Positions 1 to 58,835 of a stretch of DNA of 58,835 nucleotides are shown piece after piece. Location: the NCBI GenBank assembly GCA_028867785.1, contig JAGWFS010000002.1, forward strand, positions 1-58,835. The letters run 5' to 3'. How positions within the stretch are numbered: position 1 is the first letter of the stretch; each line of letters opens with the position of its first letter. Origin of the DNA: Nitrososphaerota archaeon. GTDB lineage: Archaea; Thermoproteota; Nitrososphaeria; Nitrososphaerales; Nitrosopumilaceae. The notes under the pieces were generated by a model. That model was not told the origin of the DNA and ran no database searches. It saw only the letters and a list, made by a program, of their open reading frames with translations. A program made the position numbers and the translations under genes.

Positions 1-403
1 TTTTAACTGGCTGTCCAACGGAAAGGATAGTTGCTGGCTAAAACTACTCTCCTAAGTTTTTTAACAAGTATTACATTAAATTCTCATTGACTAATCAATT
101 TGCAATTTATCATAATGTTCCAAAAACTCAGACATCAAAATTCATCATATTCATTGTACTGCATACGTAAATCGTGATCCAACGGCAACAAAAAACTCTG
201 ATTGGCACACAGCCCCAGACATGAAATCTGCCATAGTAATCGCTAAACGCTTGGCTAGTATTCATGGAATGAAATGGCGAACTTGCAAATGGTGTAAACC
301 TCATCAACCGTAACTTTACACTCATTTTCTACCATCAAAAAACCAACCGTATCTATACAACTTGTTCTAGTCAATGATTTGACCCTCTAACTATCCAGTG
401 TAC
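1..403. other. Leading stretch without a convincing gene
   Basis: No reading frame here could be supported. The longest plus-strand candidate with an ATG (222-314) would give only about 31 residues. It ends in a C-x2-C pair, but no start codon lies further upstream in its frame. The minus-strand frame across 128-325 lacks protein-like composition. The first 60 bases could carry the tail of a gene lying outside the window, but no frame stands out. Confidence 0.4.
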
Positions 404-796
404 TTATTTGATTCCTGCTTTTTTTGCAAATTTTGCAATCAAGAATATCACTAGTGCGATTATTAGAAAGTCAATTATGGCACCTATGAAATCTCCAACT
501 CCGAAATTCATGCCACTCCCTATGGGTATTGAAACAACTGCTTTTCTCCAATCCCCTCCTGGTACAACTGCGCCCGGGATTGGCATGATCATGTCCTGAA
601 CAAGCGCAGTGACTACCTTGCCAACGGCTGCTCCAAAGATGAACCCTATTGCTAGCCCCAAAACGCCAGCTTTTCCAATGAATTCCTTAAACTCTGCAAT
701 CATACCCTTTGGTGGTTCGGGGGCTGGTGCAGGTTTTGGAGTGACGGCTTCTCGGATTTTTCTCAACTCTTCTATCATGTCGTCTTCTAGAGTCAT
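404..796 (-). CDS. mscL: Large-conductance mechanosensitive channel MscL
   Basis: MscL is an inner-membrane channel that opens under membrane tension and releases small solutes during hypo-osmotic shock. The 130-residue length is normal for the family. The sequence shows a charged, Pro-rich N-terminus (1-35), the amphipathic lead-in FKEFIGKAGVLGLAIG, a first membrane helix (about 43-67), the family pattern GKVVTALVQDMIMP, a short periplasmic loop, a second helix (about 99-121) and a Lys-rich cytoplasmic tail. The start overlaps the stop of the frame-broken gene upstream (ATGA), which suggests the two were once co-transcribed. The Pro-rich N-terminal extension is longer than in typical bacterial MscL. 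Confidence 0.95.
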   Translation of the reverse strand: MTLEDDMIEELRKIREAVTPKPAPAPEPPKGMIAEFKEFIGKAGVLGLAIGFIFGAAVGKVVTALVQDMIMPIPGAVVPGGDWRKAVVSIPIGSGMNFGVGDFIGAIIDFLIIALVIFLIAKFAKKAGIK

Positions 797-1112
797 TTTG
801 ATAAACGGATGGATTCTGTAATATGTCTGTTTGTAGTTTCTGGAGCAAATCTTTCAACACGCGCTTTTGTCGTATCCCTGCTTGTAGTGTGCGTGATTCC
901 TTGATCATCCAGGACCTGCAGTACTGCGGCAGCTTCTCACGCGCGTTCTCACCCACCGGCATCGCGCTTGCCATAAAGTAGGATGCGCTCATCTTCGAAA
1001 TGTCCTTGGTACGATGTCATCAATCTCACAAATCTCCTTTTCCTTCCTGACAAAGTAGATGTAGAGCAGTACGACTTCTGATCTTCTCGTCCAGTGTTTT
1101 TGCATGCGTCAT
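793..1112 (-). pseudogene. Frame-broken small conserved gene directly upstream of mscL
   Basis: Protein-like sequence runs through this stretch but changes frame. A segment with KTLDEKIRS starts at 1112. A second with EVVLLYIYFVRKEKEICEID is in another frame (also open from ATG 1105). A third begins near 1013 with TKDISKMSASYFMASAMPVG. A fourth begins near 924 with VLQVLDDQGITHTTSRDTTK and ends at the TGA (793-795) that overlaps the mscL start codon. Joined, they give a soluble protein of roughly 105 residues. I do not recognise the family. The breaks may be true decay or sequencing indels; retention of sensible sequence in every segment slightly favours recent damage or error. Confidence 0.6.
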
Positions 1113-1308
1113 ATGAAAAAGCCATTCCCATTAGAGGACATTATCTCTCGCACTCTGCATCTGGTCTTTCTTTATGATACGTGATAATCAGAGTCGAACC
1201 TTGGATGTTTCAATTTTATATCTTTTACAGAACTGGCATTCTATCTTGTGACTGGATGCCGTCTGGAATGAGACCTGATTGTAATAAAAAAAGTGATTTG
1301 GTTGTTAG

Positions 1309-2376
1309 CTATTGGTGTGCGTTGACAGTGTAGCTAACCTGGAAAGGTGTTGTGTGTATCGTGTGTACCGCAAGAGCGTTGCCAGAGAACTGCCATGTTC
1401 CCATCGAGTTTCCTGGGTCTACAAAGACTAGACCAAACCATGTCTTTCCATCAATTGTGTATACCATCTGTCCTTTCTTGTCTGCATCGGTTATTGGTAC
1501 TAGAGTAACTAACTGTATTGGTTCTGAAGCAGAGTACGTCAAGACTCCGTGATATGGCTTGTCACTTGGAGGAAGGATCAATGCAAGCTGGTGGCTCGCG
1601 TGTCCTTGTCCTGGGTCCTGAATTGACGTGAGTGTTCCGCTCTTGACAGTATCGGACGGATCTGACTCTGTGTAGCTTACTGAATAGGTTGCCGTGAAAG
1701 GCGTTGGGAACGAATAGTGCAGTGCCAAGGCATTGCCAGTAAAGTAAAAGCTGCCTGTTGTCTGGTTCAAGTCTACCAGAGTGAGTGCAAACTTTGTCGT
1801 TCCGTCAGTTGTCCAAATTGGTTGTCCCTTGTCGTCCCCGGCATTGAGAGGTCCTGTTAGCTCAACTACCTGCATTGGCTCCGACGACGTCCATGATATG
1901 ACGCCGCTGTATATCTTGCCATTGTCTGGAGGCAGAATCACTGCAAGCTGGTGGGTTGAATGTCCCTGACCTGGGTCCTGCACCGAAGTGATGGTGCCAT
2001 CCTTTGACGTCCAAGTGGATGTCATTGCTGGCATTGTAGTTGTTGGTGCTGGTGTGATTGATGTTGTGGGGGCTGGAGGTGTAGTACTAGGTGCCGTGTT
2101 GCTGACTGGCGTCTTTGGGGGAATTGGTGTGTTAGCCACTGATTTGTTGGACATTTGTGCAGCGTTTAGCTGTTCCTGCAGCTTGTCCCATTCACCCGGG
2201 GCGCACAAGTGATCGCCACAGACCTTGGTATTTCCGGTTCTTACTGTCAAGTGGTTGTCGTTTATGTATGAAAAGTCTCTCTGAATCAATGCATTTGATA
2301 CAGGAATTGTGGTCACTGTAGCAGATGCTATCAGAACTGTCGTTAACAGCAGTACCGCCGGTAACTTGTTTGACAT
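1309..2376 (-). CDS. Secreted protein with a duplicated beta-type domain
   Basis: I chose the ATG at 2376 because it begins a clean signal peptide (MSNKLPAVLLLTTVLIASAT); the frame stays open upstream to 2496 without a better start. After an N-terminal segment with two Cys, a Thr/Pro/Ala-rich linker (about 80-120 of the mature numbering) leads into two copies of a domain of roughly 115 residues. Each copy contains SVQDPGQGH or SIQDPGQGH, then HQLA(V/L)ILPP, an SEP motif, a KG(Q)-type segment, and a GNALA(L/V)H strand near its end. I do not recognise the domain. The protein is probably extracellular. No transmembrane anchor or PEFG tail is visible, so it may be released or held by partners. 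Confidence 0.75.
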   Translation of the reverse strand: MSNKLPAVLLLTTVLIASATVTTIPVSNALIQRDFSYINDNHLTVRTGNTKVCGDHLCAPGEWDKLQEQLNAAQMSNKSVANTPIPPKTPVSNTAPSTTPPAPTTSITPAPTTTMPAMTSTWTSKDGTITSVQDPGQGHSTHQLAVILPPDNGKIYSGVISWTSSEPMQVVELTGPLNAGDDKGQPIWTTDGTTKFALTLVDLNQTTGSFYFTGNALALHYSFPTPFTATYSVSYTESDPSDTVKSGTLTSIQDPGQGHASHQLALILPPSDKPYHGVLTYSASEPIQLVTLVPITDADKKGQMVYTIDGKTWFGLVFVDPGNSMGTWQFSGNALAVHTIHTTPFQVSYTVNAHQ

Positions 2377-2585
2377 TGGCTTGGCTACCGTGCTGTGAAA
2401 TAAAAGAGTTGCGAAATTTTTAAAATTCTTTGTCTTGATAGTGTATGCAACGGTAAAATAGACGGGCATCTGGTGTTGTCCGGCAAGGAACAGCACCCGG
2501 TGCTAAAATGTTGCTCTTGCATTCGTTTGTATACAATGGCATATGCACAAATTGATTCTGAACTGCTTGCAATGCAAAAAATCAA

Positions 2586-3953
2586 TCAGAATTTTTGGGG
2601 TAGTTTTTTGGAAATTGTCTGGGCCGATATCATCAGTACAAAGACTGCGCCAAGAACTGTGGCAGCAAGCGGAAATTCCTGTATGGCAGATGGTCTGACA
2701 ACTGTTGTTGAAAACTCGGCATTTGCAAAAGTGTTGCCGCCAAGATTCTCAAATGATATAGTTATGGGTCCTGCATAACTGGGTGGAAATAAGACATTGA
2801 CCTTGCTTTCCAAGCTAGATATGTTTCCGTGTAAATGAAAAATAGCCCCGTTTGTATCATTGAATACTGCAAAACCATAGGGAATGGGATTCATTGTGCT
2901 GTTTGGGCGATATGGATCTATTGCTTTAAAATTAAATTGCGCTGACGATCCCTCTGCTATGGTAGGCGGGTTCCAGCTCAGTGCTATCTCGTACTGGGCA
3001 TTTCTGGTAAAGTGAACCACTGGAAATGCAGTGTCATTGCTTGGCATTATGGAGAAATCCATCTGCGATCCGGGATTTTCTTGTTGGGAGTAGAGGCTTG
3101 ACACGTCTTGTCTGAATAAAATCAGGTGTACAATCCTGTATGCATCCATGGAATAGTCATCAATTGAGATAAGCTTATCAGGTATCTTGATGTTGTTGAC
3201 ATAGGCATCATACTTTGTCACTACAAAATCACCCAGAGTCCTCGGAATCCTGATCTCCTGGTGTACAACTGTTAGCTGTTTTATGTTCTGAGCCGACCAG
3301 TCAAAAGGCATGGAAAAGTTGATGGATTTTTTCGCCTGGTCATAACGGATGTCGTGCAGCTGGTCATAGTATGCGACGATTTGCACCCGGTTTGTTCCAT
3401 AGTTTGGGTCATTTATTGTGAGGTTGTCGTATTCCGGTATTGATATTCCTGCGCCATAGGATCCGTATACTTTGTTGCCGTACGAGTTCATGGTAAGCAC
3501 ATCTATCTTGAATCTGTAGAGCCCGCCTGAGTTAAAGACAGGGCCTCTTATCTCGTAATACCCACTGTTCTGGTCTGAGAAATTTCCCGGTACGTTCCCT
3601 GTCTCGTTGTATGTTGTGACACCGGAATCTTGCGGATGGAAAAGCAGGACAAAGTTTCCGCTGTCGCTTTGAAACGTATGATCAAAGACAACATTCTGGC
3701 CCTTGAGGGCGGAGATTGCCAGCGTCGCATATGGTATTGGATGCAGCGTTTTTGCGTCCATCAAAATGACATTTAGCTGCGTTCCGGTGTTGTTCTCAGT
3801 TGAGATAGGCAGGGTTCCAACAGACAGGGTCACGTTGACGTTTTGTATATCTTCTGGTGCAAGTGTCTCGCTTGCCAGCCCGTCTGCATAGGCTCTTGAA
3901 ACAAGAAACAGTAAAGACACGAGGACTAGCGCTAGAAGAAATACTGCATTCAC
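2586..3953 (-). CDS. Surface protein with variant PEF-type C-terminal tail
   Basis: A GTG start gives an immediate signal peptide (NAVFLLALVLVSLLFLVSRAYA). The roughly 400-residue body is rich in Asn, Ser, Tyr and beta-forming residues, with several N-x-S/T sequons, and looks like tandem Ig-like extracellular domains. The end carries EFPLAATVLG, a hydrophobic stretch and a basic KKLPQKF tail. That is the layout of the archaeosortase-type PEFG tail found on other proteins in this window, with EFP replacing PEFG. I infer a membrane- or sortase-anchored surface protein of unknown role. Confidence 0.75.
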   Translation of the reverse strand: MNAVFLLALVLVSLLFLVSRAYADGLASETLAPEDIQNVNVTLSVGTLPISTENNTGTQLNVILMDAKTLHPIPYATLAISALKGQNVVFDHTFQSDSGNFVLLFHPQDSGVTTYNETGNVPGNFSDQNSGYYEIRGPVFNSGGLYRFKIDVLTMNSYGNKVYGSYGAGISIPEYDNLTINDPNYGTNRVQIVAYYDQLHDIRYDQAKKSINFSMPFDWSAQNIKQLTVVHQEIRIPRTLGDFVVTKYDAYVNNIKIPDKLISIDDYSMDAYRIVHLILFRQDVSSLYSQQENPGSQMDFSIMPSNDTAFPVVHFTRNAQYEIALSWNPPTIAEGSSAQFNFKAIDPYRPNSTMNPIPYGFAVFNDTNGAIFHLHGNISSLESKVNVLFPPSYAGPITISFENLGGNTFANAEFSTTVVRPSAIQEFPLAATVLGAVFVLMISAQTISKKLPQKF

Positions 3954-4025
3954 AGTTCACCTAGGTAACAGATGTCTTAAAATTAATTTGGATTTGCAAG
4001 GAACTGACTGCATTATCTGCATGTA

Positions 4026-4526
4026 GTGCTGTATTATTGGTTAATGCATAATCAACTAATCATCGCTAGGCACGACTCGGCACGAACCCGATCAGCAAAT
4101 AATAGACGTACCAATAGTAAAAGACTAAAGGGAATAAAACACTACAAGGCATGGTGCAGGTTGTCAGGCAGAATAAAAATTGAAGGAAACAGTCTCGTTT
4201 TTGAGATTCACGGCGTGGACATGATCTTGGCAGTAAGAAAAACAATAACCGTGCCTCTAAGTCATGTTGTCTCTGTCTCAACTGACAATGTATCTTGGGG
4301 AGTGTTTGAACAAATGAAGGTTGCAGGAGCGGGAATACCGGGTGTTGTCAAGGACGGAACGTATCTCTCAAGGGACGGGCTGGTATTCTTTGAGATGCAT
4401 CATCCTGAAAAATGCATAACCGTATCACTGAACCACGAGTCCTACAAGAAGATAATCTTTGAAGTGGAAGACAAGGACAATGCGGCTAAAATGATAAACG
4501 ATGCCATGGGAAAGAATCAAAGCTAA
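4026..4526 (+). CDS. PH-like domain protein
   Basis: Residues from about 46 to 160 form a beta-rich domain ending in a C-terminal helix (EVEDKDNAAKMINDAM), resembling bacterial/archaeal PH-like domains: GRIKIEGNSLVFEIHG, then IPGVVKDGTYLSRDG. Such domains are small binding or scaffolding modules and the ligand is unknown. The first 45 residues are very basic and not domain-like, so translation may really begin at an in-frame TTG at 4161 (MSGRIKIEG...). No signal peptide or membrane helix is present. Confidence 0.65.
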   Translation: MLYYWLMHNQLIIARHDSARTRSANNRRTNSKRLKGIKHYKAWCRLSGRIKIEGNSLVFEIHGVDMILAVRKTITVPLSHVVSVSTDNVSWGVFEQMKVAGAGIPGVVKDGTYLSRDGLVFFEMHHPEKCITVSLNHESYKKIIFEVEDKDNAAKMINDAMGKNQS

Positions 4527-4553
4527 AATCAAAGCTGGTACATTGTAATATGA

Positions 4554-4853
4554 TTGAAGTTTGAAGAATTTTGGAGTCTCTTGGCGCGGGAGCTTGCAGG
4601 GCCAAAACAGTTTGCAACCCAGTCAAAGCCGTTTTTTGCAAAATATTCGGGCGGGAGGATAATTGTCACGACGTCAGACGGCTCTCTGTGGACAATAGAC
4701 CGCTCTACGATGCGGCAAATCTGGACTAAAGCCCTCTCGTTACACGAGTCCATGCGGTTCAATCATGCAAGTTATAACCATGACAACATACGGACCTCGT
4801 CATACATCCTGTCCATGATGAAAAGCTTTTTGGCAGAAAAGCAGATGGAATGA
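4554..4853 (+). CDS. Conserved-type hypothetical protein, 99 aa
   Basis: A TTG start gives MKFEEFWSLLARELAG. The protein is soluble, mixed alpha/beta, with strands around GGRIIVTTSDGSLWTIDRS and a C-terminal helix. It follows the PH-like gene by about 27 bases in the same direction and could share its transcript. I do not recognise a family. Coding is supported by sensible composition and by the unconvincing alternative frame on the other strand (4529-4762). Confidence 0.6.
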   Translation: MKFEEFWSLLARELAGPKQFATQSKPFFAKYSGGRIIVTTSDGSLWTIDRSTMRQIWTKALSLHESMRFNHASYNHDNIRTSSYILSMMKSFLAEKQME

Positions 4854-4919
4854 TCCTCTGACAAATTAGCAAAAATGCATGTGCTGTCTTGTGACATCCC
4901 AGCATGATATTCTCAAGCG

Positions 4920-5912
4920 TCAAGATTGAATTTTAGGATAGGCTCTTAGGTGTCTTGGCAGGACAAGCGTAACGGTGGTTGGGTTGTTCGTAATCGATAT
5001 GGTCCCGCCGTGCTGTTCTATTATGTTCTTACAGCTTGGCAGACCAAGGCCTGTGCCATACTGCTTTGTGGTAAAAAGGGGTTCGAATATTCTGGGCAGC
5101 AAGCCTTCTGGAATTCCAGGTCCTGAGTCCTGCACCTGTATCTCTATCTTGTCTTCTACATCTTTCTCATTGAATCTTATTGTAATTCCACCGTCATTGC
5201 CTCCTATGGCGTGTATCGCATTGGTAATCAGGTTGTTGAATAACACTTCTATCTTTGCCGAGTCGAACTCAAACATGACGTCGTTTTGGGGGATTTTCAT
5301 TTTTATGTTATTGGGTATGTGGACCGTATCGATTGTTCTGTGAATTACCAATAGCAGAGAGTTGTTTTCAAGTCTCAAGGACTGTGTCCTTGCAAAGTTC
5401 ACAATGTCCTCTATCATTATATTTATGGAAGACGATGCACGACTCATCTTTGCTAGATATTCGGCCATTTCATTGCTCATGCTGTCCTTCCATCTCATGT
5501 TCATGATATCTATTGAATTTCGGATTATACTCAACGGGTTTCTAAGGTCGTGGCTTATGCGTGAGCTCATCTCTCCCAAGATCTGAAGCTTTTCAGTCTT
5601 CAATATCTTGTCTGTTTTTATTTGCTGTACCTCGGTAATGAATTCACACTTGAGCCCGGCGTTTTCATGATGTCTCCATATTGATTCCTCGCTTGGAGCT
5701 TCTAGTATGCAATATAGCTTGTCTTCTTTTTTGTTATAAAATAGCTCTACATGAGTAACCCCAAAACTGTCTGCGGGGGAATTTACCAGTTTTTCCAGTC
5801 TGTCTGGTGTAAGATCCTTCATTTTGTGGCCGTCTATGAATGTGGGCAAAGCAGCTTCGATGTCTGTCTTTCCAGATAAAAAGATATCAGAAATACAAAG
5901 GAAAATTCCCAC
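4920..5912 (-). CDS. Soluble histidine kinase with N-terminal DUF4242-like domain
   Basis: Residues about 20-95 resemble the DUF4242 / nickel-binding SCO4226 fold (TFIDGHKMK, DSFGVTHVELFYN, DKLYCILEAPSEE). Residues about 105-180 are a HisKA domain with phospho-acceptor His121 in SRISHDLRNPLS. The ATPase domain shows the N-box (LFNNLITNAIHA, Asn231), G1 (DSGPGIP, 262-268), F-box (IFEPLFTTK) and G2 (GTGLGL, 286-291). No membrane helix is present, so it senses a cytoplasmic cue, perhaps a metal or small ligand. The start is GTG. No receiver-domain partner lies in the window. Two small genes sit just upstream in the same direction. Confidence 0.88.
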   Translation of the reverse strand: MGIFLCISDIFLSGKTDIEAALPTFIDGHKMKDLTPDRLEKLVNSPADSFGVTHVELFYNKKEDKLYCILEAPSEESIWRHHENAGLKCEFITEVQQIKTDKILKTEKLQILGEMSSRISHDLRNPLSIIRNSIDIMNMRWKDSMSNEMAEYLAKMSRASSSINIMIEDIVNFARTQSLRLENNSLLLVIHRTIDTVHIPNNIKMKIPQNDVMFEFDSAKIEVLFNNLITNAIHAIGGNDGGITIRFNEKDVEDKIEIQVQDSGPGIPEGLLPRIFEPLFTTKQYGTGLGLPSCKNIIEQHGGTISITNNPTTVTLVLPRHLRAYPKIQS

Positions 5913-5939
5913 TAGAATTTGTGTTAAACGAATCTGAGG

Positions 5940-6158
5940 CTATGACGCATTTTTTATCCCGGTTGTTTCTTTTTTGAATATGGCAATCTGGACAAGTTCC
6001 CGAAACATCATGTCTGCTGTTGCAAGACTGGAATACAGTTCCAATACTTGGTTGTAATCCATGCTTGCCTTGTCTGGCATCTTGCCAAGCGGTGCCAGTA
6101 TGTCTCCTATGAACTTCCACATCTTTTCAAGTGTGGGTTTTGACTGGTCTTGCGTCAT
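5940..6158 (-). CDS. Small helical protein upstream of the histidine kinase
   Basis: The 72-residue product (MTQDQSKPTLEKMWKFIGDI...) is predicted helical and soluble, with no Cys or signal peptide. Its ATG overlaps the TGA of the 52-residue gene upstream (ATGA). The histidine kinase follows after 27 bases, so the three probably form one transcript. I do not recognise the family. A partner or regulator of the kinase is a guess based only on position. Confidence 0.6.
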   Translation of the reverse strand: MTQDQSKPTLEKMWKFIGDILAPLGKMPDKASMDYNQVLELYSSLATADMMFRELVQIAIFKKETTGIKNAS

Positions 6159-6313
6159 GATCTCTTGTACTTCCGGTGATGACTAAGAAGCAAGTCCAGA
6201 AACGTACTGTTGTCAAGAGTACTGTCTTTTTTCTTTGCGTCTCTAACAGCTTTTTTGAACTGTTCGTAAGATTCGTTTTTTACTGTAATGCTTTTGTATT
6301 CCTTTCTTGGCAC
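6155..6313 (-). CDS. Ribbon-helix-helix-like mini-protein, 52 aa
   Basis: A GTG start gives MPRKEYKSITVKNESYEQF, followed by a Lys-rich helix and STFLDLLLSHHRK. The layout (short basic strand KSITVKNE, then two helices) fits a ribbon-helix-helix DNA-binding protein, a fold common in small archaeal regulators. The stop overlaps the start of the 72-residue gene, and the histidine kinase follows, so it may be the DNA-binding member of this little cluster. The call rests on pattern alone. Confidence 0.55.
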   Translation of the reverse strand: MPRKEYKSITVKNESYEQFKKAVRDAKKKDSTLDNSTFLDLLLSHHRKYKRS

Positions 6314-6751
6314 AAGTGTATTTGTCCGGTACGTTGATAAACTGTTGGTGTGTGTTTTCTGGAAATGATCGCAATGATTTCCCTATTTGTGGGAATAAAT
6401 GTATTTCTGGAGAATGACGTTGTTTCAATAGATCAAGAAACCTTGTGTTTTACAAGGTCTATTGTAAACTCGTCTATTGCCTTGCATGTGTCATTTGATG
6501 TCCTTCTGATTGGCATTGTATCGTACTATCATGTTATGAAATTCTTAGTACTTGAACAGCATGAATCAGTAACGGTCAGAACAATGCATCACTAGAATGA
6601 GGTTATCTGCGTTTGATATCTTTGTGTTGGTCTTTTGGATCCACGAAAACGCATTTTGATCTTTAAAAATCTGCAAATAGCGGTAAAAAAATTAACTCAA
6701 GTTGTATACTGGGTTAAACTTGTCTGTTTGTCTGTTCATCGTCTTTAATGT
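6314..6751. other. Intergenic stretch, possible decayed or tiny genes
   Basis: Nothing here is secure. On the plus strand a frame from GTG 6350 (or ATG 6365) to 6595 would give a small, partly hydrophobic protein. On the minus strand a 27-codon frame near 6522-6439 (MPIRRTSNDTCKAIDEF...) looks protein-like but stops early, and sensible residues continue in another frame, hinting at a decayed gene. The last 100 bases before 6752 should hold the sugar dehydrogenase promoter; ttgtatactggg near 6703-6714 is a possible TATA element but lies somewhat far from the start. Confidence 0.3.
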
Positions 6752-8017
6752 ATGAAGTTGAAAGGTCACCTGGTACTACTTCTGGTTCCACTGTTGCTGC
6801 TTTCTCCGGCCTTTGCAATGCCGTCGATTAACGATAACAGCTTGGTTGTACAAAAATATGTTTCAGGAATATGCTGTGGGCCCACAACGATGGCATTTAT
6901 GGGAAACGACGACATGTTTGTACTTGAAAAAACCTCGGGAGAGGTGCATGTCATCAGAGACGGGGCTTTCCAAGGCATCCCGGTGTTAAAAGAAAATGTA
7001 ACAACGGGAGATGATCAGGGAATGCTTGGGATAGACGTGGTCGGCAGCAAGGTCTACCTGTACTTCACAGAATCTTCCAAACCAGGCGGCCCAGCACTTG
7101 GTAATCGCGTCTACAGCTACGACTGGGATGGACAAAATCTAGTGAACAAGACTCTTGTAAAGAAGATGCCAAGTTTTGAAAATTACCACATTGGAGGAGT
7201 GATGACTACAGACCTGAATGGCTCCGTCTATCTGGTGGTAGGCGACAACGGCAGGGTTGAAGAACAAAAGGCAGGAGTACTTGAGAACAATGCTACAGGT
7301 GAGCCAGATGATACGGGGGTAATAGTGCGTATTGTCCCGCCTGGTCCGTACTATGCAATAGGAATTCGAAATAGTTTTGGGCTTACAGTAGATCCTGTGA
7401 CGGGGCGTCTCTGGGATACCGAAAATGGCCCAGACCATGGAGATGAAGTCAACCTGGTGACGCCAAACTTTAACAGCGGATGGGGCATAGTTGCAGGGAA
7501 GGCAAATGTAACCCAGCTGGCAGAGATACCGCACTATCAAAATTATACTTATCATGATCCGCAATTTACATGGGAAAAGCCTGTTGCACCTACCGGGATA
7601 TCCTTTGTTGATTCGGATAAATTCCCAAACTACAAGAACAGTGTATTTGTAGGCGACTGCAATTATGGCAATCTGTACAATTTTGAACTAGACAAGAACA
7701 GAGACGGTTTTGTGTTCAAGACTCCGCAGCTGCAGGACAACGTTGCAAACATTGGCGACCCTCTGAACGAGACAATACTTGGCACGGGATTTGGATGTCT
7801 GACAGACATCAAGGTGGGACCTGACGGACTTGTCTACATCGTGTCTTATACCGACGGGGACATCTATAGGATAGTTCCAAAGCAGTATGCAGAGTCGTCC
7901 GACCCTGTCAATTACTACCAATATCTGATATATATGATCCCAGCAGCCGGTGCGGCATTGCTTGTTGCATATTTTAAATCCAAGAAAAAACCTGTTGCGT
8001 CAAACAAAACTACATGA
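6752..8017 (+). CDS. Membrane-anchored PQQ-type sugar dehydrogenase (GSDH family)
   Basis: Members of the glucose/sorbosone dehydrogenase family oxidise aldoses on the outside of the membrane using PQQ. A signal peptide (1-22) is followed by a six-bladed propeller with family landmarks: EKTSGEVHVIRDG, GDDQGMLGIDV, GDNG, FGLTVDPVTGRLWDTENGPDHGDEVN (quoted here in part), and KVGPDGLVYIVSYTDGDIYRI near the end. Most soluble family members stop there. This one adds a membrane helix (about 390-410) and a Lys-rich tail, so it is tethered. The substrate cannot be read from the sequence. If PQQ is not made by the host, the cofactor may be scavenged or absent. Confidence 0.85.
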   Translation: MKLKGHLVLLLVPLLLLSPAFAMPSINDNSLVVQKYVSGICCGPTTMAFMGNDDMFVLEKTSGEVHVIRDGAFQGIPVLKENVTTGDDQGMLGIDVVGSKVYLYFTESSKPGGPALGNRVYSYDWDGQNLVNKTLVKKMPSFENYHIGGVMTTDLNGSVYLVVGDNGRVEEQKAGVLENNATGEPDDTGVIVRIVPPGPYYAIGIRNSFGLTVDPVTGRLWDTENGPDHGDEVNLVTPNFNSGWGIVAGKANVTQLAEIPHYQNYTYHDPQFTWEKPVAPTGISFVDSDKFPNYKNSVFVGDCNYGNLYNFELDKNRDGFVFKTPQLQDNVANIGDPLNETILGTGFGCLTDIKVGPDGLVYIVSYTDGDIYRIVPKQYAESSDPVNYYQYLIYMIPAAGAALLVAYFKSKKKPVASNKTT

Positions 8018-8061
8018 TTTTAAAATAAAATCATACCGGGGCTTTGCCTTTACGCAGATAA

Positions 8062-9567
8062 ATGAAAAGCAATTTTAAAGATACGCTCAAACCCAAAAGA
8101 ATGACTTGCCAGATCAGCTCTATCAAACCAATCTACCTGCTGCTTGGGCTGCTGGTGTTATCCGGATTTACGCATCTCTGGAACGCGGTGGGGTTTCCAG
8201 ATGTTTTCTTTGACGAGGGGGTGTACATGAGACGAGCCATGCATGTGCTGGAGGGCCTGGGCCCGCAGGAGGCGTATTTTCATGATCATCCCTTCTTTGG
8301 CCAGATTTTTCTGGCATCATATCTTGCAGCAGTTGGGTTTCCAAACTCCCTTCATCCATCTGCCAGCGCGAGCTCTGTTGCAACCCTGTATCTTGCACCA
8401 AGGATACTCATGGGGCTTCTTGCCGTTGTGGATACGTTCCTGATTTACAAGATTGCCGAAAACCGGTATGGAACAAAAGTTGCCCTGATCTCGTCCCTGT
8501 TTTTTGCAGTAATGCCAATTACTTGGCTTGTGCGGAGAATCCTGCTTGATTCAATATTGCTGCCGTTTCTCCTACTGTCAATCCTGCTTGCTCTAAACTC
8601 AAAAAACTCTAGTCACAAAAACCTGATGGTTCTGCTTTCCGGCATATGCATGGGAATTGCCATATTTACCAAAATTCCAGCATTTGCCATGATACCGCTT
8701 GTTGCAGGGCTGGTGTATTTTTACAATGGAAAAAGCCTCAAACTTGTGGCCCTGTGGATGCTTCCGGTGGTCTTGATGCCAATGCTCTGGCCTCTTCAAA
8801 GCATAGAGGCGGGACAATTCAACCTCTGGATTGGGGATGTGCTTGGTCAGACGCAAAGACACAGCGCGGGGCTGACGTACATGCTGTATTCCTTCCTTAA
8901 CATGGATCCAGTCCTGTTTGTTCTGGGTACGGCAGGTATTATCTTCTGTATTTCAAGAAGGGACTATTTCATCCTGATGTGGGTCGTACCATTCCTGCTT
9001 TTCCTTCTTGCCATAGGGTACAACCAATATTTCTACTCCATACCAATACTGCCAGTGTTTTGTATCTCAGCATCTGTCATGATTGCAAGAACTATTGGGT
9101 GTATCAAGCGAGAAAAACTGGGAAAATCTCTGCCATATGTAGTCCTAGGAATAGGGGCGTTTGGGTTGGCAAGCACAATGCTAATCATTACAACCGACAT
9201 GACGTCAAGCGAATTCCAGGCAGCGTCGTTTGTCCTGCAGCATGTAAGGGATGATGACAGCAAGACCACGATTCTTGCAAGCCCGACATATTCGTGGATA
9301 TTCAACGATGTATTCCACAGGCAAAACGTGTTTCTTGACTATTCTCTTGTCCTCTGGCAGAAAATAACCACACCGCATGTACTGCTGGTTGTGGGTCCGC
9401 ATTACATGATAGACATAGGAAGGGGAAACCTGAGCCAGTTGGACAACGACTCGAAGCTGATCGCATCGTTTGATGGAAACGTCCAGAAATACGATCTCGC
9501 ACTGTATCCTTATACCAATCTGAAGGTAAACTATGAAGGAAGCCACATTGAGATAAAGGAAAAATGA
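8062..9567 (+). CDS. GT39/ArnT-like membrane glycosyltransferase
   Basis: This is a polytopic protein with about 10-11 hydrophobic segments. The first outer loop carries the acidic pair Asp51-Glu52 in FFDEGVYMRRAM and HDHPFFGQ (His76), the hallmark of GT-C enzymes of the PMT/ArnT class, which move sugars from a polyprenyl-phosphate donor to protein or lipid outside the membrane. The gene converges on the DPM1-like transferase, which could make that donor. I infer a role in surface glycosylation; acceptor and sugar are unknown. The start is ATG, 44 bases after the sugar dehydrogenase. Confidence 0.85.
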   Translation: MKSNFKDTLKPKRMTCQISSIKPIYLLLGLLVLSGFTHLWNAVGFPDVFFDEGVYMRRAMHVLEGLGPQEAYFHDHPFFGQIFLASYLAAVGFPNSLHPSASASSVATLYLAPRILMGLLAVVDTFLIYKIAENRYGTKVALISSLFFAVMPITWLVRRILLDSILLPFLLLSILLALNSKNSSHKNLMVLLSGICMGIAIFTKIPAFAMIPLVAGLVYFYNGKSLKLVALWMLPVVLMPMLWPLQSIEAGQFNLWIGDVLGQTQRHSAGLTYMLYSFLNMDPVLFVLGTAGIIFCISRRDYFILMWVVPFLLFLLAIGYNQYFYSIPILPVFCISASVMIARTIGCIKREKLGKSLPYVVLGIGAFGLASTMLIITTDMTSSEFQAASFVLQHVRDDDSKTTILASPTYSWIFNDVFHRQNVFLDYSLVLWQKITTPHVLLVVGPHYMIDIGRGNLSQLDNDSKLIASFDGNVQKYDLALYPYTNLKVNYEGSHIEIKEK

Positions 9568-9592
9568 CACCGCGGATATAATTTGGAAAAAC

Positions 9593-10762
9593 CTAGCTCC
9601 AGACTTTTTCCTTGAACGTCCATTTCTTGTTGAGTATAAAGTTGCCAATTGATGCTATTGCAACAGATACAAAGAGGGACAACGCATAGTTTACGTGTTC
9701 AGTACCTACCAGTAGATACACCATTCCAATCTGGAACGCTGCACCTATGCTGCTAAACGCCAAAAATGTGCCATACTGCACAAGCGTTCTTCTCGCAGTG
9801 GTGTTCCTGTCCTCAAACGTCCATATCTTGTTTAGGATAAAGTTCGATGTCATTGAAAACGTGATTCCAATCATGGTGGCGTAAATGTACCACAGGTTGG
9901 ACAGAACTGCCCCGAAGAGGAACGAGACAAGATAATTTACAAGCAGTCCGGATGCGCCAACTGTATAGAATCGTCCTGCTTTTGACAAAAATCGTACAGA
10001 CGTTCTCTTCTCCTTTTCGGGCTTGCCGTATCTGTACAGCTTCCAAACTGACCTGAGGTAATCCTGAATCACAGACCTGTCAAGCTTGCTCTTGCCGGAC
10101 TTTCTGTCGGTGAAATTGTAGGGAATCTCCCTGACTTTTGCCCCTCTTGCCTTTACAAGTATCTCCAGCAGTATCTTGTACCCTATGGCGTCAAAGCTGA
10201 TGTTTCTTATGACATGCCGTCTAAATGCAAAAAATCCCGACATTGGGTCCTTTATTTTTATTCCCAAGCTCCGCTGGGCTATCTTTGTTGCCCCCTTGCT
10301 AATCATCTTGCGTTTGAAAGGCCATCCTGTAATAGAGCCGCCTTCAACGTACCTTGATGCAACAACAATGTCGCAATCCGACTTTCTCAACTCTTCTATC
10401 ATCTTTGTTATGGTCTCTGGAGGATGTGAAAAATCGCTGTCCATGACCACCACTGATTCCCCGATTGACGCCCTTATGCCCGCAAGTATGGCAGAGCTCA
10501 GGCCTTTCTCGTCCTTGCGGTTTATTATTCTGATCTCGCAGCCTCCGTTGATTCTTGACCTGTTTGCATATTCCTCCGCTATTCTTCCCGTGCCGTCTGG
10601 AGAGTTGTCGTCCACCACAATTATCTCTGCATTTGTCCATGGGGGCAGGCAGGATGAAACTATATCTAGCATTGTTGTAATGTTTTGAGACTCGTTATAT
10701 GTTGGAATTATCACGGAAAGAGATCTTGAGCGGGTGTAAACCTCGGTTTTTGTTAACGACAT
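9593..10762 (-). CDS. Dolichol-phosphate mannosyltransferase fused to GtrA domain
   Basis: The N-terminal GT2 domain (about 14-235) starts LSVIIPTYNES, has VVDDNSPDGTGR (Asp51-Asp52) and the DxD-type VMDSDFSHPPE (Asp108/Asp110), and continues with SRYVEGGSITGWPFKR and KDPMSGFFAFRR, all typical of archaeal DPM1 enzymes that charge dolichol phosphate with a hexose at the cytoplasmic face. The C-terminal part (about 265-385) has four membrane helices of the GtrA type, each half ending in NFILNKKWTF or NFILNKIWTF. The GtrA fusion may help flip or present the lipid donor. The gene converges on the GT39-like gene. Confidence 0.92.
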   Translation of the reverse strand: MSLTKTEVYTRSRSLSVIIPTYNESQNITTMLDIVSSCLPPWTNAEIIVVDDNSPDGTGRIAEEYANRSRINGGCEIRIINRKDEKGLSSAILAGIRASIGESVVVMDSDFSHPPETITKMIEELRKSDCDIVVASRYVEGGSITGWPFKRKMISKGATKIAQRSLGIKIKDPMSGFFAFRRHVIRNISFDAIGYKILLEILVKARGAKVREIPYNFTDRKSGKSKLDRSVIQDYLRSVWKLYRYGKPEKEKRTSVRFLSKAGRFYTVGASGLLVNYLVSFLFGAVLSNLWYIYATMIGITFSMTSNFILNKIWTFEDRNTTARRTLVQYGTFLAFSSIGAAFQIGMVYLLVGTEHVNYALSLFVSVAIASIGNFILNKKWTFKEKVWS

Positions 10763-10857
10763 TGCTTTTCTTCTGCCATCTTTCGAGTCGCATACCTATT
10801 AAAATTTTGAGCCCAAACGATCTACATCCATATATCTACCGTGCAGTGTCTATCTAC

Positions 10858-11265
10858 ATGACAGGATTATTCAGCAAAAAGAAAACACCATGCTCTATCT
10901 GCAAAAAAGAAGTCTCTCATACGCATAAACCCAAGAACAGCTGGAATGTTGAGGGGCCATTATGCGGTAACTGTTACGTTGATCTAATGGAGAAAAACTT
11001 TGAAAAGGAAAATGACAACAAATGTGTTCTCTGTGGTGAAACCCAGACCTCATTTAACTTGTGGAAGCCAAAAAAGGAATGGGAGGTAAAAGGGTGGCTG
11101 TGCAAGGCCTGTTTTGATCAAAAAGAAAAGCAGGACAGTGACGTGAAAAATTTCTGCTGTTCTTGTGGCGGAAAGATCGGCTTTATTGTATACAGTCCAA
11201 AAAAAGAATGGGATTTGAAGGGATGCCTGTGTAAAAACTGCTGGAATCGGCTAACTGCAACCTAG
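10858..11265 (+). CDS. Triple zinc-knuckle repeat protein, 135 aa
   Basis: I chose ATG 10858 because the frame upstream overlaps the promoter of the divergent transferase and reads poorly. The protein consists of three copies of a unit of about 40 residues: C-x2-C at the front, a basic/aromatic linker (KPKNSWNVEG, KPKKEWEVKG, SPKKEWDLKG) and LC-x2-C at the back. Each unit can bind one zinc with four Cys. Zinc-knuckle arrays of this sort bind nucleic acid or protein; which applies here is unknown. The strict repetition and short length are unusual. Confidence 0.75.
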   Translation: MTGLFSKKKTPCSICKKEVSHTHKPKNSWNVEGPLCGNCYVDLMEKNFEKENDNKCVLCGETQTSFNLWKPKKEWEVKGWLCKACFDQKEKQDSDVKNFCCSCGGKIGFIVYSPKKEWDLKGCLCKNCWNRLTAT

Positions 11266-11389
11266 AGATAACCGGAAAACCTTTCAAAAACAACTACACT
11301 TTAAATCATTACTGGACGGTAATCTAAAATTTTCTTGCAAGAAAACTCGGTGAAGATTATTATAACTAGAGATGTCGCATAATTGATAC

Positions 11390-11806
11390 ATGACTGATGC
11401 CGTACTTAGGACGCACATGTTGCATGATCTCAGCCACTTTGGACTGAGGCTGGTTGCTGGCGTCTTTTTCATGGTTCACAGTCAAGCAAAGTTTGGCAAT
11501 GGATTTGGAAAGTTTCTTTCAAGTGTCGGTCTGCCTTCAGAGATGGCTATGCTGATAGGCCTGCTGGAGCTTGTTGGCGGAGCACTTCTAATAGCCGGTG
11601 TGCTATCAAGGATAGCAAGCGGTATTATTGCAATTGACATGCTTGGGGCCATAATATATGTAAAAAAACTAAAAGCGTTTTCAGGAGACCAGGGCATAGA
11701 ACTGGAACTTTTGGCACTCATAATATTGCTAACTATCGTGGTACTTGGGCCAGGCAGGATATCTGTGTCTCACATTGTAAAAAAGATTCCGAGATTTTTG
11801 CAATAG
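11390..11806 (+). CDS. DoxX family membrane protein
   Basis: This 138-residue protein has four hydrophobic segments in the DoxX arrangement: LGLRLVAGVFFMVHSQAKFG-like start, GLPSEMAMLIGLLELVGGALL, a third helix near IIAIDMLGAIIYVKK, and LLALIILLTIVVLGPGR. DoxX proteins are small quinone-linked or redox-associated membrane proteins whose exact role varies; DoxD/DoxA relatives in Acidianus belong to thiosulfate:quinone oxidoreductase. No DoxA partner is present, so sulfur oxidation should not be assumed. Confidence 0.85.
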   Translation: MTDAVLRTHMLHDLSHFGLRLVAGVFFMVHSQAKFGNGFGKFLSSVGLPSEMAMLIGLLELVGGALLIAGVLSRIASGIIAIDMLGAIIYVKKLKAFSGDQGIELELLALIILLTIVVLGPGRISVSHIVKKIPRFLQ

Positions 11807-11866
11807 CATTGTAAGTATGTGGCAGAAAATAAAAATTGAAATTGGCATACTCTGTACCAAAATGCT

Positions 11867-13210
11867 GTGAAAAATTCCCCAGATGTTGTCTTTGATCCGC
11901 TGGAATTCTGCGATCTTTGTTTTCAGAGGGGCACTCCAAATCTCTGCGAAACCTACAAGGCAAACTTTACAAAAACAAGCTCTATACATTTCTCACAACA
12001 AGCCAAGCTGGATAGGCTGCTCAACAACCTTCAGGTGATGCCAAGAATGATCAACAGGCGCTGGAACTGCGTCATGGATGTATCAGTACGAAAAGAATTT
12101 CTTGATTCTCTGTGGGGCATCGGGGTATCTGTTCATACACTGGATGATCACGCCAAGGTCTTAACCAGGCTATACAAACCGGAAATGAGAAAACTTGGAA
12201 ACCGGGACTCGATAGATCTTCCACACCTGGATTCTTGGGAAGAATTTGACCCTAAAACTAGGTCTTGGAACCAAGTGAAGGTAACCAATAAAAACGAGAA
12301 ATTTACTGCAAAAGTAAGCCTGGGAAATATCGTAAAGTATTCCAACGTGGAAGGAACAAGATACTATCGCATTAACAAGAACGGGGATTCTGTTACTCTT
12401 GTTCCGATTGAAAGGCGGGCTGCACATAACATCATGTATACTGTTGTTGAGCCGACTATTGCTCACTGGAAATCTGACACTTTGGGGCATTATGCGCTAA
12501 TTGATCTCAGAGAACTGGACAACATTCCAGACGAAATACTCAGTTTTTTACAGAGATTGGAAAAGAAAGACAAAAGAACTGCAGGTTTGCTTGTGTTTGA
12601 AAATGATGACTTGGATCTAGTTCGTACCGTGCTGAGCTGCATCAAGATAAATCTGGAAAAATCCTCGGAGGCTGTAAATATGATATCTGACAAGTCTGGT
12701 ATGTCTGTGCAGATTGGCAATATTGCAAGCGAAAGGATTCGTGTACTGTATGATATTGTAAAAGAAATGGGCGGGATGATTGACGTCAAAGACGATCATC
12801 TTGTAATCTCGGGAAAGCGAGGATCAACCACGATAACTTTTGCAGACAGCGATAAGAGTGTGCAAGACGGGGCTATGACGCAGATCTCAGTTTCTGCACT
12901 TGAGGATCCTTCGAGATTTTCAGAGATCTTGTTTATGATAAAGAAGCGTCTGGGGCTCTTGGATGTTTCGCTTGACAGTTTGCTTGCCCAGCACTGGCCA
13001 CTGACGCACGATTCTGATCTGCAATATGTCATCCAATCGGCAATATCCTGGTATGGCTCAAACCCTGTTCTGGCTGGAAAAATAATAAGTGAAAACAACA
13101 AGCTAGGAAAGATAAAAGAATGGTATACAAAAATTAAAGAGGGAAAAATCAGATCAAGTCTTGACACAATAACTCTTGGAAAGATAATAAAAAGACTGGA
13201 ACAGAGATGA
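11867..13210 (+). CDS. Large soluble protein of unknown function, 447 aa
   Basis: A GTG start gives KNSPDVVFDPLEFCDLCFQRG, with a C-x2-C pair and a third Cys (NLCETY) close by that may bind metal. The rest is mixed alpha/beta, rich in Lys and Asp/Glu, with no membrane helix or signal peptide. A central YALIDLRELDNIPDEILSF region and a C-terminal helical part (from about 350) look like separate domains. I do not recognise it. It stands alone between DoxX and the cupredoxin gene. Confidence 0.7.
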   Translation: MKNSPDVVFDPLEFCDLCFQRGTPNLCETYKANFTKTSSIHFSQQAKLDRLLNNLQVMPRMINRRWNCVMDVSVRKEFLDSLWGIGVSVHTLDDHAKVLTRLYKPEMRKLGNRDSIDLPHLDSWEEFDPKTRSWNQVKVTNKNEKFTAKVSLGNIVKYSNVEGTRYYRINKNGDSVTLVPIERRAAHNIMYTVVEPTIAHWKSDTLGHYALIDLRELDNIPDEILSFLQRLEKKDKRTAGLLVFENDDLDLVRTVLSCIKINLEKSSEAVNMISDKSGMSVQIGNIASERIRVLYDIVKEMGGMIDVKDDHLVISGKRGSTTITFADSDKSVQDGAMTQISVSALEDPSRFSEILFMIKKRLGLLDVSLDSLLAQHWPLTHDSDLQYVIQSAISWYGSNPVLAGKIISENNKLGKIKEWYTKIKEGKIRSSLDTITLGKIIKRLEQR

Positions 13211-13280
13211 ACATCTCTTATTGAATCAGACTGAGCAATCCTACGCATGTCTTATCTATTAAAAACACCGAATTTGTGCA

Positions 13281-14231
13281 ATGAAAGAACCCGGACAAAT
13301 TTTCATACCTGCGGTATTTGCAGCGTTATGCATGATCGCGTTCCAGTATGCATATGCCGATAATCAGGTTGTAATCCCGCTTGGGGCGTCACATCAGAAT
13401 ACCGGAGTTTTTTATTCGCCCTCTGTCATTGATATAAAATCAGGCGACACGATAACTTGGAAAAATGACGACACTTCGGCACATACCGTGTCTACTGGGA
13501 GGCCAGACCTTGGGGTGGACGGAAGAGTCGATAGCGGAATAATGAATCCGGGAGAGACCTTCTCTTATACGTTTGACGATGTTGGCGTTTACGGATATTA
13601 CTGTCTTATACATCCGTGGATGACGGGAACGGTCAATGTTGGGACCGGCCTGCCGTCTCAAACACCGATCTCGCTTTCAATCTACACTGATAAGACTGAC
13701 TATCAGGCAGGAGACGATATCACGGTATCAGGACAGGCATCCAGATTCGTTCCAAATGAAATGGTAACAGTGTGGGTGACTGATCTTTCTGGAAACGGCG
13801 TTGCATCAAACCACGTATCCACTGAGACTTCTGACAAGTTTTCTACGACAATCGTTCCAACCGACCTGTGGGTGCCGGGACAAAAATACGTAATCAATGC
13901 ACAATATGGTGCAAGAGGAACAATTGCTACAACAGATATACTATACAAGCCAGGACCGATGGAAATACCAGTCTGGATAAAAGACAGCGCGAGCCAGTGG
14001 TCAGCAGGACAGATGTCTGACAAATACTTTGCCACGGGAATACAATACATGCTAAAGCAGGGAATTATCACATCTCCGCAAATCTACTTTGTTCTTGATT
14101 CGAACTATCACATACCCACATGGGTTAAAAGCACGGCCAGATGGTGGTCTCAAGGGCAGTTATCCGATGCCGATTTTGTAGGTGAGGTTCAGTATCTGAT
14201 TACATCGGGAACCATAAAGGTCAACCCATGA
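13281..14231 (+). CDS. Secreted cupredoxin with Ig-like domain and two Trp modules
   Basis: A signal peptide (1-26) leads into a plastocyanin-like domain (about 28-122) with the full type 1 copper set: His69 (SAHTVSTG), Cys108 (GYYCLIHPWM), His111 and Met114. An Ig-like domain (about 130-222, YTDKTDYQAGDDITVSG) follows, similar to that in the PEFG proteins at 17966 and 31955. The C-terminus has two Trp-rich modules (229-263, IPVWIKDSASQWSAGQMSD; 278-312, IPTWVKSTARWWSQGQLSD). It probably carries electrons, or binds copper, at the cell surface. Ammonia-oxidising archaea use such copper proteins instead of c-type cytochromes; a specific partner cannot be named. Confidence 0.88.
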   Translation: MKEPGQIFIPAVFAALCMIAFQYAYADNQVVIPLGASHQNTGVFYSPSVIDIKSGDTITWKNDDTSAHTVSTGRPDLGVDGRVDSGIMNPGETFSYTFDDVGVYGYYCLIHPWMTGTVNVGTGLPSQTPISLSIYTDKTDYQAGDDITVSGQASRFVPNEMVTVWVTDLSGNGVASNHVSTETSDKFSTTIVPTDLWVPGQKYVINAQYGARGTIATTDILYKPGPMEIPVWIKDSASQWSAGQMSDKYFATGIQYMLKQGIITSPQIYFVLDSNYHIPTWVKSTARWWSQGQLSDADFVGEVQYLITSGTIKVNP

Positions 14232-14243
14232 TTTACTGAGAAA

Positions 14244-14384
14244 CTAATTTTCCCAATACCATTTCTGACTAAAGCCGCCATGTTTTTCGGGGTGTGCTGC
14301 CTTGAAATGTCTCTCCAGCCTGACAGGATCATCAAATTTCATACCGCACTCCTTACACTTGATCTCTTTCCGCCCATCTTTCAT
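14244..14384 (-). CDS. Single C2H2 zinc-finger mini-protein, 46 aa
   Basis: The product starts MKDGRKEIKCKECGMKF and has one complete C2H2 finger: Cys10, Cys13, His26 and His31 (C-x2-C-x12-H-x4-H), with RLERHFKAAHPEKHGG covering the recognition helix. Small one-finger proteins of this kind are widespread in archaea and are thought to bind nucleic acid. The gene converges on the cupredoxin gene with 12 bases between the stops. It was overlooked by length, but the finger spacing is too regular to be chance. Confidence 0.75.
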   Translation of the reverse strand: MKDGRKEIKCKECGMKFDDPVRLERHFKAAHPEKHGGFSQKWYWEN

Positions 14385-14473
14385 GTAGAGTCGCAGTATA
14401 TAGTGCGGTCTGGATTTAATTCATTGTGTAACTGTGTTATCTGACGTGAAATATAGGGTCTGATTTTTGACTC

Positions 14474-14493
14474 GATTCTAAATTGTTAGAATC
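14474..14493. promoter_or_regulatory. Perfect 8-base inverted repeat between divergent genes
   Basis: GATTCTAA-attg-TTAGAATC is a perfect inverted repeat in the 175-base gap between the C2H2 gene (minus) and the pentapeptide-repeat gene (plus). It lies about 67 bases upstream of the plus start and about 45 bases upstream of the TATA-like aaattaaatatc (14526-14537). It could be an operator for either gene or a small hairpin. Confidence 0.4.
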
Positions 14494-14559
14494 AGCACTT
14501 GTTTTCACGGCATGCATCCATTAGACAAATTAAATATCTGCCCCAATTAGGCTGCCCTA

Positions 14560-15426
14560 ATGAAAAGATTAGCAATCGCGACGCTTGTCGCGCTATTTGT
14601 TTCTGTGATTGCTGTCTCTTCTGTATCACATCTGGCATATGGTGACGAATACAATACCTGGTCTGCATCGTGGCTAAAGAATGATGCAAAACAGTGGCTT
14701 GCAGGAAATATGACTGACGAGCAATACATCGATAGTATCAGGCTATTTGTTCAAAATAGTATCCTGTCTTCTCCTGCTTCGATACAAGTAAATCCAATTG
14801 TCTTACCACATTCTCAAAACATGGTATCTGAATCCACAGGACCGCATTCCAAGAACTGCAATGACCTAAACTTTCCGCGAGTAGACTGGTCAGGCTGTGA
14901 CCATTCAAATGCATATCTGAGTCACGCAAGTCTGGCTCATGCAAACCTTGAAGGCGCCAACCTCTCACATGCAAACCTTGCCAAGGCTGATTTGGTTGAA
15001 ACAGACCTTCAGAATGCTGATCTGGATCACGCTGAGATGACAAACATTGACTTGCCTGAAGCAAATCTGGAGGGTGCAAGCCTGGTAGATTCTAATGCCC
15101 CGTTTGTGGATTTCCATTTTGCTAACCTTACTGATGCCAATCTGACAGATGGAAACTTTTATGCCAGCTCTTTTTCGTGGTCTTATCTTAACGGTGCAAT
15201 CTTTAAGGGTGCTAACCTTGATCATGCGGAGCTACTGCAGGCCAATCTATCCGGTGCGGACTTGAGTAACGCCAACCTTTCTAATGCGAGACTTGACGGT
15301 GCAAATCTAACAAATGCCAACTTGCATAATGCAAACCTGCACAGTACAGATCTTGGAGGATCTATTCTGACTGGTGCTGACTTGAGTTGTAAAAATAATC
15401 CTGTATGCAGTTCAAGCGGGAAATAA
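14560..15426 (+). CDS. Secreted pentapeptide-repeat protein with N-terminal Trp module
   Basis: A signal peptide (1-29) is followed by a divergent Trp module (34-70, WLKNDAKQWLAGNMTDEQY), a spacer with a Cys pair, and from about 110 to 280 an array of A(N/D)L-x-x pentapeptides (ANLEG, ANLSH, ANLAK, ADLVE, and so on) that should form a right-handed quadrilateral beta-helix. Such rods act as rigid scaffolds or binding surfaces. A Cys pair near the end (CKNNPVC) may cap the helix. Outside the cell it may be a surface spacer; binding partner unknown. Confidence 0.85.
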   Translation: MKRLAIATLVALFVSVIAVSSVSHLAYGDEYNTWSASWLKNDAKQWLAGNMTDEQYIDSIRLFVQNSILSSPASIQVNPIVLPHSQNMVSESTGPHSKNCNDLNFPRVDWSGCDHSNAYLSHASLAHANLEGANLSHANLAKADLVETDLQNADLDHAEMTNIDLPEANLEGASLVDSNAPFVDFHFANLTDANLTDGNFYASSFSWSYLNGAIFKGANLDHAELLQANLSGADLSNANLSNARLDGANLTNANLHNANLHSTDLGGSILTGADLSCKNNPVCSSSGK

Positions 15427-15495
15427 AATGAGTCATGTGCAAATTCTGAGAGGCACGTAAGCCTGTGGCATAAAAATAATGTCATATTTAGCGTA

Positions 15496-15708
15496 ATGGT
15501 TGTACTTGCAGCTGCATTTACGGGGCTCTCGTTTATCATTTTACCGAAAATTCCACAGTTGCATATGGAGCCTCTGATATGTCATTTGTGACTCAAACTG
15601 CTAGCCTGCCAGGCTCCATGGTGCAACTCGAACATACTACATAGCTGCAGACGAGGTAAAATGGAATCATGCTCCAACTGGCATGAATATCATAACGGTA
15701 TTGTGTAG
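15496..15708 (+). pseudogene. Relic of a multicopper oxidase N-terminus
   Basis: Three frames in succession carry pieces of one protein. From ATG 15496 there is a signal-like MVVLAAAFTGLSFII. Near 15555 a second frame gives VAYGASDMSFVTQTASLPG. Near 15627 a third gives TYYIAADEVKWNHAPTGMNI, which matches the conserved first strand (YYIAADE-x-x-W-x-x-APTG) of archaeal multicopper oxidases / nitrite-reductase-like proteins. A stop follows soon after and no copper-binding His motifs remain, so only the first 70 or so codons survive. Confidence 0.6.
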
Positions 15709-15759
15709 ATATCAATCAAAGAATGCTTGATAATTTTGATAATTGCGTGATTTTCAGGA

Positions 15760-16362
15760 TCAACGCAAGTTTCCGTATTTGTCAAATTGATCTTGTACCG
15801 TGCTGTTTGCATGCCCATACTGTATATTGAGATTTTTGTTAACAGTGACAATATCAGATCTAGTTGTACTGGCATTTTGAATGAATGCTTTTCTTGCCTC
15901 ATCAGCATTGCCTCCGCTTTGCTGAACTTGTTTCATGGCAGCAAGTCCTTCATTTGTCATCTGTTCCGTATAGTTGAATTGGCCCCAGAAAATATCCTGA
16001 ACAGTCTGGTTAACCTGTGATACAAATGCAGTATACGCATTTTGTGGTGTAAATGGATCGAGCTGTGCGAGCCAATCTGCCGTAGTATTTTTAATCGAAG
16101 CCGAGTCAGGGGTAATCAGAGTTGCGTTTGGAATTGCCGGAACGACACTTGTAGTTGGCGGAATAGCATCATGGGTATTAATAGGCGGGTTTACTGATTG
16201 GTCGCCTGAATCAAACACAAAAATTCCAAGATATGTCGGCACCACACCTGATTCAAAAGACTTTACGCCTTGTTTTGTAGCATATTCTATACCCTCAACA
16301 GGCCCAATATGGACAAGCATGACACATGCTGCCATCACCGCCAAGGATAGTAATGTCTTCAT
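15760..16362 (-). CDS. Secreted protein of unknown function, 200 aa
   Basis: A signal peptide (MKTLLSLAVMAACVMLVHIG) is followed by a Pro/Thr-rich segment and then an alpha-helical C-terminal half with several N-x-S/T sequons. No membrane anchor or Cys remains in the mature part. A TATA-like attataat-type element lies about 22-34 bases upstream on the minus strand (16383-16396). I do not recognise the family. Confidence 0.65.
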   Translation of the reverse strand: MKTLLSLAVMAACVMLVHIGPVEGIEYATKQGVKSFESGVVPTYLGIFVFDSGDQSVNPPINTHDAIPPTTSVVPAIPNATLITPDSASIKNTTADWLAQLDPFTPQNAYTAFVSQVNQTVQDIFWGQFNYTEQMTNEGLAAMKQVQQSGGNADEARKAFIQNASTTRSDIVTVNKNLNIQYGHANSTVQDQFDKYGNLR

Positions 16363-16547
16363 TTCGGTTCATTTTAGTCTGAAATTATAATAAATCGTAT
16401 CAATTGTTTTATCAATTTAAGTAAAGGTTTAGAGCGTCTTTTCTTTTTTGATACATTCTAACAATTTTATCCCCCAATGATTGCAATAAAATCAAGATTA
16501 AATTCCATTTAATATTGAAATCGCATATTTTGTCACTTCATTAACAA

Positions 16548-16581
16548 TGTTCCTTAACAAAGTGTCACAATTTTTTATAAA
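16548..16581 (+). promoter_or_regulatory. Promoter with palindromic motif, site A
   Basis: TGTTCCTTAACA (16548-16559) is followed by AAGTGTCACAATTT and then TATAA at 16576-16580, with 16 bases between palindrome and TATA. The first ATG downstream is at 16602, giving a leaderless arrangement. The same palindrome, the following AAxGT and CAAT, and the 16-base spacing recur at 21489-21500 (minus) and 22698-22709 (plus). Confidence 0.65.
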
Positions 16582-16601
16582 TTATTTGTGTGTTGAAATG
16601 T

Positions 16602-16745
16602 ATGAAGATGGCAGACAATGTAATAGTTGCGTCGATTGTCATGATGGCTACGCCTTTCTACGGTAATATCTTTTCAGCTGTCGTTCAGGTCTCAGCCAAA
16701 TCATTGATGCCGTTATTACTATCATCACTAGGCGTCGCCTCCTGA
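16602..16745 (+). CDS. Hydrophobic 47-residue peptide
   Basis: The reading frame begins MKMADNVIVASIVMMATPFYG and continues with a second hydrophobic segment (LMPLLLSSLGVAS), so the product would be a membrane-associated peptide. The frame is supported by a good promoter (TATA at 16576, 22 bases before the ATG) that carries the shared palindrome. No homologue is known to me. It ends 12 bases from the stop of the convergent Ser/Thr-rich surface protein. Confidence 0.45.
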   Translation: MKMADNVIVASIVMMATPFYGNIFSAVVQVSAKSLMPLLLSSLGVAS

Positions 16746-16756
16746 TTGTAGCGTAT

Positions 16757-17755
16757 CTATGCGATTTTCTGGAAAACTTTTTCCAGTATTCCTATAGCTT
16801 TTTCAAAGATCTCTTGCGGTATGTTTATGACTTGGTGAATTAATGGCGCAGAAATACTTGGACTAGTTGCACTTGGAGACTGAGCTGCTGGCGTATTTGA
16901 GTTAGCTTTCGCAGACTGTACGTTTGTAGGTGTAGACGGACTAGACTGTGTGGCTGATGTAGCTGGAGTTGTATGTGTAATGGATACATTTGGACTAGGA
17001 CTGGCTTTTGTAGATTGCGTGTTCATAGGTGTGGATGGATTAGACTGTGTGGTTGATGTAGCTGGAGTCGTCTGCGTGCTGGGTATACTCGGGTTAGTAG
17101 TAGACTGAACTGCTGGCGTATTTGGATTAGCTTGTGTAGACTGGGCATTTGTAGGTGTAGACGGACTAGACTGTGTGGTTGATGTAGCTGGAGTCGTCTG
17201 CGTGCCGGGTGTACTCGGGTTAGCTGTACTTGGATTAGCTTGCGTAGATTGTGTTTGTGTAGATTGATCTGAGGACGAGATTGCAGCTAGTGATGCTGTA
17301 CCTGAACTGCTTGAATGACTAGAATCTCCAGCATAGGACGCGGTTATCTTTATGCTTCCAGTTGAGCTAGAAGGCAGCGTATACGTTACAGTGCACTTGC
17401 CATTTAATGCTATGCAGTTATTGGGGCTGAAGATGCCGCCAACTTCTCCATCGTTCCATGATATTATGCCCATGATGGGAGAAGAGGGGCTGGAAATGTC
17501 TGTTACTGATGCAGTAACGGCAAATGCCTTTCCGGATGCAGATGTTTCAGAATTTGATGTAACCGTAGTGGCTGTTGCATCCACTGTATTGGACGCTGAC
17601 GTGCTGTTACTGCTGGTAAACACCAGGTTATTGTCCGCCAGTGCGGGAGTGATCATGAAGCTACCAAAAAACAATGCGCAAAACAGAGTACCATGTATGA
17701 TCTGCGTGATCTTTCCATCATCGAAATGTCTGTTAAAATCAAACATGCTTCTCAT
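16757..17755 (-). CDS. Secreted Ig-domain protein with long Ser/Thr/Pro tail
   Basis: I chose ATG 17755 (MRSMFDFNRHFDDG), with ATG 17746 also possible; the open frame extends to 17950 but the upstream part overlaps the divergent promoter. A hydrophobic export segment (GTLFCALFFGSFMITPALA) precedes one Ig-like domain of about 100 residues with a Cys pair (CIALNGKC). Then comes about 190 residues of Ser/Thr/Pro/Gln-rich sequence with internal repeats (TPATSTTQS, SPSTPTN), a likely O-glycosylated stalk. A short amphipathic helix (EIFEKAIGILEKVFQKIA) ends the protein in place of a membrane anchor. Confidence 0.75.
   Translation of the reverse strand: MRSMFDFNRHFDDGKITQIIHGTLFCALFFGSFMITPALADNNLVFTSSNSTSASNTVDATATTVTSNSETSASGKAFAVTASVTDISSPSSPIMGIISWNDGEVGGIFSPNNCIALNGKCTVTYTLPSSSTGSIKITASYAGDSSHSSSSGTASLAAISSSDQSTQTQSTQANPSTANPSTPGTQTTPATSTTQSSPSTPTNAQSTQANPNTPAVQSTTNPSIPSTQTTPATSTTQSNPSTPMNTQSTKASPSPNVSITHTTPATSATQSSPSTPTNVQSAKANSNTPAAQSPSATSPSISAPLIHQVINIPQEIFEKAIGILEKVFQKIA
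16900..17240. repeat. Imperfect direct repeats in the stalk-coding region
   Basis: Within the Ser/Thr/Pro-rich stalk, units of about 100-130 bases recur. Two stretches near 17041-17100 and 17170-17225 are almost identical at DNA level, and shorter parts recur around 16935-16970. The repeats encode TTPATSTTQS-type segments and suggest recent expansion by slippage or unequal exchange. Confidence 0.6.
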
Positions 17756-17936
17756 ACTGCGTGTACTGATATCAAATTTTGACACTGTGAGCCTTTCTCT
17801 AATGATACACTGGAATACCCATATTTGAAATCTGAGTATGATATTAAAATTAGAGTTGGGAAACACGGGTGACAAACAAGGGAGAAATTTTGCCAATTGC
17901 AATTCATTCAAAAATAAACTAATTTTTAGTAATTGC

Positions 17937-17943
17937 TTATATA
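17937..17943 (+). promoter_or_regulatory. TATA box of PEFG protein 1
   Basis: TTATATA ends 23 bases before the GTG at 17966. The preceding T-rich stretch and AATT match the promoter of the paralogue at 31955 (TTATATA at 31926-31932, also 23 bases before the start). The conserved spacing supports a leaderless transcript and the GTG start. Confidence 0.6.
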
Positions 17944-17965
17944 CTCGCAAACAGACCCGACTGTA

Positions 17966-18907
17966 GTGAACGCCAGCGTCAAAGCATTGGTATTATTTGG
18001 TATTTTGATTAGTTCCGCAGGTATAGTTCCGGCTTTTGCAGCTTCTAGTTCTGCAAACGGCTCAAATTCCATGAGCAATACGACTGCAACTTCTGCTGAA
18101 GGCGGTTTGGTTCCTCCAGCTTACACGACTTCTCCTGGCAGCTCAGGTGCTGTAAGTACGACCACATCCACTTCTACAATTTCAGTTGCAACCGACAAGC
18201 AGTCATATAATGACGGGGACAAAATAACGGTATCCGGTACAACCCAAGACTATATGGGCGATACCCCGCTAACTCTGATTTTAAGAAACCCGATTGGAAA
18301 TGTAGTTAAAATTGATCAAGTTCCAGTAGGTCCGGACAAGACATTTTCAACGAGTCTGACTGCAGGAGGCGCTTTATGGCAGGCAGCTGGCACATATTCC
18401 ATATATGTGCAGTTTGGAGGTCCAGACAGGTCTGCTACTACAACATTCCAGTTCTCTGGCTCTCATATGGGAGGTAACACATTCCCGGTGGATGGTACTA
18501 ATTCTTCAGTAACGTACAGCATAACAAACGGCAAAGTTCTTGATATCAAGGCAGATCAAAATTCCAAATCACTTATTGTGTCAATCCAGTCATCTGGCGA
18601 TGGCTCCTTGACAATTACAATGCCAAGATCACTAATTGACGCAAAGAAGATCGATGGTACGGACGACCAATACTTTGTATTAAATGACGATCAAGAAAAT
18701 GATCAATTCCAAGAGACCCACACTACTGCTAGCGACAGGACATTGCAAATTCCATTCTCTGATGGCACATCTCAAATTGAGATAATTGGAACAATCGTAA
18801 ACATTCCAGAATTTGGAACAATCGCAGTAATGGTGCTTGCAATTGCAATTATATCAATAATTGTAGTTTCTACCAGAACTGGACTCAGGTTCACACCTAA
18901 GATGTAG
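17966..18907 (+). CDS. PEFG-tailed surface protein, paralogue 1
   Basis: GTG 17966 gives a clean signal peptide (NASVKALVLFGILISSAG) and is fixed by the TATA box. A Ser/Thr linker leads to an Ig-like domain (TDKQSYNDGDKITVSGTT...DRSATTTFQFSG), then a second beta domain (VTYSITNGKVLDIKAD...DRTLQIPF). The C-terminus has IPEFG, a hydrophobic helix (IAVMVLAIAIISIIVV) and a basic tail. That is the PEFG-CTERM signal, recognised by an archaeosortase that trims and anchors the protein. A full-length paralogue lies at 31955 and a shorter one at 55534. Confidence 0.85.
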   Translation: MNASVKALVLFGILISSAGIVPAFAASSSANGSNSMSNTTATSAEGGLVPPAYTTSPGSSGAVSTTTSTSTISVATDKQSYNDGDKITVSGTTQDYMGDTPLTLILRNPIGNVVKIDQVPVGPDKTFSTSLTAGGALWQAAGTYSIYVQFGGPDRSATTTFQFSGSHMGGNTFPVDGTNSSVTYSITNGKVLDIKADQNSKSLIVSIQSSGDGSLTITMPRSLIDAKKIDGTDDQYFVLNDDQENDQFQETHTTASDRTLQIPFSDGTSQIEIIGTIVNIPEFGTIAVMVLAIAIISIIVVSTRTGLRFTPKM

Positions 18908-19039
18908 AACTCTTAATTTTCAAACACTGTCTCTTTTTGTATCTGTAGGTTATCTATCGGACAAAACCGGATCTTTTGCAACATGCAGGGCCTGATTCTG
19001 TTATATTACACATGCAACTACATAACGTCGGTATGCCTC

Positions 19040-20059
19040 ATGAACTTTGATCTTGGTAATTCCAAAGTCTCCGGTGTGACTGCCATTGAGGCAGACAATC
19101 TGACCAAAATATATCGCGATAACATTCGAGCAGTAGACGGGATTAGTTTCTCGGTAAAACAAGGTGAAATATTCGGACTGCTTGGTCCAAATGGCGCGGG
19201 AAAAACAACTACAATCAAAATGATGATTACACTCACTAGGGTAACTTCGGGACAACTACGCATACTTGGCGTTGATGTTGCCAAGTCTCCTCAGGAAGTA
19301 AGAGAAATGCTGGGATATGTTCCACAAAGCATCTCTGTCGACGTTGATCTGACCGCGTATGAGAATCTGCTCATATTTGCCAAGCTATCATACGTGAACA
19401 AAAAGGAGCGCAATGAAAGAATACGAAGTGCGTTGGAGTACATGGATCTTTCAGGAAGGGCAAATGATCTTGTAAAACGTTACAGCGGAGGCATGATGCG
19501 CAGATTGGAGATAGCGCAAGCGCTTGTAAACCGCCCACGAATACTGCTTTTGGATGAACCCAGCATAGGACTCGATCCTTCGTCAAGAAAACAGGTATGG
19601 AAAAGCATCAAGCAACTAAATCAGGAATTTGGAACCACGATTTTAATTACCACTCATGATATGAGCGAGGCTGACGAACTATGCGACAGAATAGCGATAA
19701 TGTCTGAGGGTAAGATAGCAATTTTGGGAACTCCGACAGAGCTAAAAAAAGACGTCGGCGGGGATGTCATTACAGTTAATCTCGGCTCTCCATGCAACAT
19801 TGTATCGTTTCCAAAAGAGGTAGGGAGGATTATTAATAACAACGAAAAATCCATTCAAATTCTGACAACTAATGGCGAGGAGGCAATCCCGCTTATAGCG
19901 GATTTTTTCAGAAGTCATGAAATCAAAGTAGAGTCTATTTCAATCAACAAGGCAAACTTGGATGATGTCTTTATGAAATACGCCAAGAGGAGACTAGGCG
20001 ACACTGTGTACAAGAGTATACGAAGCACCCGTAGGGATTTTACGAGGCATTCAAGATGA
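19040..20059 (+). CDS. ABC exporter ATPase, DrrA type
   Basis: I chose ATG 19040 (MNFDLGNSKVSG); the frame is open from 18983. The ATPase shows Walker A (GPNGAGKTT), Q-loop (YVPQSISVD), signature (YSGGMMRRLEIAQAL), Walker B (ILLLDEPSIGLD) and H-loop (TTHDMSEADE). A C-terminal extension of about 90 residues follows, as in DrrA / Nod-factor exporters. The permease overlaps its stop by four bases. The pair probably exports a lipid, glycolipid or drug-like molecule; the cargo is unknown. Confidence 0.92.
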   Translation: MNFDLGNSKVSGVTAIEADNLTKIYRDNIRAVDGISFSVKQGEIFGLLGPNGAGKTTTIKMMITLTRVTSGQLRILGVDVAKSPQEVREMLGYVPQSISVDVDLTAYENLLIFAKLSYVNKKERNERIRSALEYMDLSGRANDLVKRYSGGMMRRLEIAQALVNRPRILLLDEPSIGLDPSSRKQVWKSIKQLNQEFGTTILITTHDMSEADELCDRIAIMSEGKIAILGTPTELKKDVGGDVITVNLGSPCNIVSFPKEVGRIINNNEKSIQILTTNGEEAIPLIADFFRSHEIKVESISINKANLDDVFMKYAKRRLGDTVYKSIRSTRRDFTRHSR

Positions 20060-20826
20060 GCGTTACGCGATTCATCAAAAGCTCCGTCACGGTGGCTGAA
20101 ATGGAGGCAAGGAAAATCAGGCATGACTCTACCGAATTGTGGACCAGAGCTATACAGCCTGCCCTGTGGCTTTTGATCTTTGGAGAAACCTTCAATGCGA
20201 TAAGGACCATGCCGACCGGCAACTTTTCGTATATGCAGTTTATCACACCGGGCATTCTGGCACAATCTGTACTGTTTATCTCCATTTTTTATGGTATAAC
20301 CGTAGTCTGGGAAAGAGACGTTGGAATAATTACAAAGCTCCTGTCGACCCCATCGCCTCGTTCATCAATTGTACTTGGCAAATCGCTTGCAGCAAGCCTG
20401 AGGGGAGTTTTTCAGGCCATTATGATATTTGCTCTTGCGCTGTTGCTTGGAGTTAAGATAAGGTTTGATCTGCCTGACATACTGGGTGTTTTTGCAGTGG
20501 TCGTACTGTTTGCAATGTGCTTTTCAAGCCTTTCAATGCTGCTTGCCTCGTACATGAAGACCAGGGACAGGATGATGGGAATAGGCCAGGCACTGACAAT
20601 GCCACTTTTCTTTGCAAGCAATGCCATATACCCGATTTCTATAATGCCCACCTGGCTTCAATACGTATCCATAGCAAATCCGCTAAGCTATGTCGTTGAT
20701 GCTATCCGATCCATGTTGCTTGAAGGGACGTATCAGAACCTGCCTGTTGACATACTTGCATTACTTGTTTTTACGACAATTTTTGTAACATTGGCATCCA
20801 GAACTATAAAGAAACTGCTTGAATGA
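20056..20826 (+). CDS. ABC-2 type permease, DrrB type
   Basis: This is a six-helix membrane protein of 256 residues with the ABC-2 signature region (ITPGILAQSVLFISIFYGITVVWERDVG, quoted in part) and the C-terminal SIANPLSYVVDAIRSMLLEG motif typical of DrrB-like permeases. The ATG overlaps the ATPase stop (ATGA), so translation is coupled. It forms the membrane half of the exporter with the upstream ATPase. Confidence 0.92.
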   Translation: MSVTRFIKSSVTVAEMEARKIRHDSTELWTRAIQPALWLLIFGETFNAIRTMPTGNFSYMQFITPGILAQSVLFISIFYGITVVWERDVGIITKLLSTPSPRSSIVLGKSLAASLRGVFQAIMIFALALLLGVKIRFDLPDILGVFAVVVLFAMCFSSLSMLLASYMKTRDRMMGIGQALTMPLFFASNAIYPISIMPTWLQYVSIANPLSYVVDAIRSMLLEGTYQNLPVDILALLVFTTIFVTLASRTIKKLLE

Positions 20827-20931
20827 TAAGATCACAAGCGCAGGCTCCCTGTGGAAGCTCATGCCAAACCAAGTTCCGAATTGTAAAAAATCCCAAAACT
20901 AAAAAATAGAAAAGAAATGTGGTCCTAGAGT

Positions 20932-21441
20932 TTACTCTTGGAATCCACTTGGGGTTGTCGTACTGGGGGGCGTGGTACCTGTTGGTGCCTTTGACCATGT
21001 TCCTGCCATGTGCTTGTGCATCATGCCGTGGCCCATGCCCATGCCGCCAAATGCAAGCGAGCTTAATGGGCGTCCCTGTGATGTCTTGAGAACCTGGCCG
21101 TTTCCTGCATCGACTATTACCGAGTAGACGCTCTTGCCGTCTGTCACCTTGAAGGCATAGACTGCATAGCCGTTCTGTATCACAAGATCTCCTGAGAGAA
21201 CCTGTCCTCCGGTTATTTGTTTAGCTGCGGTGTTTGCAGCGTCGACAAAGTTTACCTTCACATTTGACAGGATCACCTGCGGAATGTTGACTGAACCCTG
21301 TATTGGCGTATATGTGCTGCCCGAACCAGTTGACGGTGCGGTCTGTGCATACGCCATGGAGCCTCCCACTGCGGCAATTACTGCCACACCGAGAATCATG
21401 GCAAACATCTTTTGATGTGTTTTTAGTGCCTGTGTGTTCAT
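20932..21441 (-). CDS. Secreted PepSY-domain protein with Met/His-rich tail
   Basis: A signal peptide (through SMAYAQ) precedes a PepSY domain (about 65-125: VNFVDAANTAAKQITGG, YAVYAFKVTDG, VIVDAGNGQVL). PepSY domains inhibit peptidases or bind metal-linked partners outside the cell. The tail has GMGMGHGMMHKHMAG, a likely copper- or silver-binding stretch, then Thr/Pro-rich sequence. Transcription starts from a promoter with the shared palindrome (21489-21500), and the ATG is leaderless. A link to copper handling is inference. Confidence 0.8.
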   Translation of the reverse strand: MNTQALKTHQKMFAMILGVAVIAAVGGSMAYAQTAPSTGSGSTYTPIQGSVNIPQVILSNVKVNFVDAANTAAKQITGGQVLSGDLVIQNGYAVYAFKVTDGKSVYSVIVDAGNGQVLKTSQGRPLSSLAFGGMGMGHGMMHKHMAGTWSKAPTGTTPPSTTTPSGFQE

Positions 21442-21464
21442 CTGTATTGTTATCTTGTACAGTC

Positions 21465-21500
21465 AATTTATAATGGATTGCGCCACCTTGTTAAGGAACA
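21465..21500 (-). promoter_or_regulatory. Promoter with palindromic motif, site C
   Basis: Read on the minus strand, TGTTCCTTAACA (21500-21489) is followed by AAGGTGGCGCAAT and then TATAAAT (21472-21466), with 16 bases between palindrome and TATA, exactly as at site A. The PepSY gene starts at 21441, about 25 bases after the TATA box. Confidence 0.65.
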
Positions 21501-21718
21501 AGGTTAACGATTGTTTGATGTGATAACATGAGAGGACGGTCTCACATCTGTAGCACGGCATGATGGAATACCTGGGAGATGACGAATCTGTTGTATTTTT
21601 AATTTCAGTAATTAGACAGCTTGAATTATTGAAAGTAATTTGACTCGGTTGAAACGCGGTTCAATTTGTATTGTAAATCGTGTTGAAAAACAAAAAGTTG
21701 TCAATGGGAATGATTTTT

Positions 21719-22261
21719 CTAATCTCTACCCAGTTCGTCATCTATCCTGTCTTGCGTGGATCTGTATTTTTTGTATCTGGTATTCCATTTTGAAAAGAAC
21801 CTGTATTCCTTGAGCGCTACATAGAGTAATACTGCTGCAAATATTATGCAAACGAAAATGAATATCTGTATTCCGATGAATATTGGCGCGTCTTGGTGCA
21901 TGAAATGGGGTGGATGGAATGGAATCTCCTTAATGATGGAACTTCCATTCTTTTCAACTATGTATAACTGCATACCGTTATGAAACATGGAATTGCCGGA
22001 AGTCATGTTGTTTCCTATCTCTTCGTGATGACTCTCGAGATTGGTAATGCTGTACCTGGGATGACCAAGAAGTATGCCTCCCATTACAAGCGCAACAGGT
22101 GCAAAAATCAAGGCAGATGCAATAAAGATGAGAAATATGCGCCTTGAACTGTTTGTGTGAGCAAGAAGATCGTCTATCATTTTAAACATGTTTTCTGGAG
22201 CAGATTCCTTGCTGTCGTCCTTACCGGAATCTTTGTCTCTATTCTCATTAGGATCTGACAT
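21719..22261 (-). CDS. Two-helix membrane protein downstream of a regulator gene
   Basis: An acidic, hydrophilic N-terminus (about 1-40, many Asp/Lys/Glu) is followed by a membrane helix (RIFLIFIASALIFAPVALVMG), an outer loop of about 70 residues rich in His and Met (SHHEEIGNNMTSG, HPPHFMHQD), a second helix (GIQIFIFVCIIFAAVLLYVA) and a basic tail. The His/Met loop may bind metal. It sits 40 bases downstream of the winged-helix gene and probably shares its transcript. I do not recognise the family. Confidence 0.65.
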   Translation of the reverse strand: MSDPNENRDKDSGKDDSKESAPENMFKMIDDLLAHTNSSRRIFLIFIASALIFAPVALVMGGILLGHPRYSITNLESHHEEIGNNMTSGNSMFHNGMQLYIVEKNGSSIIKEIPFHPPHFMHQDAPIFIGIQIFIFVCIIFAAVLLYVALKEYRFFSKWNTRYKKYRSTQDRIDDELGRD

Positions 22262-22301
22262 TCAGATGAACAACTCCATTACATGCGAATAAAACATTTC
22301 G

Positions 22302-22631
22302 CTAACTTTGTTCTCGATCACTTTTTTCACTCCTTGGGAAAATCTCCTCATAAGGCTCTAGGACCATTTTGCAGAATTGTCTACCTTTTTCCGTTACTGA
22401 GTATTTTATTACTTTTTTACTCCCCCACGGTATCTCTGTCCTTTTTATGAATCCTTTACGTTCAAGACTTTCTAGTATGTCTTTGTGTTTCATTAAATTC
22501 AAACCACAATAACTCAGCAAGTTTGTCTGGTTAAGCTCTCCGAATTCTGTCAACTTCAAAAGAATATCCTTTCTTATATAGACTCGATCACGATACTCGT
22601 GTGACAAGGATATCGAGTTTGTTGGAAGCAA
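22302..22631 (-). CDS. Winged-helix transcription regulator
   Basis: The 109-residue protein has the archaeal winged-helix layout: RKDILLKLTEFGELNQTNLL (helices 1-2), NLMKHKDILESLERKGFIKR (recognition helix region) and a beta wing (KKVIKYSVTEKGRQF). The first codon appears to be TTG 22631; other TTG starts slightly downstream are possible. The shared palindrome site B lies 67 bases upstream in the gap to the divergent transcript, which makes this protein a candidate for binding it. Effector unknown. Confidence 0.75.
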   Translation of the reverse strand: MLPTNSISLSHEYRDRVYIRKDILLKLTEFGELNQTNLLSYCGLNLMKHKDILESLERKGFIKRTEIPWGSKKVIKYSVTEKGRQFCKMVLEPYEEIFPRSEKSDREQS

Positions 22632-22697
22632 AATTCTGTATTAAGCTTTTACATGAGCTTTGAAGAATCGTTCTTGACTGGAATGCTAGAGTAACAA

Positions 22698-22732
22698 TGT
22701 TCCTGAACAAGGTTTGACAATTATTTAATTCC
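22698..22732 (+). promoter_or_regulatory. Promoter with palindromic motif, site B
   Basis: TGTTCCTGAACA (22698-22709), a perfect TGTTC-ct-GAACA repeat, is followed by AGGTTTGACAAT and a TATA-like ATTTAATTCC beginning where sites A and C have their TATA box. Downstream lies a 22-codon frame (ATG 22743) and a hairpin rather than a normal gene, so the product may be a small RNA. Confidence 0.55.
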
Positions 22733-22746
22733 TCTTGGTTAAATGA

Positions 22747-22806
22747 GGGGTTGTGGGCATGATTTTGCTTTCTACCTTGGAGAAAATGAGAGTTTTTCAC
22801 AACCCC
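22747..22806 (+). ncRNA. Candidate small structured RNA
   Basis: GGGGTTGTG (22747-22755) pairs perfectly with CACAACCCC (22798-22806) around a 42-base loop. It starts about 20 bases after the TATA-like element of site B, so it would form the 5 prime part of that transcript. A 22-codon frame (MRGCGHDFAFYLGENESF...) runs through the same stretch, so a short peptide is the alternative. Confidence 0.35.
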
Positions 22807-23036
22807 CTTAATCTTAGTGCATGTTCTTTTGGTAGATGTGCCCACAAAAATTATCTTCATTCTGTATCTTCTGATAACCCTGTGATTTTGTCACATCTGT
22901 TACATGATTCCAAGACGGATTATCTTCAAAACCCCGCTGACGTTTTTGCAAGGCCAATTAATTATACTAAAACAAACTGCGGTGTATGGGTGTTTTGAAT
23001 AAGGATAAATCAGGTCTCAAGGGCAGCTTCACCACA

Positions 23037-23762
23037 ATGGTAAGTGAATCCCGTCAGACCACTGATACTAATTCAAACTCGACTGCACTTGCAGTCAAAA
23101 ACTTGTCAAAGATTTATGATTCTGTTTCGGGAAAAGTGGTAGCATTAGACAATATAAATTTCACTGTAAAAAAAGGTGAGTTTGTCTCCATAGTTGGTCC
23201 CTCAGGCAGTGGAAAATCAACTCTCCTAAACATGATAGGAGCATTAGACCGACCCACCTCTGGACAGGTATACATAAACGGCATTGACATCTTTGCTCTT
23301 AGCGATTCAAAGATAGCCACAATGCGAAATGGCCTGATTGGGTTTATTTTTCAATCATTTAACCTGATCAACAGAACAACCGTACTCAAAAATGTAAAAC
23401 TGCCCGGGATGATATCTGGAATGCCAGTCTCTGAAGCTAACAATCGTGCAATGAAAATTCTGGAGGCCTTGGGAATCGCCGACAAGGCCACCCAAAAACC
23501 AGTTAACCTAAGCGGAGGCCAACAACAGAGAGTTGCAATAGCGAGATCTCTGGTAAATAATCCTGCAATCGTTCTGGCAGATGAGCCCACAGGTAACCTG
23601 GATAGTAAAACAGGCGATGATGTTTTTGATATGCTCAAAACGCTGTCCCGCAAGTTCAAACGTACTATAATAATGGTCACACACAATCCGGAACTTGCCG
23701 AATCAACAGACAGATCTATATTGATAAAGGATGGAAAGGTCGAAAGAGATGTCGCTAACTAG
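23037..23762 (+). CDS. ABC exporter ATPase, MacB/LolD type
   Basis: I chose ATG 23037 (MVSESRQTTDTNS), with ATG 22986 an alternative. The ATPase shows Walker A (GPSGSGKST), Q-loop (GFIFQSFNLI), signature (LSGGQQQRVAIARSL), Walker B (IVLADEPTGNLD) and H-loop (MVTHNPELAE), all in the form typical of the MacB/LolD family. It is the first gene of a three-gene unit with a secreted CARDB-like protein and an FtsX-type permease. MacB-type systems work mechanically, moving substrates outside the membrane rather than through it. Confidence 0.92.
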   Translation: MVSESRQTTDTNSNSTALAVKNLSKIYDSVSGKVVALDNINFTVKKGEFVSIVGPSGSGKSTLLNMIGALDRPTSGQVYINGIDIFALSDSKIATMRNGLIGFIFQSFNLINRTTVLKNVKLPGMISGMPVSEANNRAMKILEALGIADKATQKPVNLSGGQQQRVAIARSLVNNPAIVLADEPTGNLDSKTGDDVFDMLKTLSRKFKRTIIMVTHNPELAESTDRSILIKDGKVERDVAN

Positions 23763-25857
23763 TATCACTCGAGACCTCACTTGCAAGATTGCGTCTATCG
23801 CAGTAATCGGGATATTGCTTGCCTCATCATTTGTTGTTCCGTCTTCAGCACAAGTCGTACAAGAAAATGACTGTACTGCTCCTCTTACCACTACGATAGA
23901 TGCCAATTATCAGGGACCGGTAGCCGTGGATGCTTATTGGGTTGACCAGGGAGTGGTAGATAACAGTGCCAGTGCAACAAATCCGATTAAAAAGGAAGTG
24001 GGACCGGGAGAAGGATCATCAATACTGGCAGTTGTTCTAAATAATAGGGGAAACAACCCGTTAAGTTCTGTAACTGCGTTTCTGAATTTGCCTGCAGGCT
24101 TTGCACCTACCGGAAACAGCAAGATACCGCAATTATTGCAGCAATACAATCCGGCATCAAAAATGGCAAGCAATTATGCGCTTGCAAGCTATTACGGTAC
24201 GGTCGCAGCAGGTGGAACCTTTATCCTGTTCTTTGACATCAATGTTTTGCCTACTGCCAAGGTTGGAACGTTTAGCACTAACATGGCTGTTAATTACAAA
24301 ATCGGTGTAGGCGCAGCAGGGCTTAATGTACAAAGCTGCACTTCGGCTCTGCTTGAAGTTCCACTGGTGCTTCCAGGCAAGGTGGTTCTAGATCTGGCCT
24401 CAGATCATAACTACATCAAACCTACCCAGTCCGATACAATCACTTTGACCGTGGAAAATAAAGGATCGGCACCAGCAACCGGGGTCATAGCTACCATTAC
24501 AAACCTTGGTCAAAAAGGAAACTCGGGATCTGGAGGCAGCGGCACGTTGACACTGTCCTCAACAACTACCAACATTGTAAATCTGGGTGCCAATCAGTTT
24601 GCCTTGGGGACCATTCCAGCCGGAGGATCAGCTAATATCACAACCGTGGTCTTTCCTTCAAGTTCTGCTGCAGGTCAAACACAAGACGTCACGATAGGTA
24701 TATCGTATGAAAATGCATGGGGAGCACAGGAAAGCATCTCGTTAAATACGGGAGTAGTGGTTTCCCCGCTGTCTCCGCAATCCTTGAGTCTGACATATGT
24801 TGGCAATGATACTTCTCCTGTCATCACGTCTGGAAAACTGTCAAATCTGAGTTTTGCTGTGTCAAATAACGGGTCAAACAATGATTCCAACATTGTGATC
24901 TCTCTGGTACCCCAGTCCGCCTCTGTCTCAGTTGTAGGCCCGTCCACGTGGACAGTTCCAAATGTGGCACCGGGAAACAGGACAGTATTATCCACGAGTG
25001 TGTTTGCTGCAAATTCTTTGATTGATACTCCGACGGCGTTTACTTTGACGGCAAACTATGTATCCCAAGAACAGGCGCAAACCAACTCGCTAACACTTGG
25101 CGCATTTGTAGTGGGTGACATTAAATTGCAATTATATGATCTGGCAGTAAACTATGTTGGCAGTACCCCAAACCTGGCTGGCAGCCTGTTGAATCAGGGT
25201 AGTACCACCGGACTGTATACCACGGTTCAGCTTGTCAAATCCCCAATCTTGCAGGCAATAAGAGAGGCAAGAATGTCAAACCACACCTCGCAAAACAGTA
25301 CCGGCAGCGTTGGTTTCCAGCAGGGCCAGGCCTACGGTTCGTCATCCCAGATCTCGGATCAAGGTAGCAGCGGGGGAGGATTTGGCGGACAAGGAGGCAA
25401 TAGGGGAAACTTCGGAGGACAAGGCGGCGGAGGAAGCTTTAGTGGACAAGGCAGTCAAAGAGGACAAAGCACTCAGCAATTCTTGGGAGACCTGACTCCG
25501 GATTCTCCGATTCCGTTTAGCATTCCGTTAAACGGTATAAGTTCTCTTCAACCCGGGTCTTATCCTGTGTCGTTTGAGGTTGTATATGCAGATGATTTGA
25601 AGGCCTTCCACACAGTAATCCTGAATGGCACAGTATCGGTAGGCAGAGCGCCACAAATTGGACCGGCACACGAACGCGGCTCCATCTTGGATCAGCTCCC
25701 AATCCCGCTGCCCGTGTTGATAGGTATGGCCATAGCAGCAATCGCAGCTGCGGTAATAGTAAAAAAGATAAAATCAAAAAAACAGAAACATCTCAAGATG
25801 CTTGCAGGAAACGATACCGACATAGTGGCAGCATTTAACGATTCTGATAAAAAGTGA
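23749..25857 (+). CDS. Exporter-linked surface protein with CARDB/NEW3-like repeats
   Basis: ATG 23749 overlaps the ATPase stop by 14 bases and yields a signal peptide (SIAVIGILLASSFVVPSSAQ). Several Ig-like domains of the COG1361 kind follow (SSILAVVLNNRGNNPLSSV, SDTITLTVENKGSAPATGV, KLSNLSFAVSNNGSNND). At about 520-580 there is a flexible Gly/Gln/Ser stretch (GGGFGGQGGNRGNFGGQGG). A further beta domain and a C-terminal membrane helix (LPVLIGMAIAAIAAAVIV) with a Lys-rich tail close the protein. By position it takes the place of the adaptor in MacB systems. Confidence 0.85.
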   Translation: MSLTSITRDLTCKIASIAVIGILLASSFVVPSSAQVVQENDCTAPLTTTIDANYQGPVAVDAYWVDQGVVDNSASATNPIKKEVGPGEGSSILAVVLNNRGNNPLSSVTAFLNLPAGFAPTGNSKIPQLLQQYNPASKMASNYALASYYGTVAAGGTFILFFDINVLPTAKVGTFSTNMAVNYKIGVGAAGLNVQSCTSALLEVPLVLPGKVVLDLASDHNYIKPTQSDTITLTVENKGSAPATGVIATITNLGQKGNSGSGGSGTLTLSSTTTNIVNLGANQFALGTIPAGGSANITTVVFPSSSAAGQTQDVTIGISYENAWGAQESISLNTGVVVSPLSPQSLSLTYVGNDTSPVITSGKLSNLSFAVSNNGSNNDSNIVISLVPQSASVSVVGPSTWTVPNVAPGNRTVLSTSVFAANSLIDTPTAFTLTANYVSQEQAQTNSLTLGAFVVGDIKLQLYDLAVNYVGSTPNLAGSLLNQGSTTGLYTTVQLVKSPILQAIREARMSNHTSQNSTGSVGFQQGQAYGSSSQISDQGSSGGGFGGQGGNRGNFGGQGGGGSFSGQGSQRGQSTQQFLGDLTPDSPIPFSIPLNGISSLQPGSYPVSFEVVYADDLKAFHTVILNGTVSVGRAPQIGPAHERGSILDQLPIPLPVLIGMAIAAIAAAVIVKKIKSKKQKHLKMLAGNDTDIVAAFNDSDKK

Positions 25858-25858
25858 G

Positions 25859-27094
25859 ATGCACCCAACGGATATCTTTTCTTTATCATTTGATGCTCTG
25901 GTAGACCGCAAAGTCAGAACCGTGCTGACTGTCCTGATGGTAGTTTTGGGCAGCAGCCTGGTAGTTGTCCTAAATGGCCTGAGTGCCGGCCAGGCCGAAT
26001 TTTTGGCAAACCAGTTCAGCGCTCTTGCCGCAAATGTAATCTATGTGGGCTCTGGCCAGCATTCGTACCATGGCTCGTCTTCTCCGGCCTCGATTATAAT
26101 CAATAATGCTATCGTAAGCAAGATGCGGACACTGCCGTATGTTGAAGACGTTGTTCCGGGATACTCGGGCTCTGCCCAGATTGACTCTCAAGGTAACACG
26201 CAACGCATCTCGATAACTGCAATGGATCCGACAAAACTTGCAGTGATTCTGCCAAATCTTCAGTTTGTTGACGGTTCAACGATAAAACCAAACGATCCCG
26301 GTTCTGCACTTGTTGGTGACACCATAGCAAATCCACCTGGAGCAACGACGCCATTTGTGGTCGTTGGGCAAACAATCAAAGCCACATATTCATACACGGA
26401 CGCAAGTGGTAAGCAGCAGCAACAAGTCAAAAACTTTATCGTATCGGGAGTAATGCAGCCATCAGGAAACACGCGAATCGACAGTTCAATAGTAATTAAC
26501 CTGGATGCCGGGAATCAATTATTGCATAAATCAACAAAGTATGACCAGATTGTTGTAGCTGCCATCTCCCCAGATTATGTCGATACTGTACAGCAGGAAT
26601 TGATTGATCAGTATGGGAAAACTCTGGGCGTTACAACTCCAAAATCCATAATGGCTGTCACCCAGAAAGCCGCAAGCGGCAATGCTGCCTTTACTTTGAT
26701 GGTGGGAATAATTGCTCTTGTAGTGGGTGCAGTGGGAATTGTAACTACACTGTATAATTCTGTAACTGAACGAATTAGGGAGATAGGTACCATGAAAGCG
26801 ATAGGCGCGCAAAATGGCGATATCCTTCAATTGTTTATTGTAGAGGCCGCATTAATAGGAATAATCGGAGCCTCGTTGGGAATAATAATCGGCATGGGTG
26901 CGGGATACGTACTGAGCATCTTTACTACTACAAGTGTTCCGGGTTCAGGACAAATCCACATCCCACCAATCTACGTTCCTTCTGATCTTCTAAAAGTCTG
27001 GCTTCTTTCAGTCACGTTAAGTCTAGCAGCTGGGATTTATCCTGCATGGAAAGCCTCTAGATTGTCACCAATGGTAGCATTAAGACGGGAATAA
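25859..27094 (+). CDS. ABC exporter permease, MacB/FtsX type
   Basis: The layout is that of MacB: one membrane helix near the N-terminus (RTVLTVLMVVLGSSLVVVL), a large external domain (about 45-270, SALAANVIYVGSG onward), then three helices (FTLMVGIIALVVGAVGIV, IEAALIGIIGASLGII-like and WLLSVTLSLAAGIYPAWKAS). The cytoplasmic loop ERIREIGTMKAIGAQNGDILQ is the FtsX coupling motif. It starts one base after the upstream stop and completes the exporter. Confidence 0.92.
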   Translation: MHPTDIFSLSFDALVDRKVRTVLTVLMVVLGSSLVVVLNGLSAGQAEFLANQFSALAANVIYVGSGQHSYHGSSSPASIIINNAIVSKMRTLPYVEDVVPGYSGSAQIDSQGNTQRISITAMDPTKLAVILPNLQFVDGSTIKPNDPGSALVGDTIANPPGATTPFVVVGQTIKATYSYTDASGKQQQQVKNFIVSGVMQPSGNTRIDSSIVINLDAGNQLLHKSTKYDQIVVAAISPDYVDTVQQELIDQYGKTLGVTTPKSIMAVTQKAASGNAAFTLMVGIIALVVGAVGIVTTLYNSVTERIREIGTMKAIGAQNGDILQLFIVEAALIGIIGASLGIIIGMGAGYVLSIFTTTSVPGSGQIHIPPIYVPSDLLKVWLLSVTLSLAAGIYPAWKASRLSPMVALRRE

Positions 27095-27106
27095 GCCTCA
27101 GAGTAT

Positions 27107-27139
27107 AATCCGGAATCGTAAAAAACAAAAATCCGGATT
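27107..27139. terminator. Inverted repeat after the MacB-type operon
   Basis: AATCCGGA (27107-27114) pairs with TCCGGATT (27132-27139) around a 17-base A-rich loop, 12 bases after the permease stop. It is a plausible 3 prime processing or termination hairpin. A T-rich run follows only some 50 bases later, so intrinsic termination at the hairpin itself is uncertain. Confidence 0.35.
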
Positions 27140-27211
27140 TAGGAGTTGGCTGTAGGAAAAAACTACATGTTGGAGGTGTTTATTCGTTTTAGTTTTTGAT
27201 TTTTAAACTAT

Positions 27212-27544
27212 TCATGAGCTCAGGATTGTAATGCCGGTGATCTTTTTGATCTCCTCCCGGCTCATTCCGTTTGCAGCCAAAAATACTGCGAGTTTTACCG
27301 CATCCTGTCCTCCGCCTGATACGTTCAGGAGATTGATGGTGCCAAGTTCTTTTACTGACTTTGAATCTGTTTTGCCATCTGTCTCTTTCAAGTCTGCACC
27401 ATTTGGAGAATTCTGTTTTTTTACATCAAGCAAAGCGTCTATCTTGGCAAGATCGATTTTTTGTAATTGTTCCTCCAAATCTTTTGTGTCTGTAAATTCT
27501 ATTGTGATTTCTCCACCAGACAGACTGATCTTTATCTTGGCCAT
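27212..27544 (-). CDS. Small soluble hypothetical protein, 110 aa
   Basis: I chose ATG 27544 (MAKIKISLSGGEITIEF); the frame extends 10 codons further. The N-terminal half has two beta strands then a helix (LEEQLQKIDLAKIDALLD). A Lys/Ser-rich linker leads to a C-terminal helical motif with REEIKKITGITILSS that resembles an HTH-like or small helical domain. I do not recognise the family. Confidence 0.6.
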   Translation of the reverse strand: MAKIKISLSGGEITIEFTDTKDLEEQLQKIDLAKIDALLDVKKQNSPNGADLKETDGKTDSKSVKELGTINLLNVSGGGQDAVKLAVFLAANGMSREEIKKITGITILSS

Positions 27545-27661
27545 GTGTACACAAGTAATTGCGGTATACTGCATTTAAGATTAAATTGTCTGAACATGTT
27601 TTCTATAATGCGTTACAGCTGAATATATGTTGAAAGAAGTTCTATGTAATGACATATTCTG

Positions 27662-28057
27662 TCATCCTCCATAACCTGAATTTCCCACAAACGGAACACT
27701 TGCAGGTTCTCTATATGGTTCAGACACATCAATTCCTTGATCTGTTGTGACCCTGACTACTGTAAGGTCGCTGCCTTCTGGTGGGGAGAGCGAGATCTTA
27801 TCCCCAGCATTGAGAAGAGGTATGACATCTGGTTTTGCGGTTCCGCCATAATCAATTTTGATATTGGTAAGAGCATCCCTGCCGGTATTTTTGATTAATA
27901 CATGCGTTTCTGTTCCCATCGCGTCTTTTACAATAATCGGGGTTATGGAAATATCATATTTTTGAGTGGGAATAGCCACTAGAAAACTGAGTGCCAGAAA
28001 TATTCCTATTGCTGCGAGGCCTATGCCGATTGCTATTGAAAGCACTGGCTTTTTCAA
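27662..28057 (-). CDS. Membrane-anchored small beta-domain protein
   Basis: A single N-terminal membrane helix (VLSIAIGIGLAAIGIFLALSF) is followed by an outer domain of about 95 residues with a CARDB-like pattern (ETHVLIKNTGRDALTNIKIDY). No Cys is present and no PEFG tail. It is probably a lipoprotein-like or signal-anchored surface protein. Function unknown. Confidence 0.6.
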   Translation of the reverse strand: MKKPVLSIAIGIGLAAIGIFLALSFLVAIPTQKYDISITPIIVKDAMGTETHVLIKNTGRDALTNIKIDYGGTAKPDVIPLLNAGDKISLSPPEGSDLTVVRVTTDQGIDVSEPYREPASVPFVGNSGYGG

Positions 28058-28194
28058 CTAAAGATAATTGGTTTCTAAATATTTCAATGATACTATGGCA
28101 TGATTTGGTAAACGCGTCTGATATATTCGTGATTGAATTTATTTTCCAATTGGAACAAAAATAAGATTAAACTTTTTTAAAATAGCTTGATGAA

Positions 28195-28722
28195 TTGTAT
28201 TTATTGAATAGTCGTGTATGCCATCAACTGTTGGGCCTGCATGAAGGGGCTTCCATGCAAGAAATAAAAACCGCCTATAGGAAGCTGGCATTAAAGTATC
28301 ATCCTGATAAAAATACATCAAAACAGGATGGGGAGAAATTTAAGATGATAACAGAGGCTTATCAAATGCTCCGCACAAATTGTGATGATGCGAGCCCTAA
28401 TTCTGACAGATCTGCCCATGATTCTGTTGAAAACAACACTGGTTCAAAAACACCGTATTGGAACGAAATAAGCCCGGAACAAATCCTAAGAGAAGAGTAT
28501 GCCCGATGCATAAAATATGCAGAAAAAGCATTTCACGACATTTGTGAATATGAACAAGGATTGCGGAAATGCTATGAAAAAATAATAATCCGTACTGCCT
28601 CAAACATGTTTCCTTCAATTGCTGTGCAATACAACCGCGTTTCACTTTTTCTTACCTCGTATGCCTGTGTTCCTTTTTTGAAAAAGGGGCAACAGAATCT
28701 GAAATCTAAATTCAAATTTTAG
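28195..28722 (+). CDS. J-domain protein with novel C-terminus
   Basis: Residues about 9-60 form a J-domain with helix II ([12 protein letters not shown]), the HPD motif (36-38) that triggers DnaK ATPase, and helix III ([13 protein letters not shown]). Unlike DnaJ there is no Gly/Phe region, zinc centre or peptide-binding domain. The C-terminal 110 residues are helical with several Cys ([20 protein letters not shown]) and a hydrophobic stretch near the end. It is likely a co-chaperone that recruits DnaK to a particular client. The TTG at 28195 is the assumed start; TTG 28204 is possible. Confidence 0.75.
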
Positions 28723-28793
28723 CTTTTTGACTGTCACAAATTTCTAAAATGAATTAAAAATAAAGAGAATGTAGTCTTTTTGACTCCATCTGA

Positions 28794-29543
28794 TTATCTA
28801 CGTCGCACTGCAGTCCAGATTCCGATGCCTGTCAGGATTGCAGCTACTGCCATGCCGGTAGCCCATCCTGCTGCTTGACCCGAGTCGGTGCTACTAGTCG
28901 ATACTAGTGTTGGTGTTGATACTGGTGTTGGTGTTGATACTGGTGTTGGTGTTGATACTGGTGTTGGTGTTGATACTGGTGTTGTGTTGTTAGTTGACTG
29001 TGTGGGGGGCGTAGATGTATTAGAATGCATGTTAGTGCTTTCTGTATTTGATGGGGCGTTAGTTGGTGTATTACTGCTAGTTGTATTCGATGACATGTTC
29101 ATGCCAGAAGGCATGTTTGTGCTAGTTGTACTTGGAGCCGTAGATGCTGACGTGCTGACAATTACTTGGCCTGTCATCCATGGATGGACTTGGCAAAAAT
29201 AATTGTACGTGCCAGGATTATTGAAGGTGAAGCTAAAGTCTTTTCCAGGTGAAATCAGACTGCTGTCAAAGATAGTGCCCGTCTGATTGTCTGATGGACT
29301 TCCACTTGTTACAGTGTGGCTGACTTTGTCGTTGTTTTTCCATTCTACTGTTGTACCTGGCGCTACAGTTATGGTATTCGGATCAAAACAATTGTTCGAT
29401 TGTGCACAGTTTGGACCCGAGCCATCTCCAGCTGAAATATTTACGGTTGTTCCAGATTCTTGTGCAAAAGCTGATGGAGCTATTGCAAGAATTGCAACTA
29501 GAGTCAAAACGCCGAATAATGCGCCCATTGGCTTTGACATCAT
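28794..29543 (-). CDS. Membrane-anchored cupredoxin with Ser/Thr/Pro stalk
   Basis: A signal peptide (1-27) leads to a plastocyanin-like domain (about 33-130) with type 1 copper ligands His76 (SHTVTSG), Cys117 (YFCQVHPWM), His120 and Met123, and an extra Cys pair (NCAQSNNC). A stalk of about 90 residues follows, rich in Ser/Thr/Asn/Pro with a tandem PTPVST repeat, then a C-terminal membrane helix (about 225-245) and RRR. Unlike the two cupredoxins at 37362 and 47953 it has no PEFG tail. It is a tethered copper carrier at the outer surface. Confidence 0.88.
   Translation of the reverse strand: MMSKPMGALFGVLTLVAILAIAPSAFAQESGTTVNISAGDGSGPNCAQSNNCFDPNTITVAPGTTVEWKNNDKVSHTVTSGSPSDNQTGTIFDSSLISPGKDFSFTFNNPGTYNYFCQVHPWMTGQVIVSTSASTAPSTTSTNMPSGMNMSSNTTSSNTPTNAPSNTESTNMHSNTSTPPTQSTNNTTPVSTPTPVSTPTPVSTPTPVSTPTLVSTSSTDSGQAAGWATGMAVAAILTGIGIWTAVRRR
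28899..28986. repeat. 18-base tandem repeat in the cupredoxin stalk
   Basis: The unit actggtgttggtgttgat occurs about four and a half times head to tail, the first copy with one change (actagt). On the minus strand it encodes PTPVST repeats. Copy number is likely to vary between strains, which would alter stalk length. Confidence 0.75.
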
Positions 29544-29756
29544 AAGTCCAATACCAACTCAATCAATTAATAAATTCTATGAATTTTACGAATTTTACGA
29601 ATAGTGCCGTAAACTGGGGCTACTTACCATAACGTATCTCAGAATAGTGTCAAAAAATTTGTTTTATAGACTAAAAGTGCAAAATATTGCAAAAAAGGAG
29701 TTTTGACGTTCTCTCCTAATGCTGTATAATAAATAGCGGTATAATCTAGCTTCCAC

Positions 29757-29900
29757 ATGACAAGTATGAAATGTGTCGTATGCGGAATAGGCTTCTTTTC
29801 TGCTACCGGTTCTGACAAGTGTTCAAAATGTGCGGGAAAAGAAAGACCGGAAACCTCTGAAAGCCATGATTCTTGTGGTTGTGGACATCACCACCACTAG
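29757..29900 (+). CDS. Cys/His-rich metal-binding mini-protein, 47 aa
   Basis: The product has C-x2-C (KCVVCG) and a second C-x2-C (DKCSKC), which together form a four-Cys zinc ribbon, and ends in CGCGHHHH, a strong site for Zn, Ni, Co or Cu. A TATA-like tataataaa (29725-29733) ends 24 bases before the ATG, which supports the start and a leaderless transcript. A metal store or chaperone is a reasonable guess, but no family is recognised. Confidence 0.6.
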   Translation: MTSMKCVVCGIGFFSATGSDKCSKCAGKERPETSESHDSCGCGHHHH

Positions 29901-29990
29901 AACTAGTTTTTTATTATATGAAAAACTAACGGGTTTCTGCACCTAGGCGTCATTCTCTTAATATTACCATGGTGGGGAATTGGATGAGTT

Positions 29991-31061
29991 GTGAAGGCAC
30001 TAGTGTATGAAGAATATGCGCCAGATGATAATTATGCAAGAATTTTAAAAATTAAAGAAGTACCAGATCCTAAACCCCGGTCACACGAAGTAGTCTTTAA
30101 AGTAAATGTTGCAGGATTGAATCATGACGATATATGGGGGATGAGGGGAAGGCCACTCCAAATACCACTGCCACACATTTCCGGAACTGATGCGGCAGGA
30201 GAAGTGACTGCAGTGGGAGAAGATGTTACTACGGTAAAGATAGGCGACAGAGTTGTATCGCATGGCAACCTGTCGTGTCGAGTTTGTACTGCGTGTACGG
30301 ATGGCCGTGAATATGACTGCAGAACTAGGAAGATTTGGGGATTTCAGACAGGTCCTCTGTGGGGGGGATATTGTGAATACGCTCATCTGCCAGAAGTAAA
30401 TGTAGTAAAAATTCCGGAAAATGTAAGCTGTGAAGAAGCTGCTGCATCATCTATGGTGATGGTAACTTCATGGCACATGTTGATAGGGAGAGCAAAGATC
30501 AAACCTGGGCAAACAGTGCTCATAATGGGAGGAGCTTCAGGTATGGGAACATTTGGAATACAAATTGCAAAATTGTATGGCTGTGATGTTATTGCCACTG
30601 CCAGTCAAAACAAACTCGATGACTGCCTAAAACTTGGGGCGGATTTCGCAGTTGACCACAGAAAGGAAGACTGGGATAAGGAAGTTTTTACAATTACAAA
30701 AGATCTTGCAAAAAAGAAGGGCGCCAAGCCGGGAGTTGATGTTGTCTATGAGCATATAGGCGGTTCTCACTGGAACAAAGAACTGGCTCTGTTAAAATAC
30801 GGTGCAACAATTGTTACTACTGGCGCCACAACTGGCTATGACGTACAAACTGATTTGCGACACATATTTTTCAAAGGAATAAACGTCTTGGGCTCTACTC
30901 AGGGAACACGTTCGGAACTTGTCGACGGACTGTATTGGCTGTCACAAGGAAAAATAAAGGCAATAATTGACTCAATACACACGTTTGAAAATGCTGCCGA
31001 AGCTCACACCAAGATGCTAAAGGGGAACCTTGTAGGAAAGATCTTGATGAGGCCAAATTGA
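29991..31061 (+). CDS. Medium-chain dehydrogenase/reductase (zinc ADH-like)
   Basis: A GTG start gives a 356-residue MDR protein. It has the structural-zinc lobe (Cys96, Cys99, Cys102, Cys110) and a Rossmann motif (IMGGASGMGTFGIQIAK). The position that binds catalytic zinc as Cys in classical alcohol dehydrogenases is Asn44 (AGLNHDDIWG), and the usual GHE motif reads SGTD. It may therefore lack catalytic zinc, like quinone oxidoreductases or enoyl-type reductases. In ammonia-oxidising archaea MDR enzymes serve the 3-hydroxypropionate/4-hydroxybutyrate cycle, and this could be a semialdehyde or acryloyl-CoA reductase, but the sequence does not decide. Confidence 0.75.
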   Translation: MKALVYEEYAPDDNYARILKIKEVPDPKPRSHEVVFKVNVAGLNHDDIWGMRGRPLQIPLPHISGTDAAGEVTAVGEDVTTVKIGDRVVSHGNLSCRVCTACTDGREYDCRTRKIWGFQTGPLWGGYCEYAHLPEVNVVKIPENVSCEEAAASSMVMVTSWHMLIGRAKIKPGQTVLIMGGASGMGTFGIQIAKLYGCDVIATASQNKLDDCLKLGADFAVDHRKEDWDKEVFTITKDLAKKKGAKPGVDVVYEHIGGSHWNKELALLKYGATIVTTGATTGYDVQTDLRHIFFKGINVLGSTQGTRSELVDGLYWLSQGKIKAIIDSIHTFENAAEAHTKMLKGNLVGKILMRPN

Positions 31062-31189
31062 AGATTCTTATGAAAGGACATCTGGCATACCGTGTTGTTG
31101 CCTGCGTGATGAAAACACATGCCTGACCAAATCTGATCAATTTTACCAACTCGTTAATTGATACTCATAGAAAACATGAAAACGTCATT

Positions 31190-31537
31190 TTGATCTCTAG
31201 TTGTATGTTCCTGATCCTGTTGGGTATCTGGGGATGCATGCCTGAATTTTCAAAAGATTGCATCGACATGAGCAATGCCGCTTCTACATATCTGGGAATT
31301 GTGGCAGGCGCGATAATAGGCGGTATAGTAAGCTGGTGGGTGTATAATAGACAGAAGAAGACTTCTAACACGCAAGAGCGTGTTTTATGCCGAATTGAAG
31401 AATTAGAGGAAAACCATGATGTGATATTGAAAAAACTGGCCAACTTTGACGACATGCATGAAACGGCCTTGGATGCAATGAGCGAGTTAAACCGAAAAGT
31501 CGACCTGCTTCTCAATACAAATGACAAGCGTCCGTAG
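31190..31537 (+). CDS. Small membrane protein with coiled-coil tail
   Basis: A membrane helix (NAASTYLGIVAGAIIGGIVSW) is followed by a charged coiled-coil segment (RIEELEENHDVILKKLANFD...MSELNRKVDLLLN). The assumed TTG 31190 precedes another hydrophobic stretch; ATG 31205 or the ATG at 31268 (MSNAAS) may be the real start. The function is unknown. Single-helix coiled-coil proteins often scaffold membrane complexes. Confidence 0.55.
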   Translation: MISSCMFLILLGIWGCMPEFSKDCIDMSNAASTYLGIVAGAIIGGIVSWWVYNRQKKTSNTQERVLCRIEELEENHDVILKKLANFDDMHETALDAMSELNRKVDLLLNTNDKRP

Positions 31538-31672
31538 GATGCCCTGACTATCAAACTGCTGCATACGTCTTAACCGACTTTCATATCGCTTAATCTTACT
31601 CTAATGATAATAATTATGAAAAATGAAAAACTGTAACTTTTTCTTAAATATGTGAAAGACGATTAAAGTACT

Positions 31673-31741
31673 GAAGAAAACCCATTAAACCAGACACACA
31701 CAAGTACCAAGGCATGCGCTTTGGTACTTTGGGTTTTCTTC
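31673..31741. ncRNA. Nested two-stem hairpin, candidate structured RNA
   Basis: GAAGAAAACCCA (31673-31684) pairs perfectly with TGGGTTTTCTTC (31730-31741). Inside it, AAGTACCAAGGC (31702-31713) pairs with GCTTTGGTACTT (31718-31729) with one G-T wobble, closing on the tetraloop ATGC. The right arms are contiguous; the left arms are separated by a 17-base bulge (31685-31701). That gives 24 paired positions in 69 bases. The strand cannot be told from the sequence because both read the same fold. It could be a small RNA, a regulatory leader or a mobile palindromic repeat. Confidence 0.5.
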
Positions 31742-31925
31742 CTTACGTCAGTTATAATGATTTTTAAGACTTTTTATTTCGTCAAAAGTTCGTCAGCTCG
31801 ATACTTTTGTTATTTTATCATCGTGCAATTCTAAGCATTGCATGTAGTGTTATTATTTGACTGGGCATGGACAAAGTTTGACAAATACATCTGATCCGGA
31901 AATTAAACATTTTTTTACAATTACT

Positions 31926-31932
31926 TATATAG
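31926..31932 (+). promoter_or_regulatory. TATA box of PEFG protein 2
   Basis: TTATATA ends 23 bases before the TTG at 31955. The flank (T-rich run, then AATTAC) resembles that of the paralogue at 17966 at the same spacing, so the paralogues kept promoter as well as coding sequence. This supports the unusual TTG start. Confidence 0.6.
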
Positions 31933-31954
31933 TGGTTAGGTCGACCAGCAATAG

Positions 31955-32974
31955 TTGAATAACAAGTTTAAAGGATTGCTGTTATTTGTCATTATGCTAG
32001 GTTCTATATCTGCTATTCCAGTGTTTGCTGCTTCCGGTTCTACAAATAATACAAGTTCAACTAATATGACAAGCTCTTCAGCAAGCTCAAACTCCATGAA
32101 CATGACCAAGTCTTCCATGAATTCTACTTCTACCGGCACTGTCCATACAACACCAACGCCTTCCAATCTGCCGAAGCCAGCTTACATGCTTAATTCTACT
32201 CAAAATCCATCTGCTGTAACGCCTTTATCCGGTGCTCTTGCAGTGACCGTCCAAACTGACAAGCCATCGTACAACGACGGGGACAAGGTAACAATATCTG
32301 GTATAACGAGAGACTATATGGGCGATACCCCGCTTACTCTTGAATTACGAAGTCCAGTTGGAAATTTAATTCAAACGGAACAGATTACGGTGGGTACTGA
32401 CAAGACTTTCTCAGTAACTTTGTCAGCTACCGGGGTGTTGTGGAAAGAACCAGGCACCTACTCAGTATATGTCCAATATGGCAGCAAAGATCGTTCTGCT
32501 ACTACAACATTCCAGTTCTCAGGCTCACAAGTATTATCAGGACCAAGTACAATTCCAGTGGATGGTACGAACTATTCAATCACTTATACTATTACCAATG
32601 GTAAGGTCCTAGACATCAAGGCAGACCCCCCGTCAAAGTCTTTGATTGTGACAATTCAAACAACCGGTGATGGCTTGCTTACAATTACAATGCCAAGGGC
32701 GGTAATCGATGACAAGAAATCCGATGGCACAGACGATCAATTCGTAGTAACAAACGATGGCGTGCAAAACAGTCAGATAAATGAGACTGCTACGACAGTT
32801 AATGATAGAACACTGGCAATTCCATTCAAGAATGGAACATCGCAAATTGATATCATCGGCACATTTGTGATTCCAGAGTTTGGTCCAATAGCCGCTCTAG
32901 TACTTGCAGTTGCAATTGTATCGATAATCGCAATATCGAAAAAGACCGGCCTGCGATTTCCAGCCCGATACTAG
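31955..32974 (+). CDS. PEFG-tailed surface protein, paralogue 2
   Basis: The TTG start (fixed by the TATA box) gives a signal peptide (NNKFKGLLLFVIMLGSISAI). A Ser/Thr/Asn/Met-rich linker is followed by an Ig-like domain (TDKPSYNDGDKVTISG...DRSATTTFQFSG) and a second beta domain (YSITYTITNGKVLDIKAD...DRTLAIPF), both closely matching the protein at 17966. The end is IPEFG, a hydrophobic helix (AALVLAVAIVSIIAIS) and a basic tail. It should be processed by an archaeosortase and displayed on the surface. Ligand or partner unknown. Confidence 0.85.
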   Translation: MNNKFKGLLLFVIMLGSISAIPVFAASGSTNNTSSTNMTSSSASSNSMNMTKSSMNSTSTGTVHTTPTPSNLPKPAYMLNSTQNPSAVTPLSGALAVTVQTDKPSYNDGDKVTISGITRDYMGDTPLTLELRSPVGNLIQTEQITVGTDKTFSVTLSATGVLWKEPGTYSVYVQYGSKDRSATTTFQFSGSQVLSGPSTIPVDGTNYSITYTITNGKVLDIKADPPSKSLIVTIQTTGDGLLTITMPRAVIDDKKSDGTDDQFVVTNDGVQNSQINETATTVNDRTLAIPFKNGTSQIDIIGTFVIPEFGPIAALVLAVAIVSIIAISKKTGLRFPARY

Positions 32975-33005
32975 ATAGACAAAAAGTACGTACTATCTAT
33001 AACAC

Positions 33006-33012
33006 TATATAA
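33006..33012 (+). promoter_or_regulatory. TATA box of the 43-residue gene
   Basis: TATATAA ends 22-23 bases before the GTG at 33035, the same spacing as at the PEFG genes. Confidence 0.5.
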
Positions 33013-33034
33013 CAACAAACATCAAAAAGATAAC

Positions 33035-33166
33035 GTGGAGAATCTACTGACAAACGATGAGATTGACTGGCTCTGCAAGTTTCTGGAAGGAAAGGGCAGT
33101 AATAATGATCTTATCACAAAGATAGTTACAATCACAACCAAACTTCAAAAAATGAAGCGAAGATGA
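33035..33166 (+). CDS. Small helical protein, 43 aa
   Basis: The GTG frame encodes a helical, charged peptide (MENLLTNDEIDWLCKFLEGK, then a Thr/Ile-rich helix and a KMKRR end). A TATA box at the standard distance supports the frame. Function unknown. The basic end could contact nucleic acid or membrane. Confidence 0.5.
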   Translation: MENLLTNDEIDWLCKFLEGKGSNNDLITKIVTITTKLQKMKRR

Positions 33167-33230
33167 TCATCACATCTCCAACCGGTATTCTGGTTTAGGA
33201 TATAAATCAGGCTCTAGAGAAAACTAGAAA

Positions 33231-33737
33231 ATGGACAAAGATATCTTGTACCGAGAAGCACATCTTTTTTCGCACTCTGTGACATGGCTTGTTGCTATAT
33301 GTATTACATTTTGCAGCGTTTATTTTGCATTGCCTCAGCTCTTTGCCATCGAAAGTGATATGCCGCCTACACAACTGGTGGTGGTAGCATCCTATGTTTT
33401 TTTGGCAATTGGGTTTATTTTTCCAGTTTTATTGCTTATAATCAAGCTTAGAGTCCAAGTGCGCAATGACGGTCTGTACATTAAGGTCATACCATTCCAA
33501 TTCTCGTTCAAAAAAATCTCGCTAGTCGGTCTTCAAAACTGCGAACCATATGTTCCAAAGGAAGGAGAAAAAAACAAACTGGGTCTAAAATACGCAATCT
33601 CAAAAAAAGCATGTTCGCTTGGAGGCAAACGGGGGATAAGGATGGAATTCAAAGATGGACGTGTTTTACTGTTGGAATCAAAACGTCCAGAAAAAATCAT
33701 TCAAGCTATCAATACTGCAAGCAAGACGAACCAATAA
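33231..33737 (+). CDS. Two-helix membrane protein with PH-like tail
   Basis: Two membrane helices (VTWLVAICITFCSVYFALP and VASYVFLAIGFIFPVLLLII) are followed by a cytoplasmic beta domain of about 90 residues with NDGLYIKVIPFQFSFKKI and RGIRMEFKDGRVLLLESKRP, a pattern seen in membrane PH-like proteins (for example DUF6141-type). A TATA box (TATAAAT, 33201-33207) lies 24 bases before the ATG. The role is unknown. Confidence 0.7.
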   Translation: MDKDILYREAHLFSHSVTWLVAICITFCSVYFALPQLFAIESDMPPTQLVVVASYVFLAIGFIFPVLLLIIKLRVQVRNDGLYIKVIPFQFSFKKISLVGLQNCEPYVPKEGEKNKLGLKYAISKKACSLGGKRGIRMEFKDGRVLLLESKRPEKIIQAINTASKTNQ

Positions 33738-33821
33738 AAAATCAAAAACAAAACCAAACTGAATTGAAATCTGTCCTATCCTGGCCTCAAACTTTATTAT
33801 ATCTGACTTGGTGCCTACTAT

Positions 33822-34052
33822 GTGAACGAAGCATACGTATTGCTAAACATAGATTATAAAAAACAAAAAAACATTGTAGAACAAGCAAAAAAACTCCCGA
33901 CGGTAAAATCGGTTAAAACAACTTATGGCATATATGATATTTTAATCGTACTTGAATCAGATAACATGCAGGAGATCAAACAAACTATAGATGTTGACTT
34001 GCATGGCATAGACGGGATAAACAACCTCACCTTGCTCATCTCAATCATCTAA
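33822..34052 (+). CDS. Stand-alone Lrp/AsnC ligand-binding domain
   Basis: The 76-residue protein from a GTG start consists only of the RAM domain of Lrp/AsnC regulators (AYVLLNIDYKKQKNIVEQAK, VKSVKTTYGIYDILIVLES). It has no DNA-binding helix-turn-helix. Such proteins oligomerise and bind amino acids or other small effectors, sometimes modulating a full-length partner. The thioredoxin-reductase gene starts one base after its stop, so the two are co-transcribed. Confidence 0.85.
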   Translation: MNEAYVLLNIDYKKQKNIVEQAKKLPTVKSVKTTYGIYDILIVLESDNMQEIKQTIDVDLHGIDGINNLTLLISII

Positions 34053-34053
34053 G

Positions 34054-35028
34054 TTGGTTCAAGAATACGAAGTTATTGTAATAGGGGGAGGGCCTGCAGG
34101 ACTCAGTGCAGGAATTTTTGTCGCTCGACAAAAAGCATCCTGTCTTCTGATATCAAAAGACTTGGGAGGGCAGATGAATCTAATCCCGAAACTTGAGAAT
34201 TATCCAGGCACGATGATGTCAAGCGGACCGCTGCTTGCAAAGACACTGGAAAGCCAGTTTCTTTCATTCAATGGAGAGATGATCTATGATACGGTAGTAA
34301 TGATGGAAGACACCGAAGCAGGAATAAAAGTCAAAACAAGCCGCTCTGAATATGTCGGAAAATCCATTGTTCTTGCTCCTGGCAAGGTACCAAACAATCT
34401 TGGCGTGGAAAACGAGTCTGTGTTGTCAAACAAGGGAATCCATTACTGTACAAAATGTGACGCTCCATTTTACCAAGGCAGGGTTACGGCTACAGTTGGA
34501 GTTGGTGGATACTTGTTAGAGTCTGGGATTTTACTTTCTAGGATGGCATCAAAAGTATATCTGATTTACAAAGGAGGAACATTAGGTGGGGACAAAGACA
34601 TGATTGCTTCAATTGAAAAGAAAGAAAACGTGCAACTGGTACCGCAATCCTCAATCAAAGCCATATCTGGAACAAACAACCTGCAATCAATTACAGTTGT
34701 AGATAACTCTGGAAAGGAAACCACCATGCAGGTAGACGGTTTGTTCATAGAAATGGGCTCAAAGATTAATCTGGATTTTGTAAAACATCTTGTAAAAATT
34801 AATCAAAAAGGGGAAATTGAGATATCGGAGGGAGGAAAGACTGCACATCCCGCGATATTTGCAGCAGGTGATGCGACAAGCATACCGTACAAACAGATCA
34901 TAGCAGCATGCGCAGGCGGCGCAAATGCCGGTCTTTCCGCATTCAACTATGTAGAACGTCTAAAGGGAAGGCCTGGCATTCGCGCGGACTGGAAAAAAAC
35001 TATTGGAGATACTGTATTTCATTACTAG
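34054..35028 (+). CDS. Thioredoxin reductase-like flavoprotein
   Basis: The enzyme reduces thioredoxin or a similar disulfide partner with NAD(P)H. It shows the FAD-binding GGGPAGLSAG (11-20), the redox-active Cys132-x-x-Cys135 (YCTKCDAPFY) and the C-terminal FAD motif AAGDATSIPYKQI. The second nucleotide-binding loop reads VGVGGYLLESG rather than the usual GGGNSA form, so cofactor preference may differ or be weak. Length (324) is normal. The start is TTG, one base after the AsnC-domain gene, suggesting effector-linked redox control. Confidence 0.88.
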   Translation: MVQEYEVIVIGGGPAGLSAGIFVARQKASCLLISKDLGGQMNLIPKLENYPGTMMSSGPLLAKTLESQFLSFNGEMIYDTVVMMEDTEAGIKVKTSRSEYVGKSIVLAPGKVPNNLGVENESVLSNKGIHYCTKCDAPFYQGRVTATVGVGGYLLESGILLSRMASKVYLIYKGGTLGGDKDMIASIEKKENVQLVPQSSIKAISGTNNLQSITVVDNSGKETTMQVDGLFIEMGSKINLDFVKHLVKINQKGEIEISEGGKTAHPAIFAAGDATSIPYKQIIAACAGGANAGLSAFNYVERLKGRPGIRADWKKTIGDTVFHY

Positions 35029-35103
35029 TGTTTGATGATTTCAAATAACCAAGTTGCACCGAAGCTATTATCTATCAGGTGTGGCTGGTATGATTGGTAG
35101 GGT

Positions 35104-35469
35104 TTGGGAGAACAAAATTCTGAAGACTATGATTCAATATGCGGAAAGATACTGGAACTTGATTCTAAGATAAGGTTTGTCGGAGTAATAAACGAAAGAG
35201 GGAAACTTCTTGCAGGAGGCCTGCGCAAAGGCCTAAAGTCTCTTGAAGATCCCAAAGACGATGAGATGCTTTTTACTGAGGTTGCCTTGCGTGCAAGAAT
35301 GAGAAAGGAATTTGATTCCCAACTGGGGCAAGTAAGATTTGCAATGTCTGTAAGAGACAAGGTCATAATCATGAGCTTTCCAATCGATGCCCATAACATA
35401 CTGTATGTGTCCGCAAACACCGATCTGGATTATGGTAAAATACCTGTGAAGATATTGAAAATGATATAG
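35104..35469 (+). CDS. DUF6659-like protein, copy 1
   Basis: The 121-residue soluble protein (TTG start) has a helix, then RFVGVINERGKLLAGGLRKG, a helical middle with RARMRKEFDSQLG, and strands (VRFAMSVRDKVIIMSFPID, NILYVSANTDLDYG). I connect it, from memory and with caution, to the thaumarchaeal DUF6659 family, which has a roadblock/profilin-like look. The convergent neighbour at 35474 has the same layout. Function unknown. Confidence 0.65.
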   Translation: MGEQNSEDYDSICGKILELDSKIRFVGVINERGKLLAGGLRKGLKSLEDPKDDEMLFTEVALRARMRKEFDSQLGQVRFAMSVRDKVIIMSFPIDAHNILYVSANTDLDYGKIPVKILKMI

Positions 35470-35473
35470 GCCT

Positions 35474-35866
35474 CTATTGATGGTGTTTTACTATTGGGAG
35501 GCAGTTATCTATTATTCTGAGAACTTCAGACCTTACAACGTTTTTGTCGATTGAAATCCATACTGTATTCTTGCCCACGGCAAATGAGATTGTCTGGACC
35601 TTTTCACGCTCTTCCCAGAGGAATTTTACGCTTCCTAGTTGCTTGTTGAACTGTGTTGCCATGCCGCTTTGTGTTGCAAGATGGGAAAATTTGTTTTTTG
35701 TATTCCTCGTATTAAGCATGGGCTTCAAATCAGATCTTCTAACATAAGCAATCAAGCCTCCGCTGCCGTTTATAATGCCGGCAAATCTGACATAACGGCT
35801 GATCTCGCTTATTCTTTCTGCAATTTCCCGGGCCTCTACCCTGTTCAACATCTCCACTCTGACCAT
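35474..35866 (-). CDS. DUF6659-like protein, copy 2
   Basis: The layout mirrors the convergent gene: RYVRFAGIINGSGGLIAYVR, a middle with ATQFNKQLGSVKF, then EKVQTISFAVGKNTVWISID. Sequence identity is limited but the order of landmarks (RF-x-G-(V/I)-IN, Q-LG-x-V-x-F, K-V-x-x-x-SF) is the same, so the two are diverged paralogues. Only four bases separate the stops. An ATG start is used. Confidence 0.65.
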   Translation of the reverse strand: MVRVEMLNRVEAREIAERISEISRYVRFAGIINGSGGLIAYVRRSDLKPMLNTRNTKNKFSHLATQSGMATQFNKQLGSVKFLWEEREKVQTISFAVGKNTVWISIDKNVVRSEVLRIIDNCLPIVKHHQ

Positions 35867-35986
35867 TTGCTATTTAACTATTCATAAAACCCAGAATGTC
35901 AGAAATGATTCATTAAACATTTCTGAGCCAATGGAGAAAAAAGTTAGATTTCGCTAATTAACAATAAATGCAAAAAGTATCCTGCA

Positions 35987-36736
35987 TTGAAAGGAATCCA
36001 TGTAATATCAATAGCCTCAGTGTTCATAGTGTTCGTAGTCGCTTTTTCAAGCATCCAAGTTTCGCAATCTGTGCTTACCTATGACATGCTTGTTTCAGTA
36101 AAGCCACAAAAAGATCCTATAATGCAAGGAGATTATCCCGTGATAATTGGAAATGTCACAGACCAGGCATACAAACCAGTTGCAAATGCCAATGTCCTCA
36201 TTCTATTTGGATCAGAGGCTGTAACCACCACTACGAATGATCAGGGCAAGTTCAAGTACCAGTCTGCCATACCTGCAACCCCTGGAACTTATGAGGTGGA
36301 CGTTACCGTTACAAAGGAAGGATACGTAAAACAACTGGCAGGGTCGACCTATACGGTCAATCCGTATCCTGCCACAAAAACCGCTCCTGGAAATGTGACT
36401 ACGTCAGTCACAAATATGATATCAGGTCTGCCCGTGTCTGCTGGAAATTATACTGTTTATCTGGGTAAGGTTGCGCAATGGAATCTTGAGACTACATGCT
36501 TTGTAGACTTTTCTGACAAGTATGTGAGATTTTTAAAAACATGCGACCTGTACAACCTGGATCCTCAAGACTTTAAGATAGACCAGCAGGTAATCCCGAT
36601 GGTTACCGTAATACAGTATAACAACACATACCGGCTCTTTCCAGAGGATGTCTATAATGAGGCATACTATGTGGGAAATGACACAGCGGGCAACTTTACT
36701 GCGACAACCTGGCAGCACTATACTGCTCCAAACTGA
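35987..36736 (+). CDS. Secreted protein with carboxypeptidase-regulatory-like domain
   Basis: The TTG start gives an export signal (KGIHVISIASVFIVFVVAFS). An Ig-like domain follows (IMQGDYPVIIGNVTDQAYKP, then VTTTTNDQGKFKYQ and TYEVDVTVTKEGY) of the CarboxypepD_reg / Big type. The C-terminal half (about 140-249) contains a Cys pair (TTCFVDF, KTCDLYN) and several N-x-T sequons. No anchor is visible. Role unknown. Confidence 0.7.
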   Translation: MKGIHVISIASVFIVFVVAFSSIQVSQSVLTYDMLVSVKPQKDPIMQGDYPVIIGNVTDQAYKPVANANVLILFGSEAVTTTTNDQGKFKYQSAIPATPGTYEVDVTVTKEGYVKQLAGSTYTVNPYPATKTAPGNVTTSVTNMISGLPVSAGNYTVYLGKVAQWNLETTCFVDFSDKYVRFLKTCDLYNLDPQDFKIDQQVIPMVTVIQYNNTYRLFPEDVYNEAYYVGNDTAGNFTATTWQHYTAPN

Positions 36737-36824
36737 CTCTGAGGAATGGTTTTTCATGCACCCGGCTGGCAAGGCAGTTCTTCGTGGGTAAGTATGAAAT
36801 AGATGCTTCTACAACATATCGTAT

Positions 36825-37328
36825 ATGAAAGAAGAGATCGTACAATTGAGCAACGTTGAGGTAGGCAAGCTGATTTCTAGCCTCAAACAACATTTCTCAG
36901 AACTGGGACTGCAGGTGATACATGAAGACAGCCATGATGGTTATTGGAGCATAAAAGCGCACAGGGGTGGCAAAATTGCTGTTGTAACAGGAAGCATCAG
37001 AGATATTGAAATACTGATAACCGGATCCGACAAAAACTATGACCTGACCCTTAGGACGGGGGCATGGGGAAGAGACATTGCAATTCCTGCACTTCTTGCA
37101 AGCACGGTATCTTTTGGTGCAGGTGCAGCGGTTGCGGGAGTAGAAGCTTACAGGGCGCATAAATTTGAAAAAAATTTCTGGGAATGGCTGAACCAGCAAA
37201 TGAAATCGCTTAACGCCACAATAAGCGCGCCGTCTCAAACATCTCCACAAGGAAGATTGTGTAGCAAGTGCAATTTGCCGCTTCAGGCGGAAGCAAAATT
37301 CTGCATGCATTGTGGCACGCAACAATAG
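36825..37328 (+). CDS. Zinc-ribbon protein with hydrophobic middle
   Basis: The N-terminal 80 residues are alpha/beta with a YWSIKAHRGGKIAVVTGS strand pair. A Gly/Ala-rich hydrophobic hairpin follows (IPALLASTVSFGAGAAVAG). After a linker, a C-terminal zinc ribbon (LCSKCNLPL...KFCMHCGTQQ, C-x2-C...C-x2-C) ends the chain. Zinc-ribbon-tailed membrane-associated proteins are common in archaea and usually unassigned. The start is ATG. Confidence 0.7.
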   Translation: MKEEIVQLSNVEVGKLISSLKQHFSELGLQVIHEDSHDGYWSIKAHRGGKIAVVTGSIRDIEILITGSDKNYDLTLRTGAWGRDIAIPALLASTVSFGAGAAVAGVEAYRAHKFEKNFWEWLNQQMKSLNATISAPSQTSPQGRLCSKCNLPLQAEAKFCMHCGTQQ

Positions 37329-37361
37329 CTTTCTTCATTCGCTAAATGCCACCTAGGTTTT

Positions 37362-37865
37362 TCAAAATCTAAAAATTTTATTATTCTTGGCAACAAGCAT
37401 TGTTGCAAAAACTGACACTACAAAAACAAGTATTGCGGCAGAGCCAAATTCCGGTGTTGTAGCGCCGTTATCTGGCAAGCTGGTTGTAGCACCAACAATG
37501 ACTTCTCCAGTCATCCACGGATGAATGGAACAAAAGTAATCATATGTGCCAGGACTCATAAACATGAAGGAATAAGTAGACTCGGGATCTATCATGCCGC
37601 TGTCAAACGTTCCACCCGTATCATTTTCTGCCGGCTTGCCACTAGTTACAGTATGTGGCGTGCTGTCCATATTTGTCCACACGACTGTTGTTCTGGCAGG
37701 TATTGATGTAATGTTGGGATCATAGCAATTTTTAGCAGAAACACAGTTCTGACCTGCCTCACTGCCTCCAGTAATATTGATTGAAACACTTGATTCTTCT
37801 GCAAACACAGGTAAAATTCCTATGCTCAAAATCAGTATTGTAAAAAGTATTGCAGGTAATCTCAT
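37362..37865 (-). CDS. Cupredoxin with PEFG tail, copy 1
   Basis: I chose ATG 37865 because it begins the signal peptide (MRLPAILFTILILSIGILPV); the open frame continues to 37934. The plastocyanin-like domain (about 26-125) has ligands His71 (HTVTSG), Cys112 (YFCSIHPWM), His115 and Met118, plus the NCVSAKNCYDPN loop shared with the protein at 47953. The C-terminus has PEFG (138-141), a hydrophobic helix and KNNKIFRF. It is an anchored type 1 copper protein at the outer face, probably an electron carrier. Confidence 0.9.
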   Translation of the reverse strand: MRLPAILFTILILSIGILPVFAEESSVSINITGGSEAGQNCVSAKNCYDPNITSIPARTTVVWTNMDSTPHTVTSGKPAENDTGGTFDSGMIDPESTYSFMFMSPGTYDYFCSIHPWMTGEVIVGATTSLPDNGATTPEFGSAAILVFVVSVFATMLVAKNNKIFRF

Positions 37866-37986
37866 TTTACCAATCTGACTGGATGTTGAACCTGCAATCA
37901 AACGTATCGGTAATTCTCGCCATGCATCTGACATGTGAATGCAACACGCGTTTGGACGATAATCCTAATGTATTAAAATAGGAGAT

Positions 37987-38358
37987 ATGGTGAAACTAGG
38001 CGTGAAAGGCTCGAGCGCACTAGATGTCTATGACTATAAAAAGGCCGATAAGGCACTAAAGATGCTCTATGTTGACAAAAGTAATGAATTCCATGAGCTT
38101 GCTCAGGCAACAGGCTATCCTATAGGCAACAAAGACTGGGAAAAAATCATACTGAACTTCTGTCTGGATTTTGATGATTGCTTCAAGGCATGGTCTGATG
38201 AAGCCACCCCATCTGACCATAACAAAGTGCACAAATGCATGACAATGATGAGGCAGCTGGCACGCGGTAAACCAAACATGACGGAGGTTACAAAGCTCCA
38301 AACCGTAGCATATAGGATAGCCGAAGATTTCAAGGCAATTTACAAAAGAATAGAATAG
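37987..38358 (+). CDS. Hypothetical helical protein, 123 aa
   Basis: The product is soluble, largely helical and Lys-rich, with three Cys (NFCLDFDDC, HKCMTMM). It could be a small four-helix protein. Its ATG follows the divergent cupredoxin promoter. I do not recognise the family. Confidence 0.6.
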   Translation: MVKLGVKGSSALDVYDYKKADKALKMLYVDKSNEFHELAQATGYPIGNKDWEKIILNFCLDFDDCFKAWSDEATPSDHNKVHKCMTMMRQLARGKPNMTEVTKLQTVAYRIAEDFKAIYKRIE

Positions 38359-38458
38359 CTCAAACTTTTTACATTCTTTCTTTGATCGCACAAGCTGAGT
38401 AGGTGCTATGAAAACTCTCACACCTGATCATATTATTTGTCTCTGAAAGTTCACCTAC

Positions 38459-38605
38459 ATGTCAAACCCGAATGCATCTGTAGAAGAGATGTGGAAAACA
38501 CTAGAACACTATGGCATAAAACGTGAAATGCTTGAGAAGCTACATCCCACTCCTGAGACTCTGTCACACATCTGTTCATCAGTACGAAAACAAAAAACAT
38601 GCTGA
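38459..38605 (+). CDS. Small acidic-to-basic helical protein, 48 aa
   Basis: The frame (MSNPNASVEEMWKTLEHYGI, then KREMLEKLHPTPETLSH) reads as a compact helical peptide with two Cys near the end. Composition and helix periodicity favour a real gene. No homologue is recognised and no clear TATA box was found. Confidence 0.4.
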   Translation: MSNPNASVEEMWKTLEHYGIKREMLEKLHPTPETLSHICSSVRKQKTC

Positions 38606-38655
38606 TGACTCTGGCCTGATAGTACCATGTCACGAAGATATTGAAAAATGAAATA

Positions 38656-39576
38656 TCATCTGGTAATTTCTCTGAAACGCGTGTTGGTCCTTAAACGATC
38701 CAGATCTTTGTCTTGCAATGCGATGTCTTTCCATGAAGAATCAAGACGAATTGCCTTTTGAAGGGATGTAATTGCACCATATTCGTCATCCTTCATGGAG
38801 CAAAGACATGCCTTGTTATACAATGCTTCTACATTGTTGTTGTCTAACCTTATGACTTTGTTGTACCAATCAAGCGCCTCCTTGTTTTTTCCTAGCCTGT
38901 ATAAGGAATGGCCTTTGAATGTGAGTGCATTGATGTAGCTTGAGTCGATCTTTAACGCTGCATCAAAACATTCTATCGCTTGTTCATATTTTTCACTTTT
39001 GTATAGCGTGATTCCTTTGTTGGACAACACATGGATGTTTTCCGGCACTCGCTTTAACGCTTCATTGAAATTTTGCAATGCACTGTCATAGTTTCCTACA
39101 GAATCGAGCACAACGCCCATGTTATTTAGTACGGACATCTTGGTGGGGTTTTCTCTGATGATTTTTTCGTACATCTCGACCGCTCTTTGAGAATTGCCAG
39201 TAAGATGGTAAAAGCTGGCTACCCTCAAGACATATTCCTCTTCCTCGATTGCTGGCCTGCCTGTACTCTGTAGCGCATCCTTTAGGTTGGCATTTTCCTC
39301 TAAAAGTGACAGTATCTCCTGCTCTGTCTCTTGTTGGAGATGTATTTTTTGTCCAGCCCTGAGAACCAGTGGTATGCCAATGGATGTCAAAGTCTTTGTC
39401 AAGTATTTTTTATTATCTTCAAACTTGGCACCTTCGTCCTGCTTGGTCAAAACTACGTCTGCTTGTTGGGGAGTCGTAGGCGTGGGGTCTTCTTGCGGTG
39501 TGCTGACAAGGGGTTCTGCTTTTACTGTATTGTCTCTCTCAGGAGGCTTGAATCTGTTCAGTGAGGGAAATCTCAA
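38656..39576 (-). CDS. Tetratricopeptide-repeat protein
   Basis: A TTG start is supported by a TATA-like ttttatacc about 20 bases upstream on the minus strand. The N-terminal 60 residues are Pro/Thr/Glu-rich and flexible. From about 115 to 290 come five to six TPR units, recognisable as NNMGVVLDSVGNYDSALQNF, NKGITLYKSEKYEQAIECF, FKGHSLYRLGKNKEALDWY and NKACLCSMKDDEYGAITSL. TPRs form a protein-binding scaffold. No enzymatic domain is present. The partner is unknown. Confidence 0.85.
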   Translation of the reverse strand: MRFPSLNRFKPPERDNTVKAEPLVSTPQEDPTPTTPQQADVVLTKQDEGAKFEDNKKYLTKTLTSIGIPLVLRAGQKIHLQQETEQEILSLLEENANLKDALQSTGRPAIEEEEYVLRVASFYHLTGNSQRAVEMYEKIIRENPTKMSVLNNMGVVLDSVGNYDSALQNFNEALKRVPENIHVLSNKGITLYKSEKYEQAIECFDAALKIDSSYINALTFKGHSLYRLGKNKEALDWYNKVIRLDNNNVEALYNKACLCSMKDDEYGAITSLQKAIRLDSSWKDIALQDKDLDRLRTNTRFREITR

Positions 39577-39725
39577 TTCTACACTAGTGGTATAAAACCG
39601 ATTAATAATGCAATCTCTTGCGGCTGCTTTCTCTTATAGTATTACAAATTGATCCAACAGCACCCTGAATGAGGTTCTGGGTAGTCTCCGTCGGCTATTC
39701 TCATTGGAAAAAAGCGTCCGGTATT

Positions 39726-39920
39726 CTAAACAAAATGCACAACAGTTTCAATTAACTGGGAAAGGAACGTATACAAACTGCAAAGGGCGTTTAATTTATT
39801 ATTCCATTCTTGAGATGGAGTGGGAATTGCACATATCTGATTCATTACGGCTCCCCCAGCGAAAAGAATTATAGGTACTCCAATGCCTAAACCAAGTACA
39901 ACCTTACCCCCGTTACGCAT
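39726..39920 (-). CDS. Small single-helix membrane protein
   Basis: I chose ATG 39920 (MRNGGKVVLGLGIGVPIILF), the frame being open from 39959. One Gly-rich membrane helix is followed by an outer segment with two Cys (NQICAIPTPSQ, ALCSLYTF). Unknown function. It borders the AT-rich island. Confidence 0.4.
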   Translation of the reverse strand: MRNGGKVVLGLGIGVPIILFAGGAVMNQICAIPTPSQEWNNKLNALCSLYTFLSQLIETVVHFV

Positions 39921-39965
39921 TAAAACGAATATCTTTAATTGTGATATAAAACTGATCAAACCAAA

Positions 39966-40100
39966 TTAGAAATCTTGTGGTCTCCAATATCTTCTAATCT
40001 TTTCAAAATAGACAAAACATAACCGATGCGATAAGATATCATCATCATAAGTAAGATAATTTATCAATACTCCGCATTTTGGACAGTTATATTTTGCCAT
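39966..40100 (-). CDS. Small CPKC-motif protein, 44 aa
   Basis: The frame begins MAKYNCPKCGVLINYLTYDD and ends in a basic segment (FEKIRRYWRPQDF). It has one C-x2-C knuckle of the zinc-ribbon kind but no second pair, so it may be a truncated zinc-ribbon protein or a dimer. It lies within the AT-rich island. Confidence 0.4.
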   Translation of the reverse strand: MAKYNCPKCGVLINYLTYDDDILSHRLCFVYFEKIRRYWRPQDF

Positions 40101-40148
40101 ATAATCCCATGTGAGGTCGAATGTAATTATGGAATAATTAATACCCTG

Positions 40149-40220
40149 TCAAGTAGGCGTATCAGGTTTCTTTATACTTCTCATTATCTTCTCACGGTCA
40201 CGAATCTCACCGTTCAAGCG
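40149..40220 (-). mobile_element. Transposase C-terminal relic, minus strand
   Basis: Read on the minus strand, RLNGEIRDREKIMRSIKKPD followed by TPT and a stop matches the region NGEIRDREK-x-MR that precedes the end of thaumarchaeal DDE transposases. It is inverted relative to the relic starting at 40222 and abuts it. Only about 23 codons remain. Confidence 0.5.
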
Positions 40221-40221
40221 T

Positions 40222-40459
40222 ACATGAATAACAACAAGATGAAAAGACTAGACGGGAGATTAAAGACAGGAAAAAGACCATGAGAGGACTCAAGAAGATG
40301 GATACGCCCATCTTGAAGGGTTATGGAATATTTCACAACTACATTGGAACGCATGAAGGATTAGATGGTAAAACTCCGTCAGAGGATTGTGGAATTGAGG
40401 TTAATGGAGAGAACAAATGGATAACCTTAATTCAAAATGCTAGCGAATCTACTAACTAG
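40222..40459 (+). mobile_element. DDE transposase C-terminal relic, plus strand
   Basis: From ATG 40222 the frame gives NNNKMKRLDGR, then a one-base shift leads to EIKDRKKTMRGLKKMDTPI and an uninterrupted stretch to the stop at 40457. It contains YGIFHNYIGTHEGLDGKTPS and ENKWITLIQNAS, the ending of integrase-type DDE transposases (usual form FHNYIRPHEGLxGKTP). The N-terminal catalytic part is missing. Substitutions such as IGTH for IRPH show decay. Confidence 0.6.
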
Positions 40460-40470
40460 GGTAGGAGAAG

Positions 40471-41460
40471 ATGAACTGTAAGCATAACTATTGGTATTCA
40501 CAAGGTGCTTTTCGTTGTAAGAAATGTGGTCATGTAACCTACAAATCTTATCAAAAGAGAAACAATAAACTGAATGGTGCAATCATAGGGATTGTTTCTT
40601 CAGCTATAGTAATCTTATTTTTTGTTGGTCTGCCTTACATAAATCCAAATATTCAAATTCCAAATCAAAGTGGTCAAATCCAACTTCCAAAATTCTCAGA
40701 ACTACCACAAATCAAATTGCCTGTATCTATTCCAATCTCAGTTACAAATCTTACAACAATCGCTAACAAACCTCAACAGTTACTACAAGAAATCACTAGC
40801 CCACAACAAACGCGCATATCTGATTCTCAGAAGGCAGTAGACTACATTAATCAATTAAGAACTGGCAATGGAGAAAAACCAATAACCTTTGATCAACGAG
40901 TTTTCAATGTAGCACTAGCTAGAGCAAAAGACAATTACGATTACGGATATTTTGACCATACTAATCCAAAAACTGGAACATGTGCTTATACCATAAAATC
41001 TCAATTTGGATTAACAAGTAATGAAGATGTGGCAGAGAATCTCTATATGGAAGGATATGGAAGTACGCCTACACTAACCAATCCACAACTAAATACTGTT
41101 GTTGATTCTTGGATGAGTGATTTTGGTCATAAACATAATATTCTATTTCCTGATCATGTCTCTGGGGCGGTTGCTTGTTATGGAGGTATTTGTGCCTTTG
41201 AAGGATTGAATTATCAAGGATTCGGTCATGGATGTTATACCGCATCTCAAGGTGAAGCACAATATGGGAAATTAGATAATTGTTCGCCAGAACAAGTCAA
41301 CCAATATCTTGCATTAGAACAGAAACTTGATGCTATGAAACCACAATTACAGAATATGCCTAGTGTTGCTACAACTCAGGCACAATACGACTATTACAAT
41401 GGGCTTGTAACCCAATACAATAGTTTAGTGAATCGAATTGGTAATTTCACATGTTCTTGA
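40471..41460 (+). CDS. Membrane-anchored CAP/SCP-domain protein with zinc ribbon
   Basis: The N-terminus has a four-ligand knuckle (NCKHNYWYSQGAFRCKKCGH) followed by a membrane helix (GAIIGIVSSAIVILFFVGLPY) and a Gln/Pro-rich spacer. The C-terminal domain (about 118-240) is a CAP/SCP domain: AVDYINQLRTGNGEKPITFD, GYFDHTNPKTG, DVAENLY and the VDSWM...HNILFPDH region hold the usual His/Glu pocket (His at FDH, Glu at AEN, His at HKH). CAP proteins act outside the cell on lipids or other surfaces. The gene is more AT-rich than its neighbours and follows transposase relics, so transfer is likely. Confidence 0.8.
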   Translation: MNCKHNYWYSQGAFRCKKCGHVTYKSYQKRNNKLNGAIIGIVSSAIVILFFVGLPYINPNIQIPNQSGQIQLPKFSELPQIKLPVSIPISVTNLTTIANKPQQLLQEITSPQQTRISDSQKAVDYINQLRTGNGEKPITFDQRVFNVALARAKDNYDYGYFDHTNPKTGTCAYTIKSQFGLTSNEDVAENLYMEGYGSTPTLTNPQLNTVVDSWMSDFGHKHNILFPDHVSGAVACYGGICAFEGLNYQGFGHGCYTASQGEAQYGKLDNCSPEQVNQYLALEQKLDAMKPQLQNMPSVATTQAQYDYYNGLVTQYNSLVNRIGNFTCS

Positions 41461-41525
41461 TCATGTCCAGACCTTTACAAGGAGAAAAACTGTAGGCATG
41501 TCCCTCATATTATACAGTACCCTGA

Positions 41526-42254
41526 ATGATCATATTTTTCAATGATCGAGTGGTAACAGTGATACAAATGATTGAATCTGTAAAGAAAAACGAATTCCTG
41601 TCCTTTATTGAAAAGGAAGCAAAAATCCATGTTGATAGTTATATTGAAAGTGCAGTTCATCTTGCAGAGGAAGTCCACTCTGGAGTTAAAAGGGAAGATG
41701 GAACATCATCATTTCTTGAGACACACATATTTCCAGTGACGATGAATGTTATACGGCATTACAAGTGGGCAAACAAACCGATGACTACCATTCCGATTGT
41801 GTCAGCAATACTGCATGACGTCATGGAGGATAATGACAGGATCTTGGATCTGCATGCCTCAAAATCTTACGGGTTTGACGCATACTTTAGCCACAAGTTT
41901 GGTGATTATGTATACAAAGTGTCCTCTATTCTGAAAACAAAACCGTTGGAGATTTATTCTGGGTTGACCGACAAAGAACGCGAACTAGAAAGATTTCGAG
42001 AATACTGCAATGTCTTGACAAGATCTGACTATGACACCAAAACAATAAAGCTTGCCGACAGACTCAACAACATGAGGTTCATTTCCAAGATTCCAGGACA
42101 CGAGAAAATAATGCGATATATCCAAGAGGCAGAAGATTTCTACCTTGCGTATACCATCATCGAGCCTAGGATGGATGATTTTTACCTTGAGATAAGGGAG
42201 GCATACGAAGATCTGAAAAAACTCGCAAAGGAAAAAGCAAAGATAACCGCATAA
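41526..42254 (+). CDS. HD-domain protein, RelA/SpoT-hydrolase-like
   Basis: The protein resembles the HD hydrolase half of RelA/SpoT: His67 (LETHIFPVT), the His97-Asp98 pair (AILHDVMED) and a downstream Asp in TIKLADRLNNM. All four metal ligands appear present, so it may hydrolyse a (p)ppGpp-like or other nucleotide. No synthetase, TGS or ACT domain is attached. The ATG at 41526 is used; ATG 41568 (MIESVKKNEF) is equally plausible. Confidence 0.8.
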   Translation: MIIFFNDRVVTVIQMIESVKKNEFLSFIEKEAKIHVDSYIESAVHLAEEVHSGVKREDGTSSFLETHIFPVTMNVIRHYKWANKPMTTIPIVSAILHDVMEDNDRILDLHASKSYGFDAYFSHKFGDYVYKVSSILKTKPLEIYSGLTDKERELERFREYCNVLTRSDYDTKTIKLADRLNNMRFISKIPGHEKIMRYIQEAEDFYLAYTIIEPRMDDFYLEIREAYEDLKKLAKEKAKITA

Positions 42255-42271
42255 ATCTAAAATCGATTCTT

Positions 42272-44140
42272 CTATCCGAACTGATAATTGATTCCCTTTT
42301 CCCCTCTGGGATGGCTCCACTCTGTCTCTTCTGCACACGTGCCACATTCGACACATCCCTCATGCTGTATCATTACGCCGTTTTTTTCCATGAGGTAACA
42401 TCTTGTAGGGCACAAGATTGTCATTTTTTTCATAAACTCGCTGGTAGGCTTGAGAACCCTGATGTGTGGAATACTGTCATCATTGAATTTTAGCTTGGCA
42501 ACTCTTTGTGCAATTGATGGAATGGTGGGAGTGTAGGAAGCGGACACGCTCTTGCCTAGTCTCTCTGCAAGCTCAGTTGGCACCTTGACATAAGTTTCAA
42601 CAGTTTCAATTACTGGCAGTATCTTTTCATATCCTAGAATATTTGCAAACCCAACGGCAAAGCTTCTCAATGTCTTGCTTGACATCATTTTTACGACCAT
42701 GCCGTATTTTGAATTGATAATGTCTTTTGGCACGTCTTTTGCCGCATCAAGAAATATCTTCAGATAGTCTTTGTCTATTGACTTTAGATCATGCGTATAG
42801 GGACTTTCCCCAACTGACTGTGAATAATACTGCCCAAGGTAGCTCTCATCAAAATTGTCCTTATCGAGCGCTCTTGCAACTGCATCTGCCGCTCTTACGG
42901 CGTCGTCAATCCCGACATTGAGGCCTTCTATCCTGGGACCTACAAATATGCCTCGTCCTGCCGCGTCTCCGGAAAACAATATGTTCTTAAAGTACGGCCT
43001 TTCCATCCTGCAACGTTTCCCATCTGGCACTAGCTTTGCACTATATTCTGCCTCGACATAATCAGTCTCAAATTTCATGCCATACTTGGTAGTCATCTGG
43101 TCTCTGATTGATGAGAGCTGCGCCTCCATCTCCTCTGGGGAGGCATACTTTCCTTCTCTGACAAGTCGATCCCTTTCACTTTTGGAGTGATATGCCTCTC
43201 TCATTTCTGTCCAGGTCTTGATCATTTTTGTAACAGCAAAACGAATTCGCATCTGTTCTTCTTTTGCAAGGTTCTTGTCTATCTCTCCCCTGACAGGCAC
43301 CTCGTCTCTGATAAGATCCGATACCATTGGATTTCTCAGTAATGCATTTACAAGCTCGTAAGGCTCTACAGGTGTCTCTAAAAGAGAATCTAGGTGGTAT
43401 ACGGCTCCGACCGACAAAGTATCGCGGTTGGTGTAAAGAAACCCGCCACCTATGTGGTCCAGTGTCACATCTCCTGCAAAAAGATGCGCCGCACCCTCGT
43501 CTTCACCCATGGAAAACCTCTCATTCATTATTCCTTCCGGGAGTTTTACAACAACTTTGACTCCCTGGTAGAGCTGGCTTGGGGAAAACTTTTGTCTTGC
43601 GCCCGTCATGTATGCAATCTCCGAGTTTACTCCGTCTGCTGCAATAATTGCCTTGACTGCAACTTCATCAAGTTCGTTTGTCTGCACTATTGTCTGCCCA
43701 GCCTCCCATCTGATGTCTTTTACATGAACACCTGACACAATGCCACCTCCCTGTTTTTCTGCTGCCTCTTGTGCCTGCTGCAAGAACCACTGGTTAAGCT
43801 TGTTCATGAGTACCGAACAGCCAAAATTTGCCTCATATTCATGCGCAGCTGTCAGGTCAATTGAAAAAACCTTGTCTTTTGATGTTGCGTGCAGGACATA
43901 TTTTGTGATCCTTCTTTCATAGGGTTTGTCAGTCAGAAAGTTTTCATAGATGTCTTCCACATTGTGTGTTTTCCCCTTTTTTGGTTTTTTAGAATAGAGT
44001 ATTCCACCTGAAATGTTTTTAGAGCCAATCTTTTCTCCAGCCTCGAAAAGTACCGCCTGCTTTCCCAAGGTGGAAAGCCGCTTTAGAGCTGCCAGTCCTG
44101 CCGACCCTCCTCCGATGATAGCTACATCATATTTTTCCAA
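42272..44140 (-). CDS. ETF:quinone oxidoreductase, FixC-FixX fusion
   Basis: It passes electrons from the ETF to quinone. The FAD domain begins YDVAIIGGGSAGLAAL, and AGDAAGRGIFVGPRIEGLNVG marks the second FAD contact of the FixC / geranylgeranyl-reductase group. The last 50 residues are a FixX-type ferredoxin domain with CPTRCY and GCVECGTC. FixC and FixX are usually separate; here they are one chain of 622 residues. It starts at TTG 13 bases after etfA and completes an etfB-etfA-fixCX operon. Confidence 0.9.
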   Translation of the reverse strand: MEKYDVAIIGGGSAGLAALKRLSTLGKQAVLFEAGEKIGSKNISGGILYSKKPKKGKTHNVEDIYENFLTDKPYERRITKYVLHATSKDKVFSIDLTAAHEYEANFGCSVLMNKLNQWFLQQAQEAAEKQGGGIVSGVHVKDIRWEAGQTIVQTNELDEVAVKAIIAADGVNSEIAYMTGARQKFSPSQLYQGVKVVVKLPEGIMNERFSMGEDEGAAHLFAGDVTLDHIGGGFLYTNRDTLSVGAVYHLDSLLETPVEPYELVNALLRNPMVSDLIRDEVPVRGEIDKNLAKEEQMRIRFAVTKMIKTWTEMREAYHSKSERDRLVREGKYASPEEMEAQLSSIRDQMTTKYGMKFETDYVEAEYSAKLVPDGKRCRMERPYFKNILFSGDAAGRGIFVGPRIEGLNVGIDDAVRAADAVARALDKDNFDESYLGQYYSQSVGESPYTHDLKSIDKDYLKIFLDAAKDVPKDIINSKYGMVVKMMSSKTLRSFAVGFANILGYEKILPVIETVETYVKVPTELAERLGKSVSASYTPTIPSIAQRVAKLKFNDDSIPHIRVLKPTSEFMKKMTILCPTRCYLMEKNGVMIQHEGCVECGTCAEETEWSHPRGEKGINYQFG

Positions 44141-44153
44141 ATTCTCTCTCTCC

Positions 44154-45338
44154 TCATGCCTGCACTACCTGCTTTTGTTTTCTTATCTCTTCTATCATGA
44201 TGGGGACAACGTCTTCCATTCTGCCTTTTATGAATACATCGCATTCATCCTTAATCGGGGCATTCTCATCTGGATTTATCGCGACGATGAATTCCGAATC
44301 CCTCATGCCAGAAATGTGTTGCATGGCCCCGCTGATTCCAATGGCAATGTACACCTTGGGGCTGACTTTTCTTCCGCTTATGCCTATAACCCTGTCCGGT
44401 ATCAGATAAGACGAGTCTGTTGCCTGACTTACTGAAAATGGTTTTTTTGACAGGGGAAGTGTAATGCCAATCTGGGCATCAAGTTCTGAGGCAAGCTCCT
44501 CTATCATCTTGATGTTCTGTTCTGGCGAATCCTTGATTCCACGCCCAAAACTTACTATTGTCTTGCGACTGTCAAAATCAATCTCACTCTTGATGATCTT
44601 GCGGTCGATGATCCTGACCCTGAGATCCTGTGCATCAAATTTCGGCACGTGTTCTATTATCATGCCCTTTCTGCTAGGGTCAGGCTTGATTATCTCAAAG
44701 ACCCCTGGTATTATGCTGCAGGATTGTGGGTGATAGTCTTTTTGCATTGCAGGATTTTTGTTATCCAGGCAGAGTATTGTGGTCCACAGAAATCCCGAAA
44801 AGTCTGGCCTGTACATTTCAAGTGTTTTCTCATAAGTCATGGGTTTTCCACCTGTCTTGTTCTGGTGAGTAATTTGCAGGTCCCCGACGACAAGCTTGTT
44901 GATGTCTGATGCAAGGCCCGACTCTAGATGGGCCAGAACCGTGGAAGAAAGATGCCTTCCTATGCTGTCTGCTGCGAAAAACATGTATCTGGGCCTTTTG
45001 AACTGGATTGCATATTCGGGCTCTATTTTCGCTGCAATCTCCCTGTCTGTAGCTATCTGAAATATTGTTTTGGTGTAAATTGTATTTCTGACGTACCTCA
45101 ACTCTGGATGGTCAGAACAGATTACCGCGTCTGCTCCATGCTGAATCAAAACTCCAGAAATATCTTTAATGTTATGCCCAAGTAAGACTGCAACTACTTT
45201 TTCTTTTGACGAGTACTTTTTGTTAAAATCATCAAGCATCCTTCTTGCCTCTCCTATCATCTCCAAACTTACTTGGAGTATCTTTCCCTCTTCGTGCTCT
45301 ATTATGATGTACACATGTCTATAGTCCCCCTCAGTCAT
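44154..45338 (-). CDS. etfA: Electron transfer flavoprotein alpha subunit
   Basis: The C-terminal FAD-binding half is clear: VSFGRGIKD, then SVSQATDSSYLIPDRVIGISG, KVSPKVYIAIGISGAMQHIS and AINPDENAPIKDECDVFIKG. The N-terminal half is the adenine-nucleotide alpha-hydrolase-like domain. With EtfB it forms an FAD heterodimer that collects electrons from a dehydrogenase and hands them to FixCX. It overlaps etfB by four bases. At 394 residues it is longer than the usual 310-330 because of an expanded N-terminal half. Confidence 0.9.
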   Translation of the reverse strand: MTEGDYRHVYIIIEHEEGKILQVSLEMIGEARRMLDDFNKKYSSKEKVVAVLLGHNIKDISGVLIQHGADAVICSDHPELRYVRNTIYTKTIFQIATDREIAAKIEPEYAIQFKRPRYMFFAADSIGRHLSSTVLAHLESGLASDINKLVVGDLQITHQNKTGGKPMTYEKTLEMYRPDFSGFLWTTILCLDNKNPAMQKDYHPQSCSIIPGVFEIIKPDPSRKGMIIEHVPKFDAQDLRVRIIDRKIIKSEIDFDSRKTIVSFGRGIKDSPEQNIKMIEELASELDAQIGITLPLSKKPFSVSQATDSSYLIPDRVIGISGRKVSPKVYIAIGISGAMQHISGMRDSEFIVAINPDENAPIKDECDVFIKGRMEDVVPIMIEEIRKQKQVVQA

Positions 45339-46213
45339 TTTATCACCATCGTAGACAGAGACTGTCGCATCTTTGCAACAATTTTGCGAATTTGTTCTTG
45401 ATCCGAACCGTCTATTATTTCCGCCTGCCTTGTGGCTTTGCCTTTTGGTATGCGTTCAACTTTGTAGACTATGGTTGGAGAACCAGAAATGCCAATAAGT
45501 TTTGGGTCTGCTTCTATTTGCGCCGCGTTGAATAGTTTGAAATACTGCTTGAAATCTTGGGCGCGATGTCTTGCTTCCTTTTGGTATTTTTCATAAGCCA
45601 ATCTTTGCGATACTGTGTTAAACTTGGGCTTGTATGAGGGGTCTATTGCAATAAATACTGGAAGAGGGGCTTCCACCTCTTCCACCACATCATAAATTCC
45701 CTGCAACCTGACCAGTCTTTTGGCTCTGATTGTTCTGCTCTCAGGATCTATTTCATAATCAATCACGTTTCCAAGAAATGTCATGCCAAGTTTCCATGCT
45801 GTCTGGGGGCCTGTCTGCCCAGTTTCTCCATCGGACGCTCTGTGTCCTGAAAACACAATATCCATCTTTCCTTGCATCTTGAGTATGCCTGACTTGAGTA
45901 CCTCGGCCGTTGCTAGGGTGTCTGCGCCTGCAAAAATCCTGTCGCTATAAAGATACAGTTCGTCTGCATCTGATATTAACTGGGAATACTGTAACATGGA
46001 TTCTGCTACGGGCGGACCCATTGTACCAATCGAGATCCTTGCACCGTGCTTTACTTTTGCATAAAATGCGGCATTAACAGCTATGGCACTATGTGGACCG
46101 AGTATGTTTTTTGTTTCTGCCCTATTCAGGGTACCGTCAGGGTTGTAGCTGACGTTTCCCTCTGAAAAGTCAGGTTCCAGCTTGACAATTACCGCTACGT
46201 TGATGGCGTCCAT
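45335..46213 (-). CDS. etfB: Electron transfer flavoprotein beta subunit
   Basis: EtfB hallmarks are present: VAVIVKLEPDFSEG at the start, NAAFYAKVKHGARISIGTMG, and GHRASDGETGQTGPQTAWKLG, the loop that binds AMP or, in bifurcating ETFs, a second FAD. Which cofactor binds cannot be read with certainty. The C-terminus wraps EtfA. It is the first gene of etfB-etfA-fixCX, and a 140-base gap upstream should carry the promoter. The full set suggests FixABCX-type, possibly bifurcating, electron flow. Confidence 0.9.
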   Translation of the reverse strand: MDAINVAVIVKLEPDFSEGNVSYNPDGTLNRAETKNILGPHSAIAVNAAFYAKVKHGARISIGTMGPPVAESMLQYSQLISDADELYLYSDRIFAGADTLATAEVLKSGILKMQGKMDIVFSGHRASDGETGQTGPQTAWKLGMTFLGNVIDYEIDPESRTIRAKRLVRLQGIYDVVEEVEAPLPVFIAIDPSYKPKFNTVSQRLAYEKYQKEARHRAQDFKQYFKLFNAAQIEADPKLIGISGSPTIVYKVERIPKGKATRQAEIIDGSDQEQIRKIVAKMRQSLSTMVIK

Positions 46214-46356
46214 TCTTTCTAGATATCTCGCTTTGATTTTATCTATTGTGGTTATTACCGAGCAGCTTTTCGGCGTAACCCTGGTTTTCTAATTCATGCA
46301 TGTGGTTTTGGCTGTAATATGATCTACGAGCGTTTCAACTGTGTTTGTTGTGTGAC

Positions 46357-47631
46357 TCAGGTGGGTTTTGCGGCCCGGCAATTTGAGCAGCGGTCATTAC
46401 TGTTCAATGTGTAGTAGCCACACTTGAAGCATAACCAGTCGGGCTGTTCTTGTGTGGTGGTAATGACTGGTGGTGACGACGTACTCTCAAAATGATCCGC
46501 CCAGTGCTGTCTTGTCTCATATTGGAGAGGCCCCGTGTTAATTTCATGAATCACTGCTTTCGTCTTTTTGTTGCTCCAGATGAATACCAACACCGCGATT
46601 CCACCTGCGCCGCCTGCCATGCCGTACATGATCATACCTGACATGCCTCCAGCAGTCGTGTTTGATACACCGGCCGCTGCAGTAACAGTGGTGGTAAATG
46701 CAGGTGCACCCTTTACATTGTATGCCTGTGCATGGCCCTCTACACTGAAGGTTCCTGATGCAGCTTGGTCAATCGTACGTATGTGATAGGGAGCATCAAC
46801 AGTAAAGTCGACATCTTGCTGGTTGTTTGACATGCTGCCTGATTGCAAGTCGCTTACTCCTGTAGAGAAGGTGGTGACTGCAACCTTTGTACCCTGGTAA
46901 TGTAGAACGTTTGAGTCGCTTACGACATATGAGGGATCAAACAAGTGGTCCCACTTGTCGAGTGGCTGCTGAGTATATAGAGTGGAAGGATTGATCAGGT
47001 TTTGTTGTAGCAACTTTTCGGCCTGTGTGCCTTTTATGACTTCATATGCTGCTGGTAGTTCCTTTTGAATCAGGTTTATTGGATGGTTGATCTCCAAATC
47101 TCCGTACTGCTGCGTCGATATCTTCACATCTTGATCTAGGTTAAAGCCTACCCATGCGGCATCCATGATGTATGGGGTGCCTCCGCCTCCAATAGCTCCC
47201 ACCACATTGTTTGTGCCCTGGTAAAGGACATAGCTTCCTATTGTAGGAACCAGGTTGATCAGATATGTGATGGACGCCTGTGTGGGACCTCCGTTAATCT
47301 GTGCTTCGTAGTTGAGTTTCAAATCTGTCACTTTTGCCGAACTTCCCGTTGCAGTCATGGCCATGCTTAACTCATTCATAAGGTTCTTGACACTTGTATT
47401 GCTGGCAGAATCAACATTGAAGGAAACTGTCATGTTCTTACCATCAAGGGCGTCTTTCAGTTTTCCTCCTTGCGGATAATCTAGATATACTATGTGGGAA
47501 AATTTAAAATTAGGAGTTATCGGCGCGCCGTTGATTGGAATATATGCATTGAGATCTGTTGTGGCCAGAACGGGTGACATGGCTCCAAATAGCATAACTC
47601 CCACCAGTAATAGAGCAAAAAAAATCCTCAT
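46357..47631 (-). CDS. Surface protein with cytoplasmic zinc-ribbon tail
   Basis: After a signal peptide (MRIFFALLLVGVMLFGAMSP) come about 300 extracellular residues of mixed alpha/beta with no recognised domain. A Gly/Met-rich membrane helix follows (MIMYGMAGGAGGIAVLVFIW). The cytoplasmic tail ends in a zinc ribbon (WLCFKCGYYTLNSNDRCSNC). A membrane protein with an outer sensor-like domain and an inner zinc ribbon could transmit a signal or recruit a partner. A TATA-like ggatataatact lies about 40 bases upstream on the minus strand. Confidence 0.75.
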   Translation of the reverse strand: MRIFFALLLVGVMLFGAMSPVLATTDLNAYIPINGAPITPNFKFSHIVYLDYPQGGKLKDALDGKNMTVSFNVDSASNTSVKNLMNELSMAMTATGSSAKVTDLKLNYEAQINGGPTQASITYLINLVPTIGSYVLYQGTNNVVGAIGGGGTPYIMDAAWVGFNLDQDVKISTQQYGDLEINHPINLIQKELPAAYEVIKGTQAEKLLQQNLINPSTLYTQQPLDKWDHLFDPSYVVSDSNVLHYQGTKVAVTTFSTGVSDLQSGSMSNNQQDVDFTVDAPYHIRTIDQAASGTFSVEGHAQAYNVKGAPAFTTTVTAAAGVSNTTAGGMSGMIMYGMAGGAGGIAVLVFIWSNKKTKAVIHEINTGPLQYETRQHWADHFESTSSPPVITTTQEQPDWLCFKCGYYTLNSNDRCSNCRAAKPT

Positions 47632-47952
47632 TTACATTCTACAGGTATACATGTGTTAAGGTTAGTATTATATCCAATACAATTTCTCAGGTCTTGTCTT
47701 TTCCAGAAATTCTTTTTATTCTATGATGTCGCATACAATCTTGTTCCAACACTGACTGCACACGCAAGTTGGACATATCCTAGTCAATCGTGTGCAGATA
47801 TACATTTTGTGTCTTCACTGGCGTGGTTGTATCTTGAATTGGAAAGACTTGAGCGTCTTGTCTTGTTTTTTGGGCTGATTGGAATGGTAAGAAACTAACT
47901 CTCAAGAGAATCAAGATGGGATTTTTATAATTTCTTGACACTTGGTTTTCTA
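47632..47952. other. Divergent promoter region
   Basis: No protein-coding frame is convincing; the frame across 47653-47898 on the plus strand has odd composition. The left side carries the TATA-like element of the gene at 46357, and the right side should carry that of the cupredoxin at 47953 (tttttataatttc near 47920-47932). Confidence 0.5.
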
Positions 47953-48447
47953 ATGGATCACACGCCGGCGTTGGTATTTGTAGCATTTGTGATAGTGTTT
48001 GGTTTGCTGCATGCCTCTGTGCTGGCACAGCAGGTCTCGGATGTAACTATCACAAAGGGTGCAGGTAGTTCGGGTCAAGTGTGCGTTTCAGCAAAGAACT
48101 GTTTTGACCCAGATGTCATAAGCATAGCTCTTGGAACCGCCGTGACTTGGAAAAACACGGATCAAGTGAGCCATACGGTAACTAGCGGAGATATCTCAGA
48201 CAACCAGATAGGAACAGTATTTGATAGTGGTCTTATTGCACCGGGAAAAGAGTTTACCTTTGCATTCAAGAATGCTGGCACATATCATTACTTTTGTACT
48301 CTTCACCCGTGGATGACTGGCGAGGTCGTGGTAGGTACATCTAGTGCATCATCTCCAGAGTTTGGGCAAGTGGCACCCATGATACTTGTTATTGCAATCA
48401 TGTCAACCATGGTAATTTCTGCCAGGTGCAGAGTTTTAAAATTGTAA
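47953..48447 (+). CDS. Cupredoxin with PEFG tail, copy 2
   Basis: ATG 47953 gives MDHTPALVFVAFVIVFGLLH as signal peptide; a TTG 18 bases upstream is less likely. The domain carries the same loop (CVSAKNCFDPD) as the 37362 copy and ligands His74 (SHTVTSG), Cys115 (YFCTLHPWM), His118 and Met121. It ends SSPEFG (PEFG 135-138), a membrane helix and a basic tail. A TATA-like element lies about 22-30 bases before the start. It is an anchored type 1 copper protein; redox partner unknown. Confidence 0.9.
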   Translation: MDHTPALVFVAFVIVFGLLHASVLAQQVSDVTITKGAGSSGQVCVSAKNCFDPDVISIALGTAVTWKNTDQVSHTVTSGDISDNQIGTVFDSGLIAPGKEFTFAFKNAGTYHYFCTLHPWMTGEVVVGTSSASSPEFGQVAPMILVIAIMSTMVISARCRVLKL

Positions 48448-48931
48448 AAATAATTCTGATACCATTCATAGATTCGTCTCATTAAAGATTTTTGCCTGTT
48501 TTACTTTTGTTATTTCCGATAATTGTTTTGTCTCTTTCATGTTCCATCTTTCACCTGAGTTTTGCATCACCTTTTTACTGGCATGACGTTTTTCTACTCT
48601 TGGCAATGGTAGAAGGTAAATAGATCCGCACTGCTTTCCAAACGTCAGGACTCTTATGTTCCGCAATACTGGTTGTGCAATTCTAAAAGATATTTAGGAT
48701 TTGAGAATACGAAATGGCAGATGGGTCAAACTCTACCCTAGATGTCTTCTGCTTTTGTAGCAGAACATGCTACTGTTGTAGTATTTCTGTTGGGAAGAGC
48801 ACGTGAATTCTTAGTTCAAGTTAAATAGAAGAAATTAGGATTGTGACTGATACCATGACGTATGTTGATTCTTTGGTATGTGAAAAAACATGCCTTGTAG
48901 TAGAATTTTGTACATTCTAGTTGGCGAAAAT
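48448..48931. other. 484-base gap without a secure gene
   Basis: Several tiny frames lie here, for example a 30-codon Cys-rich one at 48714-48806 (CFC...CYCC) and a 28-codon one overlapping it, but none has a promoter or domain pattern. A T-rich stretch after 48450 may help end the cupredoxin transcript. Nothing else stands out. Confidence 0.4.
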
Positions 48932-49228
48932 ATGATAAGGCAGAACAAAAATCCCGTCAAAATAAAAATGCTCATTTTTATTGCAATATATGCGTCTCTT
49001 GCCATGTTTTCTCTTGCGTGGTATCACGTGCTGACAAGTATCAATTGTGATCTGACAAAACCTTTGTCATCTGATAAAATTAGAACGGATTCCTCTGCAA
49101 GTTCAACTCAGAATTGTAGTGAGCAACTGCATTTCCACTGGATAAAGTTCTACGGTATTAACGGTATGATCTATGGATCTTCGATACTTGTTTTAGTCGT
49201 AAACGTGAGAAAGAATGACAAAAATTGA
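48932..49228 (+). CDS. Small two-helix membrane protein
   Basis: I chose ATG 48932 (MIRQNKNPVKIKMLIFIAIY); the frame opens earlier at 48890. Two membrane helices (MLIFIAIYASLAMFSLAW and GINGMIYGSSILVLVVNV) flank an outer loop with two Cys (INCDLTK, TQNCSEQ) that may form a disulfide. Function unknown. Confidence 0.55.
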   Translation: MIRQNKNPVKIKMLIFIAIYASLAMFSLAWYHVLTSINCDLTKPLSSDKIRTDSSASSTQNCSEQLHFHWIKFYGINGMIYGSSILVLVVNVRKNDKN

Positions 49229-49326
49229 TTGAAGAACATATGACACTTTTCATCTTGTTTGATTTGAGAATCTGAACAAAACTTATAATCGAGAAAGCAC
49301 TGATTTTCCTCAATCGCGACCTATTT

Positions 49327-50355
49327 ATGAAAAAGCTCGCAATTGCTTCAATAATAGTAATCCTGTCGGTGGCATCCATCTCTCTAGGGTATTCCTTTGA
49401 GGCATCCGCTCAAGAGTCATCGATACCTGCATGGATAAAAAAGACAGCACAGTGGTGGTCGCAAAATCAAACCAGTGATTCTGAATTCCTAGGTGCAATT
49501 CAATATCTGATTGATCATAACATACTGCATGGGCCTGTTTCCAATGCCTCTGAAGCGGGCAATGCCGCCTCTGGTGCGTCATCCCAAAACTCTCTTGTAG
49601 AAAAGATGAATGATCTACAAAGCAGATACGACACGCTCCAGTCAAAATACAATCTGTTGCTACAACAAGTAAAGAGTATAACGACGCAGCCTTCGCCCAC
49701 AGGCGAAAACACTGCTTCCATACTTGCCGTGGCAGTAAGGCCAGTCATAGCAAGTGACGGGTTTTTTGAAACTACATCCTACAAGGGCTCTATATTGAAA
49801 ATCACAGTAGAGATCCGAGAGGGATCTGGTCTTGTTCTAGTAAACACTGCAATTCCCACCGGCGTTGACTTTCAGTCTTCTGCGCGCACAGCGGTTATGG
49901 TGTCTCAAAATGTCACCGGCATAGACCTGTCAAAAAAAGATGTGATTTTTTCAATCAGCTCCGCAAATAACGATGACCTGCAAGCCGTTGACGGGGGAAG
50001 TGCAGGTGGAGCCATGACTGTACTGCTTATTTCAGACCTGCTTGGAAAACCCATTAACAGCCATGTGCTGATGACTGGTACGATACAACCGGATGGTATC
50101 ATAGGTCCAATAGGCGCGGCTTCAGACAAGGCAGACGCCGCAGGCCAATATGGCGCAAAGATATTCCTTGTGCCACAAGGGCAGGCTGTAGTATCTGTAC
50201 AAAACTGCAACGAAAAAAATGAAGGGCCCATAACGTATCAGACATGCACGATGGAGCAAAAGCCGCTCTCTCCTATGATGCAAAGCAAGTATGGGATGCA
50301 AGTAATCGAGATTAGTACAATACAAGACGCGCTCAAGTACTTTAATTCCACGTGA
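49327..50355 (+). CDS. Secreted Lon-like (S16) serine protease with Trp module
   Basis: A signal peptide (1-29) precedes one Trp module (33-67, IPAWIKKTAQWWSQNQTSD), a coiled-coil segment (about 88-118, EKMNDLQSRYDTLQSKYN) and a Lon-type proteolytic domain. The dyad is Ser225 in VDGGSAGGAM and Lys268 in GPIGAASDKADAA, 43 residues apart, the same spacing as in bacterial Lon. There is no AAA+ ATPase domain, so it cannot unfold substrates and may process flexible surface proteins. It matches the archaeal COG1750 kind. Substrates unknown; neighbouring stalk proteins are candidates. Confidence 0.88.
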   Translation: MKKLAIASIIVILSVASISLGYSFEASAQESSIPAWIKKTAQWWSQNQTSDSEFLGAIQYLIDHNILHGPVSNASEAGNAASGASSQNSLVEKMNDLQSRYDTLQSKYNLLLQQVKSITTQPSPTGENTASILAVAVRPVIASDGFFETTSYKGSILKITVEIREGSGLVLVNTAIPTGVDFQSSARTAVMVSQNVTGIDLSKKDVIFSISSANNDDLQAVDGGSAGGAMTVLLISDLLGKPINSHVLMTGTIQPDGIIGPIGAASDKADAAGQYGAKIFLVPQGQAVVSVQNCNEKNEGPITYQTCTMEQKPLSPMMQSKYGMQVIEISTIQDALKYFNST

Positions 50356-50476
50356 TCTTAGTGCAACCGGTTGCAATTATGGAATCAAGTTTATCTTTAT
50401 GGTTGCATTAATTTAGTATGATACGATCAGAACATCTCAAAACCAACACAATGATGCAAAAGTACCAGAGCCTCTA

Positions 50477-50749
50477 TTGAAGATACTGTCTGAAAAAAGC
50501 ATCATTCGCATCCTGCAGTCAGCTACCTCGTCCAAAAACGCATTTGATTTAAGCAGGGAGTGTGATGTGTCCCTGACAACTGTATACCGTCAGATTAAAA
50601 AGCTAAATGACAAAAAATTATTGATAGTATCAGGCTCAATAGACAGTGGCGGGAAAAAACACTTTACCTTCAAGAGCAAGAGCAACGTTTACTGCAAATG
50701 TGCTTGCTCTAACATAGACATATCTCCGTTCATAAAATTAAAAGACTAG
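50477..50749 (+). CDS. Winged-helix/HTH regulator
   Basis: The 90-residue protein has a clear HTH (KNAFDLSRECDVSLTTVYRQ, IKKLNDKKLLIVSGS) followed by a wing, as in archaeal ArsR/MarR-like regulators. The C-terminus has three Cys (YCKCACSN) that might sense metal or redox. The TTG at 50477 is the only suitable start codon, since the upstream frame has no ATG or GTG. Targets unknown. Confidence 0.75.
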   Translation: MKILSEKSIIRILQSATSSKNAFDLSRECDVSLTTVYRQIKKLNDKKLLIVSGSIDSGGKKHFTFKSKSNVYCKCACSNIDISPFIKLKD

Positions 50750-50820
50750 ATTCGAGGCCGGCCTTTCTGCTGCCGTATGCAGTATAGTTTCTTATTAGGT
50801 GGAATTTTTGTAGATGTTAT

Positions 50821-51390
50821 TTGGCAAGCTTGCATATCTTGAGGGGTTTGATAATTGCACTAGTCGGTGTGTCTTTGCTCACTGTAGGTGCTAGCATATT
50901 TGACAGATCCTATGCCGTAGTTGAATCTGTAATGGGGGATAAACAAGATATTGTCAAAGGAAAAGTTTTATCACAAGGACAATCCGTCAACTCTACAATT
51001 CCATGGGATCAGCTTGCAACGCATAGCATCCTGATAGTAAACTCTAGCCCTACCTCTGCTCGGATTAAATTGCAGGTCACTGAACCAACTGGTGGAACAT
51101 TCGAGAAAGAAAGCAAAAATGGTTTCATATATCATATTATAGGAAAAAGCACGCAAAACCAAGGAAATTATTATTTCAGAGTGCTAAATCTCGGCGGTGA
51201 ACCGGCCAGCATTAACGTGGTCCTAGGAGAGGATCCGTATCTAAGCGGCAAGTGTAATTCTGATGACCGGGTGATGTGTTATGCTATACCTGCGTCTATT
51301 GGCATTGTCATAGCTGGCATGCTTGCACTAATAATAGGCTCGCTAATTGCTATAAATGACCTGAGTAAAAGGAAAAAACATCTTACCTAG
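50821..51390 (+). CDS. Two-helix membrane protein with outer beta domain
   Basis: From a TTG start, an N-terminal helix (GLIIALVGVSLLTVGASIF) and a C-terminal helix (IPASIGIVIAGMLALIIGSL) enclose an outer domain of about 110 residues with beta-sandwich character (NSTIPWDQLATHSILIVNSS, GNYYFRVLNLGGEPASINVV). It has a Cys pair (GKCNSDDRVMCY) just before the second helix. I do not recognise the family. Confidence 0.65.
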   Translation: MASLHILRGLIIALVGVSLLTVGASIFDRSYAVVESVMGDKQDIVKGKVLSQGQSVNSTIPWDQLATHSILIVNSSPTSARIKLQVTEPTGGTFEKESKNGFIYHIIGKSTQNQGNYYFRVLNLGGEPASINVVLGEDPYLSGKCNSDDRVMCYAIPASIGIVIAGMLALIIGSLIAINDLSKRKKHLT

Positions 51391-51408
51391 GCGCATTAGT
51401 CTTACGAT

Positions 51409-52287
51409 TCATTGCACCCTGATGATGCCGTTACTAATGAGATACTGGATACCCTTTACAAAATCGCCGTCAGATATCTCCCCATTTGCCCACCATCCTG
51501 CAGAAGTTTTTATCCATGATGGAATCTGCTGCGATTGACCTGTACTGTTAGTGGCTGGAACAGTCATGATTCCTTTTTCTATCAAATATTTTATGCCGTT
51601 CATAAAGTTCTGATCATCAATTGTTCCATCCGACCACCACTTGGCATTGTTTTTGACCCACGGCGGGATGTGTACGTCTGTAGGCCGGGGGCCTACGTAA
51701 AACGTATACGCTGATTTCTCAAACTCTGCAGCATTTTGTAAAAATCCAGTGCGTGATGAAACAAGAACAAGAAAATACTGCCTGCCGTCGTCTAGCCAGA
51801 AGGAGAATTCCTCTATGACCGGAGTGTTTTGCGCAGTATTATTTTCTGCGGCAACTGCCTGGATGACAAACCCGTCTGAGAACCGCTCGATGTTTTTTTG
51901 ATATATTGTATATTTTGAACTATCAAACAACTTTGCAATTGACATGTCAAGAATTTGAGAATCAGGTGTCAATAACACTGAATAAGATATGGGCCTGCCT
52001 TGGTAATAATAAATTGCAAATGTTGCCTCCCTGTCTGGATTTTCATTTGCGAATACCGCCAGTGTCGTATCTGGCGTGCTATCCTGGTTTGTGGGAATCC
52101 AGCCGTGCGGAGGCAGTATGGAAAAGTTGTATGTGGGATTGCTATACGTGTTGGTTTGAATATTTACGGAATTGAACATTGGAGATGTGGGACCTGTCGA
52201 TATTGTCATATTTTGGTCAGCCCACGCATGGCTAGTCAAAAAAGTAAAACTCAATCCTATCAGAACAGAATAAAAAACCAGTTTCAA
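51409..52287 (-). CDS. Secreted PsbP-like-fold protein with two Trp modules
   Basis: A signal peptide (1-23) leads to a domain of about 150 residues with the look of a PsbP / Mog1-type fold (NFSILPPHGWIPTNQD, AIYYYQGRPISYSVLL, FLVLVSSRTGFLQNAAEFEK). The C-terminus has two Trp modules (206-244, IPPWVKNNAKWWSDGTIDD; 254-292, IPSWIKTSAGWWANGEISD) that match those in the cupredoxin at 13281. No anchor is present, so the modules may provide attachment. Role unknown. Confidence 0.78.
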   Translation of the reverse strand: MKLVFYSVLIGLSFTFLTSHAWADQNMTISTGPTSPMFNSVNIQTNTYSNPTYNFSILPPHGWIPTNQDSTPDTTLAVFANENPDREATFAIYYYQGRPISYSVLLTPDSQILDMSIAKLFDSSKYTIYQKNIERFSDGFVIQAVAAENNTAQNTPVIEEFSFWLDDGRQYFLVLVSSRTGFLQNAAEFEKSAYTFYVGPRPTDVHIPPWVKNNAKWWSDGTIDDQNFMNGIKYLIEKGIMTVPATNSTGQSQQIPSWIKTSAGWWANGEISDGDFVKGIQYLISNGIIRVQ

Positions 52288-52409
52288 TTTAATATGATCT
52301 CTTAAAATCTGTTATAAGAAGTATATCACTGCATTATCGCCTCTGATTAATCCAAGTCTGTTTGAAATATTGGACAGATTTTTATTTCATCTTGCCACAG
52401 GTATCTTTT

Positions 52410-53615
52410 GTGCTAAAGTACACCTTGTTGTTATTGTTTTTTGTTCCCGCCCAGTCGTTTGCCTTTACATCGGGGCAAAATGCTACTCTGGTCATAGGTC
52501 ACAATGATTTTGACACTGGCGGAACAATACATGATAGCGTTACTGCCAACGTCCTGTACTCTCCTGACGGAATAGCGTTTGACAACTCAGGGAACCTATG
52601 GGTTGCAGACACTGGCTTTAATCGTCTGTTAATGTTTGCTCCTCCATTTGTGAACGGTGAGAGCGCGACACTTGTAATTGGACAGGCAAATTTTACTTCT
52701 ACAGGCGCCGCACTGTCTCCAACGGGCCTTGACCAGCCATATGGCATGGCATTTGATAATGATGGAAACATGTGGGTCGCCGACACTAACAACAACCGCA
52801 TAGTGGAATACAAGGAGCCCTTTACAACAGGCGAAGCCTCATCCATTGTTATAGGATCTCCAAGCTTTGACAAGGGTGTGTATCCTACTACTGCAAATTC
52901 ACTTGCGGCGCCATATGGTGTAGCGTTTGACAAGTCCGGTGATCTGTGGGCCGTGGATTACTATGACAACAGGATACTGGAATACAGACCTCCGTTCAAA
53001 AACCTCATGAATGCGTCTCTTGTAATTGGACAATCTGATTTTACAAGCAATTCTGACGGCTCGACACAAGACAGAACGAATCTGCCAAGTTCAATAACGT
53101 TTGACAACACGGGAAACTTGTGGGTAACTGACAGCCTGAACAACAGGGTATTGGAGTTTTCCAAGCCATTTTCCAACGATGAATCTGCATCTTTGGTAGT
53201 AGGGCAAAGCAACTTTACAAGCAATCTTGCAGGAATCACCAATGAATCCCTGAACACTCCATACGGTATATCCTTTGACAAATCAGGAGACCTGTGGGTT
53301 ACTGATGGAAATAATGCAAGGGTTCTGGAATACACAGGACCATTTAGCAACGGGATGGCCGCATCGACAGTTCTGGGACAGACTGATTTTGTTGGCATGC
53401 ACATCGGAACATCATCTAACATGCTGGCCGAACCTTATGACGTGAAGATGGACAGAGCAGGAAATCTCTGGGTGGCAGACACCGACAATAACAGAATACT
53501 GGAGTTTGCCACCACTGTGGTTCCAGAGTTTGGACCTGCTGTATTGATGACGCTTGGAGCGTCAGTCGTATTATCAGTATTTGTCTCGGCAAGGGCCAAA
53601 CTGAATTTGCCATAA
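52410..53615 (+). CDS. NHL-repeat surface protein with PEFG tail
   Basis: I chose GTG 52410 because it begins a compact signal peptide (LKYTLLLLFFVPAQSFAF); the frame opens at 52362. Five to six repeats of about 58 residues follow, each with a core such as GIAFDNSGNLWVADTGFNR and a linker such as GESATLVIGQANFTS. They form a beta-propeller of the NHL type, a protein- or ligand-binding disc. The end has VPEFG, a hydrophobic helix and KLNLP. It is displayed by the PEFG route. Confidence 0.85.
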   Translation: MLKYTLLLLFFVPAQSFAFTSGQNATLVIGHNDFDTGGTIHDSVTANVLYSPDGIAFDNSGNLWVADTGFNRLLMFAPPFVNGESATLVIGQANFTSTGAALSPTGLDQPYGMAFDNDGNMWVADTNNNRIVEYKEPFTTGEASSIVIGSPSFDKGVYPTTANSLAAPYGVAFDKSGDLWAVDYYDNRILEYRPPFKNLMNASLVIGQSDFTSNSDGSTQDRTNLPSSITFDNTGNLWVTDSLNNRVLEFSKPFSNDESASLVVGQSNFTSNLAGITNESLNTPYGISFDKSGDLWVTDGNNARVLEYTGPFSNGMAASTVLGQTDFVGMHIGTSSNMLAEPYDVKMDRAGNLWVADTDNNRILEFATTVVPEFGPAVLMTLGASVVLSVFVSARAKLNLP

Positions 53616-53699
53616 ATCCTGATATACAATTTGCTTGCAATCAATTGCAATCTAATGCTATCCTCTTAATAACAAACGGTCATCATCTGCACGTAGAAG

Positions 53700-53750
53700 C
53701 TGTAGGGGAGTTGGAGATACAACAACCCCATCCGTCCGACTTTCCTACAG
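53700..53750. other. Folded element at a gene 3 prime end
   Basis: CTGTAGG (53700-53706) pairs with CCTACAG (53744-53750). Inside, GGGG and GTTG can pair with CCCC and CAAC around a short loop (53704-53730). The element lies two bases beyond the stop of the membrane gene at 53753 on the minus strand and about 85 bases beyond the NHL gene. It may be a shared 3 prime end or a small RNA; an H/ACA-type RNA was considered but the trailing ACA is not well placed. Confidence 0.35.
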
Positions 53751-53752
53751 TT

Positions 53753-54316
53753 TCATTCTATTGATAAAAATCTGTTCTGGTTAGACGGTGTCTTGCGCGA
53801 TCTTATGAGTCTGACAAGATGGGCTGCTCCGATAAACGGCCAGGCTAATGCCATGAAAACAAAGATCCACCATACCTGCATACCTGCGCCAAAATTATTT
53901 ACAAGCGTGTTTAGAGGAAACAAGTATTGGTATGCACTGTCTGGAACGTATGGTCCAAGCACATACATGATGGAATTTTGAAACACGTGCCAGCCGACAA
54001 ATAAAGTGACAAACAAGAAAACTGTCTTTTTGCCTATGTATTTTTCAAATCCTTTCCTTTCCAGTCTCCCAAGTCGCTCGTCCAATGTTCTAATCTCGTC
54101 TTGCAGCGTACTAATTGCCTGCTCTGCGTGTCTCTGCAGAGATTCCGTGTCTTGTGGACCAAGATACAGAGGTATGATGCCTTCGAGATATTTTTGATCC
54201 GAGAGGGGTAAGGCCTTGCCCTTGATCAGCAACTCTAACATGTATTCTAGTCTCCCCCTGTCCCCCCTGCCAAGCAAGATGATCTGTTGAATGGAATTTA
54301 CTATGTTTTCAGACAA
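53753..54316 (-). CDS. Membrane protein with cytoplasmic coiled coil
   Basis: The N-terminal 90 residues are soluble and helical, ending in a coiled coil (QAISTLQDEIRTLDERLGRL). Two membrane helices follow (KTVFLFVTLFVGWHVFQNSI and MQVWWIFVFMALAWPFIGAA) and then a basic tail. It could tether a cytoplasmic partner. No recognised domain. Confidence 0.65.
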   Translation of the reverse strand: MSENIVNSIQQIILLGRGDRGRLEYMLELLIKGKALPLSDQKYLEGIIPLYLGPQDTESLQRHAEQAISTLQDEIRTLDERLGRLERKGFEKYIGKKTVFLFVTLFVGWHVFQNSIMYVLGPYVPDSAYQYLFPLNTLVNNFGAGMQVWWIFVFMALAWPFIGAAHLVRLIRSRKTPSNQNRFLSIE

Positions 54317-54357
54317 TATGGGATGTGCATCCTAGCCCAGATAAAAGCGATGGGATG

Positions 54358-54504
54358 TCACTGCAACGACTTGAATTTTTTGATTGCCTCTCTTGCTAGA
54401 TCTTCTTGGGAACCCTTTGATATCTTGGTAGGGTCTTCAGAGGCCAATGCTTTGTTGTACTCGTCTTCCGTGTTTGATCTCATCTTCTTTTTCTCTTCTG
54501 GCAT
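54358..54504 (-). CDS. Small Lys/Glu-rich protein, 48 aa
   Basis: The frame (MPEEKKKMRSNTEDEYNKAL, ending in a LAREAIKKFKSLQ helix) encodes a highly charged helical peptide. It lies between the HD-like gene and the coiled-coil membrane gene, all on the minus strand. Function unknown. Confidence 0.5.
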   Translation of the reverse strand: MPEEKKKMRSNTEDEYNKALASEDPTKISKGSQEDLAREAIKKFKSLQ

Positions 54505-54565
54505 TGGTGATGTTAGGGAAAACCCGGTTGATATCTCTTCTGATGCAATAGATTATTTTTGTGTG

Positions 54566-55117
54566 TCACAGCGTCATGACTCGTTGACCATGCGACAAAA
54601 CAGTATCGTTTATCCCGTTGATGATATTTTCAATACCTGGATACCGCGTCTTGGCTTTGGATAGTTCAGGCCTCAGTATGCCGAGGCAGTGCATCTCTTT
54701 TTTTACCTGCCTTGTTCTTCTGGTCTTTGACCACGTGGTGTTTTTCAAATCTTTGAAACACGTAGATATGTCGCAAAGCTTTATCATTTTTGCCTCGAGG
54801 GGAGATTCCTTTAACTGCCTGACATGTTGTCTGTCTATCTGATCCTTTGGTAGGTTGCTGTCTCTTGACAATGCAAGAACAAGAACTGATATCTTGCTGC
54901 CAAATCTTTTGTCAATCTCGTCAAATGTGGCCCTGGAATCATCAATCATTTCATACAGCCAAGCTGCTGCGAGCACCTCGGGGTCTGATATTCCGAGACT
55001 TTTGAGTCTTGTCACGACTCCTTTTAGGTGGTCCAGATGCAAAATGCCGTCCTTTCTTGCAATGCCCAAATACCTTTCTTTAGCAAATGCCTCCGCAGAT
55101 TCTACTGTTTGCGTCAT
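54566..55117 (-). CDS. Degenerate HD-fold protein
   Basis: The protein aligns with RelA/SpoT HD domains: LHLDHLKGVVTRLKSLGISD (His), AAAWLYEMIDDSRATFDEID and AKMIKLCDISTCFKDL. The central HD pair that binds metal is replaced by Tyr-Glu (WLYEMIDD), so catalysis is unlikely and a binding role is more plausible. It overlaps the 85-residue coiled-coil gene upstream by four bases, suggesting the products act together. An intact HD protein is encoded at 41526. Confidence 0.72.
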   Translation of the reverse strand: MTQTVESAEAFAKERYLGIARKDGILHLDHLKGVVTRLKSLGISDPEVLAAAWLYEMIDDSRATFDEIDKRFGSKISVLVLALSRDSNLPKDQIDRQHVRQLKESPLEAKMIKLCDISTCFKDLKNTTWSKTRRTRQVKKEMHCLGILRPELSKAKTRYPGIENIINGINDTVLSHGQRVMTL

Positions 55118-55371
55118 TGTTCTGTTTCTTCCAGCTCATCGCAGAGCCTCTTGTAGTTTCCAACCAGATCCTTGAAAGAAGAAAACGTCGCAACAATGTT
55201 TTTCTGTGCAAGCTCAAAACGCATGGTCTTTTCTACCAGATATGAGGGATCTTTCGGGTCAAGGCCTGTCTCCTCCCATATGTTCTCGGTATCACTCATC
55301 ATTTTTTGGAGCTGGCGCTCGCCTCTGCTTATCTTTTCCTTCAATTGTTTTATCTGTACTGGATCAGCCAA
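55114..55371 (-). CDS. Coiled-coil protein, 85 aa
   Basis: The product is almost fully helical (MADPVQIKQLKEKISRGERQ, then LAQKNIVATFSSFKDLVGNY) with heptad-like spacing, one Cys, no membrane segment. Its stop overlaps the start of the degenerate HD gene. It may be a partner subunit. No family recognised. Confidence 0.6.
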   Translation of the reverse strand: MADPVQIKQLKEKISRGERQLQKMMSDTENIWEETGLDPKDPSYLVEKTMRFELAQKNIVATFSSFKDLVGNYKRLCDELEETEQ

Positions 55372-55533
55372 TTTCTATATCAGGTGCAAAAAAGAGCTAT
55401 AATAACCTGAATCAACAAATGTTATCGTTTCATCCTGAAACTTTTGTTATTGATTGTTCGGCAGTACAATGCCGCGTTCTCTTTCGATCAATTTTCCAGC
55501 AAAGGAAAAATACAAGTCAATGTCAAACCTGTT

Positions 55534-56037
55534 GTGCGCTTGAAACCATGCTTGATCTTGGCTGTAATGGTTATTTCTTTGACAAGCATTCCGTCTTTTG
55601 CTCAATCAATGAATGTCTATACCGTGAAAAACCCTCAGGGCGGGCAGTCTTATACTATAAACTACAGCATAACGGGAGCAGTAATAAACGACATTCAGGT
55701 CAGCACCAGAGAAACCTCTCTTATAATATTGATGAATTCGACAAATGATGGGAACTTGGTAGTTGACCTGCCAAGAAACCTGATAGATGCAAAGCAAGGT
55801 ACAAGCGACGATCAGTTCATAGTGCTTGTGGATGACACCTATGCCAGCTTCCATGAAACCAAGACCGATACTGACAGAACTCTTTCTATTGCATTTGCCG
55901 GCGGGACAGAAAGAATCGAGATAATAGGCACTCAGGTTCTGCCAGAGTTTGGTCCAATGCCTCTTGCCATCCTGGCACTATCTGTTGTATCGATAATTGC
56001 AATCTCTGCAAAGTCTAGATTCAGATTTAATCTATAA
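55534..56037 (+). CDS. PEFG-tailed surface protein, short paralogue 3
   Basis: I chose GTG 55534 (or TTG 55540) because it begins the signal peptide (RLKPCLILAVMVISLTSIPS); the frame opens at 55444. Only one beta domain remains, matching the second domain of the proteins at 17966 and 31955 (YTINYSITGAVINDIQ, DRTLSIAFAGGTERIEIIG). The end is LPEFG, a membrane helix and a basic RFRFNL tail. It lacks the Ig-like first domain. Confidence 0.75.
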   Translation: MRLKPCLILAVMVISLTSIPSFAQSMNVYTVKNPQGGQSYTINYSITGAVINDIQVSTRETSLIILMNSTNDGNLVVDLPRNLIDAKQGTSDDQFIVLVDDTYASFHETKTDTDRTLSIAFAGGTERIEIIGTQVLPEFGPMPLAILALSVVSIIAISAKSRFRFNL

Positions 56038-56053
56038 ACTCCAACTGCTCTGC

Positions 56054-56347
56054 TTAGCTAAAACCTGCTCCGAACTCGTCACCGTGTTGAAGCGGGTCTA
56101 TAGAGTCAGAATTCTTCAGTTTCAAATACAAAAACGCCTCATTGACTAGCTGTACTGCAGGCTCGCCCTCAATGTGGAAATACTCCCTTGCAAAATTGTA
56201 GTATTTCTCAAGTTTTGTCAAATCCTGTTCGTCAAGGGAGATCATATCATCTGAAATCATTGTAGCAATTTTTTCAATCTGAGAATTGTATTCTTCACTC
56301 AATACAGTATGAACTAAAAGTCTGGCTTTTAAGTGATTGTAAACCAT
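56054..56347 (-). CDS. Small soluble helical protein, 97 aa
   Basis: The product is helical and acidic (LVHTVLSEEYNSQIEKIATM, then LTKLEKYYNFAREYFHIEGE). No Cys, membrane segment or known domain is seen. It is followed on the same strand by nothing obvious and shares the strand with the small acidic gene upstream. Confidence 0.6.
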   Translation of the reverse strand: MVYNHLKARLLVHTVLSEEYNSQIEKIATMISDDMISLDEQDLTKLEKYYNFAREYFHIEGEPAVQLVNEAFLYLKLKNSDSIDPLQHGDEFGAGFS

Positions 56348-56385
56348 TTCTTCATCTCAGGATTATTTGCGATATTTTTTGCTAG

Positions 56386-56541
56386 TTAACTCTTGTCCAG
56401 ATCTTCTTCATATTCTTCATCGAGATATTCTGTCTGCTCTTCTCCGTTCTCTGGGGTCTCGTCAAGGAACTCTTCTTTTAACTCTCTCTGTCTGGCCGTC
56501 ACATGAGAAATTACAAAACATGGTACATGAACATTGTGCAT
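56386..56541 (-). CDS. Small acidic protein, 51 aa
   Basis: ATG 56541 gives MHNVHVPCFVISHVTARQRE, then a strongly acidic tail with many Glu and Asp (EEQTEYLDEEYEEDLDKS). A GTG within the frame (56502) could also start a 38-residue version. It lies between DUF488 and the 97-residue gene on the same strand. Function unknown; the acidic tail suggests binding to a basic partner. Confidence 0.45.
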   Translation of the reverse strand: MHNVHVPCFVISHVTARQRELKEEFLDETPENGEEQTEYLDEEYEEDLDKS

Positions 56542-56567
56542 TTTATGGCATGACATGTGAAAAATGA

Positions 56568-56918
56568 TTATTTCCGCATGTATTCTAGAAGAAACACTGC
56601 GTTGTTATGCCCTGTGTCTTTTGCAGCATAGACAAGCGTTATCTTTTTCTTTTCTCTTTCTAACGACTTGATCTTTGAAACAAAATCCTTTTTCTTTTCT
56701 AGTTCCGCACCGTATTTTCTTTTAAACTCTGTCCATTTTTTTGGATCATGTGAAAACCACTTTCTGAGTGCATCGCTTGGTGCCACCTCCTTGATCCAAA
56801 TGTCTATGCGCGCAGACTCTTTTGATAGGCCGCGAGGCCAAAGCCTGTCTACCAGTATCCTGAGCCCGTCTTGACCAGATGCAGGCTCATAAGCTCTCTT
56901 TATGCCAATCAAGGACAT
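56568..56918 (-). CDS. DUF488 family protein
   Basis: The 116-residue protein has the DUF488 landmarks: [54 protein letters not shown] and [19 protein letters not shown]. The family (YeaO-like) is widespread and its reaction is not established. It begins where the hydrolase gene ends, with no gap, so the two are co-transcribed. Confidence 0.9.
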
Positions 56919-57719
56919 CTAGGATTTGTCTTGCTTGGTTAAAAAGTCGAGCACGAGTTTTGAAAATTCAGAGGGTCTTTCTTCGTATGGTATGTGACCG
57001 CATCCTTCCATTATGGCAACCTGGCAGTCTGAAATTGATGATGCAAAATCCTTCGAGTATTCCACGGGAATCATTTTGTCTCCACTCCCCCATACCAGCA
57101 ATGCGGGAACTCTGATCAAGTGCAGCTTGTCGGTTATGGCAGGAGCATTTTTCATACCCAAAAGCGTGGACAAAAAGACCGTTCTTGCATTGGGGTTTGA
57201 CATGTTTGCAATAAAGTTCTCAACAGACTGGTCGCTAATCTCCATGTCACCGCCTATCATCATCTGGTATGCCGTTCTGACAGACTCGCGAGTTGGATGC
57301 AATGCAGCCATCGTATATGCGTCAAGCACGGGGGTAGATTTTTTCATGACTCCTGCAGGCGACACCATTATGATTTTTTTGATTCGAAAATTCTGCGTGG
57401 CCGCACACTCTGCCACAATCTCGCCTCCAAGGGACGTCCCAATCATGGCGACATCATGAAGAGAAAGCGTATCTAACAGTCCAAGAATAGTTTCCCTGAA
57501 AAGATCCGGGGTATAATCCACCCGTGGCTTGTCGCTCTTGCCATATCCTATCAAGTCTGGTGCGATGACACGGTATCCCTTGCTCAAAAATGGGACCGTA
57601 GCAAGCCACCTTTCTGCCATGCCACCGAGTCCATGCAACAAAACAATGGCATCTTTTGAATCCCCATGTTCGAGATATCTTATTTTATTTCCATTTACCA
57701 AGACGTGATTTTCTTGCAT
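56919..57719 (-). CDS. Alpha/beta hydrolase
   Basis: The catalytic set is visible: oxyanion region LLHGLGG (28-34), nucleophile Ser96 in IGTSLGGEI, Asp in WGSGDKMIPVEYS and His in GCGHIPYEERP. The cap region between is typical of MhpC-like hydrolases. Substrate unknown. The neighbouring polyhydroxyalkanoate genes make a depolymerase or acyl-ester hydrolase role thinkable but unproven. No signal peptide, so cytoplasmic. Confidence 0.85.
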   Translation of the reverse strand: MQENHVLVNGNKIRYLEHGDSKDAIVLLHGLGGMAERWLATVPFLSKGYRVIAPDLIGYGKSDKPRVDYTPDLFRETILGLLDTLSLHDVAMIGTSLGGEIVAECAATQNFRIKKIIMVSPAGVMKKSTPVLDAYTMAALHPTRESVRTAYQMMIGGDMEISDQSVENFIANMSNPNARTVFLSTLLGMKNAPAITDKLHLIRVPALLVWGSGDKMIPVEYSKDFASSISDCQVAIMEGCGHIPYEERPSEFSKLVLDFLTKQDKS

Positions 57720-57796
57720 GCTTGTTGGATGTGGTATATCATGACATAAGTTTTGTCAAGAGTCTCTCTTATGCCGTATTTGAAAATGAAACCATG

Positions 57797-58243
57797 TTAC
57801 TGGAATTTTTTGGAAATACCAAGTGAGTTTGCAAGCATCTTTGAATAACCGTCCAGCATAAAGCGTATGTATTCATCCATGGTCTTTACCGCAGATATCT
57901 GAATCTGCAAATATGTTTTTTGAATGTTGTTTGCCATTTCAATCTGGGTAATTGCTGATCCGGCAGCTGTCTTGGCGTACGCACCAAAGGATTGGAGGGT
58001 CCTCCGGTCCATTCCAATCTTGGAGAGGATCTCATTCTCTGTCATGTAGCACACTCCAAACAGATCCTGCAGGGAGTGCAGCCATTCCGTATAAAAATCT
58101 GAATACATCTGCATGTTTGTAGGCACGAGTGATTCCATCTTTTCAATTATGTCTGTGGCATTTGCATGCATGATGTCACAGACAGACACGGTGAGCTTGG
58201 TGTCTGTGTTCTCTACCACGTCCGTGTTTTTCTTTTGTGTCAT
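57797..58243 (-). CDS. Phasin-sized helical protein near phaE
   Basis: The 148-residue protein is soluble and largely helical with long amphipathic stretches (AITQIEMANNIQKTYLQIQI, KTMDEYIRFMLDGYSKML), which is the size and shape of phasins that coat polyhydroxyalkanoate granules. The adjacent divergent gene is phaE. I infer a granule-associated role from context and shape; there is no definitive motif. Confidence 0.5.
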   Translation of the reverse strand: MTQKKNTDVVENTDTKLTVSVCDIMHANATDIIEKMESLVPTNMQMYSDFYTEWLHSLQDLFGVCYMTENEILSKIGMDRRTLQSFGAYAKTAAGSAITQIEMANNIQKTYLQIQISAVKTMDEYIRFMLDGYSKMLANSLGISKKFQ

Positions 58244-58440
58244 CGTATATGTTACTATACGTGCAAGGTTTCTTTTAATGATTTGTGAGTGTATGGAGAA
58301 AAGCTTGCAAGAACGGTATCTGTATGGTCAGAAAACAATGCCTCAACTGTTGTCGGATTTTGTCTCCATGGTGTAGATGAGACGTTTTGTATTTGGAAAA
58401 AATCCCGTCGCAATCTCTATAAGCTGTAGATACTATCATA

Positions 58441-58835
58441 ATGCACTTAATGGCTTCTGCTGAAGATTTCAAAAAATCACTGGGATATTACAAACACGTA
58501 TCATTATTTTGGACAGATATTCTGTCTCTGATGTCGAGCAGGCCCCAGTCATTAATGTCTACAGGGCCATTCCGAAAGCTTGGGGTAAACTCCAAGAAGG
58601 TGAGCGCTGAAATGATAGAGATAAACCAGAAATTGATTGAATTCAACGGCAGGTTGTCAGAATACTATAGGCAGCTCACGGATACCTGGAACGAGGCACA
58701 AAAACAGTTCAGCAAAAAAGTCCCAGAAATACCAACCGATACGGAGCACATTGATTCCACAAAGCGCATATGGATAGACATTTTTGAAAATTATTTTACG
58801 CGGCTCTTTGACTCTCCCGAGTTTGCAGAAAACTT
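58441..58835 (+). CDS. phaE: PHA synthase subunit PhaE (partial)
   Basis: The gene runs off the window end. PhaE is the non-catalytic partner of PhaC in class III polyhydroxyalkanoate synthase, which polymerises hydroxyacyl-CoA into storage granules. The first 131 codons (MHLMASAEDFKKSLGYYKH; M4 is a second possible start) show the family pattern: a Trp near the start (LFWTDIL), a helical middle, and WIDIFENYFTRLFDSPEF, the best-conserved PhaE segment. phaC is expected just beyond 58835. Confidence 0.85.
   Translation, partial: MHLMASAEDFKKSLGYYKHVSLFWTDILSLMSSRPQSLMSTGPFRKLGVNSKKVSAEMIEINQKLIEFNGRLSEYYRQLTDTWNEAQKQFSKKVPEIPTDTEHIDSTKRIWIDIFENYFTRLFDSPEFAEN

Follow-up and report, generated by a model that had tools for sequence, protein, structure and literature searches.

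A candidate small RNA gene with a double hairpin from one clade within a genus of the Nitrosopumilaceae

Locus and neighbouring genes

The window is the whole stretch of DNA analysed, 58,835 nucleotides in length. Two of its plus strand genes enclose a gap. The upstream gene, at about 31190-31537, encodes a protein of 115 amino acids, and the downstream gene (31955-32974) encodes a PEFG-CTERM surface protein. Between them, positions 31673-31741 of the plus strand hold 69 bases which fold as a double hairpin.

The 115-aa protein is a probable membrane or coiled-coil protein, is present in 35 of the 37 genomes of the genus and has no Pfam family. A second protein with a PEFG-CTERM sorting domain is encoded about 14 kb away on the same strand (17981-18898) and is 61% identical to the downstream neighbour; around 15 matches to the PEFG-CTERM protein are found in the genome. 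Before the gene starting at 31955, positions 31880-31935 form a strongly conserved block (GACAAATACATCTGATC ... TTTTTTTACAATT-CTTATATA), probably a leaderless promoter that may include a site for a regulator.

Structure of the double hairpin

The outer stem is made of 12 perfect pairs between a 5' arm at 31673-31684 (GAAGAAAACCCA) and a T-rich 3' arm at 31730-31741 (TGGGTTTTCTTC). The inner stem joins 31702-31713 to 31718-31729, with 12 pairs including one G-U, and closes on the loop ATGC (31714-31717). The right arms of the two stems are contiguous, and the left arms are separated by a single-stranded bulge of 17 nt (31685-31701).

The minimum free energy of this fold is -31.9 kcal/mol, while 200 dinucleotide shuffles gave -11.1 +/- 2.8 and not one of them went as low (z -7.5). 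When 75-base windows were moved in steps of 10 along both strands of the whole 58.8 kb, the hairpin gave the lowest energy of all. A preceding sequence-only reading had described a double stem with this bulge and tetraloop in a gene-free gap, with more structure than a random sequence should show, and the sequence, the fold, the shuffles and the two flanking genes agree with it on each point.

No Rfam 15 family reached its gathering score in the window, and with relaxed thresholds only noise of at most 19 bits was seen. As far as Rfam goes, the earlier remark that the element matches no known terminator, tRNA or riboswitch thus holds. We take the one-sided bulge, without a paired internal loop, to be a misfit to the H/ACA, C/D box and BHB intron motifs. 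A small open reading frame was considered and rejected, as no reading frame is conserved across species and a 17-aa ATG frame occurs in the two closest genomes only.

Distribution among genomes

A covariance model built from six homologues was searched against the 37 genomes of the genus, and homologues were found in 11 of them. The carriers include the Thaumarchaeota MAGs REEA5, REEA16, REEA19, REEA25, Centralia_MAG_78 and Centralia_MAG_109 as well as Nitrosopumilaceae archaeon JOPF002. In every carrier the hairpin is located downstream of the same 115-aa gene. A tree of the 115-aa protein places the 11 carriers together with one further genome, G020, in a single group of 12 genomes with a support of 94/99. 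This twelfth member has kept the TATA region described below, and its hairpin is gone. The locus (L019, on G020:C33) is a natural case of hairpin loss with the promoter core retained, where part of the 3' arm may persist.

Outside the genus, a model of all 11 homologues found no convincing match in a sample of 250 genomes of the order. The sole match (G232) was weak at 24 bits and was discarded as chance-like, its sequence not being similar on inspection.

The sequence-only reading had also raised a mobile palindrome, to be checked by a search for other copies. The hairpin is single copy in its own genome, each carrier has one syntenic copy and none dispersed, and the core pattern had no match in viral contigs. 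A REP- or MITE-like element was therefore rejected.

Conservation, predicted promoter and predicted 3' end

Across the 11 loci an island of conservation with sharp edges extends over approximately 31580-31779, covering a promoter block, a TATA box, the hairpin and a T-rich end. The promoter block at 31595-31643 (TGATAATAATTAT ... CTGTAACTTTTTC) may contain a regulator site and a BRE site; its pairwise conservation in the 11 species is 0.58-0.98, against 0.18-0.25 over most of the adjoining upstream stretch, 31540-31579. The extended motif of the block occurs once in the genome, where no convincing second copy of either the promoter core or the upstream block was found.

The TATA box, TTAAATA at 31644-31650, is present in all 11 homologues. 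The distance from its first T to the first base of the stem is 29 nt in ten species and 28 nt in one. The downstream gene serves as a yardstick, as its own TATA box is situated 29-30 nt before the start codon in carriers, which is the arrangement of a leaderless mRNA. Since the spacing at the hairpin is nearly invariant and matches that of this leaderless neighbour, transcription most likely starts at the base of the hairpin, with position 31673, where the outer stem begins, as the predicted start site.

On the other side of the hairpin, a conserved T-rich tail (ATTTTTAAGACTTTTTATTT, 31760-31779) is probably a terminator, or else a TATA box of the minus strand. Conservation is 0.74-0.75 in the tail, drops to 0.34 at 31780 and is lower beyond, and certain species, G010 and G049 among them, have a degraded tail.

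The hairpin lies downstream of the 115-aa gene on the same strand, and a T-rich stretch comes after its inner stem, as would suit a terminator or a 3' processing hairpin of that gene. We regard this as very improbable, as the hairpin is found some 136 nt beyond the stop codon and behind a conserved promoter block of its own, sister species have the 115-aa gene without the hairpin, and an invariant unpaired bulge would not be expected in such an element.

Covariation and strand

Across the 11 sequences 95.4% of the stem cells are paired. Two-sided changes are seen at 4 pairs, 8 cells in all, and the covariation score was reached in 1 of 500 shuffles, while structures slid along the alignment were only 39-59% paired. 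The covariation is modest and comes from 11 related sequences, with some of the counts inherited, and the control is imperfect, given this relatedness and an alignment that had been fitted to the fold. A structured RNA, for which covariation in relatives had been proposed as a check, is supported: the fold persists in the homologues of 11 genomes, where some changes are two-sided and the distance to the TATA box is fixed.

Among the imperfect stem cells read on the plus strand, G-U occurs 13 times and A-C 3 times, and the plus strand fold is the more stable one in 10 of the 11 sequences. The bias towards G-U together with the greater stability indicates that the plus strand RNA is likely to be the conserved form. 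The loop varies among the homologues, and within the bulge the unpaired motif CCAGACACA (31690-31698) is identical in all 11, so that bulge, loop, G-U lean and stability together favour an RNA of the plus strand.

At 31760-31769 the minus strand reads as a TTAAAAA-like box, whose spacing to the right end of the hairpin hardly changes in 8 of 11 species. This box and the outer arms, which are mirror images, would fit a unit in which opposed promoters flank the palindrome, both strands are transcribed and each RNA begins with the same arm. The box is absent from 3 of the 11 species, whereas the plus strand TATA box is in all of them; wobble pairs and stability point to the plus strand, and a T-rich terminator accounts for the same bases. 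Transcription from both sides is accordingly an improbable arrangement in our estimate.

The near-perfect palindrome arms could also suit an element acting as DNA, i.e. a cruciform, a protein-binding palindrome or a recombination site. The fixed TATA spacing, the G-U bias of the plus strand and the conserved one-sided bulge speak against it, as do the single copy and the absence from viral contigs, and we give this explanation very little weight.

Search for targets

The invariant motif in the bulge is the proposed contact site. The exact 11-base complement of the bulge occurs nowhere in the genome except in the candidate gene itself. For the bulge core, 107 non-self 9-mer sites were counted in the 11 genomes, compared with 72 for a reversed control. 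Orthologous sites for this 9-base core form groups of four genomes at most, and the site of the four-genome group is antisense to the gene; no widely conserved site complementary to the core was found among the 11 genomes. A protein could be the partner of the bulge, as could an RNA that is recognised through a shorter or imperfect match.

Pairing of the bulge with the mRNA start of the downstream gene was no better than in shuffles (one species, L014, was left out of the scoring). This bears on another possibility, namely that the upstream promoter gives a long alternative transcript of the PEFG-CTERM gene, with the hairpin as a 5' leader element regulating it in cis. In the carriers the hairpin is indeed on the same strand and directly upstream of that gene. 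Besides the missing pairing signal, a strongly conserved TATA box belonging to the gene itself precedes its start codon by 29-30 nt, and conservation is poor (0.08-0.37) in the interval that separates the two units, 31780-31869. A leader is unlikely on this evidence, if slightly less so than transcription of both strands.

The proposed small RNA gene

We consider it probable that the locus is a stand-alone, lineage-specific gene for a small non-coding RNA, on the plus strand and with its own promoter, the double hairpin at 31673-31741 being the body of the RNA as judged from the fold, the covariance model matches and the pair counts. The interpretation draws on a fold beyond chance, syntenic homologues, the TATA spacing, the island of conservation, covariation, the lack of a conserved reading frame and the separate promoter of the downstream gene. 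Of the features expected of an archaeal intergenic sRNA, the sequence shows a position between genes, no conserved coding capacity, an apparent promoter of its own and a conserved RNA structure.

According to this model, the TATA box at 31644-31650 would start transcription at 31673 or within 1-2 bases of it, as suggested by the near-invariant spacing. The RNA would end at the U-rich 3' arm of the stem (~31741) or, with greater likelihood, within the conserved T-rich tail (~31765-31779), having a predicted length of about 70-107 nt. The outer stem would close off its 5' end, and the bulge would keep the invariant CCAGACACA unpaired; this bulge is likely the working part, either pairing with RNA or bound by a protein. 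The gene would have arisen, or been retained, in one clade of the genus and been lost once there. A bolder proposal, which we put forward as speculative, is a new type of archaeal regulatory RNA that starts inside its own sealing stem, acts via an invariant single-stranded bulge and perhaps has transcription entering the palindrome from both sides.

Comparison with known systems

No report of the hairpin was found in the limited set of papers searched, and few small regulatory RNAs of this archaeal phylum appear to be described in that literature. The present locus is a concrete candidate open to testing: its promoter, start site, fold and contact motif are predicted, and a natural loss is available for comparison.

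Thalassoarchaea ncRNA 1 (Tan1) is a 229 nt RNA of Group II Euryarchaeota found by RNA-seq (PMC5069720). The candidate, derived from sequence only, resembles Tan1, which comes from uncultivated marine archaea, as a putative conserved structured ncRNA; the likeness is one of description and not of compared sequences.

The nearest parallel is with archaeal intergenic (trans-encoded) small RNAs such as those of Haloferax, Methanosarcina and Sulfolobus (reviewed in PMC3432209). Unlike these, the candidate is known from its sequence alone, has no Rfam match in sequence or structure, and belongs to another phylum than the haloarchaeal and methanogen examples. Like them, the candidate gene is intergenic, has an apparent TATA promoter of its own, is structured and without an ORF, and is restricted to one lineage.
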